Shown: in pieces, positions 1-64,000 of the stretch | How positions within the stretch are numbered: the stretch's first letter is position 1 | Layout of the letters: every line of letters starts with the position of its first letter | From: Balneola sp. EhC07 | GTDB lineage: Bacteria; Bacteroidota; Rhodothermia; Balneolales; Balneolaceae | Assembly (NCBI RefSeq): GCF_001650905.1 | Contig: NZ_LXYG01000014.1 | Location: forward strand, 248,001 to 312,000 | Reading direction: 5' to 3' | Length of the DNA: 64,000 bases | Program-made: the position numbers and the translations under genes | The notes under the pieces: generated by a model | Databases searched by the model: none | What the model was told of the DNA's origin: nothing | Seen by the model: the letters and a program-made list of their open reading frames with translations, nothing else

Positions 1-424
1 AAACCTGAATAAGTTGATGATTCTCAATCTGAATGTTTTCCGGTTCCAATACATCAGGAAAACTTACTGAGACTAAATTATTCTGTAGATCTACATCAGC
101 ATTGTATATAGCTTTGTGAACATTGAAAGTTTGATCTACTCCGAAACCATGATGTGCTGCAAACAACGCCAGACATCGGCTCCCGTTCCCGCACATACCT
201 GCATCGCTTCCATCTGCATTTCTGTAGATCATGGTATAATCAACTCCATCGATTTGAGGATTTTCCAATGCCATTAATCCGTCAGCTCCAATACCAAACC
301 GTCGATCACATAATTCAGGAGTAAAATCAATGATCTCTTTCATTGAAAACTGAAGGTCTCTGTTGTCGATAACCACAAAATCATTACCTGCACCTTCCAT
401 TTTATAAAACGTAATTTCTCTCAT
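1..424 (-). CDS. dapF: Diaminopimelate epimerase, N-terminal part (runs off the left edge)
   Basis: This is the first 141 codons of DapF, which interconverts LL- and meso-diaminopimelate in lysine and peptidoglycan synthesis in the cytoplasm. The sequence shows the family opening GAGNDFVVID at residues 11-20 and the first catalytic cysteine, C78, in MCGNGSRC. The second catalytic cysteine lies in the missing C-terminal half. The ATG at 424-422 overlaps the stop of holB by one base (TAATG), so the two are probably translationally coupled. The family assignment is firm; only completeness is unknown. Confidence 0.95.
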   Translation of the reverse strand, partial: MREITFYKMEGAGNDFVVIDNRDLQFSMKEIIDFTPELCDRRFGIGADGLMALENPQIDGVDYTMIYRNADGSDAGMCGNGSRCLALFAAHHGFGVDQTFNVHKAIYNADVDLQNNLVSVSFPDVLEPENIQIENHQLIQV

Positions 425-1608
425 TATTCTACAAAAGCCGGTAAATGTTTCCAGTTTTCATTTTCCGAGATATAGGGATCAAGGCCTCTCATTAGTGCAG
501 AAAACCTGAATGAAAGTACAACAAATATCAATTTTGGGGATACATTTTGTCGGAGCATTGGTCGGCATTCATCAATATGGGAAAGCATATTTTCCAATTT
601 AGCTTCACTTAAAGCTTTCACGAATTTCTTTACGGAATCTATTTGATCAACGTTAGTAACCAGTTTTTCATTCTCTGTTTCCTTATAGACGATCAGATCT
701 CGAATATACATTTCCAGTAAATTGGTAATAGCGATCAGGCCTTCAATATTATTTGAGCTTTGCCAATCCTGAGAAAGTTTTGAAAGTGCAGAAGCATCCT
801 GGCTGAATGAATGCCTTAAAAATTCTACAATTTCTTCTCGATTCTGCTTTAATCTTTTTACGTCAAAAAATCGCGTTGCGGCGTAATTGCCGTTTGCTAC
901 TCTGGCCAGATACTTGGCATCATCCGGATCAATGTTATCTATGTCAACTAATCCCTGTTCAACCTCAGTTTGTGTAAGTGTACCAAGAGGAATATGTTGA
1001 CAACGGGATGTGATAGTAGGAAGGAGGCTTTCGTAACTTTCTGTTGTCAGAATAAACATCAGGCGATCAGAAGGCTCTTCCAGTAATTTTAAAAAAGCAT
1101 TGGCAGTTTCCTTTCTCATTGTTTCAACTTGTGTCATAATTACTACAACACAATCCCCTTCGTTAGGACGGAGCTTTGCAACAGGTCTGATCTCATCTCT
1201 GAAATAATCGATAGGATAAAATGCCTGTAAGTTTTTGGAGGAGCTTTCATCATGAAGAGACGGTCTTTGAGAAAAATTTATGATCTCGTAAGGATCCTTC
1301 GCCAATAATTCCAAACGCTCCCTGAGGTCTTCAGTATTTGCTGATGTCGGCTTGGGAATAAAAACATGAATATCGGGGTGAGAAAACCATGATGACTTCT
1401 TAGAACTGGTTTCTGTGCCCAGATCAGAGATATTGCTGATGCCATTCATAGCTTCCGCAAAAGCAAGAGCAAAAGCCGTTTTACCAACACCTGCTGCGCC
1501 TGATATTAAATAAGCATGGCCAATTCTTCCGGAGCCGATCATTCGCTCAATTTGATCCTTCGCTCTTTTTTGTCCGATCAAGCGGTTATTTCCAAATGAA
1601 ATATTCAA
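424..1608 (-). CDS. holB: DNA polymerase III delta-prime subunit (clamp-loader AAA+ protein)
   Basis: Clamp-loader subunit that helps load the beta clamp during replication. The 394-residue protein has a Walker A motif GAAGVGKT at residues 37-44 and the SRC motif in TITSRCQHI, with EEPSDRLMFIL just before it. The zinc-binding cysteine cluster that many delta-prime and gamma/tau proteins carry after Walker A is absent here: no Cys quartet is visible between the Walker A and SRC motifs. The start codon is TTG at 1608-1606, directly after the stop of the upstream ccmB, with GGGAGGA a few bases upstream. The only nearby ATG, at 1612, is out of frame. The alternative, a generic ATPase, is unlikely. 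Confidence 0.88.
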   Translation of the reverse strand: MNISFGNNRLIGQKRAKDQIERMIGSGRIGHAYLISGAAGVGKTAFALAFAEAMNGISNISDLGTETSSKKSSWFSHPDIHVFIPKPTSANTEDLRERLELLAKDPYEIINFSQRPSLHDESSSKNLQAFYPIDYFRDEIRPVAKLRPNEGDCVVVIMTQVETMRKETANAFLKLLEEPSDRLMFILTTESYESLLPTITSRCQHIPLGTLTQTEVEQGLVDIDNIDPDDAKYLARVANGNYAATRFFDVKRLKQNREEIVEFLRHSFSQDASALSKLSQDWQSSNNIEGLIAITNLLEMYIRDLIVYKETENEKLVTNVDQIDSVKKFVKALSEAKLENMLSHIDECRPMLRQNVSPKLIFVVLSFRFSALMRGLDPYISENENWKHLPAFVE

Positions 1609-2277
1609 TCATTCCTCCCATATATATTCGAAAAGTAAAATTCCTGCTGTTATAGTAACCCCGATAAATCCAATTAATGCAGAAAAATCGTTTGTAAAAC
1701 CTTCTGAAGATCCGTCTATAAAGGCACTTTTTGTGATGCTTGTAAGCAACAGAATAAATGGTATAAAAAGCGGAATGGTCAGTACTGAAAAAATAGCTCC
1801 CTTTCTGTCAGCTTGAGAAACGATGGCAGCGATCATTGTAGAAACACCCGATAAGCCAATGGTTCCAAAAATCAGGATTGTTAAAAAAGAACTCCAGGAA
1901 ACAATTGAGAGATCAACCAGAAAAATATAAATACCGAAAGTGAAGACATTGATAATAAAACTAAATGCGATGTTGTAAAGTAGTTTTCCTGAAAATACAG
2001 ATGTTCCTGATCCATAAATTCGCAAAAGGTTGTAGGTATTTTTATCCGTCTCAGAAATAAAACTTCTTCCCAACGAAGAAAGAGCTGCAAATAAAACGAT
2101 GATCCAAATCAAACCACTTTTCGGAGTGGGGTTAAGTTCCTGGGCTTTTAATGTGAACATGATCAAAAGAAGGGCAGAGATTACAAAAGCGATCACCATA
2201 TTGAATGCAAATCGTGTTCTGAACTCTGTCTTTAGATCCTTTTTAAAAATAGTAATTGTGCCTTGTAACCAATCCAT
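1609..2277 (-). CDS. ccmB: Heme exporter protein CcmB
   Basis: Membrane subunit of the CcmAB transporter used in system I cytochrome c maturation. The 222-residue protein from the chosen ATG begins MDWLQGTITIFKKDLKTEFR, the typical CcmB opening, and then has about six hydrophobic segments, with an ISETDKNTYNLLR loop between TM2 and TM3. A longer in-frame reading back to 2379 would overlap the divergent PTS-IIA gene and adds residues that do not look like CcmB, so 2277 is preferred. ccmA is not in the window. The gene abuts holB, so the ccmB-holB-dapF trio probably forms one transcript. Confidence 0.85.
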   Translation of the reverse strand: MDWLQGTITIFKKDLKTEFRTRFAFNMVIAFVISALLLIMFTLKAQELNPTPKSGLIWIIVLFAALSSLGRSFISETDKNTYNLLRIYGSGTSVFSGKLLYNIAFSFIINVFTFGIYIFLVDLSIVSWSSFLTILIFGTIGLSGVSTMIAAIVSQADRKGAIFSVLTIPLFIPFILLLTSITKSAFIDGSSEGFTNDFSALIGFIGVTITAGILLFEYIWEE

Positions 2278-2396
2278 ACCCAAGTTTAAGGATTTAGTAT
2301 CGGAGTTGCCCAAAATCAAACAAATAATCTTTGATTGATTCCCGTTCAACTGGCTATATTCCAAGACTTGAAACCCCAATATTTAACAAGCTACAG

Positions 2397-2867
2397 ATGA
2401 ACCTATTCTCATTATTGAAACCCGAAACTATTCTTTCTGAGCTTGAAGTAAGTAATAAACAGGAATTGATTTCAGTTTTGGTAGATTCTTTAAGCGATAA
2501 GATAGGCGCTGAGCATTTACAGGAAATTAAAGAAGCTGTGTGGGAGAGAGAGCAGGTGATGTCAACAGGTGTGGGAAAAGGCTTGGCCATTCCACATTGT
2601 AAGACAGAACTAGTTGATGAAAATCATGGCGCTTTTGCCGTTCTTAAAAAACCATTGGAATTTAATTCTGTAGACGACACTCCGGTTCGATTGGTATTTC
2701 TATTAGTAGGACCGAATGAAAAGAACAGCATTCATATTAAATTATTGAGCAGGATTTCAAGATTGATGAATAGTGGAACATTCAGGGAGCAGGTTTTTAG
2801 TTGCAAAAGCTCTCAACAAATACTCGAGGCTTTTCAGGAAGAAGAAGAAAAATATTTCCCGGGTTAA
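2397..2867 (+). CDS. PTS IIA-type (PtsN-like) phosphocarrier protein
   Basis: A 156-residue PTS_EIIA_2 domain protein of the nitrogen-PTS (PtsN) or fructose IIA class. The active-site histidine is H67 in GKGLAIPHCKTE, followed by the usual VDDTPVRLVFLLVGP strand. No IIB, IIC, HPr or EI gene is nearby, so a regulatory rather than sugar-transport role is the likelier reading. I start at MNLFSLLKPE because this matches the family N-terminus; the frame is open upstream to 2331. The stop is one base from the start of the downstream peptidase gene, implying co-transcription. IIA membership is clear, physiological role is not. Confidence 0.8.
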   Translation: MNLFSLLKPETILSELEVSNKQELISVLVDSLSDKIGAEHLQEIKEAVWEREQVMSTGVGKGLAIPHCKTELVDENHGAFAVLKKPLEFNSVDDTPVRLVFLLVGPNEKNSIHIKLLSRISRLMNSGTFREQVFSCKSSQQILEAFQEEEEKYFPG

Positions 2868-2868
2868 A

Positions 2869-4308
2869 ATGAGATTTTTAAGAACCTTAGTGCTCATAGT
2901 TCTCTCGTTTAGTGTATCTGTTTCATTATCGGCACAGGATATTGAGCAGCTATTGGAAACCCTGCCCAATCAGGAAGCATTTTGGTCATTAACTGTTTTG
3001 GATGAATCCGGTAATAAACTGGAAAACTTCAATTCTGATAAACTTATCATCCCTGCATCCAATCAGAAATTATATACACTTGCTACAGTCTTAGATCGGT
3101 TAGGAAGTGACTATACTTATTACACAAATATATATGGAAATGGTCAAATCACGGATTCGGTCTATTATGGGGATTTGATTATTAGAGGAATAGGCGACCC
3201 AAGTATTAGCGGGTTTCTTTATGATGACGATCGATATTATGTGTTTAGTGAGTTGGAAAAACAAATTAAGAGCAACGGAATCAAAAATATTGCAGGTGAT
3301 TTAGTTGCAAATATTGGTTTCTTCGATGAGGAAGACTTTCCGATTGGATGGGACTGGTATGATATGTCGTTTTATTACGGAGTTGAGGTCGCACCATTAT
3401 CGTTCAATAACAATGCGGTTGATTTAGTAGTAAATGCAGATGGAAAAATAGGGGATACTCCCGAAATAAATTGGTTTCCCGAAAATACAGAATACGTTGA
3501 GTTTACTAATGAACAAGAGATTGTAGAAGAAAACAGGAAATATGATGAAGATTACAAAAAAGGATTAGGATCAAACTTAATCTATCTTGGAAGCAAACTC
3601 CCAAAAGGATATTTGGAAGAAGAATCACTGGCTATATCAGAAGCGGAGAATTATTTCCTTCATAGTTTTGATACTTACTTAAACTTGAAAGGAATTGAAA
3701 CCAATTCGACATTTGAAGTTCATAGAGATAATATTCCTGATCATTGGGTTAATTATAAAGTTATTGCTTCCCACTCTTCCAAGCCACTTTCTGAATTAAT
3801 TAAATGGGCGAATAAGGAAAGCGATAACTTCTATACAGAAATGATGCTGAAAACCTTGGCAGCGGAAGAACAAGGAATTCCGGGTACCTTCGAAAACGGT
3901 ATTAAAGAAGTCCGCAATTTTCTGGCAGAACAAGGAGTGGATACCAATTTGGTGAAAATGAATGATGGTTCCGGTTTGGCAATGGGGAATTATACCACAA
4001 CGGGAAACATCAGCAAGTTGCTGTATTCGATGAAATCCCATAATGAATGGGATGTGTTTTATAACAGTTTCCCGGTTGCAGGAATTGATGGTTCCATTGC
4101 TCATCGGTTTAAAGGAACTGAATTGTATAATAATATCCGTGCAAAAACAGGATATGTAAGTGGGGTGAGGACACTAAGTGGCTACATGACTACCCGATCT
4201 GGAAAACAAATCATTTTTAGTTTAGCCACTAATCATTTTGCAGGAAAAGTACGCCCGGTAGATAATTCTCATCAGCAGATTTTGCAATATCTGTATGAAA
4301 AATATTGA
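2869..4308 (+). CDS. dacB: D-alanyl-D-alanine carboxypeptidase/endopeptidase, PBP4 (S13) family
   Basis: Periplasmic penicillin-binding protein that trims or cleaves peptidoglycan cross-links. The 479-residue protein starts with a signal peptide (MRFLRTLVLIVLSFSVSVSL, then SAQ). It has the three serine-acylase motifs: SNQK at 64-67 (S64 nucleophile), SDN at 318-320 and KTG at 426-428. The long insert between motifs one and two is typical of the S13 family. The ATG follows the PtsN-like stop by one base, and the response-regulator gene follows 12 bases downstream. Length and motif spacing fit the family well. Confidence 0.9.
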   Translation: MRFLRTLVLIVLSFSVSVSLSAQDIEQLLETLPNQEAFWSLTVLDESGNKLENFNSDKLIIPASNQKLYTLATVLDRLGSDYTYYTNIYGNGQITDSVYYGDLIIRGIGDPSISGFLYDDDRYYVFSELEKQIKSNGIKNIAGDLVANIGFFDEEDFPIGWDWYDMSFYYGVEVAPLSFNNNAVDLVVNADGKIGDTPEINWFPENTEYVEFTNEQEIVEENRKYDEDYKKGLGSNLIYLGSKLPKGYLEEESLAISEAENYFLHSFDTYLNLKGIETNSTFEVHRDNIPDHWVNYKVIASHSSKPLSELIKWANKESDNFYTEMMLKTLAAEEQGIPGTFENGIKEVRNFLAEQGVDTNLVKMNDGSGLAMGNYTTTGNISKLLYSMKSHNEWDVFYNSFPVAGIDGSIAHRFKGTELYNNIRAKTGYVSGVRTLSGYMTTRSGKQIIFSLATNHFAGKVRPVDNSHQQILQYLYEKY

Positions 4309-4320
4309 TTAGATTCAGCC

Positions 4321-5694
4321 ATGCCGAAATCTAAACCACATATCTTAGTTACAGATGATGAACGAGGTATTCGTAACACTCTGAAGGAAATTCTTGAATT
4401 CGAAGATTATGAAGTTTCTCTGGCGGAAAGTGGTACAGAAACTTTAGAAATGATCTCCAAAAATGAATTCGATTTGTTGTTTTTGGATATCAAGATGAAA
4501 GGAATTGACGGCATCGAAACGCTCCGACAAATAAGAACAGCCGGTTTTGAATTTCCGGTAATTATGATCTCAGGTCATGGCACCATTGATATTGCCGTGG
4601 AAGCAACGAAAATGGGAGCCTTCGATTTTCTTGAAAAACCACCTGACCTGAACAGATTACTTCTCACAGTCAGAAACGCACTTTCTCAACAGGATCTGGC
4701 TAAAGAAGTAAAACAGATCAGAAAAAAGCTTCCTAAGATCCAGGAGATCATCGGAGAGAGCAAAGCTATTAACAGGATCAAAGAAATGATCAATAAAGTA
4801 GCTCCGACTCAATCCAGAGTTCTGATCACAGGCGAAAACGGAACAGGTAAAGAGTTGGTAGCAAAATGGATCCATGAGAAAAGCCCGAGAAGTGGAGAAG
4901 TATTTGTAGAAGTAAACTGCGCAGCAATTCCTTCTGAATTATTGGAGAGTGAACTTTTTGGCCATGAAAAAGGAGCATTTACCGGCGCTAATGAGCAAAG
5001 AATCGGTAAGTTTGAGCAAGCTGATGGAGGAACTCTTTTTCTGGATGAGATCGGGGATATGAGTTTAGAAGCTCAGGCTAAAGTACTTCGGGCTCTTCAG
5101 GAAAATACCATTACTCGGGTTGGAGGAAATGGATCTATCAAAGTTGATGTGAGGATTCTGGCCGCCACCAATAAAGATCTGCAATCAGAAATTAAAGAAG
5201 GAAACTTCAGAGAAGATCTCTTTCACAGAATTAGTGTAATACCGATAGAGGTTCCCAGTTTAAATGACAGAACCGGAGACATTCCGTTAATAGCCAGATC
5301 CTGTCTCGAAAAATTAAAGGCAACTGATATAAGCTTTTCATCAGTAGAATTTGATGAATCGGGATTAAAAGCTCTCAAGAAAAGAAAGTGGACAGGAAAT
5401 GTTCGTGAACTATATAACGCAGTAGAAAGGTTGGGTATCTTATCAGCTGACGGTTTAATAGATAAGGAGTCTGTTGAAAGTGTATTAAAGTCGAAAGAAA
5501 TAGATGGAAAAGATCTTGGTGGTCTAGCAGACGAGACAGATAACTTTCAGGATTTTAAAGAGACAGCAGAGCGAATATTTTTGGTTAAACAACTCGAAAA
5601 GAACGATTGGAATATTTCTCAAACTGCAGATGCGGTGGGCTTACAACGCAGTCATATCTACAACAAAATGAAAAAATATAATATAGAGCGATAG
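4321..5694 (+). CDS. Sigma-54-dependent NtrC-family response regulator
   Basis: Cytoplasmic enhancer-binding regulator of 457 residues. An N-terminal receiver domain (about 5-120) has acidic residues D12 and D13, phospho-acceptor D56 in LDIKMKG and the EKPP lysine loop. The AAA+ domain has Walker A GENGTGKE at 171-178 and the sigma-54 contact loop GAFTGA at 218-223. A Fis-type helix-turn-helix (WNISQTADAVGLQRSHIYNK) ends the protein. A partner histidine kinase is not adjacent, so the signal is unknown. It lies between dacB and folD with short gaps on both sides. The intact GAFTGA motif predicts real sigma-54 activation. Confidence 0.93.
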   Translation: MPKSKPHILVTDDERGIRNTLKEILEFEDYEVSLAESGTETLEMISKNEFDLLFLDIKMKGIDGIETLRQIRTAGFEFPVIMISGHGTIDIAVEATKMGAFDFLEKPPDLNRLLLTVRNALSQQDLAKEVKQIRKKLPKIQEIIGESKAINRIKEMINKVAPTQSRVLITGENGTGKELVAKWIHEKSPRSGEVFVEVNCAAIPSELLESELFGHEKGAFTGANEQRIGKFEQADGGTLFLDEIGDMSLEAQAKVLRALQENTITRVGGNGSIKVDVRILAATNKDLQSEIKEGNFREDLFHRISVIPIEVPSLNDRTGDIPLIARSCLEKLKATDISFSSVEFDESGLKALKKRKWTGNVRELYNAVERLGILSADGLIDKESVESVLKSKEIDGKDLGGLADETDNFQDFKETAERIFLVKQLEKNDWNISQTADAVGLQRSHIYNKMKKYNIER

Positions 5695-5695
5695 C

Positions 5696-6589
5696 ATGAG
5701 TGCAGAAATCATTGATGGTAAAAAAGTAGCAGGTCTTGTCAGAGATCGTGTGAGAGAAGATGTTTCTGACTGGAAAGCAAAAGGTAACAGACCTCCGTTT
5801 CTTCAAGTCGTTTTAGTTGGAGATGATCCTGCCTCAAGAGTATATACCGGCGCCAAAACAAAAGCCTGTGAAGATGTTGGTATTGAAACCAAAACAGAAA
5901 TATTACAGGATACGATCTCTGCGAAAGAGCTGAAAGCCTTGATCCGGGAATATAATACTGACGATTCTATTGACGGAATTTTAGTTCAGCTTCCTTTACC
6001 GTCACATTTAAGTTCTCATGATGTAATTGAAACCATAGATCACCGAAAAGATGTGGATGGATTCCATCCTATGAATGTGGGCAGATTGTCTCTGGATCAA
6101 CCTTGTTTTAAAAGTTGTACTCCCGCGGGCGTGATGGAATTATTTAAACATTACAGCATTGGAGTGAAAGCAAAACATGCAGTTGTTATTGGTGCAAGTA
6201 ATATAGTCGGCTCTCCTATGGCAACAATGCTTTCCAGAGAGAATTCATCCGGAAAGGCGACTACTACTATTTGTCATAAATACACCAAAGATCTTACACT
6301 TCATACCATTAATGCGGATATTTTGATCGTTGCAGCAGGACAACCACATTTGGTAAAGGCTGAAATGGTAAAAGAAGGAGCCGTAATTGTGGATGTTGGA
6401 ATCAATAGAGTAGCTGATGAAACTTCAGAAAAAGGGTACAAGTTAGTTGGGGATGTAGACTTTGAATCCGTAAAGAAAAAAGCCAGCTGGATCACTCCCG
6501 TTCCGGGTGGAGTGGGTCCAATGACAGTAGCAATGCTGATGAAGAATACTCTCCTTGCAGCCAAGAAAAGTATTTATCCGGTTGATTAG
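5696..6589 (+). CDS. folD: Bifunctional methylenetetrahydrofolate dehydrogenase/cyclohydrolase
   Basis: Interconverts 5,10-methylene-THF, methenyl-THF and 10-formyl-THF in one-carbon metabolism. The 297-residue protein has the substrate-site Y50xxxK54 in SRVYTGAKTKACED, the QLPLP signature, KDVDGFHPMN and a Rossmann-fold GASNIVGSPMA nucleotide-binding segment, ending with the PGGVGPMTVAML signature. Length and order match FolD. It starts one base after the stop of the NtrC-type regulator. Its 3' end overlaps the convergent PIN toxin by four bases. Confidence 0.96.
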   Translation: MSAEIIDGKKVAGLVRDRVREDVSDWKAKGNRPPFLQVVLVGDDPASRVYTGAKTKACEDVGIETKTEILQDTISAKELKALIREYNTDDSIDGILVQLPLPSHLSSHDVIETIDHRKDVDGFHPMNVGRLSLDQPCFKSCTPAGVMELFKHYSIGVKAKHAVVIGASNIVGSPMATMLSRENSSGKATTTICHKYTKDLTLHTINADILIVAAGQPHLVKAEMVKEGAVIVDVGINRVADETSEKGYKLVGDVDFESVKKKASWITPVPGGVGPMTVAMLMKNTLLAAKKSIYPVD

Positions 6590-6999
6590 TCTAAAGTTCC
6601 TATTTGAAGTTCCTTTGCTGCTTTTATAAGTGTTTTATCGAAAGTAAATATTTTAAGATTATTTTCTGAAGCAACTGCAAGATGTAAAGCATCTAAAGTT
6701 CGAAGAGGGGTTGAAGTGGAAGAAAGCAAAATCTCAGCGTTTGAAAATACTAAGCTATCTAAATCCAAAACCTGGAAAATACCAATGCTTATATGATCTT
6801 TAAACAAAGCATATATTTTCTTTACTGAGGAATTAGATATTTCATTCATTCTGGCTCTCTTTTTTAAGGAAGAAAGCATTTCTATTAAGGTGAGTCTGCT
6901 TATAAAGACATCAGGACTTTTATTGATCAGCTCATCTACATGGTTAGAATTTGTTTCATAAATGTAAAAAGCGAAAAGACAACTTGTATCTATATACAT
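6586..6999 (-). CDS. PIN-domain ribonuclease toxin (VapC-like)
   Basis: A 137-residue PIN-domain protein, the presumed toxin of a toxin-antitoxin pair; known relatives cleave specific RNAs, often tRNAs. The expected metal-binding acids are visible: D4 in YIDTS, E40 in LTLIEM, D103 in RTLDALHLA and D121 in TFDK. The ATG at 6999-6997 overlaps the antitoxin stop by one base (TGATG); a TTG one codon upstream is also in frame. The 3' end overlaps folD by four bases. RNA target is unknown. It looks intact. Confidence 0.85.
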   Translation of the reverse strand: MYIDTSCLFAFYIYETNSNHVDELINKSPDVFISRLTLIEMLSSLKKRARMNEISNSSVKKIYALFKDHISIGIFQVLDLDSLVFSNAEILLSSTSTPLRTLDALHLAVASENNLKIFTFDKTLIKAAKELQIGTLD

Positions 7000-7238
7000 C
7001 AATACTTGTCTTCCTTTCTCATGTCAATTACAAACTCTGACATAGGTTTTCCCTTTACTTTAAATTGCTTTCTGAATTCCGTCATATCCGGAAGTTTGTT
7101 TTTCCTGGGTTCCTTATAGTTCACCAGTTTGGCAATTGGTTTGTTATGTTTAGTGATTATGATTTCTTCACCATTTTCAGCTGCCGCTAAATATTTTGCT
7201 AACTCTTCTCTAACTTGATTAACAGGGACTTTCTTCAT
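6999..7238 (-). CDS. Phd/YefM-family antitoxin
   Basis: A 79-residue antitoxin that should bind and neutralise the downstream PIN toxin and repress the operon. The N-terminus MKKVPVNQVREELAKYL and the segment GEEIIITKHNKPIAKLV are the standard Phd/YefM DNA-binding fold; the charged C-terminal tail is the likely toxin-wrapping part. The pairing of Phd/YefM with a PIN toxin is common. Its start lies just downstream of the palindromic operator at 7245-7271, which supports autoregulation. Confidence 0.87.
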   Translation of the reverse strand: MKKVPVNQVREELAKYLAAAENGEEIIITKHNKPIAKLVNYKEPRKNKLPDMTEFRKQFKVKGKPMSEFVIDMRKEDKY

Positions 7239-7244
7239 TGTAAT

Positions 7245-7271
7245 TTATTTATGTACATAAATAATGTACAT
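7245..7271. promoter_or_regulatory. Palindromic operator of the Phd/PIN operon
   Basis: A perfect 20-bp palindrome, TTATTTATGTACATAAATAA, lies at 7245-7264. A second ATGTACAT core at 7264-7271 is 13 bases after the first (7251-7258). Read on the minus strand, TTTG at 7291-7288 and a TACATTAT -7-like box at 7268-7261 are 19 bases apart, so the operator overlaps the probable core promoter. This is the expected layout for antitoxin autorepression; binding itself is inferred. Confidence 0.7.
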
Positions 7272-7291
7272 AAATCTCATTGATATTCAAA

Positions 7292-7831
7292 TCAGTTCTC
7301 ACTCGTTTCAGCAACTGATATATTTTTGGGATACATCCTTATTATCAATTGTTTTTGCGAGCTGTTGTTAACAAGGGATTTGAATTCAATTCCAAATTCT
7401 GAAATAGAAGCCTCGTTCCTAAGCTGTTTATAGGTTCCCATTACTTCATCAAGCATATCTATATAAACCTTATATGGTGTTTCTCGTTGAGTTTTTAAGG
7501 ATATAATAGCTTTTTGTGGTGAGTCTGACAGTTCAGGGTCTTTTCCTTTATTATTTATGAATTCCCTGAGTATTGGTTTTACTTCATCGATCAACACAGG
7601 TTTGTCATCCATCCTTATCAACCCATCTGCATTGACAAGAATATTCATAAGATTTCTTTCGTGTACTTGAGGTCTGTCTTCTTGAATAGGGGGAGGCAGT
7701 ACTAAAGATATCCCGGTATCTACATTAATGGTTGTAGTAACTAAGAAAAAGATGAGTAGCAGAAAAGCGATGTCAGCCATTGAAGAGCCGTTTATAGTAG
7801 CTTTTTCACGGATCGGTTTGTTATTAAACAT
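7292..7831 (-). CDS. ExbD/TolR-family biopolymer transport protein
   Basis: Inner-membrane protein of 179 residues in the family that couples the proton gradient to TonB or Tol work. One N-terminal membrane helix at about 17-38 carries the conserved aspartate D20 (MADIAFLLLIFFLVTT), followed by a periplasmic domain of about 140 residues. In FCB bacteria exbD usually sits beside exbB and often a second exbD; here neither is adjacent, so it is an orphan copy. The N-terminus FNNKPIREKATINGSSMADI fits the Bacteroidota ExbD style. Confidence 0.85.
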   Translation of the reverse strand: MFNNKPIREKATINGSSMADIAFLLLIFFLVTTTINVDTGISLVLPPPIQEDRPQVHERNLMNILVNADGLIRMDDKPVLIDEVKPILREFINNKGKDPELSDSPQKAIISLKTQRETPYKVYIDMLDEVMGTYKQLRNEASISEFGIEFKSLVNNSSQKQLIIRMYPKNISVAETSEN

Positions 7832-7947
7832 AGTAAACTCCTTTAAGTGTAAAGTTGTACTATCTATAAACTCATTATTTAGAGGTGATACCTTAGCATC
7901 TTAATGCTAGAATATGTGAGTGATTTCTATAAATTAATTTTAAACAC

Positions 7948-8379
7948 ATGAACGAATTAAGCACAAAACTTCAATTTTTCATTGACCTCTCAATTATAAA
8001 ATCAAAAGTCAGAAGAAGATTTGATTCAAGATTGGGCATAAATGGGGTTGGATTGGATGATTTTATTATCCTTCATGTATTGAATAAAGCAAGAAATCAT
8101 CAAATGGAAAGAGCAGAGCTTGCAAAACAAGTTGGAATTTCAACTACAGATCTGACTCGTAAGCTACCAAAACTCGAAAAAATCGGACTCATTGAACGTG
8201 AAGACAGACCTGTGGATATCAAGAAGAGTATAGTTAGATTGACAAATAGCGGGAAGAAAGTTCATGGTTATGCAACAGAATCTGCTGAGGAAAAGGCAAT
8301 AGACTTGTTTCCTTTTAAAAAGGAGAAAGAAATGGAAATATTGATTGATGCTTTAAACTCTATTAATGGTGTAAAATAG
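7948..8379 (+). CDS. MarR-like winged-helix transcription regulator
   Basis: A 143-residue protein with a winged-helix DNA-binding core at about 50-110: MERAELAKQVGISTTDLTRK forms the helix-turn-helix and LIEREDRPVDIKKSIVRLT the wing. Helical ends on both sides would form the dimer interface typical of MarR proteins. The ligand and targets are unknown. The nearest candidate targets are the divergent exbD (start 7831) and the small gene at 8470, which has a palindrome just upstream. Confidence 0.75.
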   Translation: MNELSTKLQFFIDLSIIKSKVRRRFDSRLGINGVGLDDFIILHVLNKARNHQMERAELAKQVGISTTDLTRKLPKLEKIGLIEREDRPVDIKKSIVRLTNSGKKVHGYATESAEEKAIDLFPFKKEKEMEILIDALNSINGVK

Positions 8380-8404
8380 TAGAAGGAAATTTATTTTTAA
8401 TAGG

Positions 8405-8422
8405 GTGACACTATGTTGTCAC
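8405..8422. promoter_or_regulatory. Inverted repeat GTGACA-N6-TGTCAC, candidate operator
   Basis: A six-base inverted repeat with a six-base spacer lies between the MarR-like gene and the small gene at 8470. No T-run follows on the plus strand, so it is not a good terminator. It resembles dyad sites of CRP/FNR-type or MarR-type regulators, but no regulator can be assigned from sequence alone. Confidence 0.35.
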
Positions 8423-8469
8423 TCCGTATGATTAAGTTTGGGTAAACAATAAAACAAAACCCAACTATC

Positions 8470-8817
8470 ATGACACTTCATACACTTACAACTCCGGCAA
8501 TCTCTAAAAAATCAGAAACTAAACTTTTTGTTGCTCCACTTTTAAATCGTATCAAAAAAGAAAGCAAACAAGAGTTCGTTGAAATGCAGCAGACTTTTGA
8601 ATTAATGGGCTGGGGAGAATTACCGGATGAATTAAAGATCGAGATCTATGATGACGTTCGTTTCATGGTTCAGGAATTGAAAGGCTATTATTCAAGCTGT
8701 GATCAGTTTGTTCAGCAAAGAAGAAATACGGTTCACTTTTGGGTAAGTAGTTTTCAGGATGGGATTTGCTCTTTGGAAGCAGCTATTAAAGCGTTGAAGG
8801 TGAAATCTCTTGCATGA
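8470..8817 (+). CDS. Hypothetical protein, 115 aa
   Basis: I do not recognise this protein. It has no signal peptide or membrane segment; it looks largely helical and soluble, with aromatic residues in the middle (MGWGELPDELKIEIYDDVRF) and a predicted amphipathic C-terminus. The stop is near a hairpin shared with the convergent gene. It follows an inverted repeat at 8405-8422. Codon use looks like its neighbours. The clear ATG preceded by a non-coding leader supports a real gene. Confidence 0.6.
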   Translation: MTLHTLTTPAISKKSETKLFVAPLLNRIKKESKQEFVEMQQTFELMGWGELPDELKIEIYDDVRFMVQELKGYYSSCDQFVQQRRNTVHFWVSSFQDGICSLEAAIKALKVKSLA

Positions 8818-8825
8818 AGTTGTAA

Positions 8826-8870
8826 ACCGCCGACAATTCAGTGAGTTCTGTTTCCGGATTTGTTGGCGGT
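8826..8870. terminator. Candidate bidirectional terminator between convergent genes
   Basis: ACCGCCGACAA near 8826-8836 pairs with TTGTTGGCGGT at 8860-8870, with one mismatched position, and ATTTT follows on the plus strand. The hairpin overlaps the last codons of the minus-strand gene ending at 8838. The loop of about 23 bases is long for an intrinsic terminator, so the call is tentative. Confidence 0.4.
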
Positions 8871-9647
8871 ATTTTCATTGGAATATACATCCTCATCTTC
8901 TATAGATATTTTCGCACCTCTGGAAGAAGTTATCTTTTTTGAGATAGCGCTGATCATATTCTTAAGACGTCTTTTTTCCTTGTTGTAATGATACTTCAGA
9001 TAGGTAAGTCCTCCTGTAAAGGCAACCAATCCACCCAATGGAGCAAACATTACGGCTGTTGATTTGGGAAGTCCCATTCCTTTTAAAGCTACTAACATAA
9101 AAACAGAGCCCAAAAATGCAGGGATAAATAGAAGAGGGACCTTCATTGCTGTCCAGTTATGAACATACTGAATTTTTGTTTTCCCATCTTTAGGAGTTAA
9201 TGAGATATGCTTATAACCAAATTCACGTCTTCTTTGCTCCCATTCAAAAGACTTTCCAATTTTTGCTGACTTGCCGATTCCTCCGGTCACTTTTCTGATC
9301 TCCTGAACAATATCTTCCCACTGTTCTGAAGTCATTTCTAAATCAACATAGGTTACTTCCTGTAATTTAGAGGTTACTTTACTCCATTTAAAGTCCTGAT
9401 CAAAATCAGGTTTATCATGAATATGTATAGCTTCCAAAAGAGATGCTTTGTCAATACCAACTTCATTGGCCAGTTCCAGAATTTCCTGTTCTGAGAGTCC
9501 ATCTCTGTCACCATAGAGGTCTTTTTGCGTCTGAATTTCAGAAGCTTTTTTGAGAATTTTACTGATCTCTTTTTTTGTATATGTATGATTATTCGGCAAC
9601 GTGTATTGATTTTTTTGTATTGTTTTTTGAATCTGACTCGATCTCAT
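8838..9647 (-). CDS. Two-helix membrane protein, downstream member of a tandem paralog pair
   Basis: A protein of up to 269 residues with a soluble helical N-terminal half (SEQEILELANEVGIDKASLLEAI), a middle beta-rich part (GKSFEWEQRRREFGYKHISL), two adjacent membrane helices at about 175-215 and a basic tail. It aligns end to end with the gene just upstream (9589-10338): both have KE.. AS.I, the SGISKESINEAL/VGIDKASLLEAI segment, G.TFEW/GKSFEW and the helix pair. The ATG at 9647 would overlap the upstream gene by 59 bases. A TTG at 9599 aligns with the paralog's start and may be the true start. Function unknown. Confidence 0.7.
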   Translation of the reverse strand: MRSSQIQKTIQKNQYTLPNNHTYTKKEISKILKKASEIQTQKDLYGDRDGLSEQEILELANEVGIDKASLLEAIHIHDKPDFDQDFKWSKVTSKLQEVTYVDLEMTSEQWEDIVQEIRKVTGGIGKSAKIGKSFEWEQRRREFGYKHISLTPKDGKTKIQYVHNWTAMKVPLLFIPAFLGSVFMLVALKGMGLPKSTAVMFAPLGGLVAFTGGLTYLKYHYNKEKRRLKNMISAISKKITSSRGAKISIEDEDVYSNENTANKSGNRTH

Positions 9648-10338
9648 CTGAAAAATCGATCTGCGTATTTCTATCCTTAAAAATAACAGACGATATTTGA
9701 TTGGAAATGTTCATTAAAAACTTTTTTTGCTTGTTCTTAAAGTAATTTCCAATTCGTGATGAGATTAAATACCCTGAAAAAGCACCCGAAACATTCAAAA
9801 GAACAGGAAGCCAGTTCGAAATTGAATCCAGATTAAGAAGAGAAGAAATAATTGCAACGATAATAAAACCAACTACGGAACCTGAAACTTTAAGCTTGTT
9901 AATAGTTTTAGCATAATCAGCATAAACTTGTATAAGACTGGTATTTTTAGCTCTGGTTGCTGAAATATGGATATCCTTTCTCTTAGTATTGAGGTACCAT
10001 TCGAACGTTTGACCTAGTTTACCTGAAGTACCGTGAGATTTAAACTCTTTTCTATAAAGAGAAACTATTTCTTCCCAGTCCAACTCAGATATTTTCATAT
10101 CTATTATAGTTTTTAAAACAACTCCATCCTTAAGAGAATAGAACTCTTGATTGTTTTCAGCATTTAAATAACTAAGAGCTTCATTAATACTTTCTTTAGA
10201 AATACCTGAAGAGGAAGCAATCGACTTTATATCATCCATAGAAAAGTCGTTAAGAGAAGCTTCTTGAGAATGTTCAATTTTAGAAGCCATTGAGATTATT
10301 GCTCTCACTTCTTTATAAGAATATTTTTTCTCACTCAT
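9589..10338 (-). CDS. Two-helix membrane protein, upstream member of a tandem paralog pair
   Basis: A 249-residue protein with the same plan as its downstream neighbour: soluble helical N-terminus with ASSSGISKESINEALSYL, a central beta segment containing GQTFEWYLNTKRKDIHISA, two membrane helices at about 155-200 and a charged C-terminal tail. The N-terminal part may sense or bind a partner, but no catalytic motif is visible. The pair points to an old local duplication. It is transcribed away from guaB, with a shared intergenic region of about 130 bases. Confidence 0.72.
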   Translation of the reverse strand: MSEKKYSYKEVRAIISMASKIEHSQEASLNDFSMDDIKSIASSSGISKESINEALSYLNAENNQEFYSLKDGVVLKTIIDMKISELDWEEIVSLYRKEFKSHGTSGKLGQTFEWYLNTKRKDIHISATRAKNTSLIQVYADYAKTINKLKVSGSVVGFIIVAIISSLLNLDSISNWLPVLLNVSGAFSGYLISSRIGNYFKNKQKKFLMNISNQISSVIFKDRNTQIDFSDEIESDSKNNTKKSIHVAE

Positions 10339-10432
10339 AAAATTCTTGAGTTAATAATTCAGAAGTATACAAGATTAAATTCATTATCAAAATTATCCCA
10401 TATTATGATTCTAAATACAGTAAATAAGTTTG

Positions 10433-10440
10433 TATCTTTG
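10433..10440 (+). promoter_or_regulatory. TATCTTTG -7 box upstream of guaB
   Basis: TATCTTTG matches the Bacteroidetes primary sigma -7 consensus TAnnTTTG and lies 31 bases before the guaB ATG. No clear TTTG is seen at the usual 19-21 base spacing upstream, so only half of the promoter is supported. Confidence 0.4.
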
Positions 10441-10471
10441 AAAAACTGCAAGCCAAAATTTCTTTTCTTTC

Positions 10472-11956
10472 ATGAATAAAATGAATGACTCTTCACCATT
10501 TGAACGCATCACCCGACAAGGGCTTACTTATGATGACGTCTTATTAGTACCCAATTATTCAAAAATATTACCAAGAGATGTGGATTTAAGTGTTCAGCTT
10601 ACACCAACGCTTAAATTGAACATACCTATTGTTAGTGCGGCAATGGATACGGTTTCTGAATACCGCCTGGCAATTGCTTTAGCTCGGGAAGGTGGAATTG
10701 CGATGCTTCACAAAAATATGACCATAGAAGAGCAAGCTGAACAAGTTCGTCTGGTAAAAAGAAGCGAAAGTGGAATGATTGTCGATCCGGTTACTCTGGA
10801 TGAAAACTCTACGGTAAAGGATGCACGCTCTTTAATGCGTATGCACAAAATTGGTGGAATACCCATTGTAGATGATAAAGGTATTTTGATTGGTATAGTT
10901 ACAAACCGTGATCTTCGTTTTGAGTCTGATATGACGAAAAAACTGGGAGAGATCATGACTAAAGAAGATCTTTACACTGCAAAAGAGGGAACTACTCTTA
11001 AACAGGCGGAGAAGATCCTTCAACACTTTAAAGTGGAAAAACTGCCAATCGTAGATTCGAAAAATAAGCTGGTTGGATTGATCACTTTCAAGGATATTGA
11101 AAAGAAAATGAATTTTCCGAATGCATGTAAAGATGATTTGGGCAGATTGAGAGTAGGCGCAGCAGTTGGTGTTACTGCTGATACAATGGAAAGGGTAGAA
11201 GCTTTAGTAAATGCCGGAGTTGATGTTATTACAGTTGATACTGCACACGGACATTCTGATGGAGTGCTTCAAACAGTGTCTCAAATAAAAGCTGAATATC
11301 CTCATTTAAATGTTATTGGTGGTAATATCGCAACCAGAGCAGCTGCAGAAGCATTAGTTCAAGCAGGTGCAGATGTTGTAAAAGTTGGTGTTGGTCCGGG
11401 GTCTATTTGTACCACCAGAGTGGTTACAGGAGTTGGAGTTCCGCAACTTAGTGCAGTGATGGAAGTCGCTGAATTTTGCAGAGAAGAAGAAGTCGGTTTA
11501 ATTGCTGATGGTGGAATCAAACAAACCGGAGATATTCCAAAAGCGATTGCAGGCGGAGCTGATGTTGTGATGATGGGATCAATGTTTGCAGGTGTAGATG
11601 AAAGTCCGGGAGAGACCATTATATACGAATCCCGTAAATATAAATCCTATCGTGGGATGGGAAGTATTGGAGCAATGAAAAAGGGTTCAAAGGATCGCTA
11701 TTTCCAGGATGTTGAAGATGATATTAATAAATTAGTTCCGGAAGGTATTGAAGGTCGTGTTCCGTTTAAAGGCTATTTAGGTGAAGTGGTTCACCAAATG
11801 ACAGGTGGATTGCGTGCGGCAATGGGGTATTGCGGAGCTGAAAATATTGAAGGAATGAAAACAGCGGAGTTTGTTCAGATCTCTGCGGCTTCATATAAAG
11901 AAAGTCATCCTCATTCAGTTCAAATAACAAAAGAAGCACCGAACTACTCGGTGTAA
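10472..11956 (+). CDS. guaB: Inosine-5'-monophosphate dehydrogenase
   Basis: Oxidises IMP to XMP with NAD, the committed step of GMP synthesis. The 494-residue TIM barrel carries two CBS domains at about 100-215 ([13 protein letters not shown] and [13 protein letters not shown]). The catalytic loop GPGSICTTR has Cys313; [20 protein letters not shown] and the YRGMGS flap segment follow. The start codon could be either M1 or M4; M1 is kept. A TATCTTTG box precedes it. Full length and all key motifs are present. Confidence 0.97.
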
Positions 11957-11968
11957 TTTTTGAGCTTG

Positions 11969-13261
11969 ATGAAAAATGTACTCTTTATCGTCTATTACTT
12001 TCCGCCAATGGGAGGTAGTGGAGTTCAGAGGCCATTAAAGTTCGCTAAGTATTTAAAAGAGTTCGGGTGGAATCCAATCATTTTATGCCCTGAGCCGGGT
12101 GTTTATCAGTTTTTTGACCACTCCTTAGAGCAAGAGCTTGAAAACTTAGACTTGGAAATTCATAGAGTCAAAGCAAATACACCTTTCCATAGGTTCGGTG
12201 GTGTTAAGAAACAAACCGGCTTGGTTACGGGGATGCTTGCTAAATTCTTAAGGTTTATTTCAAGAAAGATCTATTTCCCCGATAACAAAAGAGCCTGGAT
12301 CGAACCAGCAGTCCAAAAGGGAAAAGAATTAATAGATGATAAAAAGATTGATCTGATCTTTAGTACAGCTCCGCCTTTCAGTAATCATATTATTGCTCAA
12401 CAATTAAATGAGTTGACAGATATTCCTTATGTATTAGATTACCGCGATCTTTTTACGGGAAATCATTTTGAAGAAAATGAATCTGAATCCAGAAACACGA
12501 AAAAAGTAAGTGCAGAAAGTGAATGGCTGAGACATTCTTCCGGTGTTGTGGCTCTGGATCAATTTTCCGGAAATAAAATACAAGAAGTTTTGACCTCCAA
12601 AACTCTGAATATGGAGATCGTATCCCATGGATTTGATCAAGAGGATTTTGATTCTCATAGAAATGCTTCATTGGATTATAAAAAAGGAAAAATAAATTGG
12701 TTGTATAGTGGACTTTTTTATGAAGCAAATCAACCTGATATATTTTTGAATGGATTGAAAGAGCTATTCACTAAAACCCCTGAACTAAGAGAGAAGACGC
12801 ACCTTCATTTTCAAGGAGGATTGGATTCAAGGATCAAAAAACTTATCGGCGATCTGGGGTTTGAAGATATCATATCAGACTATGGGTATCTTTCTCATGA
12901 CACTTCAGTTGCTAATTTATTAAAAGCAGATATTTTGTGGATGATCTCAAATTTTTCAGAAAATCTGAAACAGATCAAATCCGGAAAACTCTTTGAATAT
13001 ATAGGAACAAAAAAACCAATATTAGGTTTGGTACATCCCGGAGAAGCTTCAAAATTACTTGATGATTATAAAGGTGGTTTTCATGCTGTTCCCGATAACA
13101 TTTATGATGTAACTAATACTTTAGAAGAAGTGTATGAGTTGTGGGCAAAGGCTAAAATTCCTGAAGCTTCTAAAGAGTTTACCGAGATGTATGAAAGAAA
13201 AAGTTTAACTAATAAATTGTCTTTATTTTTTGATAAAGTAGTGGAGAATGCGCAAGTTTAA
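11969..13261 (+). CDS. Glycosyltransferase, GT-B fold (GT4-like)
   Basis: A 430-residue protein that begins MKNVLFIVYYFPPMGGSGVQ, the N-terminal donor-fold signature of GT4-like enzymes, followed by LIFSTAPPFSNHI and, in the C-terminal half, IKSGKLFEYIGTKKPILGLV, which matches the nucleotide-sugar binding region (GKLFEY..KPI). Acceptor and sugar are unknown; surface glycan synthesis is likely. A TTG at 11960 is in frame, but the ATG at 11969 is the better start. It sits between guaB and the M23 peptidase gene with short gaps on both sides. Confidence 0.82.
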   Translation: MKNVLFIVYYFPPMGGSGVQRPLKFAKYLKEFGWNPIILCPEPGVYQFFDHSLEQELENLDLEIHRVKANTPFHRFGGVKKQTGLVTGMLAKFLRFISRKIYFPDNKRAWIEPAVQKGKELIDDKKIDLIFSTAPPFSNHIIAQQLNELTDIPYVLDYRDLFTGNHFEENESESRNTKKVSAESEWLRHSSGVVALDQFSGNKIQEVLTSKTLNMEIVSHGFDQEDFDSHRNASLDYKKGKINWLYSGLFYEANQPDIFLNGLKELFTKTPELREKTHLHFQGGLDSRIKKLIGDLGFEDIISDYGYLSHDTSVANLLKADILWMISNFSENLKQIKSGKLFEYIGTKKPILGLVHPGEASKLLDDYKGGFHAVPDNIYDVTNTLEEVYELWAKAKIPEASKEFTEMYERKSLTNKLSLFFDKVVENAQV

Positions 13262-13264
13262 ATT

Positions 13265-14125
13265 ATGAGAGCATTTATAAAGAGACTTTTTAAAGATCGT
13301 CATAAAACTGTTGAAATTATTTTACTCGACGACAGTAAGCCCGGTCAGGACGATTCTTATAATATTAAGCCCAATAACCTGTTTATGAGCTTCACAGTGT
13401 TATCGGTAATCTTCTCTGTATTAGTTGCTATGATATTTATGCTTACTCCACTAGGTGGATTGCTCTATAACACTGATGAGATAGAAATAAAAAGAGAGAT
13501 ACAAGGTATTTCAGAGAGATTAATATCTCTTCAGGATTCTTTGGATGTTCGGGATCAGCAGCTTAGAGAGATAAAAGAAGTAATAAGACTAAATAAAGAT
13601 ACTACATTAACTTTGGATGAGCGATTGAGCTCGGTTTCTTCAATTGAAAACTCTAATAATATTTCATCCTCAACATCTTCTTTTTCAAATTTAAATATTT
13701 CAGAAGTATTTGAGAGCGGAAGCTTGGTTTTAGCAAATGTAATAGAAAATGCACCTGATTTTCCGACTCAGGCTCCGGCTGAAGGTACGCGGACGAGAGG
13801 CTATGAACCGTTAGAGGGCCATTTCGGTTTAGATATCGCTACTAAGGCAAATGATATTTTTATGAATATTGCTGACGGGACGGTAATATCCAGTAGCTGG
13901 ACTATAGATTTCGGCTATGTGATCTCTGTTCAGCATAAAGATGGACTGGTGAGCACATATAAGCACTGTTCAAAATTATATAAAACAAAAGGAGAGAAAG
14001 TTTTCAAGGGAGATGTACTAGGTCTTATAGGGAATACCGGAATTTCAAGTTCAGGACCACATCTTCATTTTGAGATTTGGAAAAATGGGGTTTCACAAAA
14101 TCCATTAGCCTATTTAATTTTTTAA
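13265..14125 (+). CDS. M23 (LytM) family zinc metallopeptidase with membrane anchor
   Basis: A 286-residue envelope peptidase. A cytoplasmic N-terminus of about 35 residues precedes one membrane helix (LFMSFTVLSVIFSVLVAMIF), then a coiled-coil-like stretch at about 75-125, then the LytM domain. Zinc ligands are visible: H186 and D190 in GHFGLD, and HLH at 266-268 in GPHLHFEIW. It should cleave peptidoglycan cross-links in the periplasm. Its stop overlaps the bactofilin ATG by one base. M23-bactofilin pairing is widespread and links local wall cutting to a cytoskeletal scaffold. Confidence 0.92.
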   Translation: MRAFIKRLFKDRHKTVEIILLDDSKPGQDDSYNIKPNNLFMSFTVLSVIFSVLVAMIFMLTPLGGLLYNTDEIEIKREIQGISERLISLQDSLDVRDQQLREIKEVIRLNKDTTLTLDERLSSVSSIENSNNISSSTSSFSNLNISEVFESGSLVLANVIENAPDFPTQAPAEGTRTRGYEPLEGHFGLDIATKANDIFMNIADGTVISSSWTIDFGYVISVQHKDGLVSTYKHCSKLYKTKGEKVFKGDVLGLIGNTGISSSGPHLHFEIWKNGVSQNPLAYLIF

Positions 14126-14571
14126 TGAGTATGTTTAACAAAAATAAAAAGAGTAAAACCGTGAGTAATTCTACAAATCAGTCACCTTCAGTAAATATTA
14201 TTAATGAGGGTACCAAAATAAAAGGAAACCTACAGGCTAACTCTGATATCAGGGTAAGTGGTACGATAGTAGGTGAGGCTATTTCTAAAGGCAAGATCAT
14301 TCTTACCAATAATGGAGTCGTTAAAGGGAATGTATCTTCTTCTGATGCTGACATTGCTGGAAAAGTTGAGGGCGATGTTAAAGTGACCAGTAAACTAGTT
14401 TTGAGAAAAGAAGCTATAATTGACGGAAATATTTACACCAAAAGCTTAGTAGTGGAAGAAGGTGCTCAAATAAACGGAACTTGTAAGATGGGTTCTGATG
14501 TTAAAAATCTATCTCAGAATAACGATGCAGAATATGCTGAAGAGACTCAGCTAAAAGGAGCTAAGGCGTAA
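14125..14571 (+). CDS. Bactofilin
   Basis: A 148-residue cytoskeletal polymer protein. The central beta-helical bactofilin domain (about 30-130) shows the repeating G-rich hydrophobic pattern: IKGNLQANSDIRVSGTIVG, GVVKGNVSSSDADIAGKVEG and IDGNIYTKSLVVEEGAQING. Short unstructured tails flank it, as usual for the family. The ATG at 14125 overlaps the M23 stop; a second ATG at 14131 is possible. Its likely role is to position the upstream peptidase for cell-shape control. Confidence 0.93.
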   Translation: MSMFNKNKKSKTVSNSTNQSPSVNIINEGTKIKGNLQANSDIRVSGTIVGEAISKGKIILTNNGVVKGNVSSSDADIAGKVEGDVKVTSKLVLRKEAIIDGNIYTKSLVVEEGAQINGTCKMGSDVKNLSQNNDAEYAEETQLKGAKA

Positions 14572-14574
14572 CGA

Positions 14575-14790
14575 ATGCGCCTGCCTGAAGAATACGCTAA
14601 ATACCTTGCTCTGGGTGCGGAAATTGCGGCTACTCTTTTAATACCCATTGGCCTCGGTTATTTAGCAGACAAGTTTCTGGATTCCTCACCTAATGGGATT
14701 CTGATCGGAGCAATTTCAGGCATTTTCATCTTCTTTATTTTGATTTTTAAAATTGCAAATAGTGACGGAGGCAACGACCGGAAAAAGTGA
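14575..14790 (+). CDS. atpZ: AtpZ/AtpI-family membrane protein
   Basis: A 71-residue protein with two membrane helices (LGAEIAATLLIPIGLGYLAD and GILIGAISGIFIFFILIFKI) linked by a DKFLDSSPNG turn, the layout of AtpZ. Members sit at the head of F0F1 operons and are proposed to help c-ring assembly or Mg/Ca transport. It is the first gene of the atp operon here, starting three bases after the bactofilin stop. Its stop overlaps the next gene's GTG. Confidence 0.85.
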   Translation: MRLPEEYAKYLALGAEIAATLLIPIGLGYLADKFLDSSPNGILIGAISGIFIFFILIFKIANSDGGNDRKK

Positions 14791-15155
14791 TAAAAAAGCT
14801 CGCAAAATTTAACGTGATCCCGCTCATACTCGCGCTGATCTCTCCGTTTTTTTTACCTGTTGATCCAGCTGTAGCTGTAATTTGTGGTTTTCTTTTAAGT
14901 CTCATTTTCGTTTTAAGCAGCGCCTGGATACTCGATAATTTCTGGAATGCTGATTCTAAGCTATTTTTGAAGGTTTTTTTCTTCTCTATGGTGATCAGGT
15001 TTCTACTTGTATTAGCAGCCATGGGAATTTTACTTGGACTGACAAAAATTGATGAAATCTACTTTACAGTTAGTTTCATAATTTCCTATCTTTATCAGTC
15101 TATAACGGAAATGATTTTTTTCAATCAACTACTACAAAATAAAAGCAGCAATTAA
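14787..15155 (+). CDS. atpI: ATP synthase protein I-like membrane protein
   Basis: A 122-residue protein with four hydrophobic segments, placed between atpZ and atpB, where AtpI normally lies. The sequence itself is weakly conserved, so the call rests on position, length and topology. Start is GTG at 14787, overlapping the atpZ TGA in GTGA. In known systems AtpI assists c-ring assembly. Confidence 0.7.
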   Translation: MIKKLAKFNVIPLILALISPFFLPVDPAVAVICGFLLSLIFVLSSAWILDNFWNADSKLFLKVFFFSMVIRFLLVLAAMGILLGLTKIDEIYFTVSFIISYLYQSITEMIFFNQLLQNKSSN

Positions 15156-15158
15156 GTA

Positions 15159-16220
15159 ATGATCCAGACCCTGCGTCGCGTATTTCTGACACTCTTATTT
15201 TTATCGGTTAGTACTTCAAACACTTTTGCAGCAGAAGAGAAAGAAGGCGGTTCACCTCTGGACGTGATGGGTACTGTTGCTGACCACGATTATTTAAAGA
15301 TTCCTCATTTTATAAATGGCGGGAAGATATATTTACCAAGGTTGATCTTTTTAGAAGATGCTGAAGGTAATACATCATTCAAGGCTTTCTTAAGCACAAA
15401 ATCTGCAGCTAAATCAGATGATTTCGAAGTAGTTGATGAGATACTTGTTGCAACCAATGGTGGTAAAATTGCTTTTGATCTATCCATTACCTCTCACTTA
15501 ATGTATTTCTGGTTCGGAATGATCTTGGCTGTATGGTTCACAGTTGCAATGTCTCGCAGATACCAGAAAGGAGTAGGAAAAGACGTTGAGCCTAAAGGTA
15601 CACTGCAAAATATTTTTGAAGTACTATTTGTTTTTATTCGTGATGATGTTGCTCGCGCAAACATAGACGATCACAAGGCTGATAAGTACGTGCCGTATTT
15701 CTTTACCATGTTCATGGGAATTGCATTCATGAACCTGTTCGGTTTACTTCCATGGGCGGCTACAGCAACAGCTGATCTTACTGTTACTGCTACATTGGCT
15801 TTAATGACTTTCGTAATTACCCAGTTCAGTGGTACAAAAGATTATTGGGGACATATTTTCTGGTTCCCGGGGGTTCCAACATGGGTAAGAGCAATTTTAA
15901 CTCCGGTTGAGATCTTAGGGGTTTTCACAAAGCCATTCGCTCTTGCAATTCGACTTTTTGCAAACATGCTTTCAGGAAAGATCATGATCATCGCAATCTT
16001 AGGGTTGATCTTCATTTTTGCTGAATTATTTGGCACAGTAGGAGCGTACGGTATTAGTGTTGTTTCAGTAACACTTACTGTTGTGTTGTATGCTCTGAAA
16101 GTTTTTGTAGGATTGTTACAGGCATACATTTTCACTCTTCTTTCCGCAGTATTTATTGGAATGGCTGCAGAAGATCATCACCATGACGAAGAAGAGTATC
16201 ATGTTGAGCACGTATCATAA
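15159..16220 (+). CDS. atpB: F0F1 ATP synthase subunit a
   Basis: Membrane subunit that forms the two proton half-channels against the c-ring. The 353-residue protein is longer than E. coli AtpB because of an N-terminal extension that begins like a signal peptide (LTLLFLSVSTSNTFAAEE), a common feature in Bacteroidota. The essential arginine is R265 in ALAIRLFANMLSG, followed by the helix that lines the channel. The His-rich tail DHHHDEEEYHVEHV is unusual but not known to be functional. It lies third in the operon, after atpZ and atpI. Confidence 0.95.
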   Translation: MIQTLRRVFLTLLFLSVSTSNTFAAEEKEGGSPLDVMGTVADHDYLKIPHFINGGKIYLPRLIFLEDAEGNTSFKAFLSTKSAAKSDDFEVVDEILVATNGGKIAFDLSITSHLMYFWFGMILAVWFTVAMSRRYQKGVGKDVEPKGTLQNIFEVLFVFIRDDVARANIDDHKADKYVPYFFTMFMGIAFMNLFGLLPWAATATADLTVTATLALMTFVITQFSGTKDYWGHIFWFPGVPTWVRAILTPVEILGVFTKPFALAIRLFANMLSGKIMIIAILGLIFIFAELFGTVGAYGISVVSVTLTVVLYALKVFVGLLQAYIFTLLSAVFIGMAAEDHHHDEEEYHVEHVS

Positions 16221-16253
16221 AGAAATTAAACTCATATAAACTCTAACAAATAA

Positions 16254-16487
<234 letters not shown>

Positions 16488-16500
16488 TAAAGGATAAGAA

Positions 16501-17016
16501 ATGACTTTTCTTTTAGCAGGCGGAGGAGGTTTATTATCATTTAATCCGGGGTTTGCGTTGTGGATACTTATATCCATGATCGTATTTATTCTGGTAATGA
16601 TGAAGTATGCAGTTCCGCCAATCATGGATGCACTTGTATCTCGCGAAGCGAAGATCAAAGATTCTTTAGAATCTGCTGAGAAAGCTTTAGCGAGAGCAGA
16701 AGAAGTATCGAAAGATAACGAAAAAGCACTCCGTGAAGCTGAAGCTAAAGCTCAAAAAATCCGAAAGGAAGCTTTAGAAGAAGCGGAACTCCTTCGTTCA
16801 GAACGAATTTCGAAAGCTAAAGATGAAGCTGCTCAAATAATAGAACAAGCGAAAGCTTCTATTGAGCAGGAAAAGAAGCAGGCGTTATTGGAACTTCGAA
16901 ATGAAGTTGCTCAATTAGCGATCAAATCTGCTTCTATTATCATCGATGCGGAACTAGATAACGATAAGAACAACAAGCTGGTCGATAATTTTATTACCGA
17001 CCTGTCAAAAAACTAA
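16501..17016 (+). CDS. atpF: F0F1 ATP synthase subunit b
   Basis: Peripheral stalk subunit of 171 residues. A single N-terminal membrane helix at about 18-40 (ALWILISMIVFILVMM) is followed by a long charged coiled coil rich in A, E, K and R (about 50-140), which dimerises and binds delta. No second b-prime gene follows, so a b2 homodimer is expected. It lies between atpE and atpH in the usual order. Confidence 0.94.
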   Translation: MTFLLAGGGGLLSFNPGFALWILISMIVFILVMMKYAVPPIMDALVSREAKIKDSLESAEKALARAEEVSKDNEKALREAEAKAQKIRKEALEEAELLRSERISKAKDEAAQIIEQAKASIEQEKKQALLELRNEVAQLAIKSASIIIDAELDNDKNNKLVDNFITDLSKN

Positions 17017-17025
17017 GCTTAGCTG

Positions 17026-17574
17026 ATGTTGGTATCAAAAGCAGCAAAACGTTACGCAACAGCGCTTCTTGAAAGTGCTGATGAGCAGAATTCGATTGAG
17101 AATACTTTGAAAGATATTCATCTTATCAAAGAAACTATCGAAAGCTCTAAGGAATTAAGAGTATTTCTTAAAAGCCCTGTTGTTAAACCGGCTGATAAAC
17201 GAAATGCTTTATCCTCAATTTTTGATGGTAAAGTATCAAAAGAAGTTTCTCAGTTTATTGGTTTACTTACAAATAAGGGCAGAGAAGATATTCTTGATGA
17301 AGTAGCTACTGCGTTTATAGATGTTTACAATGTTCATGCCGGAATCATAACAGTTGAAGTAAAAACTGCGAAAGCATTAGAAACAGGGCAGATCACTGAA
17401 CTGACAAAGATGCTTGAAAGAACGACTTCGAAAACAGTAAATCTTGATCTTAAAGAACAAGAAGATCTGAGAGGTGGGATTTCAGTAAAAATTGATGACA
17501 CTGTAATTGATGCTACAGTTAAGCATAAGCTAGAACAGCTTGAAACAAGATTCCTCGAGTCATCGATGGAATAA
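17026..17574 (+). CDS. atpH: F0F1 ATP synthase subunit delta
   Basis: Connects the stator stalk to the alpha3beta3 head. The 182-residue protein begins LVSKAAKRYATALLESA, the OSCP/delta signature, and has the C-terminal motif LRGGISVKIDDTVIDATVKHKLEQL. It starts nine bases after atpF. Length and order match the family. A 35-base gap separates it from atpA. Confidence 0.95.
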   Translation: MLVSKAAKRYATALLESADEQNSIENTLKDIHLIKETIESSKELRVFLKSPVVKPADKRNALSSIFDGKVSKEVSQFIGLLTNKGREDILDEVATAFIDVYNVHAGIITVEVKTAKALETGQITELTKMLERTTSKTVNLDLKEQEDLRGGISVKIDDTVIDATVKHKLEQLETRFLESSME

Positions 17575-17609
17575 CAAGAATTTGAAAAGATTTAGAAATT
17601 AATAATACA

Positions 17610-19226
17610 ATGAGCCAAGTCAGACCAGACGAAGTTTCAGCCATATTACGTAAACAACTAAGCGGTTTCGACAACGAAGCTGATGTTTATGATGTAGGTA
17701 CCGTACTTGAAGTAGGTGACGGTATTGCACGTGTTTATGGCCTCTCTAAAGTGCAAGCGGGTGAGCTTGTGGAATTACCGGATTCTAAAGATGAAAATGG
17801 TAATAACATCACAGGAATGGTACTTAACCTTGAAGAAGACAACGTGGGTATCGTGTTGTTCGGTTCTTCAAGTTCTGTAAAAGAAGGCCATACTGTTAAA
17901 AGAACTCAAGACATTGCATCTATTAATGTAGGTGAAGGTGTTTTAGGTCGTGTTATTGATCCACTTGGAAACCCAATTGACGGTAAAGGTCCAATAACAG
18001 GCGATACTATTAAGTTGCCTCTAGAGCGTAAAGCTCCTGGTGTAATTTATCGTGAGCCTGTAGCCGAGCCGTTACAGACAGGTATCAAAGCAATTGACTC
18101 TTTGATCCCAATTGGTAGAGGACAGCGTGAGCTTATTATTGGTGACCGCCAGACAGGTAAAACTTCTGTGGCTATTGATACAATTCTAAACCAGAAAGCA
18201 ACTCAGGATTCAGATAAGCCGGTTTTCTGTATTTATGTAGCAATTGGACAGAAAGGTTCAACAGTTGCAGGTATTAAGCAAGTTCTTGAAGAAAACGGAG
18301 CAATGGATTACACTGTAGTTGTATCTGCTCCTGCAAGTTCATCTGCTCCAATGCAGTATATCGCGCCATTTGCCGGTGCAGCTGTTGGAGAGTACATCCG
18401 TGATACTGGTCGTCACGCATTGGTAATTTATGATGATCTTTCTAAGCAAGCTGTTGCATACCGTGAGATGTCTCTACTTTTGAAAAGACCTCCGGGACGC
18501 GAAGCATATCCAGGTGATGTATTCTATCTTCACAGTCGTTTACTTGAGCGTTCTGCTAAGATCATTAATGATGATAAAGTAGCTAAGGCAATGAACAACA
18601 TACCTGAAGGCTTAAGGCCAATGGTAAAAGGTGGTGGATCGTTAACTGCACTTCCTGTTATTGAAACACAAGCGGGTGACGTTTCTGCTTACATCCCAAC
18701 AAACGTAATTTCTATTACTGATGGTCAGATCTTTTTGGATACTGACTTATTTAACTCCGGTATTCGTCCTGCAATCGACGTTGGTACTTCAGTATCTCGT
18801 GTAGGTGGATCTGCTCAGGTTAAATCGATGAAGAAACTATCAGGTACATTGAAGCTTGATCTGGCTCAGTACCGTGAATTAGAAGCTTTTGCTAAGTTCG
18901 GATCTGATCTTGATGCTGCTACACAAGCTCAATTGAGAAAAGGTGAAAGAACGGTAGAGCTATTGAAGCAAGATGTTTATCAACCACTTCAGGTTGAAAG
19001 ACAGATCGTTCTGCTGAAAGTTAATGATGCAGGACTTCTTGATAAGTTACCTGTTGATCTAATTAGCGAATTTGAAACACAATTCCTTGAGACTGTATTA
19101 TCTAAATACAGTACTGAAATGGAAGGTCTTGCTACATCAGGAGTTTTAAGTGATGATTTCGGATCAAAAGTTCTGGATTCAGCTAATACTGTTATTGATC
19201 AAATTTTAGCGGGACAAGAAGCTTAA
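17610..19226 (+). CDS. atpA: F0F1 ATP synthase subunit alpha
   Basis: Regulatory nucleotide-binding subunit of the F1 head, 538 residues. Walker A GDRQTGKT is at 178-185. The conserved stretches RVVDPLGNP-type ([15 protein letters not shown]), [16 protein letters not shown] and [20 protein letters not shown] are all present. It precedes atpG by three bases. The catalytic beta partner AtpD is not encoded in this operon, so it must come from elsewhere in the genome. Confidence 0.98.
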
Positions 19227-19229
19227 TCT

Positions 19230-20120
19230 ATGCCTAACTTACGCGACATACGGAACAGAATTGGTACTGTTGATAGTACTCAGCAAATTACAAAAGCCAT
19301 GAAAATGGTTGCTGCTGCTAAGCTTAGAAAAGCGCAAGAGCGAATGACAAAAACCCGCCCTTATGCTGCTAAGATTCAAAATGTTGTAGGTAGGCTTGCT
19401 GAGAGTGGAAGTATCAATAGTCCGTTAGTTGAAAAGTCTGAGACCAATCAGAATATACTTTTCATAGTTGTAGGTTCTGACAGAGGTCTTTGTGGTGGAT
19501 TCAATAACAACCTTTTCAAAGCGCTTGAAAAAAGCTTAACAAAGGATTTTTCTAATCAGTTAGAAGCAGGAACTGTTTCTCTTGTTACGATTGGTAAGAA
19601 AGCTACAGCTTACTTTAAAAAGAGAAGTTATAATGTAATTGAATCTTTTCCGGGGTTCTTTGACACTATTGAATATGATCCAACTTCAGCGATCATGGAA
19701 TCTGCTACTAACGATTTTGTTGAAGGTAGCTATGATGAAGTTTATATCGTATTTAATGAGTTCAGATCTGTGATAGCTCAAAACAGAAAGATCGATAAAG
19801 TTTTACCTATTGATCCGGATAGTTTTGATGTTAAATCAGAGGGTGATTCTAAAACTTCTATTGACTATATTTACGAGCCAAATTCTGAAGCAATTTTAGA
19901 AAAATTATTACCTCTGCATTTGAACACTCAATTGTGGAAAGCTATACTTGAATCTAATGCTTCTGAACAAGGTGCAAGAATGTCTGCGATGGATAGTGCT
20001 ACTGAGAATGCTAAGGAACTTAAACGTGATCTGAAGCTTAAGTATAACCAGGCAAGACAAAGTGCTATTACAACTGAAATCTCTGAGATTGTTTCCGGTG
20101 CGCAAGCGCTAAGTGAATAA
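19230..20120 (+). CDS. atpG: F0F1 ATP synthase subunit gamma
   Basis: Central rotor shaft of F1, 296 residues. The N-terminal coiled coil IRNRIGTVDSTQQITKAMKM and the C-terminal coiled coil EQGARMSAMDSATENAKELK, which form the shaft, are both clear, as is the GSDRGLCGGFNNN segment. This is the last gene of the operon: atpD and atpC do not follow. A tRNA and a terminator end the region. Confidence 0.97.
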   Translation: MPNLRDIRNRIGTVDSTQQITKAMKMVAAAKLRKAQERMTKTRPYAAKIQNVVGRLAESGSINSPLVEKSETNQNILFIVVGSDRGLCGGFNNNLFKALEKSLTKDFSNQLEAGTVSLVTIGKKATAYFKKRSYNVIESFPGFFDTIEYDPTSAIMESATNDFVEGSYDEVYIVFNEFRSVIAQNRKIDKVLPIDPDSFDVKSEGDSKTSIDYIYEPNSEAILEKLLPLHLNTQLWKAILESNASEQGARMSAMDSATENAKELKRDLKLKYNQARQSAITTEISEIVSGAQALSE

Positions 20121-20152
20121 TTAGATTCAGTTAGATTTATTGATATTTCGAC

Positions 20153-20237
20153 GGAGAGTTGGCAGAGTGGTCGAATGCGGCGGTCTTGAAAACCGTTGTG
20201 CCGCAAGGTACCGGGGGTTCGAATCCCTCACTCTCCG
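20153..20237 (+). tRNA. tRNA-Ser (anticodon UGA)
   Basis: An 85-base cloverleaf with a long variable arm, as expected for serine. The acceptor stem GGAGAGT pairs with ACTCTCC, discriminator G at 20237. The anticodon loop CTTGAAA has TGA at 20187-20189. The T-arm contains GGGGGTTCGAATCCCT. CCA is not encoded. It reads UCN serine codons. Confidence 0.97.
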
Positions 20238-20245
20238 CATTTTTT

Positions 20246-20270
20246 AAATAGCCCGTTAAGGGCTATTTTT
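20246..20270 (+). terminator. Intrinsic terminator after tRNA-Ser
   Basis: AAATAGCCC (20246-20254) pairs perfectly with GGGCTATTT (20260-20268) over a GTTAA loop, and the stem runs into a short T-run. This should end the tRNA transcript and any read-through from the atp operon. Confidence 0.85.
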
Positions 20271-20317
20271 GTTTAAATAATTGATACTTTGTTGCGTTAC
20301 AAGCTCAAAATAATTCT

Positions 20318-21697
20318 ATGAAAAAAATCTTTTCTATTTTCATCTTTTTCATTTTAGTATCAGCACAGGTAGTATGTGCTCAGGATACTTTGGAAATTTC
20401 ACTCCGCGATTTTATTGATATTGGTATAAGCAATTCGGGGCAAATAAAATATGATAAAACAAATGTTGATCTTGCAGAGAATAGAGTAAGCTCAGCTAAG
20501 GATCAGCGTTTTTTACCAAGTCTTAATTTCAGATCCGAGCATGCACTTGTTCCGGGGGTATCATCACCGGGTAATTTTCCGGAAGAAGAGATCTATCTGG
20601 ATCCGAACGCAAAAAATGACTGGGACAAAGTTGGGGTATTCAACCGCCTGAGAATTACCGGAGTTCAACCGGTATTTACATGGGGCTCAATAAATAAAGC
20701 GATATCAGCAGCTGAGGAAGCAGTGAAAGCAACTGAATTCGAATTTCATGCAAAAAAAGAAGATATGGAGGTGCGTTTATTTGAGTTGTATTACAGCTAT
20801 GTACTCGCTTTGGAAATCGAACGCTTACTTAAAGATGCAGAGGATAAGATCAACCAAATTGAAAACTCTTTGGACGATGCTCAGGAAGAAGGGGATGATA
20901 TTGACGAGACCGATGTGTATAAATTTAAAGTTTTTAAAGCACAATTTGGTATACAGAAAGCTGAAGTGGATGAAAGTTTAGTTTTCGTTAAGCAAACGTG
21001 GGAGTATATTCTGAGAAATGAAAATGGTACTATATATACACCTTCTATTAGGTATTTAGATCCTTTAGGAACAAAGCTTTCAGGATTGGATCACTACCAA
21101 AACAGCGCATTTTTAAATAGAAATGAATTACGTGGTATATCTACCGGAAAAGATGCTTTGATGAAATATATTGACTATCAAAAAGCAAGTAATTTACCCG
21201 GTCTTTATTTAGGATTTACTACTACATTTGCTTCAACACCAATCCGTCCAAGACAACCGAATCCATTTATAAGTACACCTGAGAATACATTTAATACTGC
21301 TTTTGGTATCACTATAAGACAAAATTTAAATTTCTTTCAAGCCAAAACTCAATTAGACAGAGTAAAGATAGAATTGAGAAAAATGGATTACTTATCCGAA
21401 GCTGCAAAAGATGGTATCCTCCTGGAAGTAAACCAAGCATACCAGAAAGCAGCTGTAGCTGAAGTTAAGGTTGAGAGAACAGATGAAGCTTTGCTTACCA
21501 CAAAACAATGGTTACGAATGGAACAACAGGACTATGATTTTGGTATAGGAGAAGTTAAAGACCTTATTGACGCCATGAAAATGGAACTTGAATTAAGACT
21601 TAAAGAGAAAGAAAGTATATTTGAATTCAATACATCCATGGCCAAACTAAATAATGCAGCGGGAATTCCGTTAGAATTACTACAAAAGAATAATTAA
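20318..21697 (+). CDS. TolC-family outer membrane efflux protein
   Basis: A 459-residue outer-membrane channel protein. A signal peptide ends near residue 21 (VVCAQ), and the mature protein shows long helical repeats with heptad-like patterns at about 50-90, 130-210 and 360-440, as in OEP domains. The inner-membrane pump and adaptor are not adjacent. It is followed after eight bases by the MlaC-like gene, suggesting a lipid or drug export role in the envelope. Family assignment is firm, substrate unknown. Confidence 0.85.
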   Translation: MKKIFSIFIFFILVSAQVVCAQDTLEISLRDFIDIGISNSGQIKYDKTNVDLAENRVSSAKDQRFLPSLNFRSEHALVPGVSSPGNFPEEEIYLDPNAKNDWDKVGVFNRLRITGVQPVFTWGSINKAISAAEEAVKATEFEFHAKKEDMEVRLFELYYSYVLALEIERLLKDAEDKINQIENSLDDAQEEGDDIDETDVYKFKVFKAQFGIQKAEVDESLVFVKQTWEYILRNENGTIYTPSIRYLDPLGTKLSGLDHYQNSAFLNRNELRGISTGKDALMKYIDYQKASNLPGLYLGFTTTFASTPIRPRQPNPFISTPENTFNTAFGITIRQNLNFFQAKTQLDRVKIELRKMDYLSEAAKDGILLEVNQAYQKAAVAEVKVERTDEALLTTKQWLRMEQQDYDFGIGEVKDLIDAMKMELELRLKEKESIFEFNTSMAKLNNAAGIPLELLQKNN

Positions 21698-21705
21698 TAG
21701 ATAGA

Positions 21706-22293
21706 ATGAAAAGAAGAATATTTCCAATGTTGTTGTTTGTTTTTGGACTAGTAACAATACTTCAGGCACAAACACCAAAAGAAGAGATCAAAACATTATT
21801 AGAACAAAGAGATCAACAAGTGAAGACTTTGCTCGGCCCAAAAGGTTCTGAATATAGTGACGAACAAAGAGCTGAAATAAAAGATATCATTAACGGAGTT
21901 ATTGATTTTGAATCTATGGCTAAATACGCTCTTGAAGATACTTATGATACTTTGAGTACTGAGATCCAAACTGAGTTCGTTGAATTATTTGCTACAATAG
22001 TAAGAGATCAATCTTTAAATAAATTAGATATATACAGAGCAGAGGTTACTTACAATTCTATTACGGTAGATGGGAATGAGGCGATGGTAAAAACTTTTGC
22101 AGAGCTAGATGACATCAGAACACCTGTGGATTATACAATGGTAATGAAAGGGGATGAGTGGGTAATTACGGATCTTATTCTGGATGAGGTTTCCACAGCC
22201 GAATCTTATAATCGTCAGTTTCAGCGTATTATTAAGAGGAAGGGTTTTGAATCATTATTAAGTACATTGAGAAAAAGAGCAGCAAGAAGTTAG
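21706..22293 (+). CDS. MlaC/Ttg2-family periplasmic phospholipid-binding protein
   Basis: A 195-residue protein with a signal peptide (cleavage near LQAQ, about residue 22) and the MlaC/Ttg2D fold signature: IIDFESMAKYAL-like segment (VIDFESMAKYALED), LFATIVRDQSLNKLDIYR and the C-terminal YNRQFQRIIKRKGFESLLSTL. In known systems MlaC ferries phospholipids between outer and inner membranes. The usual MlaDEF genes are not here. Its stop overlaps the start of the next gene. Confidence 0.83.
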   Translation: MKRRIFPMLLFVFGLVTILQAQTPKEEIKTLLEQRDQQVKTLLGPKGSEYSDEQRAEIKDIINGVIDFESMAKYALEDTYDTLSTEIQTEFVELFATIVRDQSLNKLDIYRAEVTYNSITVDGNEAMVKTFAELDDIRTPVDYTMVMKGDEWVITDLILDEVSTAESYNRQFQRIIKRKGFESLLSTLRKRAARS

Positions 22294-23141
22294 TGGATAC
22301 AAAAGCCTCTGTAATAGTTCGGTCATTTAACAGACTTCCTGCATTACTAGAGTTGCTTGATGTTTTAAGAACTCAGAAATACAAGAACTTTGAAATTATA
22401 ATTGTTGAACAATCAACCAATTATGAGGGTAATGATTGGGAGAAACTCAATGAGATCGAAGCTGAAGATCATAGAATAAAGCTCCTAAAATATACACCAC
22501 TAGGGGGGCCTAAAGCTCGAAATGAAGGGGTAAAAAATGCTACGGGTGAAATTTTAATTTTTATTGATGATGACGATCTTCCTTTTTCAGATCAATGGGT
22601 TGCAGAGCATGTAGAAGCTTACAAAGACCCTATGCTAATAGGTTTTACCGGTAGACATGTACTAAACGATAAAACCGGAGATCCATATAAGGATTGGGTA
22701 AAACCCTTTTTTAAGAAAAAGTGCATGAGATATAGCTATTTAAAATTCCCATATACATATGCACAACTTAAAGTAAATATAAAGGGTGTTGAATGGTTAC
22801 ATGGTACTAATTCATCAGTGCGTAGAAAATGGGCAATCAAAGCCGGGCTTTGGGACGAAGATATAAGACACCAGGATGAGCACTCTTTCGCTTTTAAACT
22901 AAATCGTATCTTAGACGAAAATCATCATATTGATTTCAGAGAAAAACCTGAGTTAATCAGGAGGACCGATATAAGCGGTGGAATGAATAAAAGAAACTTT
23001 AATATGATCGATGAATTTAAGAATCAACTTAATTTCTGCTTTAAAGTAATTTATAGATATCATAAGCATCTGATAATTCTATTCCCATTTCATATTGCAT
23101 CGGTGGTCATAAAAACGGTTAAGTTTAAGATAATGAATTAG
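22293..23141 (+). CDS. Family 2 glycosyltransferase
   Basis: A 282-residue GT-A enzyme. It begins with SVIVRSFNRLPALLELLDVL, then has PLGGPKARNEGVKNATGEIL and the metal-binding IDDDDLPF, and a later LWDEDIRHQDEHSFAF segment, the usual acceptor-site region of GT2. Start is GTG at 22293, sharing a base with the MlaC stop. The donor and acceptor are unknown. It opens the surface-glycan region. Confidence 0.85.
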   Translation: MDTKASVIVRSFNRLPALLELLDVLRTQKYKNFEIIIVEQSTNYEGNDWEKLNEIEAEDHRIKLLKYTPLGGPKARNEGVKNATGEILIFIDDDDLPFSDQWVAEHVEAYKDPMLIGFTGRHVLNDKTGDPYKDWVKPFFKKKCMRYSYLKFPYTYAQLKVNIKGVEWLHGTNSSVRRKWAIKAGLWDEDIRHQDEHSFAFKLNRILDENHHIDFREKPELIRRTDISGGMNKRNFNMIDEFKNQLNFCFKVIYRYHKHLIILFPFHIASVVIKTVKFKIMN

Positions 23142-23194
23142 AAATGCTGATAATTTATCGTAATTCTTACATAGGTTAATCAGAATACTATTCC

Positions 23195-24331
23195 ATGAAA
23201 ATAGCATTTGTCTCTGATCAAATATATCCAAGAACATCCGCTGATGCAGAGCAGATTGTGTCTTCCTTATCTGCACTAGGTAAGACTTCTGAAGTTACAC
23301 TTATTAGTTTTTGTTACAGTTATTCAAAGAAAGCCGATAAAACTGATATAGAAAGTTACTTTGGGAAAGAATGTACTTTCGAGTTAAGGTTTGTATCAAC
23401 TTTATTTAGAAATATCAGAAGTTTTGAAAAAGTGTATTTCGCGCTAAAATCAGTCTTTCTCTTTGGGACAAAAGATTTCGACGTATTCTATACTAGAAAT
23501 ATCCCTGTTTTAATTGCATTTATGCTATTTACGAAGAAGCGCTTGGTTTTCGAATCTTACAGACCATGGCCTGATAGAAATTTCCAATCCAGATTATTAT
23601 TCAAGAAGCTTTCTAAAAACAAGAGATTACTTGGTATCATAACACATTCAGATTTTGCAAAGCAGAGTTTTCTTGATGCAGGATTTGGTAATGAAGATCT
23701 ATTAGTTGCTCACAATGCATTTGATATTGATGAGTACAACCCTGATACAGAAGAGGAAATAAGAAAGGAACTACAGATACCTCTGAATAAGTTATTAGTT
23801 ACTTATTCAGGACGAATTTCAGCAAAAAAAGGATTAGACAGGTTTATAAGATTAGCGGAAAGGAATCGTGAGGTACAGTTTCTATTGGTAGGATCAGAGA
23901 AGAGAGGTTCTATTGAGAAGGCTGCAGAAGAGTTGGAAAATGTAATGGTATTAGGTTGGTTAAAGAAGGACTATGTATTTTCTTTGTTGAAGGCATCGGA
24001 TATTCTGTATATACCACCAACTTTAATTGCAAGAGATATAGTAGGGAATACGGTGCTCCCGCTTAAGACATTTATTTATAAAGCTTCAGGAACTGCAATT
24101 TTTGCTCCTAACTCAGAAGATGTATCTGAAGTATTATCTCATAAGAAAACAGCTTATTTAGTTAAGCCGGATGATTGTGAAGAAGAAGAAAAAGGATTCA
24201 GAGAATTAATTAGCGACAAGCAATTACGAACTCTGCTTGGGAAAAATGCTAAAGAAGAAATGCTAAAGAATACCTGGGAAAACAGAGCTAATGAGATTCT
24301 GAACTTTATAAAAAGATCTATCTCAGCTTAG
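23195..24331 (+). CDS. GT4-like glycosyltransferase
   Basis: A 378-residue GT-B enzyme. The C-terminal half has LVTYSGRISAKKGLDRFIRL, VQFLLVGSEKRGSIEKA and VMVLGWLKKDYVFSLLKASD, the standard GT4 nucleotide-sugar binding layout. The E(x7)E motif usual at the end of GT4 enzymes is not obvious (GNTVLPLKTFIYKASGTAIF occupies that place). Its 3' end overlaps the convergent flippase gene by 14 bases. Confidence 0.8.
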   Translation: MKIAFVSDQIYPRTSADAEQIVSSLSALGKTSEVTLISFCYSYSKKADKTDIESYFGKECTFELRFVSTLFRNIRSFEKVYFALKSVFLFGTKDFDVFYTRNIPVLIAFMLFTKKRLVFESYRPWPDRNFQSRLLFKKLSKNKRLLGIITHSDFAKQSFLDAGFGNEDLLVAHNAFDIDEYNPDTEEEIRKELQIPLNKLLVTYSGRISAKKGLDRFIRLAERNREVQFLLVGSEKRGSIEKAAEELENVMVLGWLKKDYVFSLLKASDILYIPPTLIARDIVGNTVLPLKTFIYKASGTAIFAPNSEDVSEVLSHKKTAYLVKPDDCEEEEKGFRELISDKQLRTLLGKNAKEEMLKNTWENRANEILNFIKRSISA

Positions 24332-25799
24332 TTCTTAACCGGTTTATCTTTTCGATTCCTAAGATCCCACCAACGATTAAGATTATTCCAATCGTTTGAA
24401 CAAACGGATTTTTTATAAACTCGAAGTTTTCAAAGGTGTTCAGATAGCTGAATAGTAAAAAAGCAGTAGCTGCAAAGCCGGCTAAATGGGCTCTGAATAC
24501 TTCTTTAAAATACATTTTAGCTTTAGCTACAAATCTAGCTTCTGCCATTTCAAAGCATATGAGTATAAACATTGCCATTGATGAAGCTGAAGCGGCTCCA
24601 ATTATTCCAAATTTTGGTATCAAAAGTAAGTTCAATACAATGTTAGAAGAAGCAACGATAAAGCTGTTCATCAGGTTGAGTTTTGAATGTCCTGTCATGG
24701 CAACAATATTTCCAGCAAGGCTAAATGAACAATACAAGTAGGGAATAGGCAGTAGATAGAACATAAAAGATGAATCTCCTCCATATTCGGGATGTATAAG
24801 GATCAATAAATGATCTTTAAAAACAGTGATTAAAAGAATTATTGGGAATGCAATAGTTGTGATCCAGGATGCGGTTTTTGAAAAATGATGGGAAAGCTCT
24901 TCAAATTTATTTTCTTTGTGTAGCCTAACTATAAATGGGTTAAAGGCTGTTGAAAAGATCATTTTAACCGAGCGGATCTCTCTGATAAGCATTGAACCCG
25001 CTCCATAAAATCCAACAACTGCCGGACCAAATCCAAATGCAGGTAGCATTAAAATATCAATTCCGGTAATAAATCGATTCAGTGTCATATTTAAGCTTTG
25101 AGGAATTGCAAATTCTACGAGCTCGGAATTGATTTTAAAATTTCTGAATGTTAAAAGAAGCTTCTTCCAACTAAATAGTTTGTTATAAATAACCAGAGAG
25201 ATCAAAAACAGTAAAGCCTGACAAGAGAAATAAGCCAATGCCATTCCTGTAACCGTTGGTGATACGAACCAGAAGAGAATTGAAAATATTAGTAATGCAA
25301 TAGGACGTATCCATCCATTATTGATAGCATCGTATTTCATAATCTTTAATCCTTGAGTAGATGCTAAAACAATACGCTCAAATGCCATCAAAGGAATTGA
25401 CAAGATCATTATTTGGAATATGGTGATCAAAGAGGAAGAGAATTCATCTTGATATATCATTTCCAAAAGTTGGGCACCAAATAGAATTGAAAATGTGAAT
25501 ACAAGTAGAGAAAGCCCTACGCTCCATAAGAATGCATTCGAAAGCGCAGTATATAATTCTTGTTGGTCATCTTTGCTATCCGAAAATCGGGAAACAAAAA
25601 TTAACGCTCCATCTTTAAAACCGGAAGTCAAAAATGCGATGATTATTTCTATAGCTATATTTGCAGTTATATAGATTCCGAAAATTTCAGGACCGTAAAG
25701 CCGGTTAACAATTATAAGGAAAGCAGGAGCAGCCATTTTTCCCACCACTCCGAAAAAGTTAACAAAAGCCCCTTTTTTAAGTTCTTTAGATACGCTCAT
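24318..25799 (-). CDS. Polysaccharide flippase (Wzx/MATE-like)
   Basis: A 493-residue membrane protein with about 12-14 hydrophobic helices, the Wzx or oligosaccharide flippase plan. The N-terminus LKKGAFVNFFGVVGKMAAPA and the internal LMLPAFGFGPAVVGFYGAGS fit the Polysacc_synt family. It probably moves lipid-linked glycan units across the inner membrane. Its ATG overlaps the stop of the upstream glycosyltransferase by 14 bases, so the two are coupled. Confidence 0.83.
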   Translation of the reverse strand: MSVSKELKKGAFVNFFGVVGKMAAPAFLIIVNRLYGPEIFGIYITANIAIEIIIAFLTSGFKDGALIFVSRFSDSKDDQQELYTALSNAFLWSVGLSLLVFTFSILFGAQLLEMIYQDEFSSSLITIFQIMILSIPLMAFERIVLASTQGLKIMKYDAINNGWIRPIALLIFSILFWFVSPTVTGMALAYFSCQALLFLISLVIYNKLFSWKKLLLTFRNFKINSELVEFAIPQSLNMTLNRFITGIDILMLPAFGFGPAVVGFYGAGSMLIREIRSVKMIFSTAFNPFIVRLHKENKFEELSHHFSKTASWITTIAFPIILLITVFKDHLLILIHPEYGGDSSFMFYLLPIPYLYCSFSLAGNIVAMTGHSKLNLMNSFIVASSNIVLNLLLIPKFGIIGAASASSMAMFILICFEMAEARFVAKAKMYFKEVFRAHLAGFAATAFLLFSYLNTFENFEFIKNPFVQTIGIILIVGGILGIEKINRLRTKLR

Positions 25800-26928
25800 G
25801 CTCTCTTATGGCTTCTTCATATAATTCTTCCAGCTTCTTTACCTGATTAAAAAGGTCGTATTCTTTTTCCATTTTCAAACGTGAAGCTTTACCAAATTTC
25901 TTAATCAACTCCGGTTGCTGAATGAATAATTTCATTTTCTGAACAAGCTCAGGGATATTCCTTTCAGGAATTAAAAAACCTGTTTTCCCATTATCTATGA
26001 TCTCATGAATTCCCCCGTGCCAGGTTCCAATGGCGGGTACACCTACGCTACCTGCTTCCTTAATTACTATTAATCCGCTTTCTCTGTCTTGATCAAAAGC
26101 TACGACGCTTGGTGCAACCAGTACATCCGAAGATTTTAAAACCTCTGAAACTTCTTCAGGTGTTAGAATTCCTTTAAATGTCACATGTGTTGAGAGATCG
26201 TTTTCTTCAACAAATTTCAGAGCTTTGGTTTTTAAATCTCCTGACCCAATAAAAGTTAACGAAGCATTCATCCCATCTCTAATAATTTTATTAAAGGCTC
26301 TTAAAACATATAAATGAGCTTTTTTAGGGGTGAACCTGCCTATCATTACAAAATTGACCTGTTCCGCAGGGTTAGGTTCCTGATAGTCAAATTTTGAGAG
26401 ATCGATCCCAAGATGATAAACTTTCACTTTAGCCGGATCTGCCCCTAGCTCAATTAACAATGCTCGTAATTCTTCGCTTGCTGCTAAAAGTAAAGTTGCA
26501 TGGTCAAAAATCTGTTTGTGTTTTAAGTAATAACGCCATCTTTCAGATTTGTACTTCTGTAAACCCATTAATGAAGCAACATCAACTCCATGAAAAGTGA
26601 CTACGAAGGGTATCTTGAATTTCTTTACATAGGGCAAAGCATAAACGGCTCCGAATCCAAAATGAGCATGAATCAGATCAAAGTTACCATTACCTATAAT
26701 TTTTTTAAATGAAGGCCAATAAGCTATGTTTTGGTATATGATCTCAGATAATTTTCCTTTGGGTTTATGAAACTGATCGTATGGAAATCGGTCTTCATTC
26801 TGCCGGTCTTTGCAAAATACAGTTATATCATAATTTTCTGAATGGGCTCTTATTTCATCGTAAAGAAAAGTTTGAGAATAAGGCAGAAACGACGTAGAAA
26901 ATAAAGCGATCTTCCTCGTTGGAGGCAT
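25786..26928 (-). CDS. GT4 glycosyltransferase
   Basis: A 380-residue GT-B enzyme with good GT4 motifs: HAHFGFGAVYALPYVKKFKI and VVTFHGVDV in the N-terminal half; VNFVMIGRFTPKKAHLYVLRA, SLTFIGSGDLKTKA and the E(x7)E element ESGLIVIKEAGSVGVPAIGT in the C-terminal half. The last is the donor-binding pattern. The sugar is unknown. It is the promoter-proximal gene of a two-gene unit with the flippase, divergent from the CDP-glycerol-transferase-like gene. Confidence 0.87.
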   Translation of the reverse strand: MPPTRKIALFSTSFLPYSQTFLYDEIRAHSENYDITVFCKDRQNEDRFPYDQFHKPKGKLSEIIYQNIAYWPSFKKIIGNGNFDLIHAHFGFGAVYALPYVKKFKIPFVVTFHGVDVASLMGLQKYKSERWRYYLKHKQIFDHATLLLAASEELRALLIELGADPAKVKVYHLGIDLSKFDYQEPNPAEQVNFVMIGRFTPKKAHLYVLRAFNKIIRDGMNASLTFIGSGDLKTKALKFVEENDLSTHVTFKGILTPEEVSEVLKSSDVLVAPSVVAFDQDRESGLIVIKEAGSVGVPAIGTWHGGIHEIIDNGKTGFLIPERNIPELVQKMKLFIQQPELIKKFGKASRLKMEKEYDLFNQVKKLEELYEEAIREHERI

Positions 26929-27062
26929 GCTTGGTTATATAATTCGAAATTGCTAAAAGATAATAAATTGATACTCTAAAACGATTTATATTTTAACCGT
27001 TAAATGATGTATATTTTCGACCGATTAAGCCAAATTAAATTAATTTTTTTGAACGCCTTTTA

Positions 27063-28232
27063 ATGAAAATTCTCATTTACGCTACTACTTTTGGGGCAGA
27101 TCTGTTAAGCCTTACACGATACCTTTCCGAAAAGGAGAATGTCGAAATTAAGGTTTTAATGAAGGAAGTTGAGAAATTTAAAAGTGAAGGCATATATAAG
27201 TTATGGGATCTGGATCTAGATATATTTGAGTTTAATAAGATCAATATTATAAAAGGGATCAGTGGTTTCGATCCCGATGTGACTATTCTGGATAATAATA
27301 TTCCGCTTAGAGCAGTAAGTCCAAAGGCATTGATACTGTGGCATGGATACGGATGGAAAGGGCCGAATGATGAAGAAGAGTTCAAATGGATTCATAGAAA
27401 CATCCGACTTAGCTGGGGAGATATGAAAATCCCTAACAACAATATTAAGTGGCTTTGTTTTGGTCCGGTTGATTTTGAACACAGAACCAAGATAAGTGGT
27501 TTCCATCCTGAAAACTGTGTAACTCTGGGGTCAGCAAGCCATGACTACCTTAGAGAAGAAGTGTCTAAAGAGAAGTTACAGCCATACTATCCATTTGACG
27601 TTATAAATAGAAAAACGGTGTTGATTGCACCTACATGGCATTATGGGGAAGTATTTTCACATTGGGGAGATGACGATACTCTTTTTAACAGAGCGTTAAA
27701 GGAATTACAAGAAAAAAATGTAAATGTAATTCTGAGACTTCATGATTCATACCGTTTTGATCATCACTATGTAGAATTTCTTCAAAATTTAGAAGTAAAG
27801 TATCCTAATGTGTTGTTGAAATTCAAAGATTCAAATCCTGACAATTTCTTAGACCTACAGGTTGCAGATGTTATGGTAACTAATTTCAGCAGCATAGCGA
27901 ATCTTTTTTACGCTACTAAAAGACCAACGGTTCATATTTATCCGGTAAAGAGCGAGCATGAATCTTTTATGTGGAGAAATAAAACCCTTTTGGGTATTCG
28001 TAAAAAAATGATTGACTCTGTTCGTTTTATCTGGAAATATCCGCCGGAAGATAATGGTGGTTTATTAGCCAGAAATTATGATGAAATGATGGAGCAGATA
28101 TTCCAAGGGTTAGATGATCCTGATTGCTGCAAAGAGGCTTCTCAGAACTATTTAGATAAACATATGCTTGGTGCAGATGGAAAGAACTGTGAGCGAATTT
28201 GGAATACCTTAACTGGTCTTGTGAGTAACTAA
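27063..28232 (+). CDS. CDP-glycerol glycerophosphotransferase-like (TagB/TagF family) enzyme
   Basis: A 389-residue GT-B-like enzyme with the catalytic and binding landmarks of the family: LWHGYGWKG near residue 95, IAPTWHYGE near 185, VILRLHDSYRFDHH and VTNFSSIANLFYATKRPTVH near 275. Classic members transfer glycerol- or ribitol-phosphate from a CDP-alcohol. A Gram-negative host and the presence 3.5 kb away of inositol-1-phosphate synthase with a cytidylyltransferase raise the possibility of another CDP-polyol donor, which is inference. A divergent promoter region of 130 bases precedes it. Confidence 0.78.
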   Translation: MKILIYATTFGADLLSLTRYLSEKENVEIKVLMKEVEKFKSEGIYKLWDLDLDIFEFNKINIIKGISGFDPDVTILDNNIPLRAVSPKALILWHGYGWKGPNDEEEFKWIHRNIRLSWGDMKIPNNNIKWLCFGPVDFEHRTKISGFHPENCVTLGSASHDYLREEVSKEKLQPYYPFDVINRKTVLIAPTWHYGEVFSHWGDDDTLFNRALKELQEKNVNVILRLHDSYRFDHHYVEFLQNLEVKYPNVLLKFKDSNPDNFLDLQVADVMVTNFSSIANLFYATKRPTVHIYPVKSEHESFMWRNKTLLGIRKKMIDSVRFIWKYPPEDNGGLLARNYDEMMEQIFQGLDDPDCCKEASQNYLDKHMLGADGKNCERIWNTLTGLVSN

Positions 28233-28236
28233 AGTA

Positions 28237-29706
28237 CTACTCCGTATCTGACGGTAATTTTTTGATCTTTCCTCTTAGTAATGCAATGGTTTCTTTTTCT
28301 TTTGTGTATACAATGAACAAACCCAGCGCCAGTACAATAGGAACACCCAAAATTGGGACAAAAATCGACTCACCTTCAAAAAGGAATTTAAGACCGTATT
28401 GAATACCTAATCCCGTTAGCAACAGAACAGGTAATAGCCAGAAACCTGAGAACGCTCTTCTAATAAAAGTGAAGAGTGAAAGCTCAATTTTCTTACTACC
28501 AAAATAAAATAATAAAAGCACAACGACAGGATATCCAATCACCCACGACCAGCCAACGCCTAATAATCCGAATTGAGCTCCCACTAAGAATGCGAGCGGC
28601 ATTATAATAGCATTAGACAGAGAGTAGTAGAAGTTTAATTTAGCTTCTCCCACAGCATTCAACAATTGTGGAACCAGGGGCGAAACAGTTCTGAGAACAG
28701 CAGAGGCTGCTAATAATTGAACCAGAGGTACTGCGTCAAGCCATTCATTATAGCCGGTGAACAGCAAAATATCATCTACAAAAAGAGCTATTATTATTAA
28801 GATAATGCTGTTTAATTGTAAACTTCCTCTGGCTAAAGTAAAGAAATAAAGCTGTAAACGTTTAAGGTCATCCTGCAATCTTGAAAAAGCCGGGTATGCA
28901 ACTTCATTAAGATTTGAAGTAAGAGTTTTTACGGTATCAGTGACAATTCTGTAAGCTAAAGTGTAAATACCAACTGCTTGTGTACCAAAGATCTTTCCTA
29001 CAATTAAGTAATCAGCATTTGAATATAAATTGTATAAAAGCCTTGAACCTGTAGCATATAAACCAAAATAGACTCGATCTTTAACTTCTTCCCAGTTAAA
29101 CTGGAATCTTGGCCAAAAGGGTTTGTAGGCATGACTTAGAATAAGTTGACCAAGTCTGTTTCCAACTTCACCTCCAATAATGGCCCAGGCTCCGTATCCC
29201 ATGTATCCCAGAGTAACCATGATCACAGTTGAAGCAAGCAGTGCAACATTGTCTATTATTGCAAGCTCTTTAAAAAACAGTTCTCGTTTTAATAAATTTC
29301 TTGGTACAAAATAGAAAGTAAAAAACACTACAATGATACCGTGTACTCTGACTAATGGCGTAATAAGTGGTTCTTCATAAAACTGAGCAGCAAACGGAGC
29401 TAAGAGAAAAATGACTCCATAGAGCACTCCTGTCAGCATTAATGATAACCAGAATAAACTGTCTATTTCACGTTTCTTAAGACTATTAGCCTGAACTATA
29501 GCCACACCAAGACCCATCTCAGTTACAGCTAATATCACAGCGAAAATGGCAAGTACAATACTGGCAATACCGAAAGCTTCCGGGGAAATAAGTTTAAGAA
29601 CTACAAAAAGCCCTATCACATTTATGATTTTGCTAAATGTGTTGCCCGCTCCTGAGTATAAAAAAGATTTTATAACCTGGGTTGAAAATGAATTAGCAGA
29701 ACTCAT
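28237..29706 (-). CDS. Lipopolysaccharide/oligosaccharide flippase
   Basis: A 489-residue polytopic membrane protein with the WzxC-type pattern: QVIKSFLYSGAGNTFSKIIN, LKLISPEAFGIASIVLAIFA and GYGAWAIIGGEVGNR, with about 12-14 helices. It belongs to the same superfamily as the gene at 24318 but is clearly a different branch. It ends four bases from the stop of the CDP-glycerol-transferase-like gene (convergent). It may flip a different glycan. Confidence 0.83.
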   Translation of the reverse strand: MSSANSFSTQVIKSFLYSGAGNTFSKIINVIGLFVVLKLISPEAFGIASIVLAIFAVILAVTEMGLGVAIVQANSLKKREIDSLFWLSLMLTGVLYGVIFLLAPFAAQFYEEPLITPLVRVHGIIVVFFTFYFVPRNLLKRELFFKELAIIDNVALLASTVIMVTLGYMGYGAWAIIGGEVGNRLGQLILSHAYKPFWPRFQFNWEEVKDRVYFGLYATGSRLLYNLYSNADYLIVGKIFGTQAVGIYTLAYRIVTDTVKTLTSNLNEVAYPAFSRLQDDLKRLQLYFFTLARGSLQLNSIILIIIALFVDDILLFTGYNEWLDAVPLVQLLAASAVLRTVSPLVPQLLNAVGEAKLNFYYSLSNAIIMPLAFLVGAQFGLLGVGWSWVIGYPVVVLLLFYFGSKKIELSLFTFIRRAFSGFWLLPVLLLTGLGIQYGLKFLFEGESIFVPILGVPIVLALGLFIVYTKEKETIALLRGKIKKLPSDTE

Positions 29707-29748
29707 AAAATAACTTCTTGTTATAAAGTTTAATAAGCATTCAGTGTA

Positions 29749-31557
29749 TTACTTTTTGAATAACAGATTTAATACTTCAGTTTGGGATTGTTTTTTTACC
29801 AGAAGCCTGTAAGCCACTTCTGCGCTTAAAAAACTCATCAAAGTCCAACCTTGATATCCCCCCATTTCATTCAAACGCCAAGATAGCTTTAATCCCATAG
29901 AATTAATATGGCCATCATTTACTAATTCACTATTTAGAATAGCGTTACGGTGAATGGTATTCAGGTCTTCATTTTTCCGAATCCATGAGTGTTCTGATTC
30001 CGGTGCATGATCTTTCTTAAAACCGGATTTTATCGCTTTAAACAGCGATTTCAGGTTTTTAAGTATAGGCGATTCTATAATTTCTGCCCTAATCTTCATT
30101 TCTGAAAATGGGATTCCTTCAACACCCGGAAAACTCGCTATTTCAGGGAAATATTTTTGTAAGGAATGTAAACGGGCTTTCTTATCTCCGGCTACAGAAT
30201 GGGGAGCTTTAGCAGCATACTGGTAAACAGACAAACTTGCCGCCGGTGAAAATGAGTACACCTCGTCTTCCAGCATGGCATCAATATTTCCGGTGTAATG
30301 CAGACCTCTGTTATGGAGATCAAGCATTAACATTTTAAACCACCCTTCCCCTTTAAAAGCAGAAACCTGTTCTTTGATCAGTGCTTCAGTTGCTTTTTCA
30401 TGTTTCTTTGAATCGGGGATGAGTAATTTTCTTATGGTAGGGCTGGAGTAGGTTCTGTTCCAAACAGCTTTATAAGGATTATCAGAATTGAGTTTGTCAG
30501 TTTTAACCGACATCCCCATAAGTAAATCCATAAGATATCCATTAAAACTAATTCTGCTTTCATCCGAATTAGTGTTTTTCAGATTCAGCAAATAGTATTG
30601 ATGTACATTGGACAGACCGCCGGTTCGGGAAGTCCATCTGCTTAACAAGTTTTTTGTATCAAGCTGGTCTAATGATCTAAAATTTAATGGAAGATTTAAA
30701 GAATCTGCTATTTTTGTAACAGGATCAAAATCTTTTTTTTGAATCAAAATATGCTGCAGTTGATCTATTTCAGCTTTTTGCTCTAATAGTTCAGCAAGAA
30801 GATGTCTTGAATCAAGACCTCCGGTAAGCGGAAGCTGAACTTTAAAGTCCTTTAAAAGCGGGTGATTCAGAACTCCTTTAATAACTTCAGCATTTAAATC
30901 CTTGATGTATTCTGAGCATTCATCTAGCGTAAGACTTGAATCCACTTGTTGATCAAACGAAAAGATCCTCTCTTTTTTTAGGGTCTGACTCGTTTCTATT
31001 GTGTATGAAAAACCAGGTAATACTCGCTGGATCTGTTCGATCAATGTTCTGTTGTAACCTGTGTGCAAAAGTCTTATTTGTTCATAAAGAGCTTGAGCAT
31101 TAAGCGACATTTCGAGATCAATATCAGCAAAATAAGTAGGGGTGGGAGCAACAGAAATTGTATTATTTTGCTGATAAACATACCAGGGTCTGCTGCAAAG
31201 CACGTCACTTAAAAAATGAATACTTGTACCGTTTTCATTGATCAAAAGTACATTGAAAAAACCATTCTTATTCTGAACGGTTTCAACACCTTTGTCAAGA
31301 AATAGGTCTAAAGCACGTTCTGCATCGCTTAACTTGTGATCAAAACTATCAAGGTATATTCCATCGAAAAATAAAGTCCAGCCACTTTTTGATGCATATG
31401 AACTTAATCTGCCGTTGATATGGATGTTATAAGTTCCAAAAGTATATGCTTTTTTTTTGCCGGCGAAATTTTGCGAGAGATAGATGCCCGGAGCAGTAAA
31501 TATATTGTCAGAAGACTGATCGGTCTCCTTACTTTTTGCTTCGAAGCTATTCTGCAT
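29749..31557 (-). CDS. Asparagine-synthetase-like amidotransferase lacking the N-terminal cysteine
   Basis: A 602-residue protein with the ATP-pyrophosphatase motif TGGLDS at 245-250 (usual SGGxDS) in the C-terminal synthetase domain. The N-terminal region resembles a class II glutaminase fold (GFFNVLLINENGTSIHFLSD) but lacks the catalytic Cys2, so glutamine use is doubtful. Such proteins in glycan loci are thought to amidate sugar acids. It lies in the same orientation as the flippase gene, 42 bases upstream of it. Substrate unknown. Confidence 0.75.
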   Translation of the reverse strand: MQNSFEAKSKETDQSSDNIFTAPGIYLSQNFAGKKKAYTFGTYNIHINGRLSSYASKSGWTLFFDGIYLDSFDHKLSDAERALDLFLDKGVETVQNKNGFFNVLLINENGTSIHFLSDVLCSRPWYVYQQNNTISVAPTPTYFADIDLEMSLNAQALYEQIRLLHTGYNRTLIEQIQRVLPGFSYTIETSQTLKKERIFSFDQQVDSSLTLDECSEYIKDLNAEVIKGVLNHPLLKDFKVQLPLTGGLDSRHLLAELLEQKAEIDQLQHILIQKKDFDPVTKIADSLNLPLNFRSLDQLDTKNLLSRWTSRTGGLSNVHQYYLLNLKNTNSDESRISFNGYLMDLLMGMSVKTDKLNSDNPYKAVWNRTYSSPTIRKLLIPDSKKHEKATEALIKEQVSAFKGEGWFKMLMLDLHNRGLHYTGNIDAMLEDEVYSFSPAASLSVYQYAAKAPHSVAGDKKARLHSLQKYFPEIASFPGVEGIPFSEMKIRAEIIESPILKNLKSLFKAIKSGFKKDHAPESEHSWIRKNEDLNTIHRNAILNSELVNDGHINSMGLKLSWRLNEMGGYQGWTLMSFLSAEVAYRLLVKKQSQTEVLNLLFKK

Positions 31558-31754
31558 TTTACTAAAAAATTTTATCGTTCAATGAATGTGGAAATATAGG
31601 GAATTATCAATCAAGAGAATCTTTAATATTGATACAGATCCTGCAACAGAAGAGATAACTAAGATTATTTTATCTATAAACAGGAAACTTTTAACATCAC
31701 TTTGTTTAATTACGTATCTTTCTGAGATTAGATTTTTAAACAAAAAAAGAAATA

Positions 31755-33077
31755 ATGACGAAGCCTGATATAGCTCCACACAAAGGAAAACTTTTAGTAC
31801 TTACACCGGGAATGGGAGCAGTTGCAACTACCTTTATGGCTGGGGTTGCTTCAGCCAGAAAGAATTTAAGCAAACCATTTGGTTCTCTAACTCAATTACA
31901 GACGATCAGGCTTGGGTCACGCTCAGAGAATAGAAACCCATTAATAAAAGATTTTTTAGATATCGCGGGATTAGATGATATTGTTTTTGGCGGATGGGAT
32001 GTGAAAGCAGACAATGCTTTTGAAGCAGCTAAAAACGCTAATGTGTTAAAACCACAGGATCTGGATCCGCTAAAAGAGGAACTTGAAAAAGTAACTCCAA
32101 TGAAAGCAGCGTTCAACCAACGTTATGTTAAGAAGCTTGACGGGCCGAATGTAAAAGAGCAAACCAATAAAATGGAGCTCGCCGAAGCTTTAAGAGAAGA
32201 TATCAGGAATAAACTTAAAGAAACCGGAGCAGACAGAGCTGTAATGGTTTGGTGCGGTTCAACTGAAGTCCATTTGCATCATTCAGATTGTCATAGATCA
32301 ATTGAAGCTTTCGAAGAGGGTTTAAGAAATAACGATGATTCAATAGCGCCATCTCAATTATATGCATATGCAGCGATAAAGGAAGGAGTGCCATACGCAA
32401 ACGGAGCTCCAAATTTATCAGCAGATTTTCCTGCACTTGAGCAGTTAGCAGAGCAGGAAGGAGTACCTATTGCAGGGAAAGATTTTAAAACAGGCCAAAC
32501 GTTGATGAAAACCATTCTAGCTCCGGGTTTTAAAACTCGTATGCTGGGAATCAGAGGTTGGTTCTCTACAAATATACTTGGAAACAGAGATGGTGAGGTT
32601 TTGGATGATCCTGAAAGTTTCAAGTCTAAAGAAGTAAGTAAGACAGGTGTGCTGGATTCCATTCTTCAACCTGAATTGTATAAAGATCTCTATGGTGATC
32701 TGTATCACAAAGTGAGAATCAACTATTACCCTCCAAGAGGAGATGAAAAAGAAGGTTGGGACAATATTGATATCTTTGGCTGGATGGGATATGATATGCA
32801 GATCAAAGTAGATTTTCTATGCAGAGACTCAATTTTAGCAGCACCTATTGTTCTGGATCTGGCTTTATTCTTAGATTTCGCTAAAAGAGCAGGCAAAGGT
32901 GGAATTCAGGAGTGGTTATCTTTCTACTTCAAGAGTCCTCAGGTTAAAGCAGGACATATTCCTGAGCATGATATTTTTATCCAGCACTTCAGATTAAAGA
33001 ATACACTTCGTGTTATTGCGGGAGAAAAACCTGTTACTCATCTTTCTGAAAACTTTGAAGAAGAGGCGCTAAGCTAA
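31755..33077 (+). CDS. ino1: Myo-inositol-1-phosphate synthase
   Basis: NAD-dependent enzyme that turns glucose-6-phosphate into L-myo-inositol-1-phosphate. The 440-residue protein has a Rossmann start (LVLTPGMGAVATTFMAG), the MVWCGSTEVH segment, SAPSQLYAYAA-like (IAPSQLYAYAAIKEGVPYAN) and the catalytic-domain stretch KDFKTGQTLMKTILAPG. It overlaps neither neighbour; the cytidylyltransferase begins three bases after its stop. Together they should yield CDP-inositol or a related product. Confidence 0.93.
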   Translation: MTKPDIAPHKGKLLVLTPGMGAVATTFMAGVASARKNLSKPFGSLTQLQTIRLGSRSENRNPLIKDFLDIAGLDDIVFGGWDVKADNAFEAAKNANVLKPQDLDPLKEELEKVTPMKAAFNQRYVKKLDGPNVKEQTNKMELAEALREDIRNKLKETGADRAVMVWCGSTEVHLHHSDCHRSIEAFEEGLRNNDDSIAPSQLYAYAAIKEGVPYANGAPNLSADFPALEQLAEQEGVPIAGKDFKTGQTLMKTILAPGFKTRMLGIRGWFSTNILGNRDGEVLDDPESFKSKEVSKTGVLDSILQPELYKDLYGDLYHKVRINYYPPRGDEKEGWDNIDIFGWMGYDMQIKVDFLCRDSILAAPIVLDLALFLDFAKRAGKGGIQEWLSFYFKSPQVKAGHIPEHDIFIQHFRLKNTLRVIAGEKPVTHLSENFEEEALS

Positions 33078-33080
33078 TTG

Positions 33081-33800
33081 ATGTCTGAAAAAGTAGGTCT
33101 TATTTTAGCTGCCGGATATGGTTCCAGACTTGAAGGTGTAAGTGCATTAACTGAGTTCAAGCCACTCACTCCGGTAGCCGGAAAGCCGCTTATTTTTAGA
33201 ACGATTTCCAGTTTGGAGGTTGCAGGATGTTCAAAAATTGTAATTGTTCTGGGACATGGTCACAAAGAAATCGAAAAGGCAATTTCAGAATCCTACAAAG
33301 GTAATACGCCATTGATATTTGTTTTCAATGAGCGTTTTAATTTGAGCAATGGAGTATCTGTATTATCAGCTTCAGAACATCTTGGTGATTTATTTATCAT
33401 GACAATGGCCGATCATGTGCTTGGCGATAAACTGATGGAAATTGCAAAGGATTATAAGCCAAAAGAAGGAGCTGCTGCTCTTCTGGTCGATTATAAGATC
33501 GATACCATTTTTGATATGGATGATGCAACAAAAGTTCTTTCCGAAAATGATAAAATTGTATCCATCGGAAAAGAGATCAAGAACTTTAATTGTATTGATA
33601 CAGGTGTATTTGTGTGTACAAGAGGAATTTTGGACGCTCTGAATAATCACTTTGAGTTAAACGGAGACACTTCAATCTCAGAAGGTGTACAGGATCTGGC
33701 CGAAGAAGGAAATATGTTTACAGTAGATGTAGAAGAAGGTTTTTGGCAGGACGTTGATACGCCTGAGATGTTAGAATACGTGGAAAAAATTCTTTCTTAA
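33081..33800 (+). CDS. Sugar/alcohol-phosphate nucleotidyltransferase, probably CTP:inositol-1-phosphate cytidylyltransferase
   Basis: A 239-residue nucleotidyltransferase. The NTP-binding signature LAAGYGSRLEGVSALTEFKP ends with the lysine of FKPLTPVAGKPL; the metal-binding aspartate is in MTMADHVLGD, and a second is in FWQDVDTP. The specificity assignment rests on position: it follows ino1 by three bases. In Thermotoga and Archaeoglobus such enzymes activate inositol-1-phosphate, but there they are fused to a transferase domain that is missing here. A TTG at 33078 is in frame; the ATG is preferred. Confidence 0.72.
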   Translation: MSEKVGLILAAGYGSRLEGVSALTEFKPLTPVAGKPLIFRTISSLEVAGCSKIVIVLGHGHKEIEKAISESYKGNTPLIFVFNERFNLSNGVSVLSASEHLGDLFIMTMADHVLGDKLMEIAKDYKPKEGAAALLVDYKIDTIFDMDDATKVLSENDKIVSIGKEIKNFNCIDTGVFVCTRGILDALNNHFELNGDTSISEGVQDLAEEGNMFTVDVEEGFWQDVDTPEMLEYVEKILS

Positions 33801-33832
33801 AAGTTGAATTAAGATTCGCTTAGCTTATCTAT

Positions 33833-34879
33833 TTATCTATCAACGGCTAGAAAATTGAAGAAGGCAGGCTCATTATTTACCGATGCTGTTCCATTCATCT
33901 CTATAACTTCTCCTCCTACATATCTTTTTGCAAATATTCTTTTTAATCCGCCGAGTTCGTCCAGAATAGAATAAGAGCTGAAGTGTTCTTCTATTTTGAT
34001 ATCAAGAGCTTCAGTTTGGTATGTTTTTACGGTAAACTGTGTATCCAGATAAACTCCATGAGTTTTTTTAGTTTGATCAGGAGTAATTTTTGAAGGCGTA
34101 AGCATTTGTTCAACTCCATTGGTGTATTTAATACCGTATCCGATCGGAAAAAGCAGACCATTTTTTTCCACAGTTACAAAATGCATGAACATACCATTGT
34201 AAGAGTCGCCTGTTTTTAAGCGGTAACTTTTTTCCATAAAATCAGTTGCAAGACTATTCTGAAAAGTATGGTCCATTACAGCTGTTCCTTTAGCTTCTAC
34301 TCTTTCACCATTTATAGAGATATAACCTTTAACCTTTGCATGAGGAATGAGAAGTGACAAGCCAAATTGAGTGTCTTTGTACTTGTAAATACCATTACCC
34401 CAAATTTTTCCTTTAGCGATATCATAAAGAACAAGATTTAAATCATAAGCTACCCCGTCTTTGGTTGTTTTGAAATTTAAAACATGTTCGTTTTCAAAAC
34501 TGCCTTTTGCCCAGTAATTACGTTCAGGGTGTAATATTATGGAGTTGCTATCTGCTTCATTGATAAACTTGTCCATGGGATATTCTTTATTTGCAACATA
34601 GTTTTTCCCATTGGTCCAATGTACGCTAAGTTTACCTCCTGTGACTCTGTCTTTAAGTGAGCCAAAATCATTAATTGAAAATATGTACACGATCTGAACA
34701 CCATTATCGAGGTTTATTTGATAGGTGTATAACTCACTGTAATACTTAGAAGGGATATTTTTGGCTAAAAAATCAGTTGGTTCAATATCACGAAAAGCAC
34801 CTTCGGGTCTCTCAATTCTCTGACCGTAGGTTGATAAGGAGATTAATGAAATGACGAATAATAAAATAGAATTCTTCAA
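33833..34879 (-). CDS. Secreted CrtC/AttH-like lipocalin-fold protein
   Basis: A 348-residue protein with a signal peptide (cleavage near STYGQ, residue 19) and a beta-rich body. The motif RVEAKGTAVMDHTFQNSLAT around residue 195 resembles the G-x-A-x-x-DH signature of the CrtC/AttH lipocalin-like family, whose members include carotenoid hydratases and proteins of unknown role. The start appears to be TTG at 34879; no ATG lies close by in frame. It is convergent with the cytidylyltransferase gene. The exact function is not inferable. Confidence 0.62.
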   Translation of the reverse strand: MKNSILLFVISLISLSTYGQRIERPEGAFRDIEPTDFLAKNIPSKYYSELYTYQINLDNGVQIVYIFSINDFGSLKDRVTGGKLSVHWTNGKNYVANKEYPMDKFINEADSNSIILHPERNYWAKGSFENEHVLNFKTTKDGVAYDLNLVLYDIAKGKIWGNGIYKYKDTQFGLSLLIPHAKVKGYISINGERVEAKGTAVMDHTFQNSLATDFMEKSYRLKTGDSYNGMFMHFVTVEKNGLLFPIGYGIKYTNGVEQMLTPSKITPDQTKKTHGVYLDTQFTVKTYQTEALDIKIEEHFSSYSILDELGGLKRIFAKRYVGGEVIEMNGTASVNNEPAFFNFLAVDR

Positions 34880-35093
34880 GGTCAGAACTGTGTTAGTTAG
34901 TTTAGTGGAACTGTAGATGATAATTGTTTTACTCGTAATGCTTTAATTACTTTTTCGCTAATAAAGTTTCGGGATAAAAGCTTTTATAATATAACTTAGC
35001 AATTTAAGTCATAGTATGAATAAACATATTTTTTCTAAAGTTAATTCTTATACTTAAATGTGATTGTCAACGATTTGTAATTAAGATAAATCT

Positions 35094-36668
35094 ATGCATC
35101 GATACATAGTAAGGGTAGCAGCAGTAGTATTGTTTCTTTTTAGTTTTTTGAGTTCTGAATTAATAGCACAAACATCCAGAATATTAGAACTTGAAAATGA
35201 AAAAGCTTATCAATTAATTGAGAGATTTGTCAAAAGAGGTAGATTTAATTCTATAAACCCGACAAAGCTCCCTTACACACATTTTGATATATATAAAGAG
35301 CTTCAAGAGTTGGTTTATGATCGTTTGTCTAACATTGAAAAAGAGTGGTACGATCAGCTTAAAGAAGAAATCCGCTACTCGGAAAAGCTTGAAGCCAAAG
35401 ATTATGTTATTGAGCCTTATGTGATTTCAGGTAGTGTATTCAATAATTCCGAGATCAAAAACAGCTACCGACCCACATCAGATTCCAAATATGTTTGGCC
35501 ATTCACAGATCTGGGACTTTTTGCAGATTATAAAAACTTTACGATCAATACGAATGTAAGATTTGATCTGTATTATGAATTTGGCCCTTTTGATTTAGAT
35601 CCGACAAACAGATTATATATGCGAAATGAAGATTCGTATGTAGGGTATAGTTCAGAATATTTTCAGGGTTACGTAGGCAGGTTTGAGAATAACTGGGGTA
35701 TTTATGATCGGAAATCAACTTTTATGTCTGATAATGCACCCACCTTTGATCAGATAAACTATACAATTGGTAGCAGAAAATTTTCATTTACAACACTTCA
35801 TGCTTTTTTAGATAACATTAGTGGAAATGATGAATTTGAAGGAAACACGGTTAACGACCCATTGTCTAAGAGGAGGTATTTAAGTTTAAAAAGAATAGAC
35901 TGGAGAGTTTCAGATCATTTAGCATTAAGCATGAAAGAAGGGATCTTATATTCAGGTATGAATGTAAATCCTGAGCCTAAATATATGATTCCGGGATTTT
36001 TATATTTTTTGCTGGAAGCGTCTAATCCCAGAGACCAGGTTGAAAACCTCTTTATAGGCGGGAATCTGTGGTTTAATAAGAGTGGGTTTTCCGTAAATCT
36101 TGATATGATGATTGACGATCTTATTGGCAACAGAAAGGAACGTGGGATCAGCGAAAAGAATAACTTTAGTTTAATTGTGAATTCCAGTTATTCATTTCGG
36201 AACAGACCGATAGCTGTAAATTGGGATCTGGAGTTCATTACTTATCAAACATATAATACTGATCAGGCAGAGGGTAGATATCTTTATTTAGGCAAAGGAA
36301 TTGCAACAGAATTCAATGATTATGTTTTTAGTGAATTAAGTTTGGAATATTTTGCTGATCTAAAGGTTAAAGGATTAATGATTCAACCTTATGTTGGTGT
36401 ATTGAAGCAAGGCGAACAAATTATTAATCAAACATTTCAAAGCAGTTATCCCAATGGAGATGAATTTGAGATAGTTCTAACAGGAACAGTAGAATCAACT
36501 ACACGATTTGCTTTCAAGACATATTACAGCCCTGTTAGTTATTTTTGGGCAAAACTTGATATGGGATACAACATAGTTGATAATTTCAGAAATATAGAAG
36601 GGATGAAATCAAACAGATTTGTGGGAATGTTCGAAGTTGGCTTCAAGTTTAATTTTAAAAACCTATGA
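35094..36668 (+). CDS. Wzi-like outer-membrane beta-barrel protein
   Basis: A 524-residue protein with a signal peptide (cleavage near LIAQ, residue 25), a helical N-terminal part (EKAYQLIERFVKRGRF, IEKEWYDQLKEEI) and a long stretch of alternating hydrophobic strands ending in F (FEVGFKFNFKNL), typical of an outer-membrane barrel. The segment GYVGRFENNWGIYDRKSTFM and the overall plan recall the capsule-assembly Wzi family. Placement next to glycan genes fits an anchoring role, but this is inferred. Confidence 0.65.
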   Translation: MHRYIVRVAAVVLFLFSFLSSELIAQTSRILELENEKAYQLIERFVKRGRFNSINPTKLPYTHFDIYKELQELVYDRLSNIEKEWYDQLKEEIRYSEKLEAKDYVIEPYVISGSVFNNSEIKNSYRPTSDSKYVWPFTDLGLFADYKNFTINTNVRFDLYYEFGPFDLDPTNRLYMRNEDSYVGYSSEYFQGYVGRFENNWGIYDRKSTFMSDNAPTFDQINYTIGSRKFSFTTLHAFLDNISGNDEFEGNTVNDPLSKRRYLSLKRIDWRVSDHLALSMKEGILYSGMNVNPEPKYMIPGFLYFLLEASNPRDQVENLFIGGNLWFNKSGFSVNLDMMIDDLIGNRKERGISEKNNFSLIVNSSYSFRNRPIAVNWDLEFITYQTYNTDQAEGRYLYLGKGIATEFNDYVFSELSLEYFADLKVKGLMIQPYVGVLKQGEQIINQTFQSSYPNGDEFEIVLTGTVESTTRFAFKTYYSPVSYFWAKLDMGYNIVDNFRNIEGMKSNRFVGMFEVGFKFNFKNL

Positions 36669-36766
36669 TATCATCTCGCTCTATGAACTTGTACTACAAT
36701 TTCGATTCAATATTGAGCGATCTTTTCGGTAAATTGAATGCTTAAAGAAATTCCGGCTTTTACTAA

Positions 36767-39274
36767 ATGAAAAAAATTCTCGGGCTGTTTCAGCCATTGT
36801 TAAAATTAAATATCAAACATCCATTTTTAGTTTTGGGTGTTTGTCTGTTATTAGCTGTAGTTGGCGGTTATTATTCTATTCAGCTAAAGATAGACACAGA
36901 CATTGCAAATCTTTTACCAAAGAACCACCCCAATGTATTGGCTCTTGATAAGTTAAAGAATACAGTTGGTGGAGAGACTGAAATGCAGGTGGCTATTAAG
37001 TCACCCAGTTTTGAAGCAAATAAGAAGTTTGCAGAAGACCTGATCCCAAAAACTCTGGAACTGTTTTATCCCCGGTACAACGACAAATATTTTAAAAGAG
37101 CCGAGTTTCGAAAAGACACCGATATAATTAAGGATAATGCCTTGTATCTGGCCAGTGATGAAGAGCTGGAAGAGATAACGGATTGGCTGCAAGAAGAGAT
37201 CGATAATGCCAGAGAAGAAGCAAATCCATTTTTTATCGATTTTGAAGAAGATGAGGAAGAAAACTCTGACAACGGAGAAGATAAAGCAGATAGCTTTAAA
37301 GAAAGTTACGATGTGCTGGTTCCTTCTGAATATCCGATAAATGAAGACAGTACCATCATGGTATTGAAGTTCTTTCCAACCGGCTCTAAAAGTGACATCC
37401 GGTATCTTGAAGACATGTTTGCAAAATACGATTCTCTTCTTACCGCAATGAATCCGGCTTCTTATCATCCTGATATGGAAGTTCAGTTTGGAGGTCGGTT
37501 AAAAAGGCACCTTGAGGAACTCACATCGATCATGAGTGATGTTCTAGGCAGCTTTGCGACAGGTATTTCAAGTGTAGTGCTTCTGGTTATGATGTACTTC
37601 TTTATAAAGAAATATATTCACTATCGAAGAGGGAGAGATGAAGACCTGAATCACAGTATTTGGAGCCATGTGATAAGAATGCCGGTGCCGGTGTTGATCA
37701 TTGGTTTGCCTCTCATCATGAGTCTGGTATGGACATTTGGGATCACTTATTTCTATCTGGGGATGCTGAATACAATGACCTCGGTTCTGTTCGTGATATT
37801 ATTCGGGCTGGGTATCGATTATGGTATTCATTATTACGCCAGATATATTGAACTTCGTTCATCAGGACTTTCGGTCGAAGAAGCGATCTTGACTACAAAC
37901 GATAAAACAGGAGAAGCAATTTTTGTAAGTGCATTTACAACAGCTTCTGCACTGTATGTATTGATGTTTGCTGACTTCAGAGGATTTTCTGAATTCGGAT
38001 TTATTTCCGGAACAGGAATTATGCTTGCTCTATTTGCAATGCTCTATGTACTTCCGTCATTACTTGTGATCTTTGAGAAATTTAACTGGGTTTTATTTTC
38101 TAAAAAGGAGTCTACTTCCAATTCAATGGAAAATAAAAAATACCCGTATGCAAGAACTACGGTTGTAGCCGGTTTGGTTCTTTCAGCAGTTGTAATAGGG
38201 TTTAGCGGAACTCTCAGTTTCCAATACGATTTCGGAAAGCTGGAACCAACCTATCCTTCTTATGAAAAATTCAGAAAAGTAGCCGGTCAGGTTGGAAGTT
38301 CAGATAAAAGAAATCCGGCTTACATCATCGCGGATTCTGACAGTGAAGTAGAAAATTTGGTTGAAGTGTTAAATCAAAAAATGGAAGCTGACACAAGTTC
38401 TCCTACCATATTAAGTATTGAAGCGCTTCAGGATCGTTTTCCTGCCACAGAAGAAGAGGAAGAAGGAAAACTACAGAAAATTGCCCGAGTCAGGGAGTTG
38501 CTAGACAATACATTCATCAGAAATAAGGAAGATGAAGATCTGGATAAACTTCGCAGAGCAGCTCAGACCAGAGAGCCTTTAACGATCGATCAAATTCCTC
38601 CGTACCTCAAGTCAAAATTTATAACCAAAGACGGAGAAGTCGGAAGATTTGTGATCATTTATCCTTCGGTGGGACTTTCTGACGGAAAGAAATCTATAGC
38701 TTTTAAGGATGATATCGGATCAGTAACTCTGGACAATGGGAAAACATATTATGCTGCCAGTACATCTATAGTTGCAGCTTCCATGCTTGATCTTATGCGA
38801 ACTGAAAGTCCGTATATGGTTGGAGCGACATTTATTATTATTTACCTGTTCATGATATTTACATTCCGATCGTTCAGATGGTCAGTAATTTCTATGTTAC
38901 CTCTGGTAGTAGGTTTACTGTGGCTATTTGGGATTATGATGATATTCGATCTTCAATTTAATTTTTATAATCTGGTGGTTCTCCCCGCCATTTTGGGAAT
39001 TGGAGAAGACAGCGGAGTTCATTTGGCACACAGATATCGGGATGAAGGCAAAAATTCCATGTGGGCAGTGCTTTCCAGTACAGGTCAACATATTTCGATG
39101 GGATCTATAACAACTATGCTTGGTTTTGCAGGTCTTTTATTTACAAGTCACCCCGGATTGCAATCATTGGGCGTAATGGCAGTGATTGGAATTGGAATGA
39201 CATTATTGACTTCATTGACCTTTTTACCGGCTTTAATTCAATGGCTGGAAGATAAAGACTGGATCAGATACTGA
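36767..39274 (+). CDS. RND/MMPL-superfamily exporter
   Basis: An 835-residue inner-membrane transporter in two similar halves. Each half has one helix, a large periplasmic domain and then a bundle of about five helices. The first bundle contains FGLGIDYGIHYYARYIELR and the second IGEDSGVHLAHRYRDEG, the paired motif-A/D-like elements with a transmembrane aspartate that MMPL and HpnN-type proteins use for proton coupling. Periplasmic partner genes are absent, so lipid or hopanoid export is the likelier role. An acidic stretch (FEEDEEENSDNGED) sits in the first periplasmic domain. Confidence 0.85.
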   Translation: MKKILGLFQPLLKLNIKHPFLVLGVCLLLAVVGGYYSIQLKIDTDIANLLPKNHPNVLALDKLKNTVGGETEMQVAIKSPSFEANKKFAEDLIPKTLELFYPRYNDKYFKRAEFRKDTDIIKDNALYLASDEELEEITDWLQEEIDNAREEANPFFIDFEEDEEENSDNGEDKADSFKESYDVLVPSEYPINEDSTIMVLKFFPTGSKSDIRYLEDMFAKYDSLLTAMNPASYHPDMEVQFGGRLKRHLEELTSIMSDVLGSFATGISSVVLLVMMYFFIKKYIHYRRGRDEDLNHSIWSHVIRMPVPVLIIGLPLIMSLVWTFGITYFYLGMLNTMTSVLFVILFGLGIDYGIHYYARYIELRSSGLSVEEAILTTNDKTGEAIFVSAFTTASALYVLMFADFRGFSEFGFISGTGIMLALFAMLYVLPSLLVIFEKFNWVLFSKKESTSNSMENKKYPYARTTVVAGLVLSAVVIGFSGTLSFQYDFGKLEPTYPSYEKFRKVAGQVGSSDKRNPAYIIADSDSEVENLVEVLNQKMEADTSSPTILSIEALQDRFPATEEEEEGKLQKIARVRELLDNTFIRNKEDEDLDKLRRAAQTREPLTIDQIPPYLKSKFITKDGEVGRFVIIYPSVGLSDGKKSIAFKDDIGSVTLDNGKTYYAASTSIVAASMLDLMRTESPYMVGATFIIIYLFMIFTFRSFRWSVISMLPLVVGLLWLFGIMMIFDLQFNFYNLVVLPAILGIGEDSGVHLAHRYRDEGKNSMWAVLSSTGQHISMGSITTMLGFAGLLFTSHPGLQSLGVMAVIGIGMTLLTSLTFLPALIQWLEDKDWIRY

Positions 39275-39308
39275 TTTTAATCGAGAATTTTAAAATAAGT
39301 TCATCAAA

Positions 39309-40073
39309 ATGATCGATACTCATTCACATATCTATTTGAAAGACTTTGATGAAGACAGAGAGGAAGTTTATAAAAGAGCGGTTGAAGCTGGAATTAAAAC
39401 TATTCTGATGCCTGCCATAGATTTCGGCTCTTTGAAACAAATGGATTCACTGAGTTTTGAAGGAATCGAATTTCATAAAATGGCCGGACTTCATCCCTGT
39501 GATGTTGAAGAGTTGGAAGATGGTTTCGAAAATAGATTGTTAGAATTGTGTTCCGATGATGAAATAATCGGCGTAGGCGAAACCGGCCTCGATTACTATT
39601 GGAGTAAGGATCATATCACAGAGCAGAAGTTAAGCCTGCATGCTCATTGCAGAGTTGCCAAGAAAGTTAACAAACCGATCATACTTCACAACCGGGAAAG
39701 TACAGATGATCTTTTGCATATCATTGAGCAGGAGCAGGATGGTACTTTAGAAGGAATTTGGCATTGTTTTAACGGAACGGTGGAAGAAGGAAAGCGCGCA
39801 ATCGATATGGGATTACATCTGGGAATAGGAGGTGTGGTTACCTTCAAAAATGGTGGCGTAGATAAAACGGTAGCAGAACTTCCTTTAGAAAAAATGGTTT
39901 TGGAAACTGATGCTCCCTATTTATCACCGACGCCGAAAAGAGGAAAGCGAAATGAACCTGCTTTCATGAAATTCACTGCCGAGAAATTGGCTGATATTTT
40001 TGAGATCAGCCTTAAAGAAGTTGTTGATCAGACATCGCAAACCGCTAAAACATTATTCAAACTGGATCAATGA
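39309..40073 (+). CDS. tatD: TatD-family metal-dependent hydrolase (DNase)
   Basis: A 254-residue TIM-barrel hydrolase. Metal ligands are visible: H5 and H7 in DTHSHIY, the glutamate of GVGETGLDYYW, histidines in PIILHNRES and IWHCFNG, and the aspartate of LETDAPYLSP. Relatives are 3'-5' exonucleases or peptide/nucleotide deacylases. Its last codons overlap the next gene (ATGA). Specific substrate unknown. Confidence 0.92.
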   Translation: MIDTHSHIYLKDFDEDREEVYKRAVEAGIKTILMPAIDFGSLKQMDSLSFEGIEFHKMAGLHPCDVEELEDGFENRLLELCSDDEIIGVGETGLDYYWSKDHITEQKLSLHAHCRVAKKVNKPIILHNRESTDDLLHIIEQEQDGTLEGIWHCFNGTVEEGKRAIDMGLHLGIGGVVTFKNGGVDKTVAELPLEKMVLETDAPYLSPTPKRGKRNEPAFMKFTAEKLADIFEISLKEVVDQTSQTAKTLFKLDQ

Positions 40074-40408
40074 AACCATCCACCAAAGACTTTTATCAGC
40101 GGGTTTATGAGGTTGTAGCAAAAATACCGGAGGGCAAAGTTACTTCTTACGGTGTAATTGCAGGATATCTCGGAGTGGAGTCAGGAGCCAGAATGGTTGG
40201 ATATGCACTTAATAATTATGATCCTGAGCAACTTGGCTATCATATTCCTGCACACAGAGTTTTAAACCGTCTTGGACAACTTACCGGCAGAGCTTTTTTT
40301 GAAGATGACTCAATGCGTGAGAGATTGGAACAAGAAGGGGTGGAATTCACTTCAGAATATACCGTTAACTTCAATAAACATTTTTGGAATCCGTTTGATG
40401 AGTTATAA
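40070..40408 (+). CDS. Alkyltransferase-like (ATL) DNA-repair protein
   Basis: A 112-residue MGMT-fold protein in which the catalytic cysteine of the PCHRV motif is alanine: PAHRVLNR at 60-67, with A61. It keeps the helix-turn-helix and RMVGYALNN arginine-finger region. Such ATL proteins bind O6-alkylguanine without repairing it and hand the lesion to nucleotide excision repair. The ATG overlaps the TatD stop by four bases, so the two DNA-metabolism genes are coupled. Confidence 0.88.
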   Translation: MKPSTKDFYQRVYEVVAKIPEGKVTSYGVIAGYLGVESGARMVGYALNNYDPEQLGYHIPAHRVLNRLGQLTGRAFFEDDSMRERLEQEGVEFTSEYTVNFNKHFWNPFDEL

Positions 40409-40442
40409 CTTGTTGTCATCTGATCAAGAAATCATTAGAAAA

Positions 40443-41051
40443 ATGAAATCGCTGAAATTCATATCGCTGTTTATACTTTTAGCTGTTGCCTCAATGGAGG
40501 TAAATGCACAAAGATCATTGAGTATTGGAGATGAAGCTCCCATGCTTGATCACAGTGTGGAAGATATAAACGGGCGATCAATTACTCTTTCACAAACAGC
40601 ACAACAAAACGGAATATTAGTTGTGTTCTCATGCAATACCTGTCCGTTGGTTTCAAGATGGGAAGACAGGATAAAGGCAGCTGCAAACACTGCACGACTC
40701 AATAATATTGGAATGCTTGTACTCAATCCTAATGAAAGGATCAGAGAGCGTGGTGAATCATTGAGTGATATGAAACGCAGAGCAACCAAACAAACTTATA
40801 ATTTTTTGTATGCATCAGATAAAGACCATGTAATTGCGGATGCATTCGGCGCTACCAGAACTCCCGAGGTATTTTTGTTTGATGGATCTTTGAAGTTGGT
40901 TTATAAAGGCAGCATAGATGATAATGCAAACAATGCTTCAGCTGTTAAAAATCAATATCTGGAAGATGCTATTCAGGCTTTAGCCTCAGGTACAGAAATT
41001 GAAGTTAAAAGAAGCACTCCAAAAGGTTGTCCGATAAAGCGAAACGAGTAA
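40443..41051 (+). CDS. Secreted thioredoxin-fold redoxin
   Basis: A 202-residue protein with a signal peptide (FISLFILLAVASMEVNAQ) and a thioredoxin-like domain. The redox site is CNTC in VFSCNTCPLVSRWE, and a cis-proline region follows in ATRTPEVFLFDG. It fits the AhpC/TSA-type periplasmic redoxins. The true start is the ATG at 40443, because upstream in-frame codons overlap the ATL gene. A terminator follows at 41081. Confidence 0.83.
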   Translation: MKSLKFISLFILLAVASMEVNAQRSLSIGDEAPMLDHSVEDINGRSITLSQTAQQNGILVVFSCNTCPLVSRWEDRIKAAANTARLNNIGMLVLNPNERIRERGESLSDMKRRATKQTYNFLYASDKDHVIADAFGATRTPEVFLFDGSLKLVYKGSIDDNANNASAVKNQYLEDAIQALASGTEIEVKRSTPKGCPIKRNE

Positions 41052-41080
41052 TTCTTCTAAAAATCTCTTATTTTTGAAGG

Positions 41081-41105
41081 GCTCGTCCGATGATGAGCTT
41101 TTTTT
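41081..41105 (+). terminator. Intrinsic terminator after the redoxin gene
   Basis: GCTCGTC (41081-41087) pairs with GATGAGC (41092-41098) with one G-T pair over a CGAT loop, followed by seven T residues. It separates the tatD-ATL-redoxin unit from queD. Confidence 0.8.
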
Positions 41106-41138
41106 ATGCTAATATTTTAAAACAGTTGCCGGAATTAC

Positions 41139-41528
41139 ATGCCAACGTGGACACTACATACCGAATTTAAATTTGATGCCGCACACTTCATTGAAGGATA
41201 TGACGGGAAATGCGGAAGAATGCACGGGCATTCCTATAAAGTTAAGATCTCTGCGAAATCCAATAAGTTAAACCCATCTGCTTATTTGAACACAGATGAT
41301 ATGGTCTGCGATTTTAAAGAACTTAAATGGGCAGCAAAAGATGCGGATAAAGGCGGACTTGATCACGGTTTCCTTAACGATCTGATCGAGGCGAATACCA
41401 CAGCAGAACGTATTGCAGAGTTTATCCATACAGAAACCACAAAAAGAATTCCGGCAGGGATTGATCTCAAAGTAATCGTGTGGGAAACAGACACCTGCTG
41501 GGTTGAATACACGGATAAGAACGAGTAG
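41139..41528 (+). CDS. queD: 6-carboxy-5,6,7,8-tetrahydropterin synthase (QueD)
   Basis: A 129-residue member of the PTPS family; makes carboxytetrahydropterin for queuosine precursors. Zinc ligands H16, H29 and H31 are visible (AAHFIEG and MHGHSYKV), with catalytic C25 in KCGRMHGH and LDHGFLND further on. QueE, the next enzyme of the pathway, lies 1.7 kb downstream past a repeat island, which supports QueD over a tetrahydrobiopterin role. Confidence 0.9.
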   Translation: MPTWTLHTEFKFDAAHFIEGYDGKCGRMHGHSYKVKISAKSNKLNPSAYLNTDDMVCDFKELKWAAKDADKGGLDHGFLNDLIEANTTAERIAEFIHTETTKRIPAGIDLKVIVWETDTCWVEYTDKNE

Positions 41529-41948
41529 CTCACATTTTTCTTAACTATCCATCTGACGGATTACCCGTCTGATGGATGATAACGACATTCATGAGCGAAT
41601 GCGAAGTGATCTCCGTAAAAAGCTAAAGCATATCGAATTCAGGAGATTGCGTCGTCACATCCGTTCCTCGCAAATGGATTTTTTTCATATATACAAACGC
41701 AGGGGATTAAGCCCTTGCTAGCATATGTACGAGCCTTTTTTTTTTATTTTTCTGCAAAATCTCCAAAAAACCGTCATCCTGAACCATGTGCTGAACTTGA
41801 TTCAGTATTGTTTCAGGATCTTTGTGGGCTTTATTTCTGATTGTTATAACCAACACAAGAATCAACGCTGTTACAACTTCCATTATCTCGATTTTAATCT
41901 GGTTTCGATGCTCTGCGACGGACCCTGACCTCCCCAACTCACAATCAA

Positions 41949-42040
41949 AGTCATTCCTGCGAAGGCAGGAATCTGGATTGTTATCAAAGAGTGTGATCTT
42001 CAAAAAGATCCAGATCTCGGGCATACGCCGCGAGATGACC
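41949..42040. repeat. Long imperfect palindrome (GTCATTCCTGCG ... CGCGAGATGACC), island A copy 1
   Basis: Left arm GTCATTCCTGCGAAGGCAGG contains its own hairpin (CCTGC-GAAG-GCAGG) and ends in ATCTGGAT; the right arm begins GATCCAGATC and ends CGCGAGATGACC. The arms are complementary at both ends (GTCAT/ATGAC and ATCTGGAT/ATCCAGAT), so the whole unit can fold as a nested hairpin. Confidence 0.75.
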
Positions 42041-42136
42041 CGTTTTATTATTTTTTTAGCAGAATTTCCAAAAATTCATCTGATATGTAGCCCGTCTGAT
42101 GTATCTTCGTAACAACAGGTCTGAGAAATTACTCAC

Positions 42137-42326
42137 TTACTTTTGTCTTGATACAAAAGTAACAAAAGATCAAGGCGAAGTATTAAAACCGGGCTCGCTT
42201 AATTGACGCTGAATAATTCCAAAGGTCTTCGTTCTTTTAGAGAAAATTTCTACACTCTTCACCTGAAGGAATTATTCCCACTTCGCGGACGCTCACAATT
42301 CTTGCTCACTAACCGGTTTTAATACT
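42137..42326 (+). repeat. Structured ~190-bp element, copy A1
   Basis: Hairpin TTACTTTTGT/ACAAAAGTAA (42137-42146, 42153-42162), outer stem AGTATTAAAACCGG/CCGGTTTTAATACT (42179-42192, 42313-42326) and inner stem GAATAATTCC/GGAATTATTC (42211-42220, 42268-42277). The inner stem is followed at once by AAAGGTCTTCGTTCT. Strand is arbitrary; the apical motif reads on the plus strand. Confidence 0.75.
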
Positions 42327-42685
42327 AAGGCCGATAAAAGTATAACCGTCATCCTGAACTTGTTTCAGAATCTTCGTAGGGCATATTTCTAGTTGTTCTA
42401 TCCGAAACACCAATCAATGTTTAATAACCTCCATCACCCCGCTTTCAGCGAAATGATGGATAGCTACTTCTCCGTCTGTCGGGCTTTGCACGGCTGACGG
42501 ATTTTGGTTGTAGTGGAAGGAACGGACCGCCCCGGCTCCGAATCAAATTCGTAGGCTCCGAGTAGTTCGCCCCTCCTTGGTTAAGGAGGGGAATTCCCGA
42601 ATTGATTATAAATTTTATCAACGAGTCCTCCTCCTGTTGCAGGAGGAGACAGAGGAGGTCTTTAACTTTAGAAATCACAATCAAA

Positions 42686-42777
42686 GTCATTCCTGCGAAG
42701 GCAGGAATCCGGATCGTAATCAAAGAATGAGTTCTTCAAAAAGATCCGTATCTCAGACATACGCCACGAGATGGCCT
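42686..42777. repeat. Long imperfect palindrome, island A copy 2
   Basis: Diverged copy of the unit at 41949-42040 with several substitutions (ATCCGGAT, GATCCGTATC, CACGAGATGGCC). Part of the pairing is kept: CCGGAT on the left arm faces ATCCG on the right. Confidence 0.65.
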
Positions 42778-42872
42778 GTTTTATTATTTTCTCTGCAGAA
42801 CTTCCAAAGATTCATCTGACGGATTACCCGTCTGATGAATCTTCGTAACAACAGGTCTGAGAAATTACTCAC

Positions 42873-43062
42873 TTACTTTTGTCTTGATACAAAAGTAACA
42901 AAAGATCAAGGCGAAGTATTAAAACCGGGCTCGCTTAATTGTCGCTGAATAATTCCAAAGGTCTTCGTTCTTTTAGAGAAAATTTCTACACTCTTCACCT
43001 GAAGGAATTATTCCCACTTCGCGGACGCTTACAATTCTTGCTCACTAACCGGTTTTAATACT
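42873..43062 (+). repeat. Structured ~190-bp element, copy A2
   Basis: Almost identical to copy A1, with all stems perfect: hairpin 42873-42898, outer stem 42915-42928 with 43049-43062, inner stem 42947-42956 with 43004-43013. The few differences from A1 fall outside the paired segments. Confidence 0.75.
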
Positions 43063-43262
43063 AAGGCCGATAAAAGTAGAACCGTCATCCTGAACTTGTT
43101 TCAGGATCTTTGTGGGGTTTATTTCTATTTGTGAAATCCAGCACACCGATCATCGCTTTCACAACCTCAACTAGTCCCATCCTCTGGTTTCTTCTGGTTA
43201 GTATTAGCCGTATTTTGTGAGATCAATGAAATCCCGTTTTTATAAACAGTTCCCTCAATACT

Positions 43263-43907
43263 ATGAACAAGCAACCGGTTGCTTTAATGAGCGATGAAAA
43301 AGAGATACTCGACGTCGAATATCCGATCGTAGAGCATTTCAATACGATACAGGGAGAAGGTGCACATTCGGGAAGAGCTTCCTATTTCATCAGAACGGCG
43401 GGTTGTGATGTAAACTGCTGGTGGTGCGACGTAAAGGAAAGCTGGGAAGAAGAAGGTCACCCGGTAATGAAGGTTTCTGAACTGGTTGAAGTCGTAAAAG
43501 AAAGCGGCGCTCCGTTTGTAGTGATCACCGGTGGGGAACCATTGATGCACGATCTGTTTCCGCTTACAAAAGCTTTGCATTCGCTTGGCGTTCAGATCCA
43601 TATTGAGACGAGCGGTTCATCTCCATTGACCGGAGAATTAGACTGGATCACACTTTCGCCTAAGAGATTTAAAAAACCGACCGAAGAGATCTTTGAATTT
43701 GTGGATGAACTGAAAGTGGTAGTTCTTACCAACAAAGATCTGGCTTGGGCAGAAGAAAACGCAGCTAAATGTCCCGAAGGAACGACTTTATTACTGCAAC
43801 CGGAATGGGACACTCCGAAATCCATTCCGCTAATTGTGGAATATGTGAAAGAACATCCTGAGTGGGGAATCAGCCTGCAGACGCACAAGTTTTTGAAGGT
43901 TCCGTAA
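43263..43907 (+). CDS. queE: 7-carboxy-7-deazaguanine synthase (QueE)
   Basis: Radical SAM enzyme that converts carboxytetrahydropterin to 7-carboxy-7-deazaguanine in queuosine synthesis. The 214-residue protein has the cluster motif C48xxxC52xxC55 in AGCDVNCWWCD, preceded by FNTIQGEGAHSGRASYF, and the SAM-site VITGGEPLM. It is the downstream partner of QueD. The stop overlaps the next gene's ATG by one base. Confidence 0.94.
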   Translation: MNKQPVALMSDEKEILDVEYPIVEHFNTIQGEGAHSGRASYFIRTAGCDVNCWWCDVKESWEEEGHPVMKVSELVEVVKESGAPFVVITGGEPLMHDLFPLTKALHSLGVQIHIETSGSSPLTGELDWITLSPKRFKKPTEEIFEFVDELKVVVLTNKDLAWAEENAAKCPEGTTLLLQPEWDTPKSIPLIVEYVKEHPEWGISLQTHKFLKVP

Positions 43908-44620
43908 TGAGTTTTAAAGAATCATCTGTTTTGATAACAGGAGGGAGCAAGGGAATCGGTCTTTCCATAGCAAAGATGTTCGCGGAAAAAACTGATCATC
44001 CTTTAGTGCTGATTGCACGCAACACTTCCGATCTGGAAAAAGCGAAACAGCAATGTCTGGATTGGGGCGCATCAAAAGTAGAAACCATTTCTGCAGACCT
44101 GACCTCAGAAGAAGAAATTGCCGCTATTGATTTCAGATCTTTGAATCCGGGAATTTTAGTAAATAATGCCGGCGTATTTTTATTTAAGCAGTTAGCAGAT
44201 ACCACCGCCGAAGAGTTTGACCGACAATATCGACTCAATACATTTTCGACCTTCAATATCACAAAACAAGTGCTCCCGGTGTTGAAAGAACAGGAGCGAG
44301 GCTTGATCGTGAATATTTGCTCTCAGGCTTCCAAAAAAGGCTATGGAGACAGCGGCGCATACACCATGAGCAAACATGCGCTTTTGGGTTACACGCGTTC
44401 TCTGCGGAAAGAATTAGCCAAAACCAATATTGCCGTTACGGCGATAAATCTGGGACAAACCTATTCCACTTCCTGGGAAGGGGTGGATATTGAAACTGAA
44501 AAGCTGATCGATCCGGAAGATGTGGGAAGAATGATCGTTTCCCTTTCTGAACTCAGCGCCAGAAGCGTGGTGGAAGAAATCGATATGATGCCACAGGGCG
44601 GAGAAGTAAAGCCGATGTAG
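43907..44620 (+). CDS. Short-chain dehydrogenase/reductase (SDR)
   Basis: A 237-residue NAD(P)-dependent reductase. The cofactor motif TGGSKGIG is at 11-18, NNAG follows in ILVNNAGVF, and the active-site pair is Y152xxxK156 in AYTMSKHALLG. It resembles sepiapterin-reductase or ketoreductase members; the exact substrate is open. The start overlaps queE (TAATG). The last 46 coding bases are duplicated 638 bases downstream, beyond the parDE pair. Confidence 0.88.
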   Translation: MSFKESSVLITGGSKGIGLSIAKMFAEKTDHPLVLIARNTSDLEKAKQQCLDWGASKVETISADLTSEEEIAAIDFRSLNPGILVNNAGVFLFKQLADTTAEEFDRQYRLNTFSTFNITKQVLPVLKEQERGLIVNICSQASKKGYGDSGAYTMSKHALLGYTRSLRKELAKTNIAVTAINLGQTYSTSWEGVDIETEKLIDPEDVGRMIVSLSELSARSVVEEIDMMPQGGEVKPM

Positions 44621-44624
44621 GCTT
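44575..44624 (+). repeat. 50-bp direct repeat, copy 1 (SDR 3' end)
   Basis: Holds the last codons and TAG stop of the SDR gene plus four bases. It matches 45213-45262 at 49 of 50 positions (G here, T there). Confidence 0.95.
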
Positions 44625-44641
44625 TTAATTATTGATTCGGA

Positions 44642-44929
44642 TTACAAAATGCTTGACAAATCCTGCTTTCCAATAACTGCCATTATTTCTACTCTCTCAT
44701 TATATATTTTGAAATAAATACTATCCGAACCACAAACACATCGTCGGTATCCTGATTTGATGTAATCAACGGATTCAAAAGAGAATGGTCTTTCAGAAAT
44801 ATTATCAAAGCAATCAAATAGAGCTTTAAAATACAGATCGGCTTGTTGTACACCGAACTGTTTGATACCGTACTGATGAATTCTTATTAAATCTATTTTA
44901 GCTTCATTGCTTAACCGATAATCAGCCAT
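44642..44929 (-). CDS. parE: ParE-family toxin
   Basis: A 95-residue RelE/ParE-superfamily toxin. The pattern YRLSNEAKIDLIRIHQYGIKQFG, then ISERPFSFESVDYIKSGYRR and VEIMAVIGKQDLSSIL matches ParE, whose members poison DNA gyrase. It begins eight bases inside the ParD gene end. Together they form a complete toxin-antitoxin cassette between two copies of a 50-bp repeat. Confidence 0.87.
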   Translation of the reverse strand: MADYRLSNEAKIDLIRIHQYGIKQFGVQQADLYFKALFDCFDNISERPFSFESVDYIKSGYRRCVCGSDSIYFKIYNERVEIMAVIGKQDLSSIL

Positions 44930-45164
44930 TTTTCAGCTGAGATTTTGATTGGTTTAGTATCTCTTCTTTAGTGTTGGTGGTAAAACCACTTTTTTCAGCT
45001 CTTTCGAGTTTTGCTCTGATCCAGTTTATCTCAGCGTTCTGATTTCTTGCCTGCCGCACTAGATCGTTAACTAATTCACTTTTACTGGAATATTCTTCGT
45101 TCTCAACCTGAGATTTCAACCATTCATCATTTGGTCTTGTAAATGTAATGCTCTGACGTGCCAT
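44922..45164 (-). CDS. parD: ParD-like antitoxin
   Basis: An 80-residue antitoxin. The N-terminal ribbon-helix-helix is clear (SITFTRPNDEWLKSQVENEEYSS and KSELVNDLVRQA); the C-terminal tail would wrap the toxin. It overlaps parE by eight bases. A strong promoter lies 11 bases upstream. Confidence 0.87.
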   Translation of the reverse strand: MARQSITFTRPNDEWLKSQVENEEYSSKSELVNDLVRQARNQNAEINWIRAKLERAEKSGFTTNTKEEILNQSKSQLKNG

Positions 45165-45174
45165 GTTTTTGATG

Positions 45175-45206
45175 CAAAATTACACCAATACTGTATCTGA
45201 AGCAAA
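45175..45206 (-). promoter_or_regulatory. Bacteroidetes-type promoter of parDE (TTTG-N20-TAATTTTG)
   Basis: On the minus strand, TTTG at 45206-45203 is followed by 20 bases and then TAATTTTG at 45182-45175. This is an exact match to the -33 TTTG and -7 TAnnTTTG consensus with the right spacing. It lies inside the cassette, seven bases from repeat copy 2, so the cassette carries its own promoter. Confidence 0.75.
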
Positions 45207-45212
45207 TGTTGC

Positions 45213-45262
45213 AGAAATCGATATTATGCCACAGGGCGGAGAAGTAAAGCCGATGTAGGCTT
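45213..45262 (+). repeat. 50-bp direct repeat, copy 2 (orphan SDR tail)
   Basis: A second copy of the SDR tail with no SDR body in front of it. It ends on the last base of the crotonase stop codon, so removing the parDE unit with one repeat would leave the SDR and crotonase genes tail to tail with three bases between their stops. Confidence 0.95.
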
Positions 45263-46074
45263 CAATCCTTAAAATCAGGTTTTCGCTTTTCTTTCATGGC
45301 TTCAAATACTTCAGCCATATCATCAGAAAATAACATAGTGGAATTCCACTCTGCGATATATTCAAGGCCGTCTTCGACGGAATGATCTCTTGAATGTCGT
45401 AATACGTTTTTTGTGCCCCGAATGGAAATTGGTGATTTTTCCGCAATAGTTGCGGCAATTTTCATAACACCTTCCTGCAATAATTCTTCCGTATCAAAAC
45501 AGTTAATTACTAAATGGATTTCTTTTGCTTCGGGACCGAATACATTCTTTCCGGTGTAGGCCATTTCCGCTACGATGGAAGGGGAGATGATCTTTGGTAA
45601 GCGTTGAAGCGTGCCCAGATCAGCAACCATAGCCAGGTCAATTTCTTTGATGCAGAAATAAGCGTCTTTAGTGCAATATCTCAGATCACATGCAGCAACA
45701 ATATCTACTCCACCGCCGATACACCCGTTATGGACAGCAGCGATCACCGGTTTGGAACATTTTTCTATGGAAGTAACGGCCTGCTGAAGGGTTAGAATGA
45801 ATTCTTTGGCTTTCTCACTTCGTTGGTCTTGATCGGAAATAGCTCGCAATTGATCGATCGACATTAACAACTCCAGATCTATTCCGGCACAGAAGTGCTT
45901 TCCTTCTCCCGAGAGAATGATCACTCTGACTTCAGCGGTTTCTGAAAGCGTTTCAAAAATTGATCGCATCTCAAGCCAGGCGTCCATGTTAAGCGCATTC
46001 GACTTTTCCGGCCGATTAAAAGCAACCCGTGCTATTTTATGTTCTATGTCAACCTTGAAGTGATCGTATTCCAT
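45262..46074 (-). CDS. Enoyl-CoA hydratase/isomerase (crotonase) family protein
   Basis: A 270-residue crotonase-fold enzyme acting on acyl-CoAs. The oxyanion-hole and active-site regions are visible: GEGKHFCAGIDLELL and HNGCIGGGVDIVAACDLRYC. The acid usually at the second position appears in ACDLRYCTKDAYFCIKEIDL. It resembles dienoyl-CoA isomerase-type members, although this is not certain. Its stop abuts repeat copy 2. Confidence 0.85.
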   Translation of the reverse strand: MEYDHFKVDIEHKIARVAFNRPEKSNALNMDAWLEMRSIFETLSETAEVRVIILSGEGKHFCAGIDLELLMSIDQLRAISDQDQRSEKAKEFILTLQQAVTSIEKCSKPVIAAVHNGCIGGGVDIVAACDLRYCTKDAYFCIKEIDLAMVADLGTLQRLPKIISPSIVAEMAYTGKNVFGPEAKEIHLVINCFDTEELLQEGVMKIAATIAEKSPISIRGTKNVLRHSRDHSVEDGLEYIAEWNSTMLFSDDMAEVFEAMKEKRKPDFKD

Positions 46075-46286
46075 TGCAATGAATTTGGTGGATGGCTGAG
46101 GGTGAAATAGTGTTTAATATCAATACTCACAAGTTTATATCAAAGTGAGCACCTGTTGAATGGATGAAGAAAGGATGAGATTATACTGATGGGATATAAA
46201 GAATGAATGTCAGTTACTTATATAACTAAAACGCGGGAACGACCTTTTAGCTGAAGAGTTTAGAGATTTGCGGATTAATCAGACAT

Positions 46287-46661
46287 CTATGACTTTTTAG
46301 TCATTGTTAGAAGGTGTATTTCTTTATCAATATCAGTTTTTATTTCAGGTTCGGTAATTTCCTCTCCGGTTTCAACCTGTTTGTGAACAACATTTTTTAC
46401 TTTCTTAGATGTTGACTTTAGATCCAGTGGAGTTGTGTTTAAATCTTTATAAATAATGCTAATCAGTACATAACGACAGATTGTTCTCAAATTGTCATAC
46501 TCTTCAATATCCTCTGTTAAGGTCGTTATGGAATGATTTACATAAACGGTATTTGGCTCCAATAAAAACTCATTAATTGCTTTCTCAACCGTTTTAGTTA
46601 TCGTGAACTTTGCATCATTGCTAAGTTTTAATTTAAATATCTTATGTTTAGTAATCGACAT
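46287..46661 (-). CDS. Small protein of unknown function, third gene of the OLD-nuclease cluster
   Basis: A 124-residue protein I cannot assign. It is charged and soluble, without signal peptide or membrane helix. A central hydrophobic stretch (CRYVLISIIYKDL) is flanked by a Thr/Lys-rich segment and an acidic/Lys tail. The ATG at 46661 overlaps the nuclease gene end by 14 bases; a TTG three codons upstream is possible. The overlap implies the two are made together. It may be an accessory or immunity protein of a defence unit. Confidence 0.6.
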   Translation of the reverse strand: MSITKHKIFKLKLSNDAKFTITKTVEKAINEFLLEPNTVYVNHSITTLTEDIEEYDNLRTICRYVLISIIYKDLNTTPLDLKSTSKKVKNVVHKQVETGEEITEPEIKTDIDKEIHLLTMTKKS

Positions 46662-48426
46662 GTTTTTCAATTTTGCTAAATGATGATTTAATTTTGTCGC
46701 TTAGTTTAAAAATGTTCGATAAAATTTCGTTCTGTTCCTTTTCGGGACATTTGTCCACATAATCTAAGAGATATCTAATTACATCCTGTTTAGTAATACT
46801 GGCAGTACTATTTGCGGGTAAAAAAGATTTAAAGTAATCTGATAAAGTATTGATTATAGGTGTTTCTAATTCAGTTTTATATTCGTAAGGTTCATATTTT
46901 TTGTTAAAAACTTCAAGTGAACTTAGTGATTCACAATATTCATTAAATGCAGAAACATAGTTTTGTTGTGGGAATAAATCTTCGAATGTTCTTTCTTTTT
47001 TATCATTAAATACAGCATTAATCTCAATCTCTTCCCAATTCGTTTCTTTTATATTATTTTTAAAAGCTTTGTTTTTCTTTATTCTCTCAGCTTCTTTATC
47101 ACTATCTAGTATTACTATTCCTGATAGCTTTAAATTATTTTTTCCGAGATAATTTATTGCTTGTGGGATATTTGAGACACCATCAGCATTATAAATGTTC
47201 ATCCATTCAAGATCTTGATATTTTTCAAATTGGAATATTCTATGAAACCCTAGTTTCTCAGTATTCCCCTCAACAATCAAATTTATATCACCAATTAAAA
47301 AACTATCATTCAGCATTATACCCAACTCTTTTCTTAGTATTTGGTATTTGTTTAAAAATGGTTTTTTGTTGATTCTTGTTCCTTCAGTAGCAGATTTATT
47401 TATGAATAGTAATGAATCTATACAGTTTCTAACCGCTAAAAATGGATTGTGCGTTGTGTATAAGATCTGCGAAGATTCTGAAATGTCATCAAATGAATTA
47501 AGTAAATCTTTAGCTCCTTTTGGGTGAAGACTATTACCTGGCTCATCTAATAGAATTACTGTATTTCTACCTTGATTAATCTCTTTTGAATGAAGTTTGT
47601 TAACCAAAAATGAAAAATAGTATTGAAAACCTGGACTTCGTTCATTAATTGAAAAGCTCTTTCCTGAATTATCTCTAATTATTAGATTTAAGCGGTCTCC
47701 AAATGTTGGAGCTATTTTAATATTAATACTTTGATCTTGCTTGTAGTGTTTTTTAAATATCCTGTTCAGTTTGATTTCTATATCAGATAAATATGTGGTT
47801 ACAAAATTGATATCTGAATTGTTTAAATCATTGAAGTCTGTACAACCGCCAATAATTAGCAATTTCCTGAATGTCTCAAATTTTTTATCATTTCCTAATA
47901 ATTCATCAACTGTTGAAGGTTCAATGAGTAAATCTTCTTTTTCATAGTATTGGATCTCAGGGTATAATTGAGTAAAGAATTCACTATAAAATTTTGCAAG
48001 TTCATTTATGTTTTTAGATAATTCGAATCCGAATTTATTTCTTTCTAGAACGCTAATTGATATATTTGAAAAGCCATTGCCCCATCTTTTTAATTGCAGA
48101 ATACATTTGTCAGATTGTTTCGGAAACGGTAATTGTTCAGGTTTTAGAAATGGTTTAGCAATGTTTACCAGTTGTAAATAATCCGATTTGGATAATTCAA
48201 AAGAACCTATGACTAAGGGTAGGCCATTAGGGTAATTACTTGAGCTTTTGTTCAAAAGCTTTGAATTTAGTTCAGTATCTAAAATATTTAAAAAACTTGT
48301 TGCAAGTATTAGGCTAGATTTACCACTTTCATTTTTACCAACAAGACAAAGTTGATTTGAATTGATTGGAATAACTTCATGACGAATTGACTTAAAGTCA
48401 TGTATTTCAACGGATTTTAATATCAT
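46648..48426 (-). CDS. OLD-family ATPase/TOPRIM nuclease
   Basis: A 592-residue protein with an ABC-type ATPase and a TOPRIM domain. Walker A GKNESGKSS is at 30-38; the Walker B/D-loop LLDEPGNSLHP has D294 and E295; TTHNPF follows as the H-loop. The TOPRIM acids are E386 in LIVEGNTEK and D441/D443 in VILDSDKEA. This is the fold of OLD nucleases and GajA, which cut DNA and act in phage defence. No UvrD helicase gene (the Gabija partner) is adjacent; instead small genes lie on both sides. The stretch looks AT-richer than its neighbours, which hints at transfer. Confidence 0.85.
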   Translation of the reverse strand: MILKSVEIHDFKSIRHEVIPINSNQLCLVGKNESGKSSLILATSFLNILDTELNSKLLNKSSSNYPNGLPLVIGSFELSKSDYLQLVNIAKPFLKPEQLPFPKQSDKCILQLKRWGNGFSNISISVLERNKFGFELSKNINELAKFYSEFFTQLYPEIQYYEKEDLLIEPSTVDELLGNDKKFETFRKLLIIGGCTDFNDLNNSDINFVTTYLSDIEIKLNRIFKKHYKQDQSINIKIAPTFGDRLNLIIRDNSGKSFSINERSPGFQYYFSFLVNKLHSKEINQGRNTVILLDEPGNSLHPKGAKDLLNSFDDISESSQILYTTHNPFLAVRNCIDSLLFINKSATEGTRINKKPFLNKYQILRKELGIMLNDSFLIGDINLIVEGNTEKLGFHRIFQFEKYQDLEWMNIYNADGVSNIPQAINYLGKNNLKLSGIVILDSDKEAERIKKNKAFKNNIKETNWEEIEINAVFNDKKERTFEDLFPQQNYVSAFNEYCESLSSLEVFNKKYEPYEYKTELETPIINTLSDYFKSFLPANSTASITKQDVIRYLLDYVDKCPEKEQNEILSNIFKLSDKIKSSFSKIEKHVDY

Positions 48427-48427
48427 A

Positions 48428-48640
48428 TCATTTTAGATAATAAGTTAACCGGATTGTTACAATAACATGTTGAGTATTCGAACTCCAGGGGGTAATCTTA
48501 ATGTCTTCAGAATCAATTTTTCCGATAACATCTTTATTACTTGACAACCATGCATCTCTTTTATCTGTTGCAGTTTTAATTGCTGTTTCAAGTTGTTGCA
48601 TTTGATTGTTTGTTCCGGTGAAATAAATTGTTTTTTTCAT
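48428..48640 (-). CDS. Small protein, first gene of the OLD-nuclease cluster
   Basis: A 70-residue protein I do not recognise. It begins MKKTIYFTGTNNQMQQLE, has a helix-rich middle and ends in a beta-like HVIVTIRLTYYLK. The stop (TGA) is separated by one base from the nuclease ATG, so the two are coupled. An inverted repeat lies 28 bases upstream of its start. It could be a sensor, a regulator or an inhibitor; nothing in the sequence decides. Confidence 0.55.
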   Translation of the reverse strand: MKKTIYFTGTNNQMQQLETAIKTATDKRDAWLSSNKDVIGKIDSEDIKITPWSSNTQHVIVTIRLTYYLK

Positions 48641-48667
48641 TTAGTAATTTTTATGACTAGAACAATT

Positions 48668-48696
48668 GCATAACATGTATACTAGTCATGTTATGC
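48668..48696. promoter_or_regulatory. Perfect 10-bp inverted repeat upstream of the OLD cluster
   Basis: GCATAACATG (48668-48677) and CATGTTATGC (48687-48696) are perfect inverted copies with a nine-base spacer. They lie 28-56 bases before the first gene of the cluster, a good operator position. They could also form an RNA or DNA hairpin. Confidence 0.5.
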
Positions 48697-48858
48697 CAGT
48701 TTGGTGATTAAATTTTTATCTATTCTATTCTTAAAATAATTTGGATAAAGTGAACAATTCCAGCAAGTAAAGCAAAAACTTATTATTTGGGTATTTCCGG
48801 TTGGTTGTTCAGGGGAATTGCAATTTCGGAATGGATTCATCCGCGGTAAAACCATTCG

Positions 48859-48878
48859 GGGCGGATTGCGATCCGCCC
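48859..48878. repeat. Palindrome GGGCGGAT-TGCG-ATCCGCCC
   Basis: An eight-base perfect stem with a TGCG loop, of the REP-like type common in intergenic DNA. It has no T-run and is not a terminator on either strand. Confidence 0.6.
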
Positions 48879-48973
48879 GTACGGAATTCGGGTTTTTAAT
48901 TCACCATTCTAAATACGGTTAAACATATCGCGTACAAAATTCGGTTTGCCAATCTGCTCTGACTTGCTCCGAT

Positions 48974-49555
48974 TCAGCGGTCGTTCAGACCTTTGCCTTC
49001 CAGAATGTCCGGAATACATTTTTCGACTCGTGAGGCCCGGATTTTAGATTGTTTAGCTCCGGAAAAGTGGAGGAGGTAGCCTCTTTGTCGGCCGGGAGTT
49101 AGCGAGTCAAAAGCTTCTTTCAGTTCAGGGATGGCATCCAGCCTTTCCCGGAATTCTTCTGCCATTTCGAAGTCAGATGTCTTTTTCATAGGTACTTCCA
49201 ATCCTGCTTTTTCAACTTCAACCGCTTCAAAGATATAAGATCGCAAGACCGCCATCATATCGTTTATTTGTTCCACATCGGTGAAGCGAATTTGTCGTGC
49301 CGACTGTACATTTTTGGTCTGCTGTACTAAAATATCTTCTGCATCATTCAGCAGCACTCCTTTATGAAACAACAGCGCGCAATAGTCTTTGAATCCGTGT
49401 ATCAACACCACATTGTTCCCATTTACGGTGTAGCATGGTTTGCCCCATTTTAATTCTTCGGTCAGTCCGCAATCCAGAATAATGGTTCTCAATAATTCAT
49501 ATTCGTCCTGCCATTTACTGTTTTTATTAAAAAAGAAATCAACCTTGGGATTCAT
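48974..49555 (-). CDS. YdeI/OmpD-associated-like protein (DUF1801-type N-terminus)
   Basis: A 193-residue protein. The N-terminal half resembles the DUF1801 fold (CGLTEELKWGKPCYTVNGNNVV and CALLFHKGVLLNDAEDILVQQ), and the C-terminal half has the YdeI/OmdA pattern DSLTPGRQRGYLLHFSGAKQSKIRASRVEKC. These are cytoplasmic proteins of unknown activity. The start ATG at 49555 is clear. The 5' side faces repeat island B. Confidence 0.78.
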   Translation of the reverse strand: MNPKVDFFFNKNSKWQDEYELLRTIILDCGLTEELKWGKPCYTVNGNNVVLIHGFKDYCALLFHKGVLLNDAEDILVQQTKNVQSARQIRFTDVEQINDMMAVLRSYIFEAVEVEKAGLEVPMKKTSDFEMAEEFRERLDAIPELKEAFDSLTPGRQRGYLLHFSGAKQSKIRASRVEKCIPDILEGKGLNDR

Positions 49556-49912
49556 GGTGTAGATTTACTGATTAGCATTGGGATTTTACGTTCCGCGGGT
49601 CTGAGAACCTGATATATAGTAAAAATAATCGTTGATCTTTCGAAACGGAAGTATTAGCCAAAGATTCATTTTTATCCTTACAACCGCAGTGCTGAAGCCC
49701 TTGCTAGCTTATGTACGAGCCCATTTCTCAATATTTTCAATTTGGGGTCATCCTGAACTTGTTTCAGGATCTTTGCGGGGTTTGTTTTTGGTTGTTATAT
49801 CCAACACATCGATCAACGCTGACACAACCTCCTTTATCTTGATTTTAATCTGGTTCCGATGCTCTGCGCCGGAAACGAATTTCTCTTGCTAAGAAGCAGT
49901 TTTTGGCTCAGT

Positions 49913-50100
49913 GTACTTTTGTACCGCCAAAAGTACCAAAAGCTCCCGACAAGAATTATTGGTGCGAACTCCATTACATCGACTAATCATTACAAAAGGT
50001 CTTCGTTCTAACTGAACATATTCACGAATCAGCCAGAAGTGTAATGATTGCTCCTTCGGAGCCGTCGATTTCATTGCGTTCTTGGATCGCCAATAATTCT
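49913..50100 (+). repeat. Structured ~190-bp element, copy C
   Basis: Same architecture as the island A copies with different stem sequences: hairpin GTACTTTTG/CAAAAGTAC (49913-49921, 49928-49936), outer stem AGAATTATTGG/CCAATAATTCT (49952-49962, 50090-50100), inner stem AATCATTACA/TGTAATGATT (49985-49994, 50040-50049). The inner stem is again followed at once by AAAGGTCTTCGTTCT (49995-50009). An extra GCTCC-TTC-GGAGC hairpin lies on the 3' side. Confidence 0.75.
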
Positions 50101-50273
50101 AAAGGTCGGATTTGATTGTATTTTTTTGATGGTAGTTATTTTATGCCAGAACCTTCTTTAACAAATTCATAATCACATAAGTAGGTCATCCTGAACTTGT
50201 TTCAGGATCTTCGTGGGGTTCAAATCTGGTTTTTGTATACGACACAACCATCAAGGCTGACACTATCTCATAA

Positions 50274-50384
50274 GTCATTCCTGCGAAGCCTGCCTGCGGC
50301 GTAGGCAGGGCAGGAATCTGGATCGTTATCACTAGCATAATCCTCAAAAAGATCCAGATCTCGGGCATACGCCGCGAGATGACC
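50274..50384. repeat. Long imperfect palindrome with a nested palindrome in its loop
   Basis: The left arm CATTCCTGCGAAG ... CAGGAATCTGGATC is interrupted by CCTGCCTGCGGCGTAGGCAGG, itself a hairpin, and the right arm is GATCCAGATC ... CGCGAGATGACC. It is longer than the other copies because of this insertion. Confidence 0.7.
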
Positions 50385-50750
50385 AAGATCGATTGTCATC
50401 AACGAAGGTTGTAAATAATCGCCGGGCGTGAACGCCCTACTAGCATAAATTTTGTTATGTGATTTTTAAACGAGCAGATCTTTCAGGGCCGGCGGTTTGC
50501 GATTTACCCACCTTCAATCGCTGCGGATTAAAATCCTGGCTAGTTAACTTGAGTAAATATAAATCACCACCAACATTCAGTATTAAGTTCGCTAGAGAGG
50601 ACTTCAGTCCGTCCGGCTTTTATTAGTAATTAAATTCCTCGTCTTCTTTCTGTTGCAGGAATCTACCTCCGAAAATTTAATACCCGCTTCCTCATTATCT
50701 CATAAGTGTTATCTTTCATTTATGAGATCGAATTATTTGGTGCAATTTAC

Positions 50751-51878
50751 ATGAGTGTAATATTTTTTCTGGGAGCAGTTCACGGATTGATGCTTACTTT
50801 TCTGCTGGTTTCGAAAAAAGTGAATCAACTTTCGAACCGGATTCTGGCTGGATTAATGCTGGTTTTTACAATCGACCTGGCTATGGCGGCTTTGCTGAGT
50901 GTAGGTTTGCATCACAACTATCCTCATGTGATCGGTCTGGATTTCTCAATTACTTTACTGTACGGCCCGTTGCTCTATCTTTATTCTGTAACATTAATAA
51001 AAGGAAATGAGCGACTCACTCTTGCTCAGAAAAAGCATTTCATCCCGTTTATCCTTTTAACTCTGTATTTCCTTCCGTTTTATTTTAAATCAGGGAAAAC
51101 CAAACTAAGTCTGCTTAGCGAAACCGGAGAATTGCAGTACGGAAGTGAATGGATCACTCATTTCAAAGTAGTGTACAGTCTTACTTATTTACCTTTTATA
51201 ATCAGGGATCTGTATCAGTACAGAAAAAAGATCAGAGCGAATTATTCCACATTAGAGAAACGAAACCTGGATTGGTTGCAGGGTTTTGTACTGGCAGGAA
51301 CGCTGCTCGGAATTACAGCAGGAGTTTTATACACGATAAGTTCATTCAGTGACATACTTAGCGAGTACACCGATTTCACACTTCTCGCTTCTACCATTTT
51401 TGTGTACAGCATCGGTTATATGGGATTAAAACAGGCTGAGTTTTTTACTCCGATCGGAAGGGAAGAGAAGCAAGTTACCAAAGAGGAGAAACCACGACAG
51501 GAAAGTTACACCCGTTCCGGATTAAATGAAGAACAAGGGAAAGAATTCCATCAGGAGCTTTGCACATTGATGGAAAAGGAAAAACCATATTTACGCAGCG
51601 ATCTCAGTTTAGCCGAACTTGCAGGGCTGATCAATATTTCCACCCACAATTTAACGGAAGTGATCAATACATTTGCCGATGCCAGTTTCTACGATTTCGT
51701 AAATAGCTATCGGGTAGAAAACGTAAAACAAGCGATCAAAGATCCTGAATTTCAAAATTATACGTTATTGGGAATTGGATTAGAATCGGGTTTTAATTCT
51801 AAATCATCGTTTAACTCGGTTTTCAAAAAACATACAGGATTAACACCGTCGCAGTATAAAAAGTCTCTTGAGGGTTAA
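50751..51878 (+). CDS. AraC-family regulator with a multi-pass membrane N-terminus
   Basis: A 375-residue protein with about seven hydrophobic segments in the first 240 residues (MSVIFFLGAVHGLMLTFLLV opens the first) and a C-terminal AraC helix-turn-helix pair (LSLAELAGLINISTHNLTEV, and GIGLESGFNSKSSFNSVFKKHTGLTPSQY across two spans). This membrane-sensor plan is common in Bacteroidota. A GTG at 50706 is also in frame, but the ATG at 50751 gives a standard first helix. Ligand unknown. It lies between repeat islands B and C. Confidence 0.82.
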   Translation: MSVIFFLGAVHGLMLTFLLVSKKVNQLSNRILAGLMLVFTIDLAMAALLSVGLHHNYPHVIGLDFSITLLYGPLLYLYSVTLIKGNERLTLAQKKHFIPFILLTLYFLPFYFKSGKTKLSLLSETGELQYGSEWITHFKVVYSLTYLPFIIRDLYQYRKKIRANYSTLEKRNLDWLQGFVLAGTLLGITAGVLYTISSFSDILSEYTDFTLLASTIFVYSIGYMGLKQAEFFTPIGREEKQVTKEEKPRQESYTRSGLNEEQGKEFHQELCTLMEKEKPYLRSDLSLAELAGLINISTHNLTEVINTFADASFYDFVNSYRVENVKQAIKDPEFQNYTLLGIGLESGFNSKSSFNSVFKKHTGLTPSQYKKSLEG

Positions 51879-52418
51879 GATAGAAGAGGTAGAGTCATCC
51901 TGTCCGCCAGCTGGCGGATCAGGATCTTTGTGAGGTTTAATTCTGGTTGTTATATCCGACACTCCAATCAACGCTGTTACGACTACCATCACCTCGTTTT
52001 CAACGGAATGATGGATAGCTAGTTCTCCGTCCATCGGGCTTTGCATGGCTGACGGATTTTGTTTGCTGAGGACACAGATCATTTTAAAGGATATTAAACA
52101 AGCAGATCCTTCAGGTTCTGCGGTTTGTGTTTTTGCCGTCCTTTAATTGCTGCGGGATAAATCCTTGGCTGGTGTACCTGAGTAGATCTAAATCACTACC
52201 AATATTCAGTATTAAGTTCTCTAGAGAGGACTTCAGTCCGACCGAATTCTCTTCGTAATTAAATTCCTCGTCCACAAAACCGCAGGGCTGAAGCCCTTGC
52301 TAGCTTATGCACGAGGCTTTCCTTCCTTATTGTTTCAGGTTCTTTGTGAGGTTTATTGCTAGTTGTTATATCCGACATTCCAATCAACGCTGACACAACC
52401 TCCATCACCCCGCTTTAC

Positions 52419-52509
52419 GGTCATTCCTGCGAAGGCAGGAATCTGGATCGTTATCACAAACATAATCCTCTAAAACTATCCAGATTTCGGGCATACGCCG
52501 CGAGATGAC
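52419..52509. repeat. Long imperfect palindrome, island C
   Basis: GGTCATTCCTGCGAAGGCAGG ... ATCTGGATC on the left, TATCCAGAT ... CGCGAGATGACG on the right. It is one of the least changed copies of the family. Confidence 0.7.
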
Positions 52510-52872
52510 GTCCTTTTTTTATTTTTGTTGTTGAGCAAGAAACGGACCTCCCCAACTCCGAAACAAATTGATGAGTTCTGAGTAGTTCGCCCCTCCTTAG
52601 ATAAGGAGGGGAATTCCCGAGTTGATTCTAATTTTATCAGCGAGTTCTCCTCTTGTTGCAGGAGGAGACAGAGGAGGTCTTTTCTGCTTAGCGGTCAGGA
52701 ATCCGATCGTTATCAAGAGTGTAGTCTTCATATAAATCCAGATCTCGGGCATACGCCGCGAGATGACCGAGCTCAAAGGCATTACCAATTCACAATCTCC
52801 ACAAGGACAGCGTAATCTGCAAAAAAGAAGTCCAATCCCAACGGTGTGGACGCTTAAGGTGATATATGAAGG

Positions 52873-52880
52873 TATTTTTG
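52873..52880 (+). promoter_or_regulatory. TATTTTTG -7-like box upstream of the TonB receptor
   Basis: TATTTTTG fits TAnnTTTG and lies 31 bases before the ATG. No convincing TTTG was found at the right distance upstream, so this is a weak call. Confidence 0.3.
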
Positions 52881-52911
52881 TGCGAATCAATTAACCGCAT
52901 AAAATATATTC

Positions 52912-55254
52912 ATGAAAAAACTTTCACTGTTTTTGATCCTGACCGGACTTTCATTTTCAGTATTTGCCCAACAATCGACACCACCTCAAACTCAGGAAAT
53001 CACGGGGGTAGTTATGGACAGGTTGACTCAGGAAACTCTTATCGGAGTAAATGTTTTAGTTCTGGATCAGGAACCTCTAATCGGAACATCCACAGATGAA
53101 CATGGGAATTTTGTATTGAAGAATGTCCCGTTGGGCAGGCATGATATCAAGTTCAGCTATCTGGGATTTGAAACGGTGATATTGCGAAATATTCTGGTCA
53201 GCTCAGGTAAACAAACGGTTCTTAATATTGAAATGGAAGAATCTGTATTTGAAGGAGAAGCCATTGAGGTCGTTGCTACTATTCAGAAAGACAAACCCAT
53301 CAATGATTTTGCCAAAGTAAGTGTGAAACAATTCACTGTAGAAGAAACCCAACGTTATGCAGGCGGATTAGACGATCCGAGCAGATTAGTGACCGTTTTT
53401 CCGGGAGTAAATTCCACCGGAGGCGTTCAGAACAATGCTATTTCGATTCGTGGAAATGCACCCAAAAGTGTGCAATGGAGATTGGAAGGAATTGAGATCC
53501 CGAATCCAAATCATTTTGCAGGCCTTTCGGTAGCGGGGGGAGGGGGATTGACATTATTCAGTGCCCAGCTACTTTCGAATTCGGATTTTTTTACCGGTGC
53601 TTTTCCTTCAGAATATGGGAATGCGCTTTCCGGTGTGTTTGATATTAACTTCAGATCAGGAAACAGAAACAAAAGCGAGCACGCTGTTCAAATCGGAATA
53701 AACGGACTGGAGGCAAGTTCCGGAGGTCCTATAAAAAAGAATGGCTCTGCAACCTATTTGTTCAATTACCGGTTTTCCACTTTAACGCTGTTACAACCAT
53801 TGCTGCCTGTTGAGGGGCGAATCCAATATCAGGATCTGTCTTTCAAAATTGATGTGCCAACCCAAAATAGTGGCCGTTTTGAGTTTTGGGGAATCGGAGG
53901 TTTGGACCTTCAAACGATGGAAGCTAAAACAGATTCAAACAAGTGGAAATATGCTTTCAGCGATTTCACAGAAAATCGAATTGATCTGGGAATAGGAGCC
54001 GTGGGAGTTTCACATAGCTTCACCGTAAACAACAAAGGATATCTGAAAAGCACTCTGGCTTTATCAGGTAATTCCACTGAATATTCAGAAGAACGTTTTG
54101 ATGATAATTCGAATCTGAATCCTTATCTGAATATTGATGACAATACAAGTCGGTTGGCTTTTAAAACTTTTCTGAATCAAGGGTTTGGTAAAAGAATAAC
54201 CACACGTACAGGAGTAGAATTACAACAGCTTTACTTCAATTTTGATCTGGCTGGAAAACCCGATAACTCATCTCCTTATCAAAGTTTGATCCGGCAAAAA
54301 GATCAGGCACAGTTGTATCAGATGTATCATCAATCAGAATTCAATGTCTCTCCGCGACTTTCGATCTTAGGTGGTTTGCACGGACAGTGGTTTTCTGTAA
54401 ATGATGAATTTGTTTTGGAACCCAGAGCTGCAATCAGTTGGCAAGTATTACCTGAAACCGCATTAAATATTGGCTATGGATTACACAGTCAGATCGAAGA
54501 ATTGGATGTTTATTTTGTGCAACCGCAGGCGAATTTTCCGAATAAAAACCTTAAAACAAGTAAAGCTCATCATTTGGTTGCTTCTGTAGATCAGGGAATC
54601 GGAGAGGTGTATCGAATTAAGATCGAGGGATTTTGGCAAAATATGTTTGATGTTCCGGTAATCGCAGACAGTAGTTTTTCGATGCTGAATTATGTGCATG
54701 ATTTTACTTTTACGGACGCTCTGATAAATAAAGGAAAAGGAGAGAATTACGGAATAGAATTAACGGTAGAGCGATTTATGAGTAAAGGATATTATTACTT
54801 GCTGACCGGTACTTTTTATTCAAACAAATACAAAGGCGGAGATGGAATCTGGAGAAATGGTAGATTTGATCAGAAAATAGCAGCGAATGTTCTTTTCGGG
54901 AAAGAATTCAGTTTAAGAGAAGGACAAAATCTGCTGGGATTGAATGTTCGCGGAAGTATAACTGGCGGAGAGCGTTACAGTCCGGTGCTTCAATCGGCAT
55001 CGATGAATGCCGAAGAAGTGGTACTCGATGAAACCAGAGCATTTTCGCAACAGTTTGATACGCATTACATTGTTGATCTTTCAGTTACGTACCGTACGAA
55101 CAAACAAAACTACTCGACATTATGGGCACTTCAGATCAAAAACTTATTGGGAGCCAAGGATCCAAGATTCGATTATAACTTCAAAACGGAAGAAGTAGAT
55201 CTTATTAAAGAAGGATTAGTATTGCCTTTACTAAGCTGGAAAATTGAGTTTTGA
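52912..55254 (+). CDS. TonB-dependent receptor with N-terminal carboxypeptidase-regulatory domain
   Basis: A 780-residue outer-membrane receptor. A signal peptide (LILTGLSFSVFAQ) precedes a CarboxypepD_reg-like beta domain (ITGVVMDRLTQETLIGVNVL to YLGFETVILRNI), then a plug region (PSRLVTVFPGVNSTGGVQNN, ISIRGNAPKSVQWRLEGIEI) and a long beta-barrel ending in LSWKIEF. There is no SusD partner, so uptake of a siderophore or small ligand is likelier than polysaccharide. It sits between two repeat islands. Substrate unknown. Confidence 0.88.
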   Translation: MKKLSLFLILTGLSFSVFAQQSTPPQTQEITGVVMDRLTQETLIGVNVLVLDQEPLIGTSTDEHGNFVLKNVPLGRHDIKFSYLGFETVILRNILVSSGKQTVLNIEMEESVFEGEAIEVVATIQKDKPINDFAKVSVKQFTVEETQRYAGGLDDPSRLVTVFPGVNSTGGVQNNAISIRGNAPKSVQWRLEGIEIPNPNHFAGLSVAGGGGLTLFSAQLLSNSDFFTGAFPSEYGNALSGVFDINFRSGNRNKSEHAVQIGINGLEASSGGPIKKNGSATYLFNYRFSTLTLLQPLLPVEGRIQYQDLSFKIDVPTQNSGRFEFWGIGGLDLQTMEAKTDSNKWKYAFSDFTENRIDLGIGAVGVSHSFTVNNKGYLKSTLALSGNSTEYSEERFDDNSNLNPYLNIDDNTSRLAFKTFLNQGFGKRITTRTGVELQQLYFNFDLAGKPDNSSPYQSLIRQKDQAQLYQMYHQSEFNVSPRLSILGGLHGQWFSVNDEFVLEPRAAISWQVLPETALNIGYGLHSQIEELDVYFVQPQANFPNKNLKTSKAHHLVASVDQGIGEVYRIKIEGFWQNMFDVPVIADSSFSMLNYVHDFTFTDALINKGKGENYGIELTVERFMSKGYYYLLTGTFYSNKYKGGDGIWRNGRFDQKIAANVLFGKEFSLREGQNLLGLNVRGSITGGERYSPVLQSASMNAEEVVLDETRAFSQQFDTHYIVDLSVTYRTNKQNYSTLWALQIKNLLGAKDPRFDYNFKTEEVDLIKEGLVLPLLSWKIEF

Positions 55255-56379
55255 AAAAGGGGATTCCTACTCCAATCCATCAGACGGGTAATCCGTCAGA
55301 TGGATTTTGGTTGTTGAACAGGGTCATCCTGAACCATGTGCTGAACTTGATTCAGTATTGCTTCAGGATCTTTGTGGGGTTCGTTTCTGGTTGTTATATC
55401 CGGCATACCGATCAACGTTTACACAACCTCATTTATCTTAATTTTAATCTGGTTCCGATGCTCTGCGTCGGAACAGGACCTCCCCAATTCCTAAACAAAT
55501 TCTTGGGTTCTGAGTAGTTCGCCCCTCCTTGGTTAAGGAGAGGAATTTCCGGGTTGATTCTATATTTTATCAACGAGTCCTCCTCCTGTTGCAGGAGCCT
55601 ACCTTTAGTCGCTGCGGGATAAATCCCTGTCTTGTGTACCTGACTATATCTATGGTACCACCAACACTCCCAATCAAGTTTACTAGTGAGGACTTCAGTC
55701 CGACCGGCTTCTCTTAGTAATTAAATTCCTCGTCCGCAAAACCGCAGGGCTGAAGCCCTTGCTAGCTTATGAACGAGTTTATTTCTAGGGACTTTCAATT
55801 TTGGGGTCATCCTGAACTTGTTTCAGGATCTTTGCGGGGTTCGTTTCTGGTTTTTGTATACGACACAACCATAATCTCCTAAAACTATCCGGTTCTCGGG
55901 CATACGCCGCGAGATGACCAAGATCGAATGTCATCAGCGCAGGTTGTAAATAACCGCCGGGCGTGAACGCCCTACTAGCTTAAGTTTTGTTATATGATTT
56001 TTAAACAAGCAGATCCTTCAGGTTCTGCGGTTTATGTAATTACCTACCTTTAGTAGCTGCGGGATAAATCCCTGGCTGGTGTACCTGAATATCTATGGTA
56101 CCACCAACACTCCCAATTAAGTTTACTAGTGAGGACTTCAGTCCGACCGGCTTCTCTTAGTAATTAAATTCCTCGTCCACAAAGCCGCAGGGCTGAAGCC
56201 CTTGCTAGCTTATGTACTTGATTTTTCTCCCTTCTTATTTCTGAGGATGACCCATTAATTTGTTTAATAACATCTATCAACGAATTACCCGAGATCCACA
56301 GAAATGACATAAGTTAGTTTTCTCCTGTCCTCAAAATAAATATGAACCTTTCCCTTTTTTGAACGACTATTCCTGTGAG
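55255..56379. repeat. Intergenic repeat island D
   Basis: No gene is supported. Contents: a reversed CATCTGACGG-type palindrome (about 55272-55300), GTCATC unit with expanded loop 55323-55370, CCCTCCTT/AAGGAG remnant (about 55520-55547), GGACT-TC-AGTCC at 55690-55701 and 56133-56144, GCAGGGCTGAAGCCC at 55743-55777 and 56185-56217, GTCATC unit 55806-55830, a half palindrome ending CGCGAGATGACC near 55920 and GGGCGT-GA-ACGCCC at 55960-55973. The block 55598-55771 is repeated at 56043-56214. Confidence 0.8.
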
Positions 56380-56925
56380 ATGAATAACAGATCAAATCAT
56401 ATTCTGAATGAGTCACTTGCCCGGGAGTATCAATCCGGAGATAGTGAGGCTTTAAAAGAGTTGATCAGGAGGTTTAATCCTCAGTTGAGATCCAAGATCT
56501 ATTATCATACCAGAAATAAGGAATCGGTTCAAGATATCAGTCAGGATTGTTGGTATACGATCATTACGAAATTGGAAGAAGTAAAATTTCAGGTTGGATT
56601 TGAAGCGTGGGCACTAAACATCGCTCGCAATAAATCCATTGACTGGATCCGTCAGCAACAAAGAGATAGAAATCGAAAGCAAGATTCAGAGCAGGAAAAC
56701 TCTTCAAGTGTTAAAATGGAAGAAAGCAATTCCAGGTATTCCAGGATCAACGAATTGAGAAAGAGTATGAATTTGCTGTCAGATGCTCAGCGAATCGTTC
56801 TGGAACTATTTTACGTGGAGAATTTGAGCATAAAAGAGATATCAAATGTGCTGGGAATCTCATCAGGAACGGTAAAATCAAGATTATTCAGCGCCAGAGA
56901 ATATTTAAAGAAAACCATAAAATAA
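56380..56925 (+). CDS. ECF-type RNA polymerase sigma factor
   Basis: A 181-residue sigma-70 family protein. Region 2 is at about 20-85 (ALKELIRRFNPQLRSKIYYH and the QDISQDCWYTIITKL segment, ending WALNIARNKSIDWIRQQQRD), and region 4 at about 125-180 (LSDAQRIVLELFYVENLSIK, then EISNVLGISSGTVKSRLFSA). Start is the ATG at 56380; a TTG seven codons earlier is in frame. The next gene, 16 bases downstream, is a small two-helix membrane protein and not a classic zinc-binding anti-sigma factor. Target promoters unknown. Confidence 0.9.
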   Translation: MNNRSNHILNESLAREYQSGDSEALKELIRRFNPQLRSKIYYHTRNKESVQDISQDCWYTIITKLEEVKFQVGFEAWALNIARNKSIDWIRQQQRDRNRKQDSEQENSSSVKMEESNSRYSRINELRKSMNLLSDAQRIVLELFYVENLSIKEISNVLGISSGTVKSRLFSAREYLKKTIK

Positions 56926-56941
56926 ACTATTTGGTACTATT

Positions 56942-57328
56942 ATGAAAAAAGAAGACATCGACAAACTGATAGAAGAGTCGTTAAACAAAGATGAAGCAAA
57001 GTTCTATCACGAACTTGAGGAAGAAGGATTATTCAAGCAGTGGGGTGGGTTATACACCGGAAAACTAAAAGGCTGGGCAATATTAATTACTATCGTACAG
57101 CTGATCTTTACAGTAGCAACCTTTTATTTTGGGTATGAATTTTTCACCGCTACAGAAACCGGTGAGCTATTCAGACTAGGAGGAATATTTTTCATCATAC
57201 TCTCAGCGACTTCTATGATGAAATTGTGGCACTGGATGCAAATGGATAAGAATTCCATCTTAAGGGAAATGAAAAGAATGGAATTTCAGATTGCAGTGTT
57301 GTCCGAGAAAGTTTCTAATAAAAGTTGA
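56942..57328 (+). CDS. Small two-helix membrane protein, partner of the ECF sigma factor
   Basis: A 128-residue protein with an acidic cytoplasmic N-terminus of about 45 residues, two membrane helices (AILITIVQLIFTVATFYFGY and GGIFFIILSATSMMKLWHWM) and a helical C-terminal tail (ILREMKRMEFQIAVLSEKVS). Genes of this plan commonly follow ECF sigma factors in Bacteroidota and are annotated as a domain of unknown function. It may tether or inhibit the sigma factor, which is inferred from position only. Confidence 0.72.
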   Translation: MKKEDIDKLIEESLNKDEAKFYHELEEEGLFKQWGGLYTGKLKGWAILITIVQLIFTVATFYFGYEFFTATETGELFRLGGIFFIILSATSMMKLWHWMQMDKNSILREMKRMEFQIAVLSEKVSNKS

Positions 57329-57334
57329 AAAAGG

Positions 57335-57373
57335 GAAAGGTAAGTTTGTTACTCAACGATAAACTTGCCTTTC
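57335..57373. terminator. Bidirectional terminator between convergent genes
   Basis: GAAAGGTAAGTTT (57335-57347) pairs with AAACTTGCCTTTC (57361-57373), thirteen pairs including one G-T, with a 13-base loop. It overlaps the last codons of the cupredoxin gene. No long T-run follows, so it may act as a weak terminator or a transcript end. Confidence 0.5.
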
Positions 57374-57804
57374 ATTAACCCGAAATGTCCGGGTACCGAA
57401 CACAGAAAATTATAGATTCCTTTTGGTGGAGCTTCAAATGTAATGGTAGTTGATTCACCACCGGCAATTACTTTTGTAAAGGATATAATTTCTTCTTTTG
57501 ATTCAGGAATATATCCATTTTCTTTCTCATCGAGTACGCTCATAGCAAAGGACCTGACTTCAACTTCTTTTTGTAAGAGAACAAAATTATGCCCCATTTC
57601 TTCTTTAGTTCGCTTGCCCGTATGAACTAGTGTGAGCTCAATTGTTGCCCCTGATTGTACTTTTATTTCATCCAGATCGAATCTCATCCCATCATTAGAT
57701 TTGATTATCACTTTTTGTATAGAACCCTGAGCGCTAGCACTTTTGGTGATTGCAAGAAACAGAAATGCTGAAAATAACAGGCTTAGTAATTTTGGGAAGA
57801 TCAA
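57349..57804 (-). CDS. Plastocyanin/azurin-like cupredoxin
   Basis: A 151-residue periplasmic blue-copper protein. A signal peptide ends near SASAQ (residue 26). Type 1 copper ligands are in place: H72 in MGHNFVLL, then C135, H140 and M144 in CSVPGHFGLMKG, with azurin-like spacing. It should shuttle electrons, possibly in respiration. The start appears to be TTG at 57804, since no ATG is in frame just upstream. It is divergent from the ethylene-receptor-like kinase, 105 bases away. Confidence 0.87.
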   Translation of the reverse strand: MIFPKLLSLLFSAFLFLAITKSASAQGSIQKVIIKSNDGMRFDLDEIKVQSGATIELTLVHTGKRTKEEMGHNFVLLQKEVEVRSFAMSVLDEKENGYIPESKEEIISFTKVIAGGESTTITFEAPPKGIYNFLCSVPGHFGLMKGKFIVE

Positions 57805-57855
57805 TATTGAATGATATTTGTTTCTAAACGATTAGATTAAATTAAGTAAATGGCT

Positions 57856-57887
57856 TTTGAATATGAATTAAAGTTAATTTAGATATA
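57856..57887 (+). promoter_or_regulatory. Possible promoter of the histidine kinase
   Basis: TTTG at 57856-57859 is followed after 20 bases by TAGATATA at 57880-57887, which matches the first half of TAnnTTTG only. The position, 22 bases before the ATG, fits. Confidence 0.3.
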
Positions 57888-57909
57888 TACCTAATCTCAT
57901 CATGCTTCT

Positions 57910-59079
57910 ATGGACGGAATTTTATTACTCAACTCGATCTTTGAAATCTTCAATAACAATTATATGCCACATGGAGCTTGCTATTTTTGGGAGCCTGCTA
58001 CGTTATGGAGTAACGTTTTGGGAGATGGAGTAACTGCCTTTTCTTATTACATGATTCCCGGCTTATTGATCTATTTCGTCAACAAAAGAAAGGATGTTGA
58101 GGTAAATGCCCTTTTGGTAGCTTTCGCTATATTTATAATCGCCTGTGGAACTGTTCATGTGATGATGATCGTAAATGTCTGGATTCCTTACTACGATATT
58201 TCCGGAATTCTAAAAATAATTATGGCAATGGTATCAGTTGGTACTGTATTTATGCTATGGAAAAGCATGCCGGAATTGATCAATATTCCCAGTCCGGCTG
58301 CATTGCAGGAAGCCAATGATGAAATTAAGTCTTTAAATGAAAACTTAGAAGACAAAGTTAAGCACAGAACTAAAGCTTTGGAAGAAATGAATAGTGAACT
58401 GGAGAGTTTTAGTTATTCTATTTCACATGATCTGCAAATACCAGTAAGGGCCATTTTAGGATTTTCAGCAATGCTTGAAGAAGATCATATTGATCAACTT
58501 GGTGAAGAAGGCTCAAGAAAGCTTCAGAATATTTCTAACAGTGCATTGAAAATGAACGAACTGATTCAGGGTATTCTTGAGTTCTCACGACTTGGAAGGA
58601 AAGACAAAACGGATTCAATGATAGATATGAATCTGCTTTTTAATGAATCGGTTAATGAGATCAAGACGGGCGAAACTACTCAAAAAGTGATCGAATTGAA
58701 TATGGAAGAATTGCCTTCCGTGTATGGCGATGAAGCGATGATGAAACAGGTGGTGGATAATTTACTTTCAAACGCAGTTAAGTATTCGATCAATCAGGAA
58801 AGCATAAAAATAGACGTATCAGCTGAAATTTCAGAAAATGAAATTACCTACTTCGTTAAGGATTATGGAATTGGCTTTGATGAAAAATATAAGCATAAGA
58901 TGTTCGATGTGTTCCAACGACTTCATGATGAAAATACCGTAAAAGGTTCAGGAGTTGGTTTAGCAATTGTAAACCGGATCATCGTTAAACATTTTGGTCG
59001 TGTAGATGCTCATTCTGATGGAAATGTAACAACAATTGAATTTACAATGCCTAAGAAAAAACTGTTAAAACCCGCTTAG
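57910..59079 (+). CDS. Ethylene-receptor-like (ETR1-type N-terminus) sensor histidine kinase
   Basis: A 389-residue membrane kinase. Three N-terminal helices (about 40-118) carry the residues of the plant ETR1 ethylene- and copper-binding site with the same spacing: D39, Y46, P50, I76, C79 and H83, corresponding to ETR1 D25, Y32, P36, I62, C65 and H69. MPHGACYFW before it matches bacterial homologs. A coiled coil (NENLEDKVKHRTKALEEMNS) leads to HisKA with H173 in SISHDLQIPV, and HATPase has NLLSNAVKYS, DYGIGFD and GSGVGLAIV. A response regulator gene is not adjacent. The ligand is inferred, not shown. Confidence 0.87.
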   Translation: MDGILLLNSIFEIFNNNYMPHGACYFWEPATLWSNVLGDGVTAFSYYMIPGLLIYFVNKRKDVEVNALLVAFAIFIIACGTVHVMMIVNVWIPYYDISGILKIIMAMVSVGTVFMLWKSMPELINIPSPAALQEANDEIKSLNENLEDKVKHRTKALEEMNSELESFSYSISHDLQIPVRAILGFSAMLEEDHIDQLGEEGSRKLQNISNSALKMNELIQGILEFSRLGRKDKTDSMIDMNLLFNESVNEIKTGETTQKVIELNMEELPSVYGDEAMMKQVVDNLLSNAVKYSINQESIKIDVSAEISENEITYFVKDYGIGFDEKYKHKMFDVFQRLHDENTVKGSGVGLAIVNRIIVKHFGRVDAHSDGNVTTIEFTMPKKKLLKPA

Positions 59080-59082
59080 AAA

Positions 59083-60510
59083 TTAAAACTGTTTTTCTAA
59101 GATCTTAGGATGCTCTTCATTTACTTTGATGAGCATTTCTCCAAACAGCGTATTTGCCCACGCAAACCAGTCTCTGGTGTATTGAGTTGCATCATTTTTG
59201 TAGAAGCTTTCATGCATAAAACCGGTGTCCGCGTGTGTTTCTTTGAGCATTTTGATGCACAACGAGATCTCATCAGTATCATAACTAGTTATAGCTCTTA
59301 AAATGATTCCCATCGGCCAAATACTGTCTTTTCCGGAATGCGGACTTCCTTGTCCCGTTGCAGCTGTACCAGAATTGAAATATGGATTATTCTCACTCAA
59401 TAAAAACTTTCGGGTGTTTTTATAAAGTTGACTATCCGGTTTTAAAGCTTCTATGTACGGCAAAGACATCAAAGACGGAACATTGGCATCATCCATGAAG
59501 ATCTTGTTTCCAAAACCGTCTACTTCGTAAGCGTAGATCTTACCAAAATTTAAATGTTCATGGATAGCTTGATCTTCAATCGCCTGTTCAACTTGTTTCG
59601 CAAACATCTTACACTCATGTGCGAAGTCATGATCATCAAGTTCGTTCATATAAATATCATGAAGCTGATTCAATGAAGTAACGGCAAATAAATTGGATGG
59701 GATCAGATATTGATAAATGGTAGAGTCGTCGGAAGGACGAAAAGCCGAGCAAATCAATCCGGTGGGTTTAAGTTGTCTTCCGGTTCCGTTAAAAGGAGGA
59801 CTATCGATCATTACGGATGTCCTTCTGGCAAATCTGTATGGAGTAGTGCCGTCCATACGCTGTTCAGTTCTGAGTGTTTGGGCAGCAAGTTTCATCGCTT
59901 TATCCCAATCTTCATCAAAAGCGGAAGTATCGCCTGTAATTTGGTAATAAGCATTCGACAGACGAACAGCGTAGCACAAAGAATCGATTTCCCATTTACG
60001 TTCGTGAATTCCCGGAAGCATTTGAGCGGAATCATCTTTCCAGTACGATTCTTTGTTTACATCTTTGTAAAAAGCATTCGCATAGGGATCCAGATTGATA
60101 CATTTCGTTTGGCGGTTGATGAGCCCCTTTACCAATTCTTTCAGCTTTTCATCTTTGTTGATGAGTGGAAGATAAGGCCAAACCTGAGCCGTGGAATCTC
60201 TCAACCACATGGCATCGATATCTCCGGTAATGATGAAAGTATCTGGTTTTCCGTCAATATATTCGAAATCGACAGTGGTATCTAAGGTATTTGGATAACA
60301 GTTCTCAAAAAGCCAGGAAACTTCCTCGTCTTTAATAACAGATTTCATCTCTTTGATCACTTCCTCAACCGCGGAACTGGAGAACGTACGCTCCGAAACC
60401 GGTGGACGTTTGCTGACAAATTCTTTTTTGGTGATGAAGCTCCCGAGTGGCATTGCAGATAAAGCTCCCAATGCAAGAGAGGAATTTTTGAGAAAGGTTT
60501 TTCGATTCAT
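59083..60510 (-). CDS. Glycoside hydrolase family 125 (exo-alpha-1,6-mannosidase type)
   Basis: A 475-residue enzyme with an N-terminal signal-like segment (RKTFLKNSSLALGALSAMP) and an (alpha/alpha)6-type body. GDIDAMWLRDSTAQVWPYL, AFYKDVNKESYWKDD and DSPPFNGTGRQLKPTGLICS match GH125, whose members remove mannose from alpha-1,6-linked mannans. The signal carries only one arginine plus lysine, so Tat export is unclear. There is no polysaccharide utilisation operon around it. Its 3' end is three bases from the kinase stop (convergent). Confidence 0.83.
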   Translation of the reverse strand: MNRKTFLKNSSLALGALSAMPLGSFITKKEFVSKRPPVSERTFSSSAVEEVIKEMKSVIKDEEVSWLFENCYPNTLDTTVDFEYIDGKPDTFIITGDIDAMWLRDSTAQVWPYLPLINKDEKLKELVKGLINRQTKCINLDPYANAFYKDVNKESYWKDDSAQMLPGIHERKWEIDSLCYAVRLSNAYYQITGDTSAFDEDWDKAMKLAAQTLRTEQRMDGTTPYRFARRTSVMIDSPPFNGTGRQLKPTGLICSAFRPSDDSTIYQYLIPSNLFAVTSLNQLHDIYMNELDDHDFAHECKMFAKQVEQAIEDQAIHEHLNFGKIYAYEVDGFGNKIFMDDANVPSLMSLPYIEALKPDSQLYKNTRKFLLSENNPYFNSGTAATGQGSPHSGKDSIWPMGIILRAITSYDTDEISLCIKMLKETHADTGFMHESFYKNDATQYTRDWFAWANTLFGEMLIKVNEEHPKILEKQF

Positions 60511-60571
60511 ATCAGGGTATTTATTTCCTGAGAAGATGAATCAATAGAGATGCATTTGCAAGTGTTGAAAT

Positions 60572-61051
60572 CTAGTTATTCAATAATATGATTGATAAGT
60601 TAAGAATAGTTGCAAAACTCACCCAAGCCAGATAGGGATATAAAAGCCATGAAGCCATTCTATTGATGGGCTTGAACAATTTGATGGTGTAGACGATCAG
60701 AATAATCAAAATTATGATGTCAATAAAAGCCAACAACGGATTTTGCATCCCAAAGAAAAAGATACTCCATATTGCGTTTACAGCTAATTGAGAACCAAAG
60801 ATGAAAATAGCTTTATTCTTTTCTTTACCTGAAATATCAGAGCTCCAAATTTTTCCTAACGAAATTCCCATCAAGATATAAAGGAAAGTCCATACAGGAC
60901 CAAATATCCAATTCGGTGGATTAAAGAAAGGCTTTTCTAGTGTTGAGTACCATCCTGAAATGTTATCTGAAGTTGAGATTCCGGAGAGAAATCCTACGAG
61001 TAAGCAAATTGCAATAGAAACAGGAAGTTTATACTTATTCGGAATAGACAT
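60572..61051 (-). CDS. tspO: TspO/MBR-family tryptophan-rich membrane protein
   Basis: A 159-residue protein with five membrane helices. The first loop GWYSTLEKPFFNPPNWIFGP and the WTFLYILMGISLGKIW helix are diagnostic of TspO. Known members bind porphyrins and help control tetrapyrrole or stress responses. It is divergent from pheA, with a gap of about 100 bases. Confidence 0.92.
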   Translation of the reverse strand: MSIPNKYKLPVSIAICLLVGFLSGISTSDNISGWYSTLEKPFFNPPNWIFGPVWTFLYILMGISLGKIWSSDISGKEKNKAIFIFGSQLAVNAIWSIFFFGMQNPLLAFIDIIILIILIVYTIKLFKPINRMASWLLYPYLAWVSFATILNLSIILLNN

Positions 61052-61149
61052 TTATTCTTTTTGAAGTAATAATGTCAGTTCCTTCTAAAAAATTCCCTCA
61101 ATTTGAATTTAAACTTACTACCTTCTCGGTTCATCGAAATAGATATGAT

Positions 61150-62286
61150 ATGAAAAAAGAACTCGAATCTATTCGGGAACGTCTAGACCAAATTGATAAA
61201 ACCATACTAAAAGCGGTTGCTGAACGACAAGATATTGTAAAAGAAGTCGCCGCGCTTAAGATTGACAAAGAGGCCGGTATCCGAGATATGGAGAGGGAGG
61301 AGCAGCTTCTGAATCGAATTCGTCATTTTGCTCAGGAAATTGGTCTGGACAGATACTATGCAGAACATTTATTCCGAGAGATCATTACAAACTCTGTTCG
61401 ATTTCAAACTCATTCTTTGGTTGATCATCAAAACGAAAGCAATGGAGAAACCATCAAGGTAAGTTATCAGGGAACAGACGGAGCTTATTCGCATCTGGCA
61501 ATTCAGCGACATTTTGGTGAGCGTTATGGAAAAGTAGAGAGCTATGGTTATGACACTTTTTTAGGAGCTGCAAAAGCAGTGAAAGAAGGTGAAGTTGATC
61601 TGGCTTGCTTACCTATCGAAAATACAACAGCCGGCTCCATCAATGATACGTACGACATTCTGGGAGAAGCACATTTGCATATTGTGGGCGAGGAGATTCT
61701 GAAAATAGTTCATTGCCTGTTAGCAGTTGAAGATGTGGATGTTTCACAGATCCGAAGAATTCTATCGCATCCGCAAGCGATCGCACAGTGTACTCACTTT
61801 CTGTCAAGACTCCCGAGAAGTAAAGTAGAATCTTATCTGGATACAGCAATTTCAGCACGAAAAGTTCTGGAAGACGGAGATCTGTCTCAAGCAGCAATAG
61901 CAGGAGCACACGCCGCTGATCACTATGGTTTAAAAGTGATTGCTCATGACATTGCAAATCAAAAAGAGAATTATACTCGGTTTGTAATCGTAGCTCCAAA
62001 ACCGGTTAAAGTTGATCTTCAGATTCCGGCGAAAACATCACTGTTGATGGTGACATCCAATGAGGAAGGTTCTTTGATCGAATGTCTGAATGTACTGCAT
62101 GAGTTCGGAATCAATATGAGCAAACTGGAGTCGCGACCAAGGCTGAATGAACCTTGGAAGTATTCTTTCCATTTAGATATCATTGCAAATACAGCAGATC
62201 CTGAAACTAAGAAAGCACTTAAAAAATTGGAAGAAAAAGCAGCCGAACTTACTATTCTGGGCTGCTATGCCAAGCAGGAAAATTGA
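61150..62286 (+). CDS. pheA: Chorismate mutase/prephenate dehydratase (bifunctional P-protein)
   Basis: A 378-residue enzyme for phenylalanine synthesis. The chorismate mutase helix is at about 1-90 (ESIRERLDQIDKTILKAVAE); prephenate dehydratase follows with SYQGTDGAYSHLAIQRHFGE, CLPIENTTAGSINDTYDIL and NYTRFVIVA (the TRF motif); an ACT domain ends it (SLLMVTSNEEGSLIECLNVL, with ESRPRLNEPWKY). The ATG at 61150 gives the standard mutase start; the open frame back to 61072 adds unrelated residues. Confidence 0.94.
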   Translation: MKKELESIRERLDQIDKTILKAVAERQDIVKEVAALKIDKEAGIRDMEREEQLLNRIRHFAQEIGLDRYYAEHLFREIITNSVRFQTHSLVDHQNESNGETIKVSYQGTDGAYSHLAIQRHFGERYGKVESYGYDTFLGAAKAVKEGEVDLACLPIENTTAGSINDTYDILGEAHLHIVGEEILKIVHCLLAVEDVDVSQIRRILSHPQAIAQCTHFLSRLPRSKVESYLDTAISARKVLEDGDLSQAAIAGAHAADHYGLKVIAHDIANQKENYTRFVIVAPKPVKVDLQIPAKTSLLMVTSNEEGSLIECLNVLHEFGINMSKLESRPRLNEPWKYSFHLDIIANTADPETKKALKKLEEKAAELTILGCYAKQEN

Positions 62287-62288
62287 TC

Positions 62289-63362
62289 TCAGAAGGAATA
62301 AGTAGCTCTCAAAAATGTACTGTACTGAGTAGGAACTAAATCAGATCTGGATTCGCGGATTCTGTATCGTACATCAAAATTCAATTTGCTTGTAGCAAAG
62401 TATCGGTACCTTAACTCTACTTCATCTGAATTAAATCGATAAGCAGTTGCGGTTAACCACTGAGCATCCGTTTTTGCAAATTCGATCATGAATTCATGTC
62501 TATCAGCAAAATTATTTATTCCAAAAGACATAACTGCGCTGGTTCCGTCCGAAAAGTCAGTGTTTAAGTTCTGACCCAATTCACCTGCAATTCTAAACGA
62601 ACCACCATTCAATAATTCCTTTTTTGGGATGTCAATTGCTATTCTTGAATCAAAAGCGATATAAGTAGTGTATCCATCAGGTTTAGAATATGCATTCGGA
62701 GCTATGAAAATCCCAAAACCTTTTTGAATGATGTTATTATCATCTCTTTTTCTGTTTTCAAAATTCAGGTAGCCGGCAAAATTATTTTCGCTTTTTCCAA
62801 AATTTAGTGGAAATGAATAGGGGTGTGTCAGGTTATTACGGTTTTGATATTCTAAAACCAGTTCACTGTACCAATCACTAGTAACTGATTTTTTGATATA
62901 TAAACCATCCGTCCAGTGTACAAAATTGGCATTGCTTTGAAATTTTAAATGCGATCGCTTTGCATTGCTGTGTACGTTTATACTATGCTGAAATCTTCCC
63001 AATTTTAATTGAAGATCAGAGTTTTGAAACTGATAGTAGAACTCATCAAATGAAACAGATCCATATGCAAGCGCACGGTTTCCATCAGCCTTAACCGTAA
63101 ATGTTAAAGGTTCCAGTTCTTTCGATACCAGATATACAAGTCTACCTGAAAAAGAGTGATTTTCATTGAACAGAAATCTTGCTCCGGGACGAACTCTCAA
63201 TAGAGTGTTATCACCTCCAAGACCATCTGCTTTTGTATCAACTCCAATATGTGCAAGTCTGATATCTCCATAAAATTGAAAATTTGACTCTTGAGCACTT
63301 GTTGAACTTGAAAACAAGAAAATTGTGAAAAGCAGAAATACAGAACTAAGAATTTTCTTCAT
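62289..63362 (-). CDS. Outer-membrane beta-barrel protein (porin-like)
   Basis: A 357-residue protein with a signal peptide (ILSSVFLLFTIFLFSSSTSA) and a barrel of alternating strands (RFLFNENHSFSGRLVYLVSK, RDDNNIIQKGFGIFIAPN) ending RATYSF, with a terminal aromatic. The opening FQFYGDIRLAHIGVDTKADG recalls porin-like entry strands. Substrate unknown. Its stop is two bases from the pheA end (convergent). A TAATTTTG box lies upstream at 63397-63390. Confidence 0.75.
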   Translation of the reverse strand: MKKILSSVFLLFTIFLFSSSTSAQESNFQFYGDIRLAHIGVDTKADGLGGDNTLLRVRPGARFLFNENHSFSGRLVYLVSKELEPLTFTVKADGNRALAYGSVSFDEFYYQFQNSDLQLKLGRFQHSINVHSNAKRSHLKFQSNANFVHWTDGLYIKKSVTSDWYSELVLEYQNRNNLTHPYSFPLNFGKSENNFAGYLNFENRKRDDNNIIQKGFGIFIAPNAYSKPDGYTTYIAFDSRIAIDIPKKELLNGGSFRIAGELGQNLNTDFSDGTSAVMSFGINNFADRHEFMIEFAKTDAQWLTATAYRFNSDEVELRYRYFATSKLNFDVRYRIRESRSDLVPTQYSTFLRATYSF

Positions 63363-63389
63363 GATTGAATTGAGGGAGTTTTTTATTAA

Positions 63390-63397
63390 CAAAATTA
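63390..63397 (-). promoter_or_regulatory. TAATTTTG -7 box of the outer-membrane protein gene
   Basis: TAATTTTG on the minus strand (63397-63390) fits TAnnTTTG and is 28 bases from the ATG. No TTTG is clear at 19-21 bases upstream. Confidence 0.4.
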
Positions 63398-63445
63398 CGG
63401 AACTGTTAAATTCATTCCGATAGAATCGAAAAATATATTTTATGT

Positions 63446-63982
63446 TCATTTTGAAATTCTGTACAAACAATGGGCTTTTAAAGGATGATTATCTTCAAGC
63501 AAAGGGTGATCAAATTCTCCGATCTTTTTCATCCCTATTTTCTGCATCACTCTCTCTGAGGCTTTGTTGTTCAGGGAAGTGAATGAGTACACTTCATTTA
63601 AATTAAGATGAGAAAGGGCGTAATCCAAACAACGAGCCGAGCCTTCTGTTGCAAGACCACGATTCCAATACTTTTTATCCAGACGCCAGCCTATTTCAAC
63701 ACAAGGAGTAAAATCAGCCTCAAAGTTGGTTCTCTTTAAACCAATAAATCCTATGAAAGCATTTTCAGAAAGCAGATCAACGGCATAAAATCCAAAACCA
63801 TGTTCATCAATATGATCGTTGAACCTTTTCATTAATGAAAGCGTTTGTTCTTTATCCAAAACAGAAGGGAAGTGTTTCATAACTTCCGGATCTGAATTCA
63901 GTGAGTAGAAAAATTCAAGATCAGTATCTTTAAACTTCCTGAATCCAAGACGATTTGAAGTAAAAAAGTAGGGATCATTCAT
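63446..63982 (-). CDS. GNAT N-acetyltransferase, RimJ-like
   Basis: A 178-residue GCN5-related acetyltransferase. It opens with TSNRLGFRKFKDTDLEFFYS, has CVEIGWRLDKKYWNRGLATE (the acetyl-CoA loop, RGLATEG) and LNEVYSFTSLNNKASERVMQKIGMKK at the end, where the NxxSxxxxxKxGF-like motif is NKASERVMQKIGM. The ATG at 63982 is the better start; TTG two codons before it is also open. Substrate, such as a ribosomal protein or small molecule, is unknown. Confidence 0.85.
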   Translation of the reverse strand: MNDPYFFTSNRLGFRKFKDTDLEFFYSLNSDPEVMKHFPSVLDKEQTLSLMKRFNDHIDEHGFGFYAVDLLSENAFIGFIGLKRTNFEADFTPCVEIGWRLDKKYWNRGLATEGSARCLDYALSHLNLNEVYSFTSLNNKASERVMQKIGMKKIGEFDHPLLEDNHPLKAHCLYRISK

Positions 63983-64000
63983 TATCAAAGAATTTTTGAA

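Follow-up and report, generated by a model that had tools for sequence, protein, structure and literature searches.

A three-gene cassette of an OLD-family nuclease and two small conserved partners, a candidate phage-defence system at an exchange hotspot in Balneola sp. EhC07

In the 64,000-nucleotide stretch of Balneola sp. EhC07 DNA analysed here (the window), a 592-residue OLD-family ATPase/TOPRIM nuclease (p592) is encoded between two small genes, p70 and p124, at a site where congeners hold other genes in its place. The cassette is considered to be a candidate phage-defence system in which the OLD nuclease would be controlled by the two small partners, a reading to which a probability of roughly 0.6 is given. 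Against this reading stand the small number of copies, the poor model obtained for p124 and the presence in one genome (G913) of a related OLD gene without the small genes.

The three ORFs lie on the minus strand and are thus read leftward, in the order p70, p592, p124 (Table 1). A single base (48427) separates p70 from p592, the coding regions of p592 and p124 overlap by 14 bases (46648-46661), and the genes form a tight operon of some 2.4 kb. The p124 frame can be lengthened to 46287-46670, corresponding to 127 aa from a TTG; the ATG at 46661, from which 124 aa are encoded, is common to all five cassette copies. The first-pass annotation of this DNA had described a cluster of 70-, 592- and 124-aa genes with a one-base gap and a 14-base overlap, and all of these figures were borne out. 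The same is true of its remark on AT-richness, since the GC content of the cassette is 0.290, as compared to 0.374 for the window, with no stretch of equal length elsewhere in the window falling below 0.328 (steps of 50; mean 0.377, sd 0.024).

Table 1. Features of the cassette and its flanks, with positions given in the numbering of the window.
Feature	Positions	Strand	Remarks
p70	48428-48640	minus	70 aa; first gene; predicted beta-alpha-beta-beta protein
p592	46648-48426	minus	592 aa; OLD-type ABC ATPase and TOPRIM nuclease
p124	46287-46661	minus	124 aa; third gene; predicted beta-alpha-beta-beta protein with two C-terminal helices, low confidence
Walker A of p592, GKNESGKSS, residues 30-38	48313-48339	minus	from the five-copy and 20-row OLD alignments
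Walker B of p592, ILLDEP, residues 291-296	47539-47556	minus	LDEP invariant in 5/5 copies; aligns with other OLD rows
TOPRIM acidic motif of p592, EGNTE, residues 386-390	47257-47271	minus	VEGNTE invariant in 5/5 copies
TOPRIM DSD motif of p592, residues 441-443	47098-47106	minus	invariant in 5/5 copies
Inverted repeat GCATAACATG-9-CATGTTATGC	48668-48696		perfect 10 bp, 9-base spacer; at the boundary of constant flank and variable cargo
Constant flank with gene 45262-46074 (presumably enoyl-CoA hydratase-like)	45262-46107		identity of 93-96% in four congeners, ending at about 46101-46107
Constant flank with 193-aa gene 48974-49555 (presumably YdeI/DUF1801-like)	48661-49832		identity of 85-92% in four congeners across most of the stretch

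Family models and motifs agree with the earlier assignment of p592 as an OLD-family nuclease. The protein matched Pfam AAA_15 (64.5 bits; cut-off 32.1) and AAA_21 (44.8 bits; cut-off 27), with OLD-like_TOPRIM scoring 23.1 bits, 0.1 under the cut-off of 23.2. The best 25 of 73 PADLOC matches were headed by Old (85.0 bits), followed by AriA (62.9 bits), ATPase-Toprim_I-B (54.9 bits), AbiLi (54.8 bits) and GajA (50.2 bits), and the best PDB sequence match was 6p74 (25.6 bits). As in OLD proteins, an N-terminal ABC ATPase with Walker A and B motifs is followed by a C-terminal TOPRIM domain with its acidic residues. Across the five copies, Walker A reads GKNE[SC]GKSS, residue 34 being cysteine in the copy at locus L005 and all other positions being invariant. 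When 15 other OLD proteins were aligned, E386 and D441 were kept in each, E390 was replaced by D in each, and D443 was kept in three (those of L015, L018 and L030). In a tree of 20 OLD sequences, the cassette proteins of all five copies group together (support 97/94) and are adjoined by the G913 protein (locus L030; 100/100 for the six); the deeper order is unsure, as the branches leading to L015 and L018 are long. This nearest outsider carries EGNAD where the cassette proteins carry EGNTE, and is encoded between hsdM- and hsdS-like genes (named by eye); no small partners were detected beside it in a locus that spans 1.5 kb on each side.

Relatives of the cassette were found by scanning genome contigs with p592 using single-protein patterns, an approach that reaches close relatives only. 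Four were identified, in Leptobacterium flavescens (84% identity to p592), Brumimicrobium sp. (74%), Epilithonimonas sp. (67%) and Dysgonomonas sp. (55%). At all four loci (L002-L005), p70-like and p124-like genes were present in the same order as in the window. In each of them, p592 and p124 share 14 nt, and the p70/p592 junctions measure +1, +1, +2 and -4 nt. A tblastn search (E up to 0.1) detected p124 counterparts in all four relatives and p70 counterparts in two (L002 and L005). In L003 and L004, p70 was recognised by place, start and alignment as frames of 63 or 64 aa that begin with MKKT, as in the window, and are 43% and 37% identical, respectively.

Over ten pairs for each gene, pN/pS ranged from 0.12 to 0.41 for p592, from 0.15 to 0.69 for p124 and from 0.31 to 0.77 for p70. 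As silent sites are near saturation, strong weight can be given only to the closest pairs, namely the window and L002, for which the values are 0.12, 0.15 and 0.31, respectively. In p70 and p124, silent-site differences exceed amino-acid-changing ones, such that both look like real genes, and constraint appears to act on all three members of the cassette. The possibility, raised in the first-pass annotation, that the small genes are spurious frames or lack conservation as neighbours was thus not realised, with conservation and constraint both speaking against spurious frames. Judged by the number of invariant columns among the five copies (11/70 for p70, 32/124 for p124 and 267/592 for p592), p70 is the fastest-diverging of the three.

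The partnership is confined to one OLD clade. Neither p70 nor p124 was detected (E up to 0.5) at any of 15 further OLD loci with profiles that, having been built from the five cassettes, test likeness to those five only; this control is partial, as the sequences of L007 and L009 start with the OLD gene itself and that of L010 some 650 bases upstream. As such, the expectation that the small genes are conserved beside OLD nucleases holds for the four close relatives and fails at the more distant loci. With five copies known, the specificity of the partners rests on one small clade.

The small proteins, already described as unrecognised, could be assigned to no family. No match to p70 was found in Pfam or PADLOC at E up to 1, nor to p124 in Pfam or NCBIfam at curated cut-off or in PADLOC at E up to 1. 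Some individual sequences in the alignments of p124 and p70 had Pfam matches (E down to 0.0008 and 0.002, respectively), which were mutually inconsistent and were taken as chance. The AlphaFold2 model of p70 (mean pLDDT 90.5) predicts the elements E2-11, H14-34, E39-51 and E59-69, and that of p124 (mean pLDDT 65.1), at low confidence, the same succession followed by two helices; the possibility that p70 and p124 are sequence homologues was discarded, as no homology was detectable. Comparison of the p70 model by VIA gave two structural-genomics chains as top matches, one of these being DUF74 (Z 6.8), followed by SIMPL-type proteins (Z 6.3-6.7) and dodecins (Z 5.6-6.3). The best Foldseek match was likewise a dodecin (E 0.005), with none at E 0.001 or less. 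The p70 model is thus similar in its beta-alpha-beta-beta layout to dodecin and YbjQ (DUF74), with VIA Z values of 5.6-6.8; there is, however, no sequence match between these and p70, and a Z under 8 may reflect merely a common arrangement. The VIA and Foldseek matches of p124 were weak and were not used for assignment.

Proteins of the p592 type are rare. Among the matches listed, they occurred in 1 of 394 phylum genomes (the window's own), 2 of 395 genomes (the seed and G913) and 1 of 393 genomes (the seed), samples in which at most three candidates per genome were scored, such that remote copies of the cassette may be missed; in a sample of 120 genomes, the seed was the one hit. The p124 profile matched 2 of 244 class genomes, namely the window's genome and a fragment with an internal stop (E 0.007), and gave three extra matches in the four seed genomes (E 0.035-0.055). 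Similarly, the p70 profile matched 2 of 394 phylum genomes, again the window's genome and a fragment with an internal stop (E 0.008). For the gene that we take, from its sequence, to encode the housekeeping protein TatD, the best match in the genomes of the four relatives is 38-44% identical to that of the window, as opposed to 55-84% for p592. On this comparison, the cassette has passed horizontally between hosts, moving among distant bacteria as one unit. Plasmids and phages were considered as carriers and rejected. The 86 plasmid records matched by p592 (5 inspected) were all below 60% identity, with no p124 match at E up to 1; for phages, p592 gave one weak record. In viral contigs, nine OLD loci at 26-34% identity to p592 were found, and p124 had no match.

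The surroundings of the cassette were compared in 19 genomes, including that of the window, eight of which belong to the genus. The hydratase-side flank is common to the window's genome and four congeners over more than 800 bases; it is absent from the other three congeners, and one distant genome holds a 25-base match. The second flank is present in the same four congeners, with a few other genomes matching parts of it. Further genes of the flanks are, judging from their sequences, presumably ParDE and SDR genes. Between the two flanks, G100 encodes a 500-aa reverse transcriptase matching AbiP2 (645 bits), G054 a SIR2 protein (432 bits), HerA (809 bits) and a PfkB-like gene product, G038 a 780-aa kinase and a GmrSD/HNH protein, and G026 (locus L047) a 360-aa protein without a family. 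Two of the four congeners thus carry a clearly known defence system, one a defence-like pair and one cargo of no known kind. No empty site was seen among the five genomes that share both flanks. The locus is an exchange hotspot holding defence genes, filled differently in each of the five genomes, and the cassette is one of its occupants. The known systems found there are, we presume, anti-phage systems. The defence setting proposed in the first-pass annotation is better founded than had been claimed, given AbiP2-type and SIR2-HerA systems at the equivalent site. Further, as yet unknown defence genes could be sought at this hotspot as well, the 360-aa gene of L047 being one example.

An inverted repeat upstream of the cassette had been noted earlier and exists as described; it is not, though, an operator specific to the cassette, since it lies in the flank shared with other cargo. 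Related repeats occur at the equivalent position before other cargo in L048 and L049 and, as a second copy, in L050, and are absent from L047. A 31-base form of the repeat was found at five places in four of the eight genus genomes, with two of the five being at this hotspot. That related repeats precede different cargo in three congeners argues that the repeat belongs to the locus or flank. On visual inspection, no copy is seen in the leaders of L002-L005, with L003 containing a different palindrome nearby. The repeat may serve as a shared promoter or exchange point and says nothing on control of the cassette itself. A hidden non-coding RNA was also considered and rejected, as no Rfam match at gathering score was obtained in 44000-51000 and the leaders are unalike by eye.

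OLD proteins have been sorted into those encoded by lone genes and those of Gabija, retrons and split PARIS (PMC10568477), with at least 11 uncharacterised OLD clades (PMC12796447) and an HNH-linked OLD dyad in BREX loci (PMC12839542) also being described. Like class 1 OLD proteins, such as P2 Old and Thermus scotoductus OLD (6P74), p592 combines an N-terminal ABC ATPase and a C-terminal TOPRIM domain in one chain. Class 1 proteins are, however, encoded by single genes (PMC10568477), whereas here two small genes abut p592 and accompany it in 4/4 relatives. Gabija (GajA and GajB, class 2) is likewise a multigene unit with an OLD nuclease, and GajA models score up to 50 bits on p592, but the partner of GajA is a UvrD-like helicase. 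The immediate neighbours of p592 are instead p70 and p124, with no UvrD/PcrA/Rep-like or other helicase family being recognised, as the first-pass annotation had said, and the small genes adjoin it in all four relatives. The NCBIfam model of the Retron-Eco8 effector (class 3) aligns with residues 1-532 of p592, but at 35 bits, far below the cut-off of 250; there is no reverse transcriptase in or next to the cassette, nor any Rfam match in 44000-51000 that could stand for a retron RNA. PARIS (AriA/AriB, class 4) also combines an OLD-type ATPase with a TOPRIM domain, and the AriA model scores 62.9 bits. In PARIS, AriA and AriB are separate genes, whereas p592 carries both domains in one 592-aa protein and two small partners take the place of AriB. 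As fused PARIS forms have been reported (PMC10568477), kinship of the cassette with PARIS is possible. In terms of gene content, the cassette appears to fit no known OLD class, be it the lone gene, the gene with UvrD, the gene with a retron or split PARIS. In the open-licence literature, to which the search was directed (subscription papers lying outside its scope), no description of an OLD system with small beta-alpha-beta-beta partners was found.

The cassette can best be explained as a self-contained, horizontally moving anti-phage (or anti-mobile-element) unit that would be built on the OLD nuclease. In OLD nucleases, the state of the ATPase influences the TOPRIM nuclease. The effector would be p592, an ABC ATPase that probably forms a dimer, as the relatives with solved structures do, and in which the nucleotide state would gate the nuclease. 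Upon detection of infection, p592 would nick or cut nucleic acid, be it DNA or possibly tRNA, and such release of the nuclease would most likely stop growth of the infected cell, an abortive outcome. Precedent exists for either substrate, with DNA nicking being described for GajA (PMC10568477) and tRNA cleavage for AriB and, as cited in PMC13261556, for P2 Old. As dedicated partners, p70 and p124 may be kept at set ratios through translational coupling, and most likely bind p592 as small oligomeric beta-alpha-beta-beta subunits. Because the fastest variation is that of p70, as would be expected if this subunit faced a partner that itself changes, p70, which is translated first, is proposed to be the restraining or cue-sensing subunit, with p124 serving as a putative assembly or substrate-directing subunit. 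A bolder version would make the cassette a further OLD immune class, in which p70 and p124, unlike in sequence and alike in layout, would form small rings or cages, with p70 sensing a phage cue and p124 aiming the ATP-gated nuclease, in place of the helicase of Gabija and the msDNA of retrons; this version is tentative and, on balance, doubtful.

Several other explanations were weighed against a defence system with two controlling partners. The cassette could be a toxin-antitoxin-like module in which p592 is toxic alone and p70 (or p124) is an antitoxin lost upon infection, thereby providing defence. The position of p70, first and abutting p592, is a common one for antitoxins, and p70 is small and fast-diverging; expressed OLD protein can, moreover, be toxic to cells (PMC13261556). 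Yet the small partners number two instead of one, p70 has no recognised DNA-binding domain, and p592 is a large ATPase unlike a typical small toxin, all of which make this explanation unlikely. It overlaps with the best explanation. Alternatively, p592 might be a class 1-like OLD nuclease and the small genes passengers of little matter to its action, as could be expected from the lack of small genes beside the nearest OLD protein outside the group (L030) and from the ability of an overexpressed lone OLD protein to act by itself (PMC13261556). This is quite improbable, given that both genes, their order and the 14-nt overlap are kept, under constraint, across hosts as far apart as the TatD comparison indicates.

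A housekeeping or DNA-repair role, like that of the archaeal OLD protein Cran1, would be in line with the cellular roles that OLD ATPases can take (PMC12796447). The sporadic occurrence of the p592 type, with the window's genome being the only one of 394 phylum genomes sampled among the matches listed, the horizontal spread of the cassette and the other cargo, partly defence genes, at the equivalent site in congeners render such a role highly improbable. As for plasmids or other mobile DNA being the target in place of phages, an ABC ATPase and an OLD-like TOPRIM domain also meet in the anti-plasmid system Wadjet (PMC10568477). On the other side, nothing specific points away from such a target apart from the hotspot setting. 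The known systems at the hotspot are anti-phage, and an anti-plasmid unit is judged to be a long shot. If p592 is indeed a defence nuclease controlled by p70 and p124, so compact a unit with two tiny partners would allow direct dissection of how an OLD nuclease is switched on and kept off its own host.

The neighbours of the relatives' cassettes were considered using ten ORFs picked from L002, L003 and L005, of which nine were named by Pfam (one being GldM-type and not related to defence) and two matched by PADLOC. Defence-type genes are present at these three loci, and none was noticed at L004, where the neighbours were named by eye. In the Epilithonimonas locus, the cassette stands alone between genes judged by eye to be housekeeping. 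The L002 cassette is accompanied by genes for an AHJR-like REase, RusA and a protein without a family, and that of L005 by genes for a NADAR-HTH protein and two phage-type integrases. In L003, where the GldM-type gene adjoins p124, the neighbours include Abi_C, HEPN_AbiU2 and Fic (PDC-S04, 306 bits).

At the hotspot occupied by the cassette (the OLD-type gene and its two small partners), examination of the congener G054 revealed a portion of the constant flank (window 48661-48894) to be present a second time (locus L050, 4504-4736 and 2057-2910). The extra copy is bordered by the PfkB-like gene on one side and by the SIR2-HerA pair on the other, as if modules had come in with a copy of the flank. 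In a second congener, G026, the hotspot holds a 360-aa gene (L047, 2049-3131) for which no match was obtained in Pfam or PADLOC; judged by its position, this sequence is a candidate unknown defence gene.

A toxin-antitoxin pair (window 44642-45164) that we take to be ParDE-like lies downstream of a presumably SDR-like gene. The pair is bracketed by a 55-nt direct repeat (window 44570-45262; copies 95% identical) that duplicates the 3' end of the SDR-like gene. The congener G100 (L048) lacks the pair and contains a single copy of the repeat, apparently corresponding to an empty site; the filled form was seen in three other congeners.

The OLD protein encoded at L030 (1366-3129), a locus in G913, is the one that lies closest to the cassette group in the tree. 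Its gene is found between hsdM- and hsdS-like genes (neighbours named by eye), without small partners alongside.

Interspersed repeats of several families (31-300 nt, at most seven copies) flank the cassette on either side (window 41689-43210 and 49675-52774). A 31-nt inverted repeat resembling that of the hotspot also occurs elsewhere in three congeners.

Positions of the 31-nt inverted repeat elsewhere in congener genomes
Genome	Contig	Positions	Remark
G026	C15	722-752	
G054	C13	54321-54351	
G038	C33	194735-194765	adjoins 245-aa gene
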